Assembly: GCA_029204225.1 (NCBI GenBank)
Contig: CM055097.1
Coordinates: 30,161,785-30,225,784, forward strand
Direction of reading: 5' to 3'
Length of the DNA stretch: 64,000 bases
DNA from: Diphasiastrum complanatum
Taxonomy: Eukaryota > Streptophyta > Lycopodiopsida > Lycopodiales > Lycopodiaceae
Below the pieces are notes generated by a model, which was given only the letters and a program-made list of their open reading frames with translations, was not told where the DNA came from and did no database searches. Position 1 is the stretch's first letter. Each line of letters begins with the position of its first letter. This document shows positions 1 to 64,000 of the stretch, in pieces. The position numbers and the translations under genes are program-made.

Positions 1-1434
1 TTGCGGGTGATGTTCCTTGAGGAGGGAAGGAATGTCATATACTTATATTCTTGCCTTAGTGTAAACACGTTGGATTTGTAAATTGTAAATATTGACATGG
101 CTCACACCAGCTTGTGGTGTTATGTAAGAAAAGGCAAGTAGCAGGTCTTGGTTAACTTGTTGACATGCTTGTATTTGGTATGGTGTACTGGGTCTTAATT
201 TAGAGGCTTTTGGACTGCTAAAAAATAGATTGACCAGTCAACAAGACACGTGTCATATGCTCACTGGGAGGACACTTGGTCTTGTGTATGAGTGACACAT
301 GCCAGAGACGACGGTCCTACTCAGTTTTTTGAAATTTTCTTCGAAATTTTGGGTAGGCCTATGTGTCAAGGTACTGCCAAGTAGCAAGTGTTGGCGTGCA
401 AGGAGTATGCCATGTGTTGATGATAGGACAAGTCAGGGTCAAGTGGGTGCTTCATGTAGGAGGGTGTTGGAGCCCAAGGGGGGAAGCCTCTTGAGTACGC
501 CTCATCTTTCTACTATGCAGCAGGTGGCTGGGAGGAGACTTAGCAACAATGTTGTTATGTGTTTATGCTAATATCTAGTGTTTCCAGCTGATTCGAATCA
601 GCTAATTTGTCCTATTTGATAAAGTGGATATTTGTTGCCTACTTTGGTGTGCATAGGATTTAGTGAGAGTTTCAAACGGATTGTTCGAAATGGATTTTCA
701 TTGAATGAAATGAATTTTATAAATTTATAAACTAAATCAAATTAAAAACCTAATAATTTTTTCTAGGTTTAAAACAATTCTATTGTTGTATTTAGTAGTG
801 CTCTTATTTTTTGTGTGGGAGAGTGTGTGAGGATATTGTAATTCAAAACCTAGAATGTGCTTGAAACTTGAAAGCTGAGGGAAAGAGAGTGTGAGGGAGA
901 AGAAACTTAGAAGTCAATGTAGTGTTAGTTTTGAGATTAGTGTTAGAACTTGATTAGTATCTTTCCGCCCCCAAAAACTCCTAAAACCGTTTCGCCTATC
1001 CTTTTTCATTTCAAACCATCAATGTATGTACTACGTAGTATGGATCATGACAATATGAAACACCCCGCTCAGAAAAAAAAAGGAGAAAGAAAAAGAAAAC
1101 CCTAAAATCGTTCTGCAGATTTTTCCCCTTTTCAAAATATCAATGCATGTACTATGTAGCATGGATCGTGACAATGGATATTAGGTGGGACTCGCAAGGC
1201 AGGATTCAAGATTGATTGCTAGTTAAGTATAATTTTCATTGCCTAAACACTAAAAGAACACTTGTTTTTGCCATAATAGATTGTAATTCAGGCATCTTTG
1301 GTCAAGGTCTTTGGCCCCCCCCTTCCAAAAAACAAAAAAAACAAAAAAACACCCTAAATTCATTTCACCGTTTTTTCTCGGGGTTGCTATTTAAAATCCA
1401 TTTCAAACCGTGTTGGAAAGGTCCACGAAACATT
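1..1434. other. Left flank, no recognisable gene
   Basis: No reading frame here resembles a protein I recognise; the open frames at 299-571 and 1216-1491 have no domain-like content. The composition is AT-rich with short homopolymers. The only structure seen is the imperfect direct repeat listed separately at 973-1176. The right end passes into the 3' untranslated part of a LINE at about 1435. Confidence 0.5.
973..1176. repeat. Imperfect direct repeat, two units of about 82 bp
   Basis: Unit 1 (about 973-1055) and unit 2 (about 1096-1176) share an order of short blocks: an AAACCCTAAAA-like start, then TCAAA, ATCAATG, ATGTACTA and GTAGYATGGATC, ending in RTGACAAT. A weaker partial third copy of the first block appears near 1351-1380. 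Function is unknown; it may be a decayed LTR or local duplication. Confidence 0.5.
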
Positions 1435-1821
1435 GCTCCAATCTTCCATGGTGACCTCATGATAGGACTGGTAGTGCAAGTTGCTACATGATTGTGAGTG
1501 GTGCATTGTCTCTAATATCTGTGAGGTGGTGTATCGTCGTCGTCGTCAGACTCGATGTCTTGGCGTGGTCGTCTCCTAGAGAAGAATGAGGTGATTTGAG
1601 CCTGAGATCTAGGATGTGGCTGATGAGCTGAATGTCATAGCAAGACCATCTCTTGTATCATAAGTGCAACACAGCGAGGGTCCTCATATGCAATGAGCGA
1701 TCAGAGTGTAGTAGGCATGTCCCAGAATAGTTAGGCAGTGGTATCTCCCTCTGATCGCATAATATATAGGGCATCTAAAGATGAAGTGCTCATCGGACTC
1801 CACCTCATGTAAAGAACATAA

Positions 1822-2160
1822 CTAGCATAATCTATCCTCCCGTGGGGTACCCTGGAATCTGCCGGTCTCTATAGCCAATTGATGTGAGGATACTCTAAAC
1901 GGTCCCAAAGTGAAATGGAGATTGTGTGATAATCCCGAGGTTAGAGATCGAGGTAGAACTGGAAAACCAATGGTATCCTGCTCCAAAAAGTTTACCCGGT
2001 AATTATCAGGCTTAATCACCAACTCACGTCGCCAGGTATGATCAAGATATGCTCTGTATGAAAACCGTAGAATGTACTGGTGTGTACTCGAGGGGAGATC
2101 TGTGATAGTGATACCAAATGCCTCCATGAGGAAATGTGATGCCTGAGAGAACCATGACAA
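1822..2160 (-). pseudogene. LINE C-terminal region, fragment
   Basis: This 112-codon frame matches, block by block, the C-terminal region of the LINE fragment at 8771-9284: the SSTHQYILRF, RAYLDHTW, LPRSLTSGLSHNL, RVSSHQLAIETGRFQGTP and EDRLC blocks. In the 8.8-kb copy this is followed by a CX2CX9HX4C finger; here the frame stops just after EDRLC. It is part of LINE copy 1. Confidence 0.75.
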
Positions 2161-2282
2161 CCGGTATCCCTGGCTTGAAGATGGTGGGAGGACATGAGTG
2201 CAATCTGTGTATACCTCTGCTTTGTATGAGGAAGTGCCTGAGCTCTCTGGATGTACGTGATAAGCTGGAAGGCTGCCCCTAT

Positions 2283-3127
2283 CTAGATAGGGGGGTTGTC
2301 AAACTCAGCAAGGACGATCTCATGTGGAACAGTAGGCTTCGTTCGAATCATGTGAGCTAACATGGTGGTCTGCAATCGTGAAATGCTGGCCCAATGTGAA
2401 GAGGAGAGGCCTGTACACCATATCTCTGCTACATACAAGGCTGAAGGGGTGACAATGGTGTCAAAAAGTCTGCACTTACTCGGGGCATCTCGAATGGACT
2501 TACGGAAGCAAAATCTCTCCAACTGAACAAGGGAAGAGAGACCTTTCCTGAGTCTAAAAGTAGTCGCCTGTCTCATACTGAACGTATGACCAATGAGGAG
2601 CACACCTAGGTAAGTGTATGAAGGAACCACATCTAGAGGCTGTCCATCAAAAATAAGCTCTTGGGGTTGCATGAAAGCTCGAGAAGTGTTGAAGACCATG
2701 ACTTTGGTCTTCGAAATGTTCACCCCTAACCCCCCCCCCCCCCGGGTACAAAAAGTGTGTAAGCAATCCAACTGTCTCTGTAATTCCTCTCTGGCGTGAG
2801 ACACTAGTACCACATCATCCGCATGCCCGCATAGAGGAGGATAACAATCGGAATATCACCAAGTCTACAACCGTCCCCGCCAACCCTCTCCAACTCATCA
2901 ATGTATAGTCCAAAGAGAACTGGTGAAAGAGAGCATCCCTGCTTAATTCCCATAGTACTCCAGATTTGCTTAGAAATGCCACTGTTATGATGAAAGCAAC
3001 CCAAAACCCTCTCATAGAGAGCCATGACAACTAGAATAATATCAGTCGAGAAACCCAGGTCCCGGAGTCTCTGGATAAGCAGTGAGTATGGGACAGAGTC
3101 AAAGGCTTTCTTGAATTCCACAAACAA
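2283..3127 (-). pseudogene. LINE reverse transcriptase core, broken
   Basis: Two overlapping minus-strand frames (3127-2804 and 2813-2283) together cover fingers-palm-thumb of a LINE reverse transcriptase. The first carries the FVEFKKAFDSVPYSLL and IKQGCSLSPVLFGLYIDEL motifs. The catalytic aspartate box is replaced by an LLYAG-type sequence at the frame change, so the enzyme would be inactive. The second frame carries the ISKTKVMVFNTSR and PSYTYLGVLL motifs that follow the active site in LINE enzymes. A run of cytosines near 2730-2742 reads as poly-glycine on this strand and is probably slippage. Confidence 0.8.
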
Positions 3128-3397
3128 CAGTTGAACCTTTTCATTCCTATGTTTAGCTTCCTCAAATATGTTCCCACAATTTTGAAAAAATTGTAGTCCA
3201 CCAATTTGCGCTTGACACGGAGACGGTGAGCGCTGAACCCTACTTGACCCAATGCATGCAATCTCTTGGACTCTGCCTCCGTACTAACTGCAGACTGAAG
3301 GATGGTGCCATATAACTTCGCGAGAACATGCCCAATCATGATAGTGCGGTGATCACCAGGTAACATGGGGTCACTGTTTTTATGGATAGTGTGTATG

Positions 3398-3402
3398 ATT
3401 GT
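3398..3402. repeat. Left target-site duplication of gypsy element 1 (ATTGT)
   Basis: ATTGT lies directly before the TGTTAGGG start of the 5' LTR. The same five bases follow the LTR terminus at 7515-7519, and LINE sequence continues on both sides, which dates the gypsy insertion as later than the LINE. Confidence 0.85.
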
Positions 3403-3845
3403 TGTTAGGGATCCAACTCCCTTGGGTCCCAAACCCAGACTTGAGACTGGACGATGACTGTGCCTGTAGACTTGACCGGTGACTTGTGAACCTGCATGGT
3501 TGCCACGTGTCATGATCTAGGTGTGCACATGGCTTGGAGTCTCTCTCCTTGGAAGTATACAAGGGGAGGAGGGCTCATTTGCCATCCATTCTATGTACCT
3601 AGGAGAAGGTGGATGGAGAACGTGTGCACAGCTAGGATGTATGCTAGCATGAGGCAGGAGAGGCTGAGAGCCTGGGAGCGGTGGTATGGGACGCCGTCTA
3701 GGATGGAAGTCGGATCCAGCTTGATACGGTCACGGGCCAGGGCCGGAGGGTGGACCCAGATTAGGTCCTACGGCGGGGTGGAACGTGAATCGTTCGTGAA
3801 CGTGAACCGACACCTGGAGGTTTGCAATAAGTAGGGATTGTAACA
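3403..3845 (+). repeat. 5' LTR of gypsy element 1
   Basis: The LTR begins TGTTAGGG and ends GATTGTAACA, and is followed after two bases by a tRNA-Met-type primer site. It aligns along its whole length with the two LTRs of gypsy element 2 (15889-16335 and 18685-19133), sharing blocks such as TTGACTTGACC, TGCATGGTTGCCA, TCATGATCTAGG and CCATTCTATGTACCTAGGAG, with many substitutions. Confidence 0.9.
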
Positions 3846-3847
3846 TA

Positions 3848-3861
3848 TGGTAACAGAGCCA
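3848..3861 (+). other. Primer binding site of gypsy element 1 (initiator tRNA-Met type)
   Basis: TGGTAACAGAGCCA differs at one position from the usual plant LTR-retrotransposon site TGGTATCAGAGCCA, complementary to the 3' end of initiator methionine tRNA. It lies two bases after the LTR end. Confidence 0.85.
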
Positions 3862-4707
3862 CTGCATGCTGAAAGCAGGTGCGTTGATCCGTAGTAGTTT
3901 TCTTGTAAGTTTTGGCGTTTTTGACAGATTTCAAAACGGGCTTAAAATGCATTTTTTATGCGCGTTCTTCTATCCGCTGTTTTTTCTTGAATTTTGAAGA
4001 AATAAAGTTCAAAAGTTAGGGGCCCAGCTGAGACCTGCCACGTGGCACTGTCCAGGAAAGGACAGGTGGCAGGCATCGGAAGATCTGTTGCGCCCAGATT
4101 CAAGCAGGGATCTGCTTCGGGCGGCCCTCCTCAGCGATAAAAAAACTTGAAATTGTTGTTCGCTGCCTGACCAGCATTGTTTCTCAAAAAAACGTTGTGG
4201 AAACTGCCACGTGGTACTGTTCTGACCTGGACAGGTGGCAGAAGGCAGCGCTTTAGTATTCCGATTCCCTTCTGCTCGTTGGTTGGCATTTTTGGGACCC
4301 TCCTTGAGTCAAAAATTGGATTTTTCCCTGTTTCCAGCGATGGACAGTTCTGGAAAGAAAGGGAAAAAGGGAAGTGGGGGGGGGGGGGGGGGGTCTCTGA
4401 GGGCCACCTGGCAGATTGCTAGGAGATGGCCAGAGGGCTGAGGTGGATGCCTATGTGGCAAGGCAAAGCCACATGGCAGGGGTGGATCAAGCGGCATACC
4501 TCTCCTATGCTAGTTTTTTTGGAGAAAAAGAGGTGGAGGTGTGGTGCGTCCTTCTTCTTGCTCTCTCTTATTCCTTTTGGCAGCTATGGACAATACCATT
4601 TGGTTTGTAAAGAGACAACAAGAGTAGCCTTGTATCTACCTTCCTTGAGTTGCTTTTGATCTTCCTCAATCATCTCTTTCTTAATTCACCTCTCTTCCTC
4701 TTGAAAG

Positions 4708-5685
4708 ATGGATCCTAATCCTACCACACAGCCTATGTCCCTTGCTAAGGAGGTTACTGCATCTACCTCTACCTTAGATCCTGATGCCTTGTTACTTGCA
4801 ATTAACAATCTACAACAACAGATTGTTGATATGCAATCTAAACACAGTCGGGATCAGCAGGAACTGAAGGAATTGACGCAGCTAAGGCAATTGGTGCATC
4901 AATCCTTGTTCACTCTTGAAGTTTTTGCTAGGGAAAAGAAGGATAGAACCTCGGAGGCGGTCTTGCAATGGTTGGATCGATGGAATTCGCACTTTTCCAT
5001 GCACGATTCATCCAAGGATAACAAGATCAATCTCGCCGTCATGTACCTGCGAGATAAAGCATTTACATGGTGGCAAGATATTAGGGGTAAGCCTGAAGTT
5101 CCTAAGGAATTGGGAAGATTTTTGTAAGGCCTTTAAGGCGGCCTTCCTTCCTATTCTTGATGATTTTGAATTTTACCGTCAATATGCAACAATCCATATG
5201 GGGAACTGGCCTCTGGATCAGTATTTACAAGATTTTCAAGAGGTCTATTCTCGTTTTGCAACTAGAATAGATCCTTTATTAGTAAAGTTGCATTTTATAC
5301 TTGAGTTGCCAAGAGACTATCAGCTAGAGGTAAGGAGGAACCAGCCCCTTGCCCTCGAGGATGCTGTTCGCTTCACCAGAATATACGATGATACTTGTAT
5401 GATGGCTAAGCCTGAGACTGGTGTCTTGCCCGACGTAAAGGGTAAGAAGCCTTTCTTTCCAAAGCAATCGAAAGATAAAGCGAAAGATGGGTCTTTAGGT
5501 TTGGGTAAGTCCAAGAAAAGATCTACCTTGGACCAGGAAACCTTTATGAAAGCCAGAAGCGACAATCTATGCTTTAATTGCATGGAACCGGGTCATGTCG
5601 CGAAGGAATGTCCAAAGAAACGGAAAGCTAAAGGGGCATCTTTTAAGACGCCAGGTAACTTTAGCATATCTAGTGTAGATCTTTC
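4708..5685 (+). pseudogene. gag: Gypsy element 1 gag (capsid and zinc knuckle), frameshifted
   Basis: Gag forms the virus-like particle of the element. It starts at ATG 4708 (MDPNPTTQPMS, closely matched by the gag start of element 2). A coiled-coil-like stretch follows, then the retrotransposon gag core with AFTWWQDIRGKPE. The frame changes near 5103-5112, where this copy has one base more than element 2, and continues with KAFKAAFLPILDDF and PLDQYLQDFQEVYSRFA. The zinc knuckle CFNCMEPGHVAKEC (CX2CX4HX4C) lies at about 5571-5612. The frame is cut at 5685 by a solo LTR and picks up, in phase, at 6701. Confidence 0.88.
5681..5685. repeat. Left target-site duplication of the solo LTR (CTTTC)
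   Basis: CTTTC here and at 6696-6700 exactly bracket the TGTTATGG...TCTAACA unit inserted in gag-pol. Confidence 0.85.
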
Positions 5686-6695
5686 TGTTATGGTTTAGGT
5701 TTGATCAATTTCAACATGTATTTTAGTGCCATGCAATTTTAATTTGCGTTGTATTCTCTCAAAGTTTAAGTAAGCCTATAAGTGGTACATGGTCATACCT
5801 GGGTCCAAAGTTTTAAGGCCCAAATAAACTTAGGCAAATTTTTTTTAGTACAAACTCGTGGAGGGCCTTCTTGTATGATGATGCCACTTGTCCACTGGAG
5901 TTTGGTAGATCCCCATGCATATGTGCATGGGGGAGAAAAAGTTAGTTTGCCACATATCCTAGTTTGCATGCGACATGCAAGATGCATGCATGACAAACTA
6001 GACACATGCAATTAGACATGCAAATTGCCACCTACCTTGGACACTTGGCAATAGCATGCAATGCATTGTACATACATCAATTCTTATAAATAGAACCTCC
6101 ACGATTTGGAGGAGTGTGATTTTGGGATAATCTTCATCACTTTGTTGTCTCCTCCATCTCAGATTGTGTAGTAGCTTGTAGTAGGATCTGATCTGATCAT
6201 TTACTTGTTTCTCCTTCTCCTCTCAACAGATTTTGATGAGAACAGTTGCATACTGATTCTTGGAGGAGGGTGCTACTAGTCAGATCATTCCCACTTCGAA
6301 TTCAGAGCAGATCTGATCCAGGACAACAATCAACCATTTCTGGGAGGGCGCTGGTTCTGTTTTGTTCAATCATACATTTCTCTTTCATGTATTGTCAGAT
6401 TTAGGTGAAATCAAAGGCATAAGTCATCTATTGCATAGGCTCTATTAACAGAAGCAATTACAAGTCAATCTGGTTCTGATTTTTCCAGATTTAACGCTTT
6501 CAACTATAGTGGCCAGCAAGTAGACATATTCCCGTCTTGATTCATCTGAAAGGCATAGAGAAGAATTCACACAGATTGAACTAAGATCAAATCTATGAAC
6601 CATAGCTTGCTGATTTTGATCCATTTTGAGTTGTAGAAGACCATCGAGGATTCCTAGATTGGTAAACCTCGATTTTACGATCCTTTTCTCTAACA
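5686..6695 (+). mobile_element. Solo LTR, 1,010 bp, inserted in gypsy element 1
   Basis: The unit starts TGTTATGG and ends CTCTAACA, with the five-base duplication CTTTC on both sides. It holds no coding sequence of its own, has a TATA-like box (TTATAAATAG) near 6085-6094 and several ATGCATGC-type words around 5970-6060. Leaving it out brings the gag frame upstream and the protease-like frame downstream into the same phase, as expected for an insertion followed by LTR-LTR recombination. Orientation as plus rests on the TATA-like box only. Confidence 0.88.
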
Positions 6696-6700
6696 CTTTC

Positions 6701-6989
6701 CTTTGTTGGTAATTCTGTGTGCGAGCATTGTTTTTTTAACACGGCTGTTTTTGGTCCTCATGACCTCATTCGGATGAAGGGGGTTGTGGGTGGCCAAGCC
6801 GTAACAGTTTTATTTGACGATGGTTCCACACATAACTCACGACATGTTCCTGAGTATAGCAAATGTCGTCAAAAATATATTGTACAGGCTAATTTTCCTA
6901 CATGTGTGGCTACTCAGCTAACCCTAACGGGATCATTGACGATAGTGGGTCACGTTCCGATAACAAGCAAATATAGTAGATCTTATTAA
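6701..6989 (+). pseudogene. Gypsy element 1 protease-like region, remnant
   Basis: In phase with the upstream gag once the solo LTR is discounted. The segment VGGQAVTVLFDDGSTHN resembles the flap-proximal start of a retropepsin, with DDGS in place of D-S/T-G. A CEHC pair precedes it. Similarity fades after about 6960 and a stop ends the frame at 6989. Confidence 0.7.
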
Positions 6990-7499
6990 CTGTACACTAA
7001 TTACAATATTACATTTGAAGCTTATACTAAAGAATCAGATCAAAGTGATTTTTAATAGAAAGGTATAAAACTTTCTACAAAAGGTTACCAACAACTAGTG
7101 GAATGATCACTTTAGCCTTTTATTTTTTGAATTAACCTTCACTGACTTGGCTATATGTATACCTGAGTTAGATCTATCTACAGTTGACAAGGCGAAAGAT
7201 GGTTATCAATATTTTTCTTGTTTTAGAGATTTTTTTACCTTTTTTGGTGGTTTTTGTTCAGTTTCTAGAAATTGGCTGGGAAGTAACCTTCGCCTTTCAA
7301 ACTGTAGCTTCACTGCATCAAGGTGGTCAAAGTGACCACCGATATATAGTGAAGCTGGCAACGAGATTCAAGCCTATAAAGATAAATTAGACTTTCATAT
7401 TATGAATCTAGATAGGTAGATGTAATACTTGGAAAGGAGTGGTTCTATGAAAGGAACGAGTCTATGAAGAAAAACTATGTAACTCACATTTTGTCGTTG
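6990..7499 (+). other. Decayed 3' part of gypsy element 1, no gene
   Basis: No domain can be recognised. The stretch about 7140-7390 shares word order with 32560-32720 (a T-rich run, then a TTTCTARAAAT-type block, AAGGAT or AAGTAACC, CCTTCAAACTG and a GAAGGTTT-like word). That suggests a piece of some other repeat rather than gypsy pol. The last 15 bp (7500-7514) equal the LTR end. Confidence 0.5.
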
Positions 7500-7514
7500 G
7501 TAGGGATTGTAACA
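7500..7514 (+). repeat. 3' LTR stub of gypsy element 1
   Basis: GTAGGGATTGTAACA is identical to the last 15 bases of the 5' LTR (3831-3845) and is followed by the ATTGT target duplicate (7515-7519). Everything else of the 3' LTR has been lost. Confidence 0.8.
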
Positions 7515-8139
7515 ATTGTAGTGCACCAAGAGCATGGGAAGCCTTCGACAACAGCAGGGTTGAGGAGAGTGGATAGTGTGGGGGCAAGTGTGTTAGCAAC
7601 GTGAATCAATAGCTCAGATTCAAGATCTTCAATGTCTCTAGTTCGATGGGTTTTCAGTCTTTTGATTGTCGCAAAGATCAAATCGGGGGTGAAGTAAGGT
7701 GAAGTCCGAAGGTCGGGGAGAGATGGAGATGACCATACCAGTGGGTATAGTGTATAGCTGAGTAGCATAATCGGTCCAAATACGGAGGTCATCCAGGAGA
7801 GGGGGTGGGGCATGGGAGATAAACTCACGCCAAAAGGCACCAAAAGAAGAGCTGAAAAGGAGGTCAACAAGGCGTTTTCCTTCGGAGTCATCATGGGCAC
7901 GTTTTTTGCGACGATAAGTCATACCATGGTGGATGGAAAGGTCGAGGTGATCGCGAATGATATTGTTTGCTGTTATGAGGTTTAGATGGAAAGGCCGGAG
8001 ATGCAGCAGTATGGAGAGAGCTGGTGAGGCAGGCGGCTTGAGACTCCAGTGGTTTGTTGTGTGGGAAAGAGTGAAGTAAGGAGGCAAGGGATTCTTGGTA
8101 GAGTGGTACGTAGAGAGGATGGAAAGTGTATTTAGGTGC

Positions 8140-8141
<2 letters not shown>
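7515..8141 (-). mobile_element. LINE copy 1, 5' portion (region before the RT core)
   Basis: Minus-strand frames 8141-7638 and 7900-7484 carry the linker between endonuclease and RT, seen also at 19616-19134 and 23129-22700: KKRAHDDSEGKRLVDL, FGAFWREFISHAPPPLLDDLRIW, TIKRLKTHRTRDIEDLESELLIHV and the SWCTTIV block. At 7515 the sequence joins, across the gypsy insertion, to the LINE at 3402. The 5' end is cut at 8141, exactly where a GA tract begins. Confidence 0.85.

Positions 8142-8212
<71 letters not shown>
8142..8212. repeat. (GA)n microsatellite, about 71 bp
   Basis: Pure GA dinucleotide tract between the truncated 5' end of LINE copy 1 and the 3' end of LINE copy 2. Open frames across it on both strands (Arg-Glu or Ser-Leu repeats) are by-products of the repeat. 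Confidence 0.97.
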
Positions 8213-10159
<1,947 letters not shown>

Positions 10160-10402
10160 TGTAGGAATCCAGAATCAAGACTATTCATTAACACAAAGTA
10201 TTCTCAAAGAGAAGAGAGAGATGGTTAGATTACCTTGGTACTTAATTCACATGTATAGGCCCCTAGTGGACCCACGAGTCCCTACAAGTTAGTTTCATAC
10301 TAACTGGGCCTAAAATATAAATGACCATGGTTACACAGATCTCGACCTTTTGGGTCATAGTAACCTATGGCTTCTACATCATTTACATTTATTATTCTAA
10401 CA
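10160..10402 (-). repeat. Candidate 3' LTR of copia remnant A (243 bp)
   Basis: On the minus strand the unit begins TGTTAGAATAAT, directly after a GGAGGG polypurine run (about 10403-10408), and ends TTCCTACA. That is the order expected after a copia RNase H frame. The other LTR is not seen, so the left boundary rests on the TG...CA ends only. Confidence 0.6.
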
Positions 10403-11760
10403 CCCTCCTGAAATGAAAATGACATGTATTCACTAAGTAAGAAAATCAGCATGTTGCTTTAAATTTAAAGCTTCACAAAGAGCTTTAAATCGAACTCTAG
10501 GCAATGCCTTAGTGAATACATTTGCAATATTATCCTCCGTGGGACAATATTCAAGCGTGATGTCGCCATTATGAAGCTTCTCCCGAACAAAGTGATAGTG
10601 GATCTCGATATGCTTTGTTCTTGCATGAAATACTGGATTTCGTGCAATGGCAATAGCACTTTGACTATCCTTACGGTAGTTATTCGTGCGGTAGGTGCAA
10701 AAGTTTCCTCATTATCAATGCCCTTCTTTTGCGCATAACCTTTGGCAACAAGTCTTGCCTTGTACCTTTCAACAGTACCATCGGACTTGTACTTGATCTT
10801 ATAAACCCATTTACAGCCAATTGCTTTCTTTCCATGTGGAAGATCAACAAGAACCCATGTATGGTTCTTTATGAGTGAGTCATACTCCTTTTTCATCACG
10901 TCCTCCCAACATTTTACTCCTCTGGCCTGCTCATAAAAAACAGGTTCTATTGCACTATCCTCAATAGATGTAAGAGCAAAATCAGAAAAATCAGCAAATT
11001 CTACTGATTTAGGTGAGACACGAGTCTTCCCTTCATAGAAGCGGTTCACTTTGCTGTCCTGCAAAGTCTGCAACAGCCATTTAGGGACTGGTTTAGGCTG
11101 TCCAATAGCCTTACTTCGATCAACGCTTTGCTGTCCAAAGTGATCTGAACTGTCAACACTTTGCTGTCCAAAGTGCTCTGAAATTGGACTATGCTGTCCA
11201 AAGTTTTCAACAGGCCGTTCCTCTTCATAAATCTGCTCCTCTTGATGAATTATGGGCTGTTCGCTTGAAGAACCAGTGGGCTGTCCATTAGAGGATGATG
11301 GCAGTCCCTCCTCTTCAACATTAGATGGTGATACCAAATCTGGAAACACTTCAACATAGTCATCTTGGGGGTTGTCCCCTTTCATGACATGAATGGGCGC
11401 AAGATCATAGGAGTTCTTCTCATCAAAATGAACATCACGACTCACTATGATTTTGTTATCATCCACATTAAACAATCTATAGCCTTTACTTTCACTACTA
11501 TATCCCATAAAAATGCATTTTACTCCTTTATCATCTAGTTTGGATCTTAGCTTATCGGGAATAAACGCATAAGCCGTGCAACCAAAAGTGCGAAAGTGAG
11601 CTCCAAAGAAAAAATATTGGTTCCAACTGAGAAAATGGGATAAGGAGTCGTTTGCTTGACTCCCATGGATATATTCAAAAGTTTATTCTTGGAACTATTC
11701 AATTGTCGCCCAATAAGAACGTGGAATGCTTTCTCGCCAAACCTCACAATCATAGAGAAG
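10403..11760 (-). pseudogene. Copia remnant A: end of integrase, start of RT and RNase H end, RT core deleted
   Basis: The minus strand from about 11750 shows an integrase C-terminal block (FGAHFRTFGCTAYAF, then FMGYSSESKGYRLFN) and a Ser/Gln-rich linker with three repeats around FGQQSVD. The start of the copia RT follows: CWEDVMKKEYDSLIKNHTW, IGCKWVYKIKYKSDG, RYKARLVAKGYAQ, then ETFAPTARITTVR. After that the sequence jumps straight to the RNase H end (SQSAIAIARNPVFHARTKHI, then the FTKALPRVRFKAL block). The YVDD palm is therefore missing. The frame 10465-11508 is a 347-codon run across this junction. Confidence 0.85.
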
Positions 11761-12675
11761 AATTGGTGTGACTAATGTTTTGATGCTTCTTCTTATGCCA
11801 CTTGTAAAGTTCCACTTTCAACCAGCCACTTCCATGTAAAAGAAGAATTTGGAGGATTTGGAAAACTATTATACTTTGCTTCCCTTTTGCTAAAATGAAA
11901 GGATTGTTTGTCACTTTACGTAAGGGCTTGTTCAAAAGCTTTATATTTGAGTTTGGTGTGGGGTTGCAATGTACTTCAATAAGTTCTATGATTAACTCTT
12001 CTTGCTCATGTAAATCATGATTTTGTGTGTACATTTTCAGCCTATACAGTATGAGATTATTCCACATTTATGTGAATTGTAGAGGATGATAGTCAATTTC
12101 TATGTAAAGAGTTACCCCCTTCATATCTTCAATAGATTTAAGCATTTTGTAACTCAGTACATAGTCTACCACATTTTGTCCCTTTGTCAAAGTGCAAGTA
12201 TATCCTTTGGACGTTGGTCATCTTCGCATACCATAAAATATAACTAGGTTTTTGTGTACCTCCCAAGCTTAATAATCTCTTTCAATGCATGTGATAGGTG
12301 TATGTATGTTGTGAGAAAGTCCTTCCTCATGCATGTTGTGAGCTGAAAACTCCCCTAACCAAAGAGGATTCTGTGATAAATCGTAGAAGATGGCTTGTTC
12401 ACTCTTGGTTTTTCCATTGGAGTCTAGCTTTATGATTGTGATGTTCTTACTTTTATTCTATTCTAAATTTGCCAAATGGGTATTTATTGGCTATGTTCGT
12501 GTTTTTCTAATAAGTAGATTATCAGTGGTACAAAATATCAAACTCTTTATTTACGTTCTTATCTTTTGTTACGATTTTTAGCCATCTGACTTGGTTTATT
12601 AAAGCTTGTTTTTTGAGGGTGATTGCTTTTACCAATGAATCATAGACATAGTGTGCCACTCCATAGCCTTTATTT

Positions 12676-12678
<3 letters not shown>
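11761..12678. other. Upstream region of the host gene; one unassigned minus-strand frame
   Basis: A 105-codon minus-strand frame (12067-11750) has no recognisable domain, although it directly precedes copia remnant A and may be its decayed 5' part. The region to its right should contain the promoter of the gene starting at 12828, but no TATA box or other element can be singled out with confidence. Confidence 0.4.

Positions 12679-12749
<71 letters not shown>
12679..12749. promoter_or_regulatory. (GA)n tract, about 71 bp, 79 bp before the start codon of the host gene
   Basis: A pure GA tract ends 79 bp before ATG 12828. Plant 5' leaders and promoters often hold GA/CT tracts bound by BPC/GAGA-type factors (established for other genes). 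Here a role is inferred from position only. A possible 3' splice site (CATATCAG at 12812-12819) lies between tract and ATG, so the tract could be in a 5' UTR intron. Confidence 0.5.
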
Positions 12750-12751
<2 letters not shown>

Positions 12752-12827
12752 GAAATTTTGTTTCGAAGTTCTCTTCATATCTCCTAATAGATTGTATCAT
12801 CTGTTCAACATCATATCAGGTGGACCC

Positions 12828-29404
<16,577 letters not shown>

Positions 29405-30538
29405 AGAAGCATTGGAAAGCTGGCACGACATCACTACTATACAGAAATTTATGCAGTCTTAGCAATAGTCAGCAAATTTGTTTTGTGGTTGAGCTAAATT
29501 GGATTGTTTATGACATCCAGGCTTTACCTAACCACTTTGGTTATGTAGTCACGGTAATTTGTATATTTGGGGTTCAAGAATTTTCACCCTTTGATTTGAC
29601 CAAGTGAAAATTCCCCCATGATTTTCAAAGTCATGGCAGCATGTCATAATTTGATGGTACAGGTGAGTGAGTCGATTGTCTGATGCTTTAGGAAGGATGT
29701 TGGTTTTTCCAACAAGTTGTAATTTAGCAGCAAATTTCTTGAACCCGGTCTCATGACGGAAAATATGTAAATATCGTGTCTGTTTGAATCAGCATTTCTT
29801 GCGTGCTAAGAAGTGGGATGGGACACTCTGACTGTGGTCAATTTGTCGTGGTCAAAGAGGTTAAACCACTAAACCCTCTCCCATTTGCTCCCCTTTGAAT
29901 TATTACTTGTCAAAGAAATTTTGTTTAAATTTGCTAGGTAAAGTTTGGGACATAGCAAAACACAAGGCAAAACGTTGGTATCAAAATTATGAACCCCTTA
30001 CAGGGAAAGCTAAACCCCATTGTATTTTTCTCTTCCTGCTTTGTGAATACTCCTGCATCTGTTGGCGGCATAGTTGAATGTGGATATAACTTTCACTATA
30101 CCTGAATTATACCGTTGTTGTACAAAACTGGAAGAAACCATGTAGTTGTGAGTTTTACCCATCTTTACATTTCAAGCTTTTATGAGGAAACATCTCAATC
30201 AGGTGGTGTGACAACCTTTCTCAAGCCATGACATGAGGGAGCATGTTAAGTGCACATATCTTAAACAGCTGAACCACTTACTGTTGTTTGTGACCTTCAC
30301 AATTCGATTGTCTGGAAAAGAACACGTATGAAAATAACACTAACCAGATCTAGTTTGGTCTCCATCATTTTTGTCTGCTTTTTGTTGCAATGTGCATGTC
30401 TGTCAAAAGTATATGCACTTCAAAGGGGTGAAAGTGGAGGGGAAATCTCACAAGTAGAATAGGATGATATTGTGTGTATATGTGAATAAATGGGAGTTCT
30501 ATTTTTTAGTTAATGAAGAGTGCTCGTTTGAGGGTCTT
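29405..30538. other. 3' flank of the host gene
   Basis: Probably contains the 3' UTR. The clearest AATAAA is at 30484-30489, over 1 kb after the stop, so the true poly(A) site is uncertain. No other gene is seen. Confidence 0.4.
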
Positions 30539-30563
30539 CCTTGGAGCAGGCCTCGACCATCAA

Positions 30564-30590
30564 GGAAGGCCCGAGGGCTTCGGGCCTTCC
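30564..30590. repeat. Perfect 11-bp inverted repeat, 5-bp loop
   Basis: GGAAGGCCCGA (30564-30574) and TCGGGCCTTCC (30580-30590) are exact reverse complements. The GC-rich hairpin stands out in AT-rich surroundings. It is followed by long T runs (30629-30656 and 30690-30708). Confidence 0.75.
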
Positions 30591-30739
30591 CTCGTGTAAT
30601 GCTATTGTGCGAAGGTGGACATTGGGTTTTTTTTTTAATTTTTTTAATTTTTTTTATGGTATGGACGTACGGTCGCATGCGTGGACTAGTTTTTTTTTTT
30701 TTTTTTTTGCATTTATAATGCAATTCTTTTTACATTTGT

Positions 30740-30800
30740 GGTGGAATGTGCATGTGGACAGCCAATGACGGGTTGCCACATAGCACATGCACATTCCACC
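30740..30800. repeat. Perfect 17-bp inverted repeat, 27-bp loop (MITE- or hairpin-like)
   Basis: GGTGGAATGTGCATGTG (30740-30756) pairs exactly with CACATGCACATTCCACC (30784-30800). It is followed by repeats of the words ACACATTTCGTAGAGAGA and GAATGCACATTC up to about 30905. No target duplication was found, so the class is open. Confidence 0.7.
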
Positions 30801-31477
30801 TAGAGAGAGGAGAGAGAACACACATTTCGTAGAGAGAACACACATTACGTAGAACGCACATTTCGTAGAGAGATGAGAGAGAATGCACATTCTAGAGAGA
30901 GAATGATAGATTTCGGAGGGGAGAGAAAAGTGGATGGACATTATGCTCTTGGAGGTGGTCCCAAAATACAAAGGAAACTTGGGCACATGGCATTACGTTA
31001 GTGTATATGCTATGTTTTCAGTTCTATTTGATGCTATTTTCACAACTAAACAGTCGCTTGCGTTTGCCTATGTAATCGATCTTATCAATTCTAACGACTT
31101 TGAAGTTACAATCAAGTAGAATTAGTCGAGTTGTTTGACTCATTATTATGATTCGAATTTGATAGACGTAGTGCATGCGTTGAGGAGATTGTCAAAGGGG
31201 GTCTTGATAATTCGGACCTTTATTTTTTTTCCATTCTCCCAGTACAATGATTTCTATCATTCATTTTATATCTCTTGAGCAGTTCAATAGCAAAGTTACT
31301 TTTAGATAAGTGTAAAATTGTCTTTTCTTTTGCTACATTTCAAATTTCAAGCAATAATGCATAAGCCCCAAGTTAGTCTTATTCAGTATACAAAATGATG
31401 AAAGTGAGATCGCTTTGATGCTTCAAAAGAAAAATTTATAATTAGCTTCACTCTTTTACCATTTTTCTCTTCAAGGA

Positions 31478-32245
31478 ATGTTCAAGAGTACAAGAACATC
31501 ATGCTTGTGTAGCCCGTTTCGATTTGTTGATAGTATGCTAGAGTTCACATACAATATGCTCTTTTATTCTTGCACAAAATCTTTTGAGTCAATATGCACA
31601 CAAAACCATACAACAAATGAGTGTCCAGTCCTAAAGCAAAATCTGAGACTAGCACATAGATTTTGCCATTTGTGCAATGCAATATCGCACGATACAGAAT
31701 TTTGCCCATTTAGGCCCCCGGATTGTTCAACAGAAGAGGATTCCTTATCAGACTTCTTATCCATATCGTCAAGGGGCACCAAACGCGACACCAAGGTACG
31801 GCGCACCGAATCAGCAACAATGTATGGCCTTACCTGCACCACTGGGGCCAGCCAATCAACTAGTGGCCCATGTAAACCTGATAGCAGCGGAACCAGAGAT
31901 TTCTGATGGTTGGCAACCTTAGGAAAGACCACATCACTTCTCAGATCCTACATAGGATAGTCGAGTCCTATGTCAAGATAGCCAAGGCCCCCTCTCGAAC
32001 CGTATAACTGGTTCAAACGAGCCATTAAGAGCAATACCAAGCAACAGTTTGCTGTTGGATTCTTGTTATCACTTCTAGCGGCCTCCCACCTTGAAAACAA
32101 AATCCATGGCTTCCACCTGGATTCTGTGCTTTCAGTTTATGAAGAAGCACCGACCGAGTCATCCCACCAGGCCTCCAGTTCACATAAGCGACGTCGTCCA
32201 CGCAGCGAGATCGTCATTCCTGACTCGCCTTCAGCAGGTTTCTGA
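31478..32245 (+). pseudogene. Zinc-knuckle gag-like fragment
   Basis: A 142-codon frame (31478-31906) holds HTTNECPVLKQ and then CHLCNAISHDTEFC, a perfect CX2CX4HX4C knuckle, followed by CPFRPPD. Similarity to a Gln/Pro-rich linker continues in another frame (31730-31920), and a third frame runs 32063-32245. Two knuckles followed by a disordered tail suit a retrotransposon or transposon nucleic-acid-binding protein. The family is not identified, and frame changes mark it as broken. Confidence 0.6.
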
Positions 32246-33419
32246 CACAAAAAACACAATTTATGTAGTTTGGCAAGAGTAAAAATCAAGATTTTCTATG
32301 ATCTGGATAGGAAGAATGTTCGTCGAACTCAAAAATAATATTTTACTATAAATAGAATGCTATGGAAACTCGACGAAGGTTTTGGCAAAGAATCAAGAGT
32401 AATACTGGCATTTTTGCAAAAAAGTGACTTTTTTGGCAAAAATATGGCAATATGACAACTGATCCTCTGAAAAAATCTTCTATTTCTAGTATTATTCTTT
32501 GCCAACCTGGCAGTAGATAATCTGAATCACACCTATGCACAGTGAATTGGACAGTTTTTTTTTCTGTATTTTTAGAGTTTTGATGATTTTTTGGTGTTTT
32601 TTATCAGTTTTTCTGATGTTTCTAAAAATCTGCTAGGAAGGATTGTTTGCCCTTCAAACTGAAGGTTTTGTGATCAAAACCGAAGGTGTCTACAACTCGG
32701 CGAAGGTTTCCTGAAAGAGGGCAAAAAGTTATCAGCTCTGATGATGATTTTTGCCTCCTTTAGGCCAAAATCTGACAGATTTGACCGATTTTTGTTGTTT
32801 TTTTTGATATCTCAGATCCAAATGGATAAGATTGGTGATTTGAATAGCTTTCTCTGTTCTACAATCAAATTAGATTACAAACAGGCAAATCCACTCAAAT
32901 CAAGCAAAATCACTCCCAAACTAACCCTAAATGTAGATCTAACACTATTCATGCCACGACAAGATGCCTAATGCAAGCTAACCATCCAACAAACATGCTG
33001 TAAACTGAAAAATTGGCGCAGCTCCCCGGCAACAGTTCCAAAATTGTAGTGGGTTTCTTTCCTTGCCTAACCTCAATCCAAGATCTAATCAATCTAGCAT
33101 CAAGAGATGAAGTTAGTTGTCACGCATAGATTCATTCCCGTGAGAGCGATAGTATAGTTCAGATTTCAGCATGAATGGAAGATTCACATCCAACTCTAAC
33201 ATCCATTAATCCTAAGCATTAACACTACATCCACTAACACTAGATCCACAACAAGATAGCTTACTCTTTTTCTCTCTCCCTTTCTCCCTCATAAAAAGTA
33301 TAATAACATGCAATCTTAATAACAATCAGATCCAACAATTAGCAAAATCCAAATAAAGCATGAGAGATGGAGGAAAAGTAATAGAGAGCAAGGACATTCA
33401 TCAATCCATTTCACAAGAG
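32246..33419. other. Non-coding repeat remnant, gypsy LTR-like
   Basis: Around 33015-33110 the stretch TTGGCGCAGCTCCCCGGCAA, followed by a CCAAAA word and CCTTGCCTAACCTCAATCC, resembles, from memory, the untranslated or LTR part of common plant gypsy elements. Around 32560-32720 it shares word order with 7140-7390. No protein frame is recognisable. Confidence 0.45.
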
Positions 33420-35030
33420 ATCAAGTTGAAGATTCTTGTTATCTATATATTGGAGCTACTCAACATATGACTAGCCCTTTAGAATGGCTTCAGAAATATA
33501 CTTCATACAATACTAAGAAATATGTTCATCTTGGAGATAATAGCACACATATTATTGAAGGTGAAAGCTAAATTTCAAACGTGGTCAATTCAAGTTAATA
33601 CCAAAACTTTTGTATGTACCAAACCTATCCAGGAATCTGCTCTTTGTAAGTAGAATTACATATTAAAGACATAGGGTTGAATTTGAGTCAACAAGTGCAC
33701 TATTCTAGATAAAGAAAAAAGACAAGGATATCTTTATAGATTGAGTCATTGCTATAATGCTACTCCTCAAGCTTTAAACAATTCAGTTCTCAGTAATAAA
33801 AAATTAGTTTGGCATTATAGACTTGGTCACATGAATCATGCATCAATTTTAATATGTCTAAGCAAACTATTGTACTAGATCTTGATTATCTAGATAGGAA
33901 GATCAAAATTTCAATATATGTGAACGTTTTCTTATAGGCAAGCAAAATCGACCTCCATTTAAATCAGACCATGTCCACGAAACTAGAGGTCTTTTAGACA
34001 TTGTATACAATGATATTTGTGGCCCAATGCGGACTCCTTCTTTATGGGGAGCTAAATACTTTATTACATTTATAGATAATTTTTCCAAGAGAACTGTTGT
34101 GTATTTCATGAAAACAAAATCTGAAGCCTTCACTTATTGCGAGATCTACATAGAGGATGTTGAGTTACAAACTCACAAGAAAATTAAAGCTATTCAGATT
34201 GACAATGAAGGGTAATTTATATCCAATGCGTTTAAGGATTATTGTCAGAATTGTGGTATTGATTGACAATTGACAACTTTATACTCTCCACAGTCAATTG
34301 GAGTAGGTGAGAGGAGAAACAAGACCTTGGTAGTAGCTGCAAAATGCATGTTGGCTCATGCATCCTTACCAAAATCTTTTTGGGCTGAGGCTGTAGAAAC
34401 AGCCACATATGTTCAAAATTGGTGCTCTACCAAAGGATTAATCAACCAAACTCCTCATGAGGTGTGGACCGGTTCTAAACTTCTTATTGAAAAATATAAG
34501 AGTTTTTGGTTGTACGGTTTTTGCCCAAATTTCAAAGGAAACCAAGAAAAAATCTGACCCAAACAACATAAGATTGATTTTTGTTGGCTATTCTTCAAAA
34601 AACAAGGCATACATATTATTCGACCTAGCAACCTGTAAAATCTTTGTTAGCAAGGATGTTGTGTTCATTGAGGATCAATTTATTGATATGACGGGTAAAA
34701 ATCAGATTTCAGATGGTTTTTTAAGTGCTCCTTCAACAGCCTATTTGAAAATTGATTCAAAATTCTCGGACAACCTACCTATAAAATTGATTCTGATGAA
34801 GAAGTATCAAATCAGCCACGAGAGCAAAATTGATCGCAACAGCCCCCTGAACTTGTACCTCTTAGAGGATCGATCCGAAAAAGAGTTCCACCAACAAGAT
34901 TTATTGATGAATCAACATGTAATTTTATGGAGGAACCTGCTAGCACTAAATCATGTTGATGCAAATCTTTGGAAAGAGACAATGAATAGATAATATCACT
35001 CTCTAATCAAGAGCTGCACTTGGACTGTTA
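33420..35030 (+). pseudogene. Copia remnant B: protease, integrase and linker
   Basis: The plus strand in order: a protease region (about 33450-33570, GATQHMTSPLEWL then a VHLGDNSTHII block, with the D-S/T-G site lost), decayed GAG-pre-integrase, integrase core (33950-34420: FKSDHVHETRGLL, DICGPMRTPSLWGAKYFITF, KAIQIDNEG, ERRNKTLVVAAKCMLAHASLP, FWAEAVETATYVQN) and the post-integrase block LIFVGYSSKNKAY (34570). It ends in TWTVMDLPTN, the very start of the copia RT. Stops lie at 34216 and 34264 and elsewhere. No LTRs are seen. Confidence 0.85.
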
Positions 35031-35657
35031 TGGATCTACCAACAAATTCACTACATTTCGACTTGTTTTCTGAAGTAATTATTGAGGCTTACTCACGTAT
35101 TTTTTCCTTTGATAAGGCCATTGGAATAAAGACAGTTATAAGCCTCGTTAACAATTTCAGTATACTGCCTTGTAACTTGAACTTTGTTAAGCCTCGTAAT
35201 ATCCGTTGAGGATCGAGGCTCTACTACTTTTGTAAACCTCGGAATGAGCTAAATTTAGGGCAAAATGGATCCATTTAAGTGTGACTCTATCCAACCCCAG
35301 GAACATGCTCATAAAAACCTATGTAGTTTATGAGAGTTTTATTATGTATTGAAAATGCAAAAAAAAAGTCTAAATTTATGCAATTAACTCTAATATGGAT
35401 GACAAGACAACACTAATAGAGAACCGATAAAGCACAAAGACTAATCGACCACGAGCATAATAAATCCATGAGCATAATAAATTCATGAACATAATAAATC
35501 CATGATCATACTAAATCCATACGCATTGATGGTAAAAAGAACATGAAATATATTATATTAATTACAAATTATATTCGGCTAAGTTATACAATATCTGTAC
35601 AAAAATAAAATAAAAAATACCAAAGCTATAAAAGCCTAATATTTGTCTCTATGTTAT
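35031..35657. other. Unassigned spacer
   Basis: Contains a GCCTCG-word cluster at 35140-35250 and an ATAAATCCATGA-type short repeat at 35456-35520 (four imperfect copies of CATGAGCATAATAAATC). No gene is seen. Confidence 0.45.
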
Positions 35658-37207
35658 TTAACTAATTAGAAGCTTCTGAACAACGTCATCACCACCACCA
35701 CCGATGTCCGGATTCTCATCTCGGTTTGGAGATTGTGCAGCCTACAGACATAGAACAAACACAAAATATTAGGTCTATGAAGATAGACATAAGATAACAA
35801 GACAAGATAATGATCAAAATAAAGTGAACAAAAAAATTTGTTTTAAAATAAAAATACCTCAACACCATCCCAATCAAGAATAACTCCTTGTCTCTTCAAT
35901 AAGTCGAAGAGGGTTTGCGTATTATTACGATACACATATAGGTACTCATCCTTGGTGGGAGACTAATTTTTCTGCATAAGCAACAAGTTTGTAATTAGTA
36001 TCTCGATAAACTAGTTAATCTAAAAATTGATGTCAAATTAATATAAAACAAAAAATTGGGATATCATTAAAAACAAATTAGACCTGGAAGATTATAACTC
36101 GCAAAATAGGCATATAAACACCCCTCGCCGCCACTACCCAGATGAGAGGGCCCCGCAAAATCAAGTCGTAGTCGAGCCGCCTCTCGTTGCTGCTTGAACT
36201 TGTCTGGGTCTTCTCTACGCTCTTTCTTTGCCATTTTCTAGTCATCTTTTTGCGCATGGGTCGGCCTAGCTCTTCGATCTCTCACCGCATCTCGGATCTC
36301 ATATTTGTGGTTGCTCATCACATATGCCACGCGCTTCAGCATCCACTTCGAACTAAATTCCATGCCAGGAGGGACAGAGAAGTCTGTGTGCAACTGGTCG
36401 ATGACATATTTCTTTTTGAAATCGTATCCTCCACTATCTCCCTCTTATGATTAAGGTCAAGGCGTGGGGAGCATGTGGAGTAGGGGGGAGGGAGGGGTAT
36501 CAGGTGGGGGAGTGGGAGGCATGGGCACATAGTGGGGAGACCTAGGGATAGGAGTCTCAATGGGAGAGTAAATGAGTTTGAAGGGGAGTCCGATTAATGA
36601 GAGAGCAAATGGGAGTGTCCTGGTAATAAGGGTTGCAGTACCAATGGGGGAAGTCTCGTATGGACCAATGGGTCCAAAAGAAGGAAAAACTGAGGAGTAT
36701 ATATGGGAGTACTAGAAAATTCGGGAGTGACAATGGGTGTGGCAGTATCCTACACCCTACATGCAACTTCCTGAGTAAGAGTCTCTCGAAGTAAGGACGA
36801 GCCCTTTCAAAAGGAGATGGAGAGGCCACACCGATGGCCAGATCTACCTCGTCACCTCCACATGAAAAACAACCACTTAGGCAGCTCCTCCTATGTCGAT
36901 GAGAGGCAGTGGCACCAGAAGTATGATGGGTGGAAGGATTCCCATGGGAGTGGGAGCGGGATACGGGTGAGTGAGAGGGCAAATCACCCTCGTGAGCAAG
37001 AGACTCAATATCATGAGAGGGTGAGTTAGAACACTCGACCAACAACCTAGAAGCTCATCGAGCCCTGAATTGAGAAATGACGCTCTCTACTCGATCCAGA
37101 CTGAAGGAGACAAGATACTAGTCCAACTCGACCGTGCTCATGGAGCTAAACTGAGCTGAGCTACTACTGTGGCCTAATCCATGGCTAGGGGAGGTGTCAC
37201 GGGACAT
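35658..37207 (-). pseudogene. Spliced transposase-like or unknown pseudogene
   Basis: The minus strand starts at ATG 37207 (MSRDTSPSHGLGHSSSS), Ser/His-rich with in-frame stops. A charged block at 36440-36090 holds KKYVIDQLHTDFSVPPGMEF, KWMLKRVAYVMSNHKYEIRD, DPDKFKQQREAARLRLDF and GPSHLGSGG. Two clean GT-AG introns follow (36083-35972 and 35857-35742). The last exons read DEYLYVYRNNTQTLFDLLKR, then SPNRDENPDIGGGGDDVVQK and stop at 35660-35658. The layout (disordered head, basic helical block, short tail exons) recalls the accessory protein of plant CACTA elements, but I cannot confirm the family. Stops and a frame mismatch at one junction show decay. Confidence 0.55.
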
Positions 37208-37639
37208 AGTGGAAGTGGAGACAAAGACAAATGTTGCATGTTACAAACAAGTTTCGATATCATTTAGTCTCAACGCCTAGGCACAGAAATAGCACCTATT
37301 CTAAAAAAGACATGCAGCAAATTGAATCTCACATTTAGTCCTAGGTTTATGTCTATATAGATGCTTGAAATGTGATTTTTTGATGTGATAGTCAAACAAA
37401 TCTACTAGCATTCACAAGTATATGTAGACAAATTTCACATATTTGGATGTAAGGTTTATATATATGTTGTTATTTCCTTGGACTTTTTAGATTTAGGTTT
37501 CTCAACGTCTACTCTCTTATCAACTGGTTCATTTACTTGAAATGCTTTCTCTCATGTATAGTTCTATTTCTGACTACCTCCGACAAATCTAGATCCAACT
37601 ATATAAGTCGCGGTTCATCGGTTTCGGATTGAGATTTTT
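37208..37639. other. Upstream flank, no feature seen
   Basis: AT-rich sequence between the 5' end of the spliced pseudogene and the TTTAGG array. No gene is seen. Confidence 0.4.
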
Positions 37640-37930
37640 GGTCTAAGTATAGTTTTAGATCAGATATATTTATAACTAGGTTTATGATTTGATTGGTATC
37701 TATAACTGGGTTAATGGTTTGGTTGGTATCTATACCCAGGTTAATGGTTTGCTCGGTATCTATACCCAGGTTTATGGTTTGGTCGGTATCTAGTTTTAGG
37801 TTTAGGTTTGGATTTAGGTCTCTATCTAGGTTTAATATGTCTACAAAAAAGACTTGGGTTTACAGATTGGGGTTAGGTTTAGGTCTGGGTTTAGGTCTAG
37901 GAATTATTCGGGTTTACAGATTAGAGCTAG
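37640..37930. repeat. Degenerate TTTAGG-type array, left block
   Basis: The block has many copies of GGTTTAGGTTT, GGTTTATGGTTTGG and GGTATCTATA-type units (37690-37800) and GGGTTAGGTTTAGG (37869-37905). It resembles decayed telomere-like repeats (plant telomere TTTAGGG) but with higher-order units of about 48 bp at 37695-37800. Confidence 0.75.
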
Positions 37931-38419
37931 TGTAAAGACCACTAGGGAAAACCCCTAAGATGAGGATAGGAAAACACAAGAGAGACTATGGAGCAAAACC
38001 ACCCAACCAATCCTAGATCCCTCCTGGAGAATTCTCCTGGATCTAGCCCCCAAGACATGCCAATGTGACAGCAAGAGGAGAAGAGCTCAACAGGTAACCT
38101 AGACCAAGTCGTCGACGGGATAATCTCTACCTCAAAATATAGAGAGTAGGATCCAGTGCATGAGCACATGCAATCCCCATGCAGGTCAACTATAAATAGG
38201 TTATAGCTCTACATGCATACCTCCTGCCTATATCAGTCACACGTACATGCACTAATCCATATGTCTCAATTAGAGTGTCTGGGTCCTCTCAAGGTTATTA
38301 GTCACCAACAAGCCTCGACGTGGAATAAAATCTAGGCGTGACCAATAATCTCGAACACTGGAGGGCTGGTCTACCATATTAGGACTATTCCAGGTCCTTA
38401 ACCAAATATGGCCGTAACA
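37931..38419 (+). mobile_element. Solo LTR, 489 bp, inside the TTTAGG array
   Basis: It begins TGTAAAGACCACTAGGG and ends GGCCGTAACA, and has a TATA box (CTATAAATAGG, 38190-38200). TTTAGG repeats lie on both sides. The five flanking bases are GCTAG on the left and TTTAG on the right, an imperfect match. No coding capacity. Confidence 0.75.
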
Positions 38420-38990
38420 TTTAGGTTTGGATTTAGGGTTTGGACTTATGTTTAAAATTAGATCTAGGTTTAGGTTTACATCCTAGGTTTAGAGTTTGGT
38501 CGATATCTAAGTTTAAAGTTAGTTTTAGATCTCTAATATGTCTACAAAAAAGGCTTGGGTTTAGAAAAATAGGGTTAGGTTTAGGTTTGGGTTTAAGTTC
38601 AATTATGGATTTAGTGAGGGATTAGAATTAAGTTTAAGTTTAGATTTAGGGTTTATGGATTAGAATTAGGTTTGGGTTTAGGGTTTATGAATTAGAGTTA
38701 TATCTAGGTTTAGGTTAACATTTAGAGTTTATGGATTAGAGCGAGGTTTGGGTTTAGGGTTTGGACTGTTTAAAATTAAGTCTATGTCTAGGTTTAGGTT
38801 TACATCTATAACTAGGCTTAGAGTTTGGTTGATATTTAAGCTTAAGTTTAGTTTTAGATCTATATTTACGTTTAAGTTTAAGACTTGAAGTTGATTTTTA
38901 ATTTGAGTTTGGATTTAGGTCTCTATCTAGGTTTAGTATGTCTACAAAAAAGGTTTGAGTTTAGAGATTAGGGTTGGGTTAAGTTTTGAG
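38420..38990. repeat. Degenerate TTTAGG-type array, right block
   Basis: Continues the left block with TTTAGGTTTGG, TTTAGGGTTTATGGATTAGA and TCTAGGTTTAGG units. A unit with ATGTCTACAAAAAAGRCTTGGGTT recurs at 37838, 38539 and 38938, showing longer-period duplication of about 400-700 bp. Confidence 0.75.
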
Positions 38991-39790
38991 CTTGGGGAGT
39001 CTGCCTAGTTGTGATGCTCTTGGTAGTTCTATACGCCCGTAAAACAGATGGTAACTTTTGTTCCCAATCAAAAGAATGTGTTTCTGTCACTTTATTTAGA
39101 ATTTTGCACAAAATTCCATTTGCTCGCTCAGTAAGTCCATTCGCTTTAGGATTATATGGAGTGGTTTAACGATGTGTAATGGAAAAATATGATAACATAG
39201 CCTCAATGGTTTGGTCAAGGAAATGGGTTCCCCTGTCACTAACGAGTCTAAGGGACATCCATATCATGTGATAATGTTTTGGAATAAAAACTTTGCTATA
39301 GCCTTAGCATTGTTTTTAACTATGGCGTCGGCTTCTACCATTTTGGTAGCATAGTCCGTTGCAACAAGAATGTAATGTCGACGAGTTTTACTAGTGGTTG
39401 GTACGATTGGCCCTACAAAGTCTATTCCCCACTTCTCAAAGGTGCTAAGTAAATAATTGGTGTAAGTTGCCGATGTGTTGGGAAGCTGGGTTTTTCCATC
39501 CTCTGGCATGCATCACATTTTTGAATGAATAATTTAACATCTCTATAGACGGTAGGCCACCAATACTTAGTGTTAAGGATCTTTCTTGCAGAATTTTTAA
39601 GAGCATAGTGGCCCTCCAAATCTTTTTCATGTAATGCACTTAATACTGTGGTCGTCTCGGTGGGTTCTAAACAACCACAAAGATTATCGTCGGCTAGATC
39701 ACTTGAGAAGTTTGTAAATCTTTTTGAGTGGATCCTTTGGTATACATAAGAAGTGAAGATCAGCCAAGGGATCCATCATAGCAGCACCCT
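38991..39790 (-). pseudogene. Gypsy C integrase
   Basis: Minus-strand frames give the integrase zinc finger (EGHYALKNSARKI, KYWWPTVYRDV, IQKCDACQRM; 39619-39460), the first catalytic aspartate in FEKWGIDFVGPI (about 39420), ILVATDYATKMVEA (about 39370), the second aspartate in LVSDRGTHF (about 39230) and the glutamate region NPKANGLTERANGIL (about 39140). They end with LPSVLRAYRTT near 39030. All three catalytic positions are visible but frames are broken. It probably belongs with the protease and RT at 43990-45480, the middle being replaced by copia C. Confidence 0.85.
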
Positions 39791-41430
39791 CACCATATCC
39801 ATGATAAGATCTCTTTGGTAGAGATATCTTGCCAATGCCTTTGAAGAGTGCTCCACCAATATGCCACTAGTATCATGGGCTTCCTCCATGCTTGATGATG
39901 ATCTTTGCCTTGAAAGTTCCACTTGCATGATGGATGCACCATAAATAGAGAAATTTGAGGCTTCCAAGCCTCATAAGGATCATGGAGATCAAGATCATAA
40001 GATGTGAAACAATGATGATTATCAAGATTATGCTTTCTAGCTTGACTAGTCCACATACAATGAACTATATCCATGATGGATCTAATCTTGATATCAAAGA
40101 CTATCTTGATCTTTTTTAGGCTAGTTACTCTCTCAAGGATGTAAGTGTCCACTTTGGATGCTTCACTTAATCTCAAGAGGAGTTTACAATTTGCCTCAAA
40201 ACATGTGAAAACATGATTTTCAAAAAAGTGAGTACCAAGCTCAATCTTGTTCTTACTACAACCAAGAGCATACTTTTGAAAATACAATATCTTGCTTTCA
40301 AAAAGTATTGGAAACACATCTAAGTCAATAATGACAAGAAACATGTCCATACCATAAGCATCATACAAAACTAGTATAGCTTTTCTTGAACTTTGAGATC
40401 CAAAAAATTCAATGAAGCAAGATAGCATTTCAAGCAAAGGAAGAGAAGCATATATGAATGTGTTGTAGTAGATACAACATGAAAGATGCCCCTCTTTGCC
40501 ATGTAAGGTGAGCCATAAAGACTCGGCCATGCATCTTGAAGATCTTCTTGAAATCATATGAAGAAGAAACTCCTCCTCACACATTGGCCCCATCATAACT
40601 TGAATACCTTCAAAAAGGATAACTTGTGATGCTTCTTGAGAAGCCTTGATCTCGGCCACTTCCAAGATTGAATCTTCATGCAATATGACATCTCTATTCA
40701 CGATCACATTTGAAATAGAGAGTGTAAAGACACTAAAGGCCTCCTTGATGGATGAGTATCCAATCATGATCCATGAGCTTGGATAATCCTTCCTTCTTGT
40801 TTCCAAGGGAATATGTGCAAAGCAAGCACTACCAAGTTCACTAAGGTGATCAACCTTAGGCTTCATCTTGAATAAAACTTCATATGGTGCTATTCCTTCA
40901 AGAGCTCCAATACTCCTCAAAGCTTTGATCTTCAATGAGAATTTCTTCTCAACATATGCTTTGAATAATAAGGAATAATCATACACCATAATACTTGAAG
41001 AGAGAAGATATGTGCATCCTGTGTAATCCTCCTCCTTTGAGATATTGGAAATATAAGAAACATCAAGAGAGTTTGCACTCTCACTTGGATCCAATTTGTA
41101 GATGCCTTCAAATCTTGATCCATATGCAAGGATCTCACCATCCTTCTTAATCACACAATTGTCAATATTGAAATTGACATCAAAGCCACTATCAAGAAGT
41201 TGGCCAACACTTAAGATGTTCTTTGTAAGCTTTGGGACAAAAAGAACATTGTTGAGAAAGAGATCTTTAGAAGATGCAAGCTTCAAGGGAATAATCCCTA
41301 CTCCTTCAATATTGCACTCATGCTTACTTGCAAAGTATATGGTCTTCTTGACTCCATCATAAGGCATAATAGATGAAAAAAAGTGCTTGGAGCCACACAT
41401 ATGTGAAGATGCTCCACTATCAATATACAT
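39790..41430 (-). CDS. Copia C pol-derived chimeric ORF, 546 codons
   Basis: This is the longest open frame in the window. Residues 1-110 are a copia protease: the catalytic DSGASSHMCG near residue 4, then NNVLFVPKLTKNILSVGQLLDSGFDV. Residues about 150-260 are an integrase reduced by internal deletion (YSLLFKAYVEKKFSLKIKALRS joined to GIAPYEVLFKMKPKVDHL and WIMIGYSSIKEAF). Residues about 264-546 match nothing I recognise; they are rich in Leu, Ile, Phe and Cys (ILVLYDAYGMDMFLVIIDLD, FEANCKLLLRLSEASKVD). No stop interrupts this part over 850 bp. It could encode a non-autonomous element protein or be a chance open frame over captured DNA. The frame begins in mid-pol, so a start by fusion with gag is likely. 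Confidence 0.6.
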   Translation of the reverse strand: MYIDSGASSHMCGSKHFFSSIMPYDGVKKTIYFASKHECNIEGVGIIPLKLASSKDLFLNNVLFVPKLTKNILSVGQLLDSGFDVNFNIDNCVIKKDGEILAYGSRFEGIYKLDPSESANSLDVSYISNISKEEDYTGCTYLLSSSIMVYDYSLLFKAYVEKKFSLKIKALRSIGALEGIAPYEVLFKMKPKVDHLSELGSACFAHIPLETRRKDYPSSWIMIGYSSIKEAFSVFTLSISNVIVNRDVILHEDSILEVAEIKASQEASQVILFEGIQVMMGPMCEEEFLLHMISRRSSRCMAESLWLTLHGKEGHLSCCIYYNTFIYASLPLLEMLSCFIEFFGSQSSRKAILVLYDAYGMDMFLVIIDLDVFPILFESKILYFQKYALGCSKNKIELGTHFFENHVFTCFEANCKLLLRLSEASKVDTYILERVTSLKKIKIVFDIKIRSIMDIVHCMWTSQARKHNLDNHHCFTSYDLDLHDPYEAWKPQISLFMVHPSCKWNFQGKDHHQAWRKPMILVAYWWSTLQRHWQDISTKEILSWIW

Positions 41431-42360
41431 GAGTCATCCTTGTTGAAGGTGGAAGAGGAGAAGCTTGATGCCATAAGAGAGCCTTCTCCATCACTTGCAA
41501 TATAGTCTTCTTTCTCATTGGTGATGTTGGCTTGATTGAGTTGATTCTTCTTCTTGAAGCAATTGGTGGCATAATGGCCTTTCTTGCCACAATAAAAGCA
41601 CTTGATCATCTTCTTCTTGAGATTTGAATTAGAAGCATGAGAGGTATCCTCCTCCTCTCCATCTTTGTCTTTAGCTTTGTCATTAGAGAAGTGATGGTGT
41701 TGCTTCTTACTCCTCTCTTTGTGCTTGGCAAATAGAACTTTGCCATCATCATGATTGAGTGATAGCTTGTCCATCCTCAATAGTTTGTACTCTTGTCTTG
41801 ATTCTTCAGAAATAAGCACACTTTGAAGGGCCTCCAAACTTGGTAGCTCCTCCTTAATAGCATAGGATTGGACAAGGTTGTCATATTCATCTCTCAAGCC
41901 ATTGAGAATGACTTGGACTAGCTCACTTTGATTGATTGAGTCACCAATACATGCAAGCTCCCTATGAATATCCTTGACTCTCAAAACATAATTAGATGCA
42001 CTCTCATCACTCTTTTGACTACTTTGGAATATTTGATTTCTAAGAGTGAGGAGCCTAGAGGTGTTCAGCCTCATAGATGGACTTGAGACAATCCCAAGCT
42101 TCCTTGGATGTAGAACAATCACCAATCTCCCTCAATATCTCATTAGAGACATTCATCTTAATGTAGTGGAGAGCCATCCTAGCTCTCTTCTTGTATTTTT
42201 GTACTTCTTGAAGGACTTGAGGCTCCTCCTCAATCCCAAGTACAATGTCCATCACATCTTGGAGTATCAAGATGGACTCCATCCTCAACTTCCATATTGA
42301 ATAATTGGAAGTAGACAATCTCTCACTTGGTTGCAACAAGTACGAACTCATTGAAGTCAT
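41431..42360 (-). pseudogene. gag: Copia C gag with zinc knuckle, one frameshift
   Basis: The start is MTSMSSYLLQPSERLSTSNY at 42360. The copia gag (UBN2-type) core follows: YSIWKLRMESILIL, ARMALHYIKMNVSNEIL, then after a frame change near 42090 RLLTLRNQIFQ, VLRVKDIHRELACIG and LVQVILNGLRDEYDNLV. The knuckle is CFYCGKKGHYATNC (about 41600-41560). Gag packages the RNA. Another frame change near 41430 separates it from the protease. Confidence 0.85.
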
Positions 42361-43100
42361 GTAAAGTGGAGATAAATAAAAGTGATGAATTTTTTTTTTT
42401 GCTTCTCTCTCACTATAGGATCCAATAATGGTGTGCTACCATCTCCTATGCAAGATCTTGCAACAAACTGTGAGATGATTCTCACTAGCTATCTCAATCT
42501 CTCCAAAACTAGATCTACTTCACATCAAATGATGGAGTATGGGCAAAGTTAGGATAAAACACTCTTAGCACGTGTGAAATACACTAAGAAACCAAATTTG
42601 ACTCAAATACAATGATATTTCATGAAACAAAATGGCTAAGATCTCAAAACAGTGCCTAGATCACATATAGATGAGATTGGTAAGCATTCAACTGTGATTT
42701 TGGATCAAACAAGCAACCTTTTGACCAAACCAAATGTGTCCACCCAGGTCTAGGTGCCCTACCTAACCCTCTTCAAAAGCTTATAACTTTTGATTGGCTC
42801 AACCAAATGGAATGAAACTGATTGCATCAGAAACTAGACAAAAATAGCTTCAAAACAAGCTATCTAGCAAGATTTTTGGATCAAACATGAAAGAGAACTC
42901 CCAAACTGAAATTGGATGTTCCTCACACGTGTCTGAGCACCTGATTCCATATTGTACCCGGTCAGACCCAATCAATGTCCTTTTGATCTCTTTTGATCCA
43001 AAATTGAACAAGATAGCTAGGAAAATGGGCCTTGACAATTTCTAGCTCAAGATTAATGAATAGTTTTCACTCAAATGGATCAAAATGCATGGTAACCTTA

Positions 43101-43117
43101 GGTAGGCTCTGATACCA
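43101..43117 (-). other. Primer binding site of copia C
   Basis: The minus strand reads TGGTATCAGAGCC directly after the LTR end TTCAACA; the exact plant initiator tRNA-Met site. Confidence 0.88.
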
Positions 43118-43960
43118 TGTTGAATTTCACACGTGTGGACTGTCCACAACATGTACTTGTGATCTCCTAAGGTGTGTAGATGCACCAAGATCAAGACTAG
43201 ATTGAGATTCAAGATCTATCTTTGATTCTAGGGCAAAAACACACTACTACATGCATTCAATCACTTCCAACTCTCACTCACACGTGTGGAAAGTGTTCCA
43301 AAAGTATTCTAAGTAAAAACAAGCTGCTCTCCTCGGGTAGAGAGAGAAAAACCATCATGAGCTCTCGGGTAGAGAGAGAAAGCTAGAAATTCAATGACAC
43401 TCAAAATCCACTCAATCTCAAAATCAATTAGATCCAAAAGGAGGAGTACAATGATACTAATAGATTCATGAGCTACCACTATGCTTAACTATGATTGGAT
43501 CACACTTTGCCACCTCTTAATCCTATTGGACCATTGATCCATGCACTTCTAAATTCTATTGGACTATATTCAAGCACACCTCAATTTTCTATTGGACCTC
43601 ACAAGGTTCCACCTCTAAATCCTATTGGACCTCTTAAGCTTCATCAAACAAAAGCATGACACTTGTCTACACTCTAATTGGCACAAGTTTGGCTCTATTT
43701 TGGCTCAATATTGGCATCACAAGTGGAAATGGATAATTTGCCATCTATGCCAAATTTGACCCTATCAACATCCTACACCTAAATGCTTGACTATGAAATT
43801 CTATGAGACCCCTATATCAAACATTTTGATTTACTTTACAATTCTCCACACGTGGGAACATCCTCCACACATGTGAGATTCACTTACAAACTTCTATCAT
43901 AAAAAATACCAAGCTAGATTTTTGCCAATTTCTCACACTTGTGACCAATAATACTCAACT
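43118..43960 (-). repeat. 5' LTR of copia C
   Basis: The inner end is exact (43118, TTCAACA on the minus strand). The outer end, near 43960, is estimated from a TTGAGTATTATTGG start. It contains several CACACGTG words and two copies of a CTCTCTCTACCCGAG motif (43340-43380, minus strand) shared with the LTR at 61679-62558. Confidence 0.7.
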
Positions 43961-43984
43961 GATTTCTTTAATAAACTTGTTAAG

Positions 43985-44890
43985 AGAGCTTACATGTTTT
44001 CTTCTCAGGTACTATAACTATTGGTGATACCCATTCACTACCTAGAACACGATATATGATACCCGCTCTAAGGCATCTATCTAATTCATCTTTTACTAAC
44101 AAAGAATACTTTGGGTTTAACCTATCTTGTCTCTGTCTAACATGTATTGCTCCCTAAATGAGATCTATTCTATGTTCTCCCCATTTAACTGGTATTCATG
44201 TTAAATCGTCCATCGACCAAGCAAATACATTTTGGTATTTCTAAAGAAGTAGTATGTATTCTTCATGCTCTTGGTCTGATTGGTGTTTATATAGATTCAA
44301 AATTTTACCTTTACTAATTTCTATTTCTATAAAATCATTCTTGTCAACCATTCCCTCAGTCAAGCTTGCTCTGGTTCCACCCAGAACTTCCCTTGACTCG
44401 GATGTTGTTGGTAGTTCCCTTTCCTCTTCCTCATCAATCTCATAGCATTCTATGAATTGATCCAGGATTCAGTAAGTCCTCCCACCTCCTCACCCCATCT
44501 TATAAGGTGACCCCCTATTGGACTGGATGTGAGAATGTCTGGAAAAAATATCTGTTTGGTGGACTAATTTATAATAGCATCTGCTTGATATAACCATGGT
44601 CTTCCAAATAATATTGAATACGGTGGTGTATCTAATGGGTTTATGACAAAGAAATTCATGACGAACGTCTCTGTCTCTATAATTACGCTAACACCTCTCA
44701 GCTCTCCTACTTGTATGCATTTAGATGTATCTGCTAAATGGATTTGATGGTGAATAGTAGGCTGAATCTGGTTTTCTAATACTAACTCCTTAACCATCGT
44801 CTCGGTCATTAAATTAATAATAGATCCCGAGTCTAGTAGTATTCTATCAATAGTATGGCCACTTATAATGGCACTGGTCTGGGACTCCAC
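43985..44890 (-). pseudogene. Gypsy C protease (second copy) and start of RT
   Basis: The frame 44890-44564 has a retropepsin core: IDRILLDSGSIINLM (active-site DSG), then IHLADTSK, GELRGVSVII, YSILFGRPWLYQADAI. Downstream the minus strand gives the gypsy RT entry: VFAWSMDDLT (about 44240), EHRIDLI, HVRQRQDRLNPKY (about 44120) and GIIYRVLGSEWVSPIVIVPEK (about 44060-44000). It breaks off next to the copia C LTR. Confidence 0.8.
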
Positions 44891-44999
44891 AATCTCCTCT
44901 ATCTACATATTCTACTCTATTGGTATATGCAGGTATGAACAATGTGACAAACCCTCTCCCCATTCTCAATCCTTACAGACTAAATTCCTTCGTCCTCTG

Positions 45000-45480
45000 A
45001 AGTATAACTCGAGGAAAATGTAGGCGTCTCACCTTCATATTTGTCCTTCTCCCAAGATACCGTAATTCTTTTATGACTTTTTCCTGCTAATGTCTCCATC
45101 TGATATCTGAAGGTAATGTCCTTCTTTTTCCAGTGAGTTATGACATCGGCTTGGTAGAGCCGTGGTCGTCCTAATAATACTTATACGATGACTCTCTTCT
45201 AGTCTTTAATATAATAAAGTCCATTGGAAACTTATGGTCTCCATCCAATATATACTGTAACTTGAGACAATTCCCCTATTGGTGATCTTCTAGTTGCATC
45301 AGCTAATTTCAAATGTCTTAATGTGGGTGCTATTCTATGGTGAATGCCTACTATTTCTTCAATCATTATGTTTACACTAGATCTGGAATCTATAGGCACA
45401 CTATCTAAAATTCAGCCATTGATTACGATCTGAATCTTAAGTTGACCTTCGTCACCATTGACTAGCGACAACTTAGTTTT
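45000..45480 (-). pseudogene. Gypsy C first protease-like domain
   Basis: The minus strand near 45440-45140 reads LKIQIVINGWILDSVPIDSRSSVNIM, then LKLADATRRSPIGELSQVTVYIG and VLLGRPRLYQADVI. It mirrors the protease at 44890-44564 block for block, with DSRS in place of the active DSGS, so this copy would be inactive. It lies directly upstream in the same orientation. Confidence 0.7.
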
Positions 45481-45599
45481 TCTTTTCTTGTTCTTTTGCA
45501 AAAATTGCTTAATCTCTTTCTTATAGTACTGATTGTCCTCTAATAATTGTTTAAAAGTTAAATAAGATAAACATCAGTGGATGAATGATCAGATGTTAT

Positions 45600-46312
45600 T
45601 TTTAAGAAAAATCTAAAAAAAAATTCATAACAAAAACAATTGGATGAAGGTCCATCTCCCCTCTCAAAAAAATTCAATGTAAAATTGTTTTTTTAACAAG
45701 AATTTATTATTTCTCAAATAGACTTTATGTCTAAGAAAAACCATTAAAAATCAATTTGTGAAAAACCGAATTTGGATTCTGGTCTAGCGGATGGACAATC
45801 CCTAAAAAATTTCAAATCCGAAAAATCCCGAAAAAAAATCTCGAAACACTCTAAATACCTCAAAAAATTCCAAATAAATCCGAAAATCCAGAAAACGTCG
45901 AATAAATCTAGAAAATCACGAAAAAAAATCGATAACGTGGAAAACCATCCTTGCGGCTTCCTCCATATTTTTTTTTCAAAAAAAAAAACATCCCGAAAAT
46001 TACGAGAAAAATCGCAAATAAATTTCGAAAAATCTCAAAAATCACGAGGATCCGCGAAGATCTCGAAAATCATGAAATCCGCGAAGGTCACGAAGATTAG
46101 AAAAATCCGCGAAGATCCTGAAAACAAATTAAAAATTCTAGAGGAAGCCATTCGCCACGACGGATGGCTTCCCTAAAATCCTCCAAAATAAAATCTGAAA
46201 TTTTTTTTCAAAAATCAAAGAAAATCCACGAAAAAATCCCAAAAATAAAATATGCGAAAATCCAGTAAAATCCCCAAAAAGTTTGGAGGAAGCCATCCAC
46301 CGCGGCGGATGG
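45600..46312. repeat. A-rich block of CGAAAAATC-type words with palindromes
   Basis: Short words CGAAAAATC, TCACGAAAA and TCCGCGAAGATC recur in loose tandem. GGAAGCCAT (46143-46151) pairs with ATGGCTTCC (46164-46172); CCATCC (46293-46298) and GGATGG (46307-46312) flank CCGCGG. The open frames through this block are lysine/serine-rich by composition and not taken as genes. Confidence 0.65.
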
Positions 46313-46315
46313 AAA

Positions 46316-46325
46316 CCCCCCCTCC

Positions 46326-46359
<34 letters not shown>

Positions 46360-46377
46360 CCCTCCCCCTCCCCCTCC
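46316..46377. repeat. Poly-C / (CCCCCT)n tract
   Basis: About 62 bp almost wholly C on the plus strand, ending in CCCCCT repeats; a G-run on the minus strand. The minus-strand poly-glycine frame across it is an artefact. Confidence 0.95.
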
Positions 46378-47189
46378 AATATATTGTTTCAAGGTTTTGG
46401 CATAATAAGAAGAAAATTATAGAAAACTCAAAGTTAAAAATAAATAATAAAAATTAAAAAATGAATAACAAAAATTCAAAAAAATAGAAAACAGATCTAA
46501 TAAAAATCATAAAACTACAAAACAAATATAAATATTAAAAATTAAATATAAAATTATAAAACAACTATACATATTATAATTTTTTAAATAAAAAGTTAAA
46601 CAAACATCAAAATAAGTCTAAATATAAATATTAAAGTCAAAAAACAAACTAAAAAATCTAAAAATGAATAATAAAAAGTGAAAAAACTATAACATGAATT
46701 TGAAAATTAAAAAATACATAATAAAAAGTCAAGAGAATATACAATAAATTTGAAAATTGAAAAAATAATAATCTATAAAATAAATCTACATATATATAGA
46801 GAAGTTAAAAAAATAAATTAAAAAATCTTAAAATAAAATAAAACCAATCTAGAAATTGCAAAATGAATATTAAAAAATAAAAAAAACTATATAATAAATA
46901 TATATATACTCATCATCCCTTCATTTATTCTACATTATTAAAAAGAAAAAAGAAGAAAAACATAAATATATTGTCAAATTCTTGAAAATACAAAAATCTC
47001 AAAAAAATAACCTAAAAATAAAAAAAACAAAATATAATAAAAATTTAAAATAAAACTTAAAAACAAAACAAACTCAAAATTAAAAATAAATAATAATAAT
47101 TTTTTAAATCTATAATTTAAATCTAAAAATTAAATGAATAATAAAAGTTGAAAAAATATTATATATATATATGTATATAAATAAAGGGT
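46378..47189. repeat. AT-rich low-complexity block
   Basis: Nearly only A and T with words AAAATTAAAAA and ATAATAAAAA, and short (TA)n near 47160. No coding potential. Confidence 0.8.
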
Positions 47190-47530
47190 CTTAAAGCGCC
47201 AAAGACAAAGGGCTCAAGGACTAGGACCGAAAGACTAAGGGTGATGAGTGAAGGACCAAGGGCTAATGACTAAGGGCCTTAGGGCTAGGACTAAGGGTCA
47301 CGGGGTAAGGACCACCGCCAATGACCAAGGACCAAGAGCCATCGGCCAAGGGATAAGGGCTAGGCCCAAGGGCCTAGCCAAGGGCGAGGGCCGAGGGCCG
47401 AGGGTTAAGACTAAGGGCAAGGTTTAAGGGCCAAGGGCTAAGGTTAAGAGCCAAGGGATAAGGGCCTAGTGCCAAGGCTGACGCTCAAGGGTAAGGGCTA
47501 ATGCACGAGGGCTAAGGGCTAAGGTCTTCA
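47190..47530. repeat. Degenerate AAGGGCY/AAGGACY minisatellite
   Basis: About 340 bp of loosely tandem 6-9 bp units such as CTAAGGG, CCAAGGG and GACTAAGGGC. It is purine-rich on the plus strand and ends abruptly at the RNase H end of copia D. Confidence 0.8.
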
Positions 47531-50500
47531 GGGCTTTGGTGAGCAACCATGTCTTTCGTTCCGATGAAGGTGGTCTACAACATCTTCTTTTCAATTAGAT
47601 CCCTGATCAAGTGATACTTGATCACAATGTGCTTTGTTCACGAATGAAACACATGATCTTTTGTCAGATGTATTGTAGAGGTGTTATCCATCTACAAGAC
47701 CAGAGGCTCGTTTTCTGTTTCGTCCAATTCGTTCAAGAACTGCCTTAGCCAGATTATCTCGTTGGCCATCTTTGCTGCTGCAATGTACTCTGCTTCGTAG
47801 GATGACTGGGCCACAATGGTCTGCTTCTTGCTGACCCAAAGAACTACTGCTCCTGATGAGATGGTGCATCCTCCTGAGATGCTTTTACAATGTCCTTGAG
47901 AGATGCCCAGCTAGCATCGTTGTAGGAAAGTATCATGAAACCTGCATCACGACAATAATACAACCCGTAATCTCTCGTTAATTGGAGATATTGCAAAATG
48001 CATTTTGCAATCTTCCAATGTGTCGAGCCTAAATTCATGCAGAATTGGCTCATCCTGAATACTACATAAGCAATATCAGGGTGCGTTTTGTCGACAAGGT
48101 ACATCAGTGATCCTATCAGCTTCATGTAAGGTGTTAGTTGCATCTGTTCTCTCTAGACTTCCTCAGTCCTCGAACAATCATCATTTGTCAGGACCGTCCC
48201 TGTGAGCATTGGAGTATTTGCTCCTTTGCAGTTCAGCATCCCAAAGTCCTATAGGATCTTCTGGGTGTATTTGGACTGATGAAGGTATAACTTACCTCCC
48301 TCATAGTCCCTTTCAATTTGCAATCCTAGGTAACACCTGGCTTCTCCCAGATCCACAATCTTACTTCTGTGCATTCTGCATGCATAGTCAGGAAGTGAAT
48401 TTGAGACGTATCCTGGGGGTTGATCCATATAGACCTCTTCGTCTAGTTCGCCATGCAAGAAGGCTGTCTTCTCATCCACAATGTGAATCCTTAGACTATA
48501 AGCTATAGCATATGCAAATAACAGATATAGGGACGAATGTTTGACAACAGGAGAGAAGGTTTTAGAGTAGTCAATATCACATCTTTGAGAGAATATCTTC
48601 GCTACCAGTCTTGCCTTGTATTTCGTGACATTCCCATTTGGTCCATATTTGAGCTTGAAAATCCATTTGCATTTGACAGTCTTGCGCTTATGTGATAATG
48701 GCTCCTCATGGATTCCATCTCTTCGTTCATACTTGGATCCATCTGTCCTTTTCTGGACTTTCAATTGCCTCCTCGAAAGTCTGTGGTTCGCCATTGAATC
48801 CGCAGAACTCTTCTGATATGGAAGTTGAGCTGCCTGACACATATCTTGCTGGCGCTCTTCGTGGTCTTGTCGACCTTCTAGGAGATCCTCCTGGGACAGC
48901 AATGCCTTTGTCTTTGTCTGTTCTGCTCGGCCTTGAAGCATCTTGGTTTACAAGTACTGTAGCAGTAGGCTGCCTCTTGAATATTTCTTTTTCAGATTCA
49001 TCGCTCAAATGGGGAACGACTCAAAAATCTTCGTTTTCGTGTTCGTCCTCTGCTGCCTCTGTCATTGGCAACAGGTCATAGTACTGTCTCTCCAGAACTT
49101 TGTAGAGATCGTCATTGGCCATTGTCATGCTCTCATCAAATCTGACATCCCTCATGTTTTCACAGTGTTCGTGTTTGGCATGTTGTCGTATGATGAGTTG
49201 TTGTCGTAACCCACCAGAAATCCCTGTTCGGCTTTCTCATCAAGCTTCTAGAATATGTGCATAAGCTACACAGCCAAAGATTCTGATGTGAGACAGGTTG
49301 GGCTCTCTACCCCACCATAGCTCATGTGGTGTTGTGTGAGGAACACCAGACTTGCATGTTCTATTCTGGATGTATGTGGCTGTAGCTATTGCTTCAGTCC
49401 ACAATACCCTTGGAGCCTTTGAGTAGGCCATCATGCATCTGGCTGCTTCCATCAGGGTCCTGTTCTTTCTTTCTGCAACACCATTGTGTTGCGGTGTGTA
49501 GGCTGCAGTCCTTCTGTAAATGATGCCATGTTTGTAGAAGTTAGTGAAGCGATTTGAGATGTATTCACCACTCGATCTGTCCTGATTTGCTTAACCTTGT
49601 TGTCTGTACATCTCTCAGTCCAATTCACATATTCTGTGAATTTATCAAGTGCATCAGATTTATTCTGAATAAAATACACTTTGGCAAATTTACTATAGTC
49701 ATCAATGAAGGTTATATAATACTTTGAACCTCCTACTGAGATCACATTGAATGGTTCGCAAATGTCAGAATGCACTAATTCCAGAATCTTAGTCGTTCTA
49801 TAGGAGTCCTTAATGAATGGAGTGCGTGACATCTTGCCCTTCAAACATGCATCATAGGTGGTTGAACTGGTCGAATTTGAGATGCTGACCCCTGTTATCA
49901 CTCCATGATGCCATTGAATTCATGTGGCATAGCTTTTTGTGCCACAGACTATTTGATGAATCATCATGAGTCTGATGCATTTGACTGCAAGTAGGCATAC
50001 CTTCAGATGATATAGATTTCCTTTCCTTCTACCTTGAGCGATCGATGTACTAGTATTGGCGTCAATCACGTTGCATGCTTCATCAGAAAATGTCACACGC
50101 ATCCCTGCATCAGCTATTCTTGCTACAGAGAGCAAGTCTTGTTGTAGAGTAGGCACGAACAAAACATCTTCGAGTCGTCTGTCTCTACCGTTGGTGTTGA
50201 GCCATAGTGAACCAATACCATTCACTTGATGCTTAGATCCATCTCCAAGAGCTATGAATCTTGAAGGATCTGCACTTCTGAAATCAGATATTATTCGTGT
50301 TGATGTCACGAAGTGTGAGGTGGCTCCTGAATCTAGGATCACCTCTTGTGTGTCAGATGTTGACGCTGCACACACGTCTTCACAGATGTAGGCGGTTGAA
50401 CAGTTTCTGTTCGTTCTTTCTTCGCCCATCTTTGAGCTCTCGGGCTCCTCAACATAGGATGAACTGTTGCTGTTCTCCTATCTGTTCTGCACTGATTTGT

Positions 50501-51390
50501 TTCTCAAATTTTGGAGGCAAATTACGGCTGCATGACCCTTCTTGTGGCAATGGATACACTCAATTTTGGGACTGAGCTAGCATGTATCAACTGTATGCCC
50601 ATCTCTTTTGCATCTCACACAAGTCTTCTTGTCTGCACCTTGTTGCTTCGACCTTCCTTTGGTCTTCCAGTTGCCTTTGCTGGTCCCCTCTGCTTGCTGA
50701 TCATGATCTTGTCTCTGATTCGATTCCCTCTTAGGTTTGAACTGTTTCTTGGATTTTTTGTTGTTGCCATAGAGGGCCTGGTCAGAACCATCTTTGTGAT
50801 CAAGATGTTCTCTCGCCTCGACTTCCTCTCGAATCTCGACAATCGTCTTTTTGAGGTTCATGGTAGGATCTTTCACGAGCAGGGTTCTCGTTGTCTAGAA
50901 TGATCTGGGTAAGGCTCTCAACAGGTACGTGAGTTGCTTCTCAGTTGACACTGCATTCTCTGCTCCAGAGATATGTAGTGATAGAAACAGATCCTTCATC
51001 TTTCTTACGAAAGAAGTAAGGTCTTTCCCATCCCACTGTAGATTCATCAGCTGATCTTCCAGTATCATGATTTGACTTCTTGATTTCGTCTGAAATTACG
51101 TGAGTAGTGCATCCCACATCTCCTTAGCTTTGGAGAGTGTTGCCAGGTCAAGTGTGAGACTATCTTCGATGGAAGATGATAGCAAGGCTATTGCCTTGTC
51201 ATTTTTCTCCCTCCATTCACATAGCTCCTTGTCTGACATTGTAGTCATCTCTTCTGTGCCATCCACCCAGGGGAATAAACCTTCGCACTTGAGTATCAGT
51301 GATGTCTTAACTTTCCAGGCTAGAAAGTAAGATCCTGAAGAATCAAGTATTGTGCAGATCTTGCTCTGCATGCTGCTGATTAAAGCCATT
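47530..51390 (-). pseudogene. Copia element D gag-pol, broken, RT core deleted
   Basis: Minus-strand order: gag start (51389, MALISSMQSKICTILDSSG), zinc knuckle CVRCKRDGHTVDTC (about 50620-50577), protease with VILDSGATSHFV (about 50345) and DVLFVPTLQQDLLSVARI, integrase (49901-49240: LVHSDICEPF, SKYYITFIDDYSKF, then LWTEAIATATYIQNRT and HIRIFGCVAYAH), post-integrase, RT start (48941-48390: CKWIFKLKYGPNGN, RYKARLVAK-like KYKARLVAK, HIVDEKTAFLHGELDEEVYMDQPPGY). The frame then jumps from the RT middle to DLGEARCYLGLQIERDY, omitting the YVDD box. RNase H follows (48143-47550: LIGSLMYLVDKTHPDIAY). Frameshifts are frequent. Confidence 0.87.
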
Positions 51391-51490
51391 GCTTCTGAAG
51401 TCTGTTCCCTCGTTGATGGTTGTTTGTCTGAATGCTTGGCCTCCTGGATCTGATAGCTTCTTGGCTATGTTAGATTATGACAAGATAGGC

Positions 51491-51505
51491 GCTGCTCCGA
51501 TACCA
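51491..51505 (-). other. Primer binding site of copia D
   Basis: The minus strand reads TGGTATCGGAGCAGC, one mismatch from the initiator tRNA-Met site in the first twelve bases, next to the LTR end at 51507. Confidence 0.75.
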
Positions 51506-51506
51506 C

Positions 51507-52190
51507 TGATGAGAAGTGAAATCTTTCACAGACGCGAAACATTCATGAAACTATCACAAAAGTGAAGCAATTACGACTCAATGCACTTTGGATGGAGTTC
51601 AAATGCATTCGCTGGACACTGCCAGCTGAGTCACTACTACAGTCCCCCAGAATGTAGTCAGGCACTGCTGATCTACGTTTATAAAGTTAATATAGCATTC
51701 AACAAAGCTTCAACCAATGTGCGGAATTAAATTGAATGAGAGAATCAGACACACGAGTAATAGCAGACACATTTGCATTCTAGATCAGACAAGCCAAGAT
51801 AATCATCTATTAATCTTTCTCTGATTCTTCAAGCACTGCATGTAGATCCACCCAGTGCGTTGGCGTGAGAGAAATACAGTTCTCTCACAAGTGGATGTCT
51901 CGCTTTACTAGCGGACTTATGAATCTCTGTGGATTCCTATTTTACAGAGTATTGTCTTGCACACGGGCGGACCTCTGTTCTGTATTTTTCATCTTGATTG
52001 CTTACTAGCACCAGACTACTTCATCTGTTTTTTTTTTTTTTCACAAGTATCATCCAACAAGTATATAGTCGTTCTATGTAACTTTTAAGATTAGAGTGAC
52101 TAAACATCTACAACTAATCAGGAAATTACAAGAGTGGCAGATTAGCCACGACCTAGAGTGTATCTGCTGATGTCATGCGATTAGATCAGA
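51507..52190 (-). repeat. 5' LTR of copia D, outer end uncertain
   Basis: The inner end is set by the primer site (minus strand ends CTTCTCATCA). The region is non-coding, with a T run at 52028-52042. The outer boundary is an estimate because no second LTR is present for comparison. Confidence 0.5.
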
Positions 52191-52460
52191 TATCTGTACT
52201 TCTGGGTACTTGCATAATCTTTGCTAGTACTCTTTGGAGCGTGAGAGAAGAAAGTCTTTTGCAACGTTTTTCATGTTGCATCATTGGTTTCGTTTCCATC
52301 GTCTGACTTTCTCTTTTCGATCGCAAAAGGTTCTCGTTCGTGAATCTTTTGTGTTTGTGTCTTTTTGTCAGGTGTTCGTGTAACTTTTGTGCTTCGCGTC
52401 TCTTGACTTTCGTGTTCGCGAACATCTTCGTCAGGTAGAGGGCTGAAAGCTAGCAAATCT
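52191..52460. other. Unassigned junction between copia D and copia E1
   Basis: Contains repeated words CGTTCGTGAA, TTTTGTG and TTCGTGTTCGCG (52320-52430). The minus-strand frames are Lys/Arg/His-rich with no known domain. It may be part of either LTR. Confidence 0.35.
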
Positions 52461-54043
52461 TTGTATTCAGAAAAATTTTGTTTCTTCAGTGATAGTGGAG
52501 GAGAATACACTTTCAATAAGTTTAAAGACTTTTGTGAGAGAGAGGGCATTCAAAGAGAGTTTTCTTGTTCATATACTCCTCAACAAAATGGAGTTGTTGA
52601 GGGAAAAAATAGAACTTTGTGTGAATGTGCAAAAGCCATTAGGCTAGAAGTTTCTCTGCCTAAAGAATTTTGGGGAGAGGTAGTTGCATGTGCAAACTAT
52701 CTTTGTAATAGGCTTCCAAATCTTGAAATAGGAGGAAAAACACCATTTGAGATGTTGTATAAGAAAAAGCCTAAGGTAGATCATCTTAGGATTTTTGGCT
52801 GTGTATGCTTTGTGCATGTGCCTCTAAAAACTAGGAAGAAGGAAGGTCCTAGTGCAATTAAAGGAATCTTTGTAGGATATGCATCCACTAAAAAATCATA
52901 CAAAGTATATCTTCCTTCTACTGACAAGAATATTGTTAGTAGAGATATGATCTTCCATGAAGATCAGAAGTTTAACTTGGATGATGCATAGATCAAGGAG
53001 TCTCATGCAAGATCAATCATCAATCTTGATGCTGCTCAAGAGGTGGTGAGGCCGAGGCTCGAGGAGGAGCAAATTCAAGCTACCACACCAAGAAGATCTA
53101 CATGAGCAAGATGTGAGCCAAGGAGGCTCACATATGATGAAGAGGGAAGGCAAGTGGAAGGTGAAACTTCGTATCATGCTCTCTTCATGTCAGATAAAGA
53201 GCCTAAAGATGTCCAAGAAGCTCTTCAATTCAAAATGTGGGTTGAAACAATGACCCAAGAGTTTGAAGCCTTGATGTCAAACAACACATGGGAGCTTGTG
53301 GAGCCACCAAACAACATGCATGTGATTGGATGTAAGTGGGTTTTTAGAATCAAGTATAATCATGATTCAATAAGTACAAAGCAAGACTTTGTGCCAAAGG
53401 CTACTCACAAATCAAAGGTCTTGACTATGAAGACACCTTTGCACCAGTTGCAAAGATGGTAACAATCTGAATACTTATATCTCTTGCATGTTTTCACAAT
53501 TGGAGTATATTCCAGCTTGATGTTTCTAATGCATTTCTCAATGACTACCTTGAGGAGGAGATTTACATGGAGCAACCTCCAGGTTTTGTGAAAGAAGGTG
53601 ATGAATCAAAAGTTTGTCTTTTGTTCAAAAGTCTCTATGGACTGAAAAAGCACCAAGGTCTTGGTATGCAAGGCTCAACTCCTATCTCATATCACTCGGA
53701 TTTTGTCTAAGTGAATATGAATCTTCTCTGTATTATAAGTTTGTAGATAACTTTGTAATTATTCTTCTCATCTATGTAGATGATATCATTCTTTGTGGAA
53801 ATAATGAGAAGTTAGTTGAAGAAACTAAGCATGCACTTGGTAGTGAGTTTAAGATGCAGGACTTAGGAGTTCTTCACTATATACTTGGCCTTGAAAATAG
53901 ATTTTTGAAAAGGTCATGCATTTATAAGCCAAAGTAGATATGCACTTTCCATGCTCAAGAAATTCCAGATGGAAAATTGTAAAGGCATAGATACACCTAT
54001 GGAGCACACTGTAAAAATTCCTATTAAAGATGATGAAAAATCC
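52461..54043 (+). pseudogene. Copia copy E1: integrase end and RT
   Basis: The plus strand begins in the integrase core (SDSGGEYTFNKFKDFCEREG at about 52490), then YTPQQNGVVEGKNRTLCECA with the catalytic glutamate, FWGEVVACANYLCNRL, VDHLRIFGCVCF and the IFVGYAST block. The RT starts near 53230 (TQEFEALMSNNTWELVEPPN, GCKWVFRIKYN). It continues with SLWTEKAPRSWYARLNSYL and IILLIYVDDIILCGN (catalytic YVDD, about 53780), and stops inside RT at the word KDDEKS. At 54044 it is joined to the last 65 bp of its own LTR. Frameshifts and stops lie near 52989, 53102 and 53470. Closely similar to copy E2. Confidence 0.87.
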
Positions 54044-54108
54044 TCACAACACCTCAGTAAGATCCTGTAGGGTGTGTGGTGAAGTTCACACGTGCTAAAA
54101 ACTTCACA
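54044..54108 (+). repeat. LTR terminal remnant of copia E1
   Basis: From CACAACACCTCAGTAAG to AAAACTTCACA, nearly identical to 62494-62558, the end of the LTR of copy E2. It shows that a deletion joined RT sequence to the LTR end. Confidence 0.8.
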
Positions 54109-54540
54109 AAAGCGTACCTTAAAGTGTTCAACAATATTGGTGTTATCAAAGGGCAAGCCACACCCTTCGGAGTTGTAGAGCTTGTTTTTGTTGACTTTTC
54201 GACCGGAAGTAGCCATGAATGGCATAGAGGATATGATTCTAGAATGGAAATTTATGGTTAGATACTCTTTGTGAATCTGCATTTGTTGTCGCTGAAAATA
54301 ATACTATAGATAGTGGATTCTTTGTGCTCCATGGCATACCCCACACTGTCAAGGTTGATGAGCAAGCAAAAGTATGGGTATGGAGTTATGCGAGAGATCT
54401 ATAGTTCACAATGCCACTCCACTTGGTTGGACATCTTCGGATCCACATCATGAAGTAATGTCATGTATGTGATGTAGAATAGATAAGAATCTAAGTGGTT
54501 TAAAATTATTTTTCTCTCGCATAACTTAACTTAAGCCTAT
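54109..54540 (+). other. Coding-like segment upstream of the transposase-like gene
   Basis: Plus-strand frames here (54076-54261, and 54260-54420 in another frame with the stretch ESAFVVAENN, then GFFVLHGIPHTVKVDEQAK) look like real protein rather than noise, but no domain is recognised. They may be an upstream exon of the next gene or the end of another decayed gene. Copia E1 ends at 54108, so this DNA is the target flank of that element. Confidence 0.35.
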
Positions 54541-56175
54541 TTGAATTATTGTACACACTTATTTCTCATTTTTTATAGGGTAAGATTAACAAAAAATTAT
54601 TATAATGACGAATTGTTCAAAGTAGTTGGCCAACCACTTCATATAACTAAATTATACAAATCAGAATATGGTGAGCTCAATTACAGCGATTGCAATAATA
54701 TTTTCCTTGATATTGAAAGTGTTCTAAAATACATTATTCGATTCTATAAACTAGACGAACATCAAGTAAATAGAAAGATCATTACTGTAATAAAATTGGA
54801 TGAATCTGAAATCATCAAGGGTCAAAAGTTGGAACGAGTGAGTGTCACTTTGATGAACAAAATTTCAGATACAGATGATCGAACGTTTAGTGTTCAATCG
54901 GAAAATCACATATGGTGGTTGGCAGCATTCCTTCAAATTTCATTTAGAATATCGTTATTAACATTTCATACCTTGCCAGTTTTTATTGACATGTCATGCA
55001 TTACTTGCTTCCCTGCAGGTCTTGAAAGAGGACCATAAAATATTTTCATGGATATTTTCAAGAACAAATTATGGCGAGATTATAAAGAGACATTTGGAGG
55101 GTGAAAAATTTACAGTCGAAAACTCATGGAAGTTTTCAAATTCAATGGCACCTTGCAGCAGATTTGAAAATATTTAAGTGTATGTATAATGTCTCTCATG
55201 GGGCAACATCAAAGCATCCATGTCTTTATTGCATGAAGGACTGCTACAATATGAATTTGGAATGATCAAACATTGGCCCAAGACGAGAAGTTGGAGATCC
55301 AAATATGAAAAGTGTTCTGCCAATTCCATTAAAAAATGTTCACATATGCACATTGCATGTTGAGGTTTGTATTATTGAAAAACTTATTTATCTGCATATT
55401 CTACTAGATCATAAACCGGAGTCTGTGGCTAAAGCAGCAATTAGGAGGTTGGAAATAGTTCTGTTAAATGCAAGACTACATAAAGAGAATGTCACGATTG
55501 AAAAAAGTGACAGACTCTCCGGAAAAAAGGAAACGCTCCTAATAAGCCATCAATTGGAGGTGCTAAAGCAAGAAGATTCTTATCCAATCACACGTGCAAA
55601 GAATCAAATGTCAAATACGAAATTTGGAGAGAAATTGTTCAAGCCACACGAACACTGGAAGGAAGTAATCGAGTGGAAAATACTTCGAGTGGAAAAGGTT
55701 CAAGTGTGGCCAACTTAGACAAACTCATAGGTGTTATCAGGAAAGAAAATCTATCATAAAAAAATATGAGGACTTTGCAAAATCATTGCACCACATTTGT
55801 AAAATCTGTACATGATTGTTGGGGAAAAGACTTCGTTAATCATTACATGGTGCTAATCTATATCATTATTTGGTACTTATCTCATTTAGGCTTATATATT
55901 TTTCTACTGATGTAACTAATCAAAACTCTTGTTTGCAGCACATCCTTCTTCATCATGCAACTTATTTTGCAAAGGAATATGGGAGCTTAAGTATCTGGTC
56001 ATCACAAGGCATGGAAAGATCTCATTGGCAAGCAAGGGGAGCATTTCATAGAGCTACAAATTACGGAGGACACAATTCAAGAAATAAATATTTAGTTCAA
56101 CTTTTTCAGTGGTTTTACAGAAGAGCACAATTTAGATATCAAGCTAAAAACTCGCCAAATGTTACGATTTTTTGA
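54541..56175 (+). pseudogene. DDE-transposase-like gene, spliced, decayed
   Basis: Exons are inferred from acceptors TTTTTATAG (54579), CCCTGCAG (55019) and TTTGCAG (55938). The first (54580 to about 54930) has ITVIKLDESEIIKG, with a candidate first catalytic Asp at 54799-54801, then LERVSVTLMNK. The second (55020-55717) has YGEIIKRHLEGEKFTVENSW and, after a one-step frame change, WHLAADLKIFKCMY with a candidate second Asp at 55161-55163, followed by SHGATSKHPCLYC (CX2C). The third (55939-56175) has LSIWSSQGMERSHWQARGAFH with a candidate Glu at 56014-56016, then RATNYGGHNSRNKYL. This D, D-CX2C, E order fits a DDE transposase; similar proteins are, from memory, common in invertebrate and fungal genomes. 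Frame changes and a short intact length suggest it is inactive. Confidence 0.62.
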
Positions 56176-56327
56176 AAGGCATTCAAATTCATAACAAAAG
56201 AGAGATCCTTGTAATATATCAAAAATCTATTACAGAAAATCGTTTAATTATCATCATCATTCTCTTCAAGATTTATACGGATGGTATTGTCATGAAGGAA
56301 TAATCTCCTTTCATATGGATCCAAAAA

Positions 56328-57796
56328 TTATAAATTTTTTCTTTTGCTCGTATCAATGTAACCCGAATAACGGGCCATTGCAGATGATCTTTTGTTAGTC
56401 ACATTGGGAGTATAACCCAATATTTCAATTGCCAAATCCATTTTCACAAAAATTATTTTATATGTTCCTCTTGCGTACTTATGGCCTCCTAAACAAATTG
56501 ATAATGATTTGATGGCCATAATGACAATGATTTCATATGGATTAAAAGATGAATGATATATACAAATCTCATTATTTTGAAAGTTTTTCAAATAATGAGA
56601 TAGAGACACATCCTTTCTCCCGGCTGATACACCTTGGACGCCTCCATGTCTCATACCAAAGGCATCTATTTCAATAGCATCCTGTAAACGAATAAAGAAA
56701 ATAAATTTAGAATGATACATAACACTACAAACTCATACTTTAACAAAATGTTTGAAATAAGAAAACTGAACAATATCAATACCAATATAATATCTACGTA
56801 CCAGATTATAATCATCGTATTCAACGACATTTGCTCTACTAATGTCATGTCCCCCAATGGCCTCTACATTTTCGGAGGAGATATACCGAGTCCTTGGGAG
56901 ATATATTTTTTGGAATTCCAAAAATTACTCCTCTATAGGCAAAGTTTTTTCATAGGCTTTAGATTTTTCAATCATGGCATCCAAGGCGTCATTGCCAGAT
57001 TTTCAATTGTCATCTTTATCATAATCTATTTCACTTTCAAGGTCATTATATGTGTAATCAACAATGTCATAAAATTCTGATAAATTTTGTGCAAAAATTG
57101 AGAGGATTTCATCCTCTCTCAAATTCAAAACATCTTCTATATCATTAAATAAAATATAACTCTCATTATTTGTAAAATATACGGGAATATCGAGTAGAGT
57201 TAATTGATTAACAAGAGATGCAGATGGATGAGAATTAGAGAGGATTATAGAACGAGGGAGAATTTTTTGATAATCTGAAGCCATAGATGCTTCAACTTCA
57301 ACCCCTATATCAGTATCTGCATGATCTACATCAATTGGAGCAGATGTAGATGCTTCAATCATTGGAATAGTAGAAGATTCAACAGACTTATCATCTGAAA
57401 TATCATCAGATATGTAAAAGACAAAAGCCATTCCTTTTATTAGAAGGTGACATATTCTTTTGTGGATACCACAATATATATTTATTTTGAAATGGCCATG
57501 TAGGTTAGAGTATTTTCTATTGTGTTTATGCTTAAAGGATGGTTGGGAATGCACATTCTGAAAATGAACGAAACAAAAACTATCTATATCCTGAACATGA
57601 ATACTAATAATCTGAGAAAAATTATCAAGAAGAAAAATTAAATTATAACGATTCTCATAAACTAGCTTATTGATATCGAAGGGAGCAAAAAAATATTGGA
57701 AAAGTACTCTAATTTCTCAAATGGAATGTCACTGGCATTCAAAAAATCCAAAAGTTTGTTATATGAGGACATGGAGGAACTAGCCATATTGAACAT
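56328..57796 (-). pseudogene. Unknown ORF pair, tail-to-tail with the transposase-like gene
   Basis: The minus strand starts at ATG 57796 (MFNMASSSMSSYNKLLDFLN, ASDIPFEKLEYF). After a frame change near 57690 it runs through DNFSQIISIHVQDIDSF and a 183-codon frame (57554-57003) with HLLIKGMAFVFYISDDISDD, an acidic middle and VYFTNNESYILFNDIEDVLN. A final part (56720-56328) has AFGMRHGGVQGVSAGRKDVS, ICIYHSSFNPYEIIVIMAIK, GGHKYARGTYKIIFVKMD and ARYSGYIDTSKRKNL before a stop. I recognise no family. Its 3' end faces that of the transposase-like gene, 150 bp away, the arrangement seen in some two-gene DNA transposons. Confidence 0.5.
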
Positions 57797-57955
57797 GATA
57801 TCGGTTCAACACGACTGAATGATTTCAGTGGAGGACTGAACAACAGTGTGTGCGTTGATTCGATATCATTTTGACGATACTAAAATTGTCGTGCTCGACC
57901 TGACTTCTGATCTAGAGTTCTCCTTGTGTGCGCACTGATCCGATATTGGATAGTA
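57797..57955. promoter_or_regulatory. 159-bp divergent spacer between the unknown ORF and the H3-like gene
   Basis: The two start codons point away from each other across 159 bp. The spacer contains repeated words around GATATCG and CGATATTGGATAG (57798-57806, 57862-57870, 57940-57950). A shared promoter is inferred from position only; no TATA box is clear. Confidence 0.35.
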
Positions 57956-58376
57956 ATGGCGCAGACTAAGCAAACAACACAAATCCACCCTGGTGGAATC
58001 CCAATCATAGGAGGAGGTCAGGGAAATCCACCACCACTGCCTCGTCTACCACCTCCTCCTAGGCCAAGGGGCAAACAAAGAGACCCCCTGGCTGAAGGAT
58101 ATTCGAAAACTACAAAAGACCAATAATCTTTTGATTTCGAAAGCTCATATACAGAAATTTATCAAACATGTTACAAGAAGTCTATCTGTAGATGTGAGAT
58201 GGACTGTAACGGCAATTGAGATGCTGCACACTGCACATGGGGATTTCCAAGCGAAATTTTTTTCAAATAGTGTTGTTGTAGCTATCCATGCCGAGAGGGT
58301 GACCATCATGCCCAAGGATTTAAACATTGTGTTCAGGCTAAGAGATACATATGACAAATTTGCAGAGTACTTTTGA
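57956..58376 (+). pseudogene. Divergent full-length histone H3-like gene, one frameshift
   Basis: The start MAQTKQT at 57956 copies the H3 tail start (T3, K4 and T6 kept; R2 changed), followed by GG at the position of G12-G13. A Pro-rich stretch without lysines (58028-58070) replaces the rest of the tail. After a one-base frame change in a C5 run (58084-58088) the other frame reads KDIRKLQKTNNLLISK (alpha-N, like the H3 REIRKYQKSTELLIRK segment). Loop 1 is of canonical length (SLSVDVRWT), helix 2 follows, and then VAIHAERVTIMPKD, with the H3 loop-2 AIHA-RVTIMPKD nearly intact, and a short tail to TGA 58376. About 30 of 84 core positions equal H3 by eye, ungapped. Length allowing for the frameshift is 139 residues (H3 is 135-136). 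It is intronless. A centromeric H3 is less likely because loop 1 is not longer. Confidence 0.78.
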
Positions 58377-58446
58377 CCAGCTCCTTCCTCTCCTTTAAAA
58401 CAAGATGTAGAGAAAAGAAAGCGAAAGCAATCCCAACCATCTCGGC

Positions 58447-61400
58447 TTGTTTTTTGAGTACAGAGCGGAGATCAAGTGTTTTTTCTGTGGAAAGAAAGGA
58501 CATTATGCATCAAACTATTTCAAGAAGAAGAACCAATCTGAGGAAGCTAACCTTACTAATGAGGATGAGTGTGAGGGTGTAGAGAGTGAAAGAGAGGATT
58601 CATTAATGATGTCTACTTTTTCATCTTTTCCTTCTAAACATGAAGAAGTCTGGTGGATAGATAGTGGGGCTAGTTCTCACATGTCTAGTTCTAGGAACTC
58701 TCTCACTAATCTCATGCCATATTTAGGTGCAAAAAGGTCAATCTATACTGCTAATGATGTAGAGTGTAGGATTGAAGGAATAGGTAGTATTCCATTACAT
58801 GCATCATCATCAAAACCTTTTTGCTTACATGATGTACTGTATGTACCTAAATTGACTAAGAACCTCATTAGTGTAGGACAGTTGTTTGATAGCGGATTGG
58901 ATGTCAAGTTTCAATTGACAAGTGTATAATCTCAAGAGAAAATGAAGTTATTGCTAGAGGATCTAGAATTGGTAAGTTATACAAACTAGATTCTAGGGAG
59001 AGTGCTAACATTTCAGATATTGCTTATGAGACCAAGATTCTACATGAGGATCTGTGGCATAAGAGATTGGGTAATCCCAATTTCAAAGCCATGCAATCTA
59101 TGGTCAAAGAAGGAAAAGCTGTTGGTCTACCAAAGACACTGTCAAAGGAGCTTCTACCTTGTGAAGCTTGTGCGCTGGCATAGTCACACAGAAGGCCTTT
59201 TCCTAGATCAAGTATCAAGACAAGGCAACCGTTTGAACTTGTACACTCAGATGTTCATTTCTCATCAACTAAGGGCAAAGGAGGAGCCAACTGCTTTGTC
59301 TCTTTTGTAGATGATTATACAAGACATTCTTGGATCTATATGCTGTCTTCAAAAGCCATGGCTTATGATGTTTTTCTTACTTTTAAAGCTTATGTAGAGA
59401 AGCAGTTTCCTTTCAAGATAAAAGCTTCAAGAAGTGATAGTGGAGAAGAATACACTTCCAATAAGTTTAAAGACTTTTGTGAGAGAGAGGGTATTCAAAG
59501 AGACTTTTCTTGTTCATATACTCCTTAGCAAAATGGAGTCGCTGAGAGAAAAAATAGAACTTTGTGTGAATGTGCAAAAGCCATTAGGCTGAAAGCTTCT
59601 CTGCCTAAAGAATTTTGGGGAGAGGCAGTTGCATGTGCAAACTATCTTTGTAATAGGCTTCCAAATCTTGTAATAGGAGGAAAGACACCATTTGAGATGT
59701 TCTAAGGTAGACCATCTTAGGATTTCTGGCTGTGTATGCTTTGTGCATGTACCTATAGAAACTAGGAAGAAGGAAGATCCTAGTGCAGTGAAAGGAATTT
59801 TTGTAGGTTATGCATATACAAAAAAATCATACAAGATTTATGTGCCCTCTACTGACAAATAAGTTGTTAGTAGAGATGTGGTCTTCCATGAAGATCAAAA
59901 ATTTAACTTGGATGATGTTCAGATCAAAGAGACTCATGCAAGATCAATCATCAACCTTGATGTTGTTCAAGAAGAGGTGAGGCCGAGGCTTGAGGAGGAG
60001 CAGATTCAAGCTATCACACCAAGAAGATCTACACGAGCAAGATCTGAGCTAGGGAGGCTCACATATGATGATGAAGGAAGGCAAGTGGAAGGTGAAACTT
60101 CCTATCATGCACTTTTTATATCAGATGAAGAGCCTAAGGATGTCCAAGAAGCTTTTCAATCCAAGTAGTGGGTTGAAGCAATGACCCAAGAATTTGAAGC
60201 CTTGATGTCAAATAACACATGGGAGCTTGTGGAGCCACCAAACAATGCATGTGATCAGATGTAAGTGGGTATTCAGAATCAAGTATAATCATGATGGATC
60301 TATCAATAAGTATAAAGCAAGACTTTGTGCTAAAGGCTACTCTTAGATTAAAGGTCTTAATTATGAAGATACCTTTGCACCAGTTGCAAAGATGGTAACA
60401 ATTCAAATACTCATCTCTCTTGCATGTTTTCACAAATGGAGTATGTTCCAGTTTGATGTTTCTAATGCATTTCTCAATGGTTATCTTGAGGAGGAGATTT
60501 ATATGGAGCAACCTCCAGGTTTTGTGAAGGAAGGTGATGAATGAAAAGTTTGTCTTTTGTTCAAAAGTCTGTATGGACTGAAACATGCACCAAGGTCTTG
60601 GTATGCAACGCTCAATTCTTATCTCATATCACTCGGATTTTGTCTAAGTGAATATGACCCTTCTCTGTATTATAAGTTTTTAGATAAATTTGTAATTATT
60701 CTTCTCATCTATGTAGATGATATCATTCTTTGTGGAAATAGTGAGAAGTTAGTTGAAGAAACTAAGCATGCACTTGGTACTGAGTTTAAAATGCAGGACT
60801 TAGGAGTTCTTCACTATATTCTTGGCCTTGAAATAAATTTTTGGAAAGTTCATGCATTTATAAGCCAAAGTAGATATGCACTTTCCATGCTCAGGAAATA
60901 TCATATGGAGAACTGTAAAGGCATAGATACACCTATGGAGCACACTATAAAAGTTCCTATTAAAGATGATGAAAAATCCTTTGAGGACATCACTCTTTAT
61001 AAGAGTCTTATTGGCTCACTTATTTGGTTAACAATGACTAGGCCTGATCTAAGCTTTTGTGTTCATAAGCTGAGTCAACACATGCAGGATTCAAAGTTAT
61101 ATCATTGAAAGTTGGCTAAAAGAGTCTTGAGGTATATATCTTCTACCTTGGATTATGGACTATACTATGAAGGAGAAGATTTGACCTTGATTGCTTTTTC
61201 AGATTCAGATTTTGCAGGAAACAGGTTGGATAGAAAATCTACAAGTGCTTACACTATATTTCTTGGAGGAAATTTGGTTTCTTGGCTGTCAAAGAAGCAT
61301 ACAAGTATTTCCTTATCATCCTGTGAAGCTGAATACAAATCTCTTACAACCACAACAAATGAGGTTTTATGGATCAAAAGGCTACTTTTGGAGCTTAAGT

Positions 61401-61664
61401 GTTATGCAGATGAAGATTTACCAATTATCAAGAATGATAACATTTCTGCTCAGGCTCTTGCAAATAATCCAACCTTTCATGCAAGGAGCAAGTGGCTCAT
61501 CATTTTGTAAGAGAAAAAGTCATTGGAGGAGAGATCTCATTCGAGCATGTTTCATCTTTAGATTGTGCTGCAGATCATCTCGCCAAGCCTCTACTCATGA
61601 ATTCCTTATGAAGATGAGGTCTAACCTTGGCCTAATTTTGAAATCTATGTTGATAGGAACATAA
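58447..61664 (+). pseudogene. Copia E2 gag end and pol, broken
   Basis: The order is a knuckle CFFCGKKGHYASNY (last Cys changed to Tyr, so zinc binding is weakened), protease WWIDSGASSHMSS (about 58650) with DVLYVPKLTKNLISVGQLFDSG, GAG-pre-integrase (59030-59180) and integrase (SDSGEEYTSNKFKDFCEREG, about 59435; a stop replaces a Gln near 59527). RT follows (60180-60980, with LYGLKHAPRSWYATLNSYL and IILLIYVDDIILCGN), then SLIGSLIWLTMTRPDLSFCV. RNase H is 61112-61510 (LIAFSDSDFAGNRLDRKSTS, SLSSCEAEYKSL). Stops lie near 59528, 59703, 60167, 60342, 60543 and 61108. Confidence 0.9.
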
Positions 61665-61668
61665 ATTT

Positions 61669-61678
61669 TAAGGAGGAG
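61669..61678 (+). other. Polypurine tract of copia E2
   Basis: A TTTTAAGGAGGAG context directly before the LTR start TGTGAAG. Confidence 0.75.
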
Positions 61679-62558
<880 letters not shown>

Positions 62559-62559
62559 A

Positions 62560-63292
62560 AACATATCTAGTTCTGATCGAATGTGATTGAGACACCAATC
62601 TTCCTTGACCTCAATATATAGTCTAGATCAAAAACTTTCTAAAATTGCTGCATCAAGAGAAATCCAATCCTCACTCGAAAAATCTGATAGAGGATATGGC
62701 TCTAATCTACCAACTAAACCATTTATATCAAGAAAATAGGTGTGATCATAAAAGAAAACTCCTAACTCTCAAAGTGATTTTGGAGAATGACTTTTATATT
62801 GTAAAATACTGATATCCGAATGTATGACATCGATTATTCCTGCAATCTATTGAATTGTTTGCCATTCAACGAAATTTGATGGATACAAATTTGTAAAACC
62901 AACAAAAGTATCACAAGAAAAATATAATTCAAAGAAAATGCTAACTCTAAAGAAATTAAATCTGAAAACTTACAATTGCATTTGTCTTCTATCATTTGGA
63001 TTCAAATCATGAATGTTGAGCCCATTGTGAAGATAAGCATGCTGAACTAAAACTTCTATGATAGATTGACCAGTAGGTGATACTTTGAAATCCATTATCC
63101 TGCCTTTCCAAGAGCTTCTATATATGTTACTTGATCTTTTTCTTTTTCGGAATGAGCCTCTTGTAGAGGGATCATCAAGATCCATTGATATTTTTGATAT
63201 ATTCTTGGTATCCATTGATCTTTTGCATTTTTTTCATTGCAAATATTGATTGCATCAATGGTTTCTCTTGGTCTCTGATTATGTGTAGCCAT
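62560..63292 (-). pseudogene. Unknown spliced gene fragment cut by the copia LTR
   Basis: The minus strand starts at ATG 63292 (MATHNQRPRETIDAINICNE). A frame change near 63215 leads to RSSNIYRSSWKGRIMDFKV, then GQSIIEVLVQHAYLHNGLNI and DLNPNDRRQMQL, ending near 62972. After an AT-rich intron-like gap (to about 62850, ending in TTGCAG) coding-like sequence resumes: IIDVIHSDISILQYKSHSPK, GVFFYDHTYFLDINGLVGRL, LSDFSSEDWISLDAAILESF. It runs to the LTR end at 62558. No family is recognised. Two in-frame stops suggest decay. Confidence 0.45.
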
Positions 63293-64000
63293 TAGTCAAA
63301 AATATGTGTAAGCAAGTTGAGAACATAGAGAATGAAGAGGAGGTCAACCTAGGAATGACAATCCAAAATAAGAGATAAAATGAAGAGAATGCGAGGTATA
63401 CTTATGAATGACAAGAAGTTCCTAAACTAGAAGGATTAGTTAACTATAGTTTACGACTATTGACGTCAAATCAACCTCGAGTGTACAAAGACATGCATCA
63501 TAAGAGTATTTGGGCAATAACCGTGGTCCAATCACAATTTTTTGTTCTGCCCTCGGTGGGATATTTGAAAATCACGAAAATTTAGCCGAGAAGTTAAATA
63601 CAATTTCCGTTCGTCAACCACTGTTACGGTTCGTCACAGATGGACACCATCCATTGGGACACATAAGTGTTGAAAGCGCGCAAAGTCGAAAACAACATCT
63701 TGAAAAAGGGCCCATTTTGAGTTCTAATATCCCCTGATAGGCTAAATTTGTTGTTAGATTCAAGTTTTGATACTACTATGTATAATTTTAAGTCGGTTTA
63801 ATACAGTTTAATTTTTATAATGTATATTGTTCAATTCAGTTGGCAAAATCAAGAGCACTATGAAAAGAGGCTTAGTGCAATTCAAGTTATATTTTTTTTG
63901 TTTATTGTGTAATGCTCTTCTTTTAATCTATGGTATTTGTTTTATTAATTTGTTGTTAGATTCAGGTTTGGATGCTCCTATGTATAATTCCAACTTGCTA
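63293..64000. other. Right flank with a direct repeat
   Basis: No gene was recognised; the open frame 63510-63737 has no visible domain. AATTTGTTGTTAGATTCARG opens two copies of a 52-bp imperfect direct repeat at 63745-63797 and 63946-63998, about 200 bp apart. Confidence 0.45.

Follow-up and report, generated by a model that had tools for sequence, protein, structure and literature searches.

Histone H3 is among the slowest-evolving proteins. Divergent forms have been described in plants, among them the male-gamete H3s of Lilium (gH3, gcH3 and leH3), and a nomenclature paper holds that cenH3s are not clearly separable from such divergent male-gamete H3s (PMC3380720). PMC4359364 gives as criteria for CENH3 an extended loop 1 and the absence of the H3 glutamine at 68/69 and of the H3 phenylalanine at 84/85. 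Absence of an H3 threonine is a further criterion, although the papers disagree on where it lies (position 118 in PMC4359364, 108 in PMC7598501). Outside plants, PMC6710886 reports histone H3 captured by hAT elements in Dothideomycete fungi.

Here we describe a locus of Diphasiastrum complanatum at 57956–58376 of a 64-kb stretch of DNA (the whole stretch analysed, hereafter the window). That an H3-family gene is present there from start through stop is well supported. At slightly better than an even chance, we take it to be a single, decayed copy, stranded among transposons, of a fast-evolving gene of the histone H3 family; its loss of function and its lineage are what we infer. In the literature searched, no title or abstract opening describes a plant H3 of this kind. 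Coordinates of the features are collected in Table 1.

An H3-type histone fold with a strongly diverged core

The frame at 58011–58376 stays open for 121 codons before a TGA and encodes an H3-type histone fold. PF00125 aligns with 58011–58373 over profile positions 33–122 of 122, well above its cut-off of 26.4 bits, so that the core histone profile covers the entire fold; the shorter stretch 58089–58373 still matches with an E-value of 4.8e-17. The same stretch matches H3-type chains of the PDB (best E 6.6e-14, with 179 distinct chains matching at an E-value of 1 or below). Among the window's stop-to-stop frames of at least 25 codons, an H3 profile returned a single match, which is the histone locus, and it returned none in the reversed window. 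The H3-like gene claimed in the initial annotation is therefore upheld by the PF00125, PDB and H3-profile matches alike, and the similarity spans the whole core, well beyond the VTIMPKD word to which that annotation had feared it might be confined. The sequence AIHAERVTIMPKD was likewise borne out on reading the locus. A single-sequence AlphaFold2 fold check gave a pLDDT of 47.9 and was unusable.

Table 1. Features at and around the histone locus, in window coordinates
Feature	Position	Strand	Basis
H3-type start MAQTKQT	57956..57976	+	Frame 2 reading; MA.TKQT count
Open stretch from the ATG (proposed proline-rich tail), stop at 58124-58126	57956..58126	+	Frame reading
Hypothetical GT...AG intron, 70 nt, phase-compatible, weak	57993..58062	+	By eye
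Open frame with histone fold	58011..58376	+	Frame listing; PF00125 E 1e-17, 64.9 bits
H3 core, 84 residues, gap-free to H3 48-131	58092..58343	+	31 identical, 51 identical or similar
Two nested inverted pairs	57538..58441	.	57538-57552 with 58427-58441, 15 nt, 93%; 57700-57710 with 58364-58374, 11 nt, perfect
Open frame, 237 codons, directed away from the histone start	57003..57716	-	No Pfam or NCBIfam match
Ty1/copia next downstream of the histone, truncated at its 5' end immediately ahead of the gag zinc knuckle	58470..62558	+	Homology to the copia at 41607-41514; Pol_BBD E 2e-23; RVT_2 E 9.8e-27
Probable 3' LTR of the downstream copia (TGTGAAG...CTTCACA)	61679..62558	+	Ends by eye; end matches 54044-54111 at 97%
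Second truncated copia, same family, upstream	52488..54111	+	Direct repeats D4-D7, D11, D19, D20; SH3_retrovirus E 9.2e-28

The core contains no stop and no indel, and it has diverged far from the near-identity that a canonical H3 would show: 31 of 84 residues are identical, close to the one third first estimated, and 51 are identical or similar. Identities are spread unevenly over the segments, being 6/9 in alpha-N, 2/15 in alpha-1, 2/7 in the loop-1 segment, 8/30 in alpha-2, 4/5 in loop 2 and 6/12 in alpha-C, and the word RVTIMPKD is kept. Loop 1 has the length of that in H3 (offset 0), as had been proposed, whereas each of 34 hand-picked plant CENH3s has an offset of +1 (27 sequences) or +2 (7). 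The net charge of the core is +8, against +6 in H3.

At the positions that we take to contact DNA, the core keeps R52, K53, K56, K64, R83, R116, T118, K122 and R131, replaces R49, R69 and R72 by lysine, and has lost three residues through R63S, K115E and R128F. The positions that we presume to form the H3-H3' bundle are identical to H3 in 6 of 9 cases against 25 of 75 elsewhere (p 0.058), which is suggestive of an interface better conserved than the rest of the core, the difference not being significant.

Start, tail and the break in frame

The start MAQTKQT, canonical counterpart MARTKQT, is present in frame 2 at 57956, as had been claimed. Across all six frames of the window there is one instance of the pattern MA.TKQT, where 30 mononucleotide shuffles average 0.0; for the looser M..TK[QH] the count is again one, against a shuffle mean of 0.33. 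From the ATG to the first core leucine there are 136 nt, against 144 nt in canonical H3, and the two lie in different frames. Since the core frame is already open at 58011 and the ATG frame continues until its stop, the frame could change at any point in the roughly 115 nt of 58011–58126. The initial annotation had called just one frameshift, of one base, and placed it at the C5 run 58084–58088; the run is there, but neither the site nor the number of lesions is established, and more than one indel, or a short intron, fits the data as well.

The candidate intron (Table 1, by eye) is predicted to join the start frame to the core frame exactly and without a lesion. If it is real, or if the break is an assembly error, the gene may be a living one. 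A fast-evolving H3 variant still in use, for example a gamete-specific one, whose frame is intact through a short intron or a base-calling error, would agree with the open core and its conservative changes, with the pyrimidine-rich 3' end of the 70-nt GT...AG stretch, and with the divergent generative-cell H3s of Lilium (PMC3380720). We consider it unlikely all the same. The candidate intron lies in a GC-rich stretch (GC 0.549 in 57956–58088 versus 0.375 in the core) and, if spliced out, would reduce the part ahead of the core to only 22 codons, while the distance from ATG to core already suits a full H3 tail without any intron; the site is also dense in transposons. Nor is there a close relative in a direct protein search or among the best 120 of 7998 profile matches. 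The former, which needs shared five-residue words and can miss distant kin, gave three candidates and none at E 0.001 or better. The latter, in which 7998 proteins were scored against a profile of the query and four CENH3s, returned as its best 120 mostly plant CENH3s and some H3s, at 31–43% identity to the query. Less probable again would be a new class of H3, evolving extremely fast and still used, perhaps in gametes, in which the length and contacts of H3 go together with residues of CENH3 type, W84 among them. If true, such a class would be a living intermediate, an H3 drifting toward a centromere-like core without lengthening its loop 1.

The tail was assessed by frameshift-tolerant alignment to H3, followed by the same scoring of shuffled tails. 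The alignment favours at least two shifts and places much of the tail in another frame, rich in K, S and T and containing a stop. Shuffles scored as high as the tail in 60, 90 and 113 of 150 cases at penalties of -6, -10 and -15, respectively, and random segments of the window did so in 6, 13 and 14 of 150; we attribute the gap between the two controls to the GC-rich composition of the tail stretch. Composition aside, the shuffle test thus leaves no significant H3-tail signal after MAQTKQT in any frame arrangement. The tail first described, proline-rich, keeping K4 and losing K9 and K14, does not survive this test as a fact, since it reads one of three frames, the alignment favours others, and even at the mildest penalty 60 of 150 shuffles equal the real stretch in score. 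The K/S/T-rich tail in frame 1, attractive at first, was rejected on the same grounds. Because shuffled tails score equally, neither version can be claimed. Canonical H3 carries a lysine-bearing tail in frame with its core; here MAQTKQT is present, the remainder is unrecognisable in any frame, and start and core are out of frame. A perfect 11-bp inverted repeat (58008–58018 and 58051–58061, TAGGAGGAGGT and ACCTCCTCCTA), its arms 32 nt apart, lies inside the supposed tail.

Probable past constraint on the core, and its descent

Neutral decay was simulated by letting canonical H3 codons drift without selection to 31/84 identities, under simple mutation rates and with canonical H3 as the assumed ancestor. 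Simulated cores carried on average 3.2–3.8 stops, against none observed. The probability of finding no stop was 0.011–0.029 in one script and 0.030–0.058 in a second; absence of stops alone is therefore not very rare (P up to 0.058), which weighs against the relic reading. The joint probability of no stop and no indel was lower, at 0.002–0.005 with 0.02 indels per substitution and 5e-5 to 1.3e-4 with 0.05. The changes are also conservative: the observed BLOSUM sum of 156 compares with simulated means of about 107 and was attained in 2 of 6000 runs of the second script, the maxima of the first being 158, 158 and 155 in three sets of 2000. As neutral decay rarely gives a core that is free of stops and indels and conservative at once, most of the divergence probably arose at a time when the core still made protein. 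Past constraint on the core is well supported, insofar as simple mutation models and canonical H3 as the ancestor are granted.

These results also bear on neutral decay of a simple canonical-H3 retrocopy, an account that would suit a core without an intron at a transposon-rich site with reverse transcriptases. We rate it extremely improbable, as stops and indels are too few, and the changes too conservative, for such divergence. Of the marks of a retrocopy, no poly(A) run was seen by eye in the 93 nt before the copia homology, and there is no flanking direct repeat that could be a target-site duplication, the sole 12-nt one recurring within the gene itself; from an old copy both marks could have disappeared. 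The options listed at the outset (gametic variant, domesticated or element-borne histone, decayed retrocopy) were a sensible set, from which the clean core disfavours the plain neutral retrocopy. A viral origin, also raised then, is without support and was rejected: 22 pattern matches in viral contigs included no relative by tblastn.

In the relic that we favour, the core would have been translated for most of its history, because it changed heavily yet stayed open and conservative. Its product would pair with H4, and with a second H3 via the usual four-helix bundle, while its DNA contacts, at the same presumed positions, would have been partly loosened (R63S, K115E, R128F) and partly retained (R52, K64, R83, R116, T118, K122). 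Function would then have been lost, start and core now being out of frame.

Whether such a relic descends from a CENH3 gene and not from H3 is a matter of ancestry that overlaps the other readings, and descent from CENH3 seems to us quite unlikely. The core shares 35 identical residues with Arabidopsis CENH3, in an alignment with a two-residue gap, 31 with H3 and 30 with human CENP-A, and among the matches listed several CENH3s, for example those of Oryza, reach 42–43% identity over about 80% of the query; by gapped alignment score, nonetheless, H3 comes first with 156, followed by Arabidopsis CENH3 with 145 and human CENP-A with 136. A CENH3 profile scores the query at 70.5 bits and an H3 profile at 66.4, whereas the controls H3.Y and human CENP-A both favour the H3 profile. 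Across the 16 columns that separate H3 from the 34 plant CENH3s, the query is H3-type at four (K64, Q68, P121, R131), agrees with the CENH3 majority at four (A65, T75, W84, D98) and with neither at eight; tryptophan at position 84 is found in all 34 plant CENH3s, while the TKQT of the start, like the unextended loop 1, is of H3 type. At 50 changed sites, with four loop columns left out, eight CENH3-majority matches compare with 2.0 expected (p 0.0005), under a BLOSUM null that ignores site-specific tolerance.

The H3 phylogeny proposed earlier was built, but its two versions conflict. One sets the query beside an H3 (98/85) on an end branch of 7.8 changes per column, in a tree where the end branch of human CENP-A is 1.28; in the other, whose bootstrap had not settled, it falls on the CENH3 side at 100/100 and its end branch measures 9.1. 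Long-branch artefacts are expected at such lengths, exclusion of the query from the CENH3 clade is not rejected (p-AU 0.359), and placement by tree was dropped.

Published criteria for CENH3 also split. Loop 1 is unextended and Q68 is kept, whereas Phe 84 has been lost to W84; of the threonine sites, T107 is S and T118 is T, and the position that counts differs between papers. Because of this split we would, from the residues read, file the query neither as CENH3 nor as canonical H3, and its lineage may have split from a replication-type H3 or from a CENH3-like gene.

Transposon surroundings and comparison with known systems

Copia elements were found on both sides of the gene, in agreement with the transposon surroundings noted initially. 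The histone stop is followed after 93 nt by the first detectable homology to the downstream copia, and a search with the 3' LTR region found no 5' LTR partner for this element in the window. On the upstream side, the roughly 3.6 kb of 54112–57716 carry frames on both strands (for example 54535–55038 and 55266–55718 on the plus strand and 57003–57716 on the minus strand). None of these frames matched a family above cut-off, BLYB and DUF6201 being sub-threshold only, and the region is possibly an unclassified element. Searches of Rfam (57000–59000), for tRNAs and for bacterial-type promoters gave nothing useful. The gene sits among mobile elements, which stops short of showing that it belongs to one.

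Several further observations concern the wider window. A further copia lies at 39790–42131 on the minus strand; it has gag and zinc knuckle and is a distant relative of the element beside the histone. (GA)n and (CT)n runs of more than 100 nt occur at 9287–9416 and 62139–62305, the second inside the probable 3' LTR, with more GA runs near 8150 and 12700. Three repeats towards the left of the window (15903–16202, 18698–18997 and 3419–3521) are related and 81–88% alike. A degenerate TTTAGGG-like stretch is seen at 38622–38762, which together with the abundance of copia elements would point to a plant host.

With mobile elements flanking the gene on both sides, a histone H3 captured and multiplied by such an element, for which the hAT elements of Dothideomycetes are a precedent (PMC6710886), has to be weighed, and we judge it very unlikely. 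Two nested short inverted pairs surround the gene (Table 1). Of 200 block-shuffled sets of flanks, one contained an 11-nt perfect pair and none a 15-nt pair with a single mismatch, while equal pairs of the same geometry were met at 6 (11 nt) and 4 (15 nt) of 400 random places, and the best local inverted match around the gene was equalled at 6 of 600; in all of these the flanks were picked after the pairs had been seen. The pairs, equalled at about 1% of random places, are a hint of an element-borne histone and raise our estimate of it slightly, at the cost of the relic, but they are short and chosen post hoc, and by eye no direct repeat stands beside the outer arms. The right arm of the inner pair (58364–58374) falls within the end of the coding frame. 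With a 3-nt gap allowed, that pair stretches to about 25 nt and links the last part of the histone frame with sequence a little past the point where the neighbouring minus-strand frame begins. Against capture, the 64-kb window holds no second copy, detectable copia homology begins only after the gene, at 58470, and the nearby unassigned reading frames have no transposase match. The Dothideomycete case resembles ours in having an H3-like sequence among mobile elements, and differs, according to PMC6710886, in being multicopy, within hAT and inactivated by RIP in several species; no second copy or hAT domain was found in our window.

That a copy with 37% core identity has kept its fold illustrates the extent of change open to H3 under constraint. 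Intact relatives, should there be any, would provide a test case for the features that set H3 and CENH3 apart. Should the copy be no more than a relic, its interest is that of a curiosity, and of a caution that a histone tail should not be read from a single frame. The male-gamete H3s of Lilium resemble it as divergent plant H3s, a likeness drawn from their published description (PMC3380720). Canonical H3 (H3.1/H3.3) shares with the query the fold, the loop-1 length, RVTIMPKD, Q68, P121, the TKQT start and the distance from start to core. It differs from the query in core sequence, in W84, K115E, R63S and R128F and in the query's longer C-terminus, as well as in the query's unrecognisable tail and broken frame. 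Compared with CENH3, the query has no loop-1 extension, keeps Q68, and is without P63 (found in 33 of 34 plant CENH3s) and G131 (34 of 34). With CENH3/CENP-A it shares A65, T75, W84 and D98, a CENP-A-like WLK.IRKLQK helix and its 35 identities with the Arabidopsis protein.
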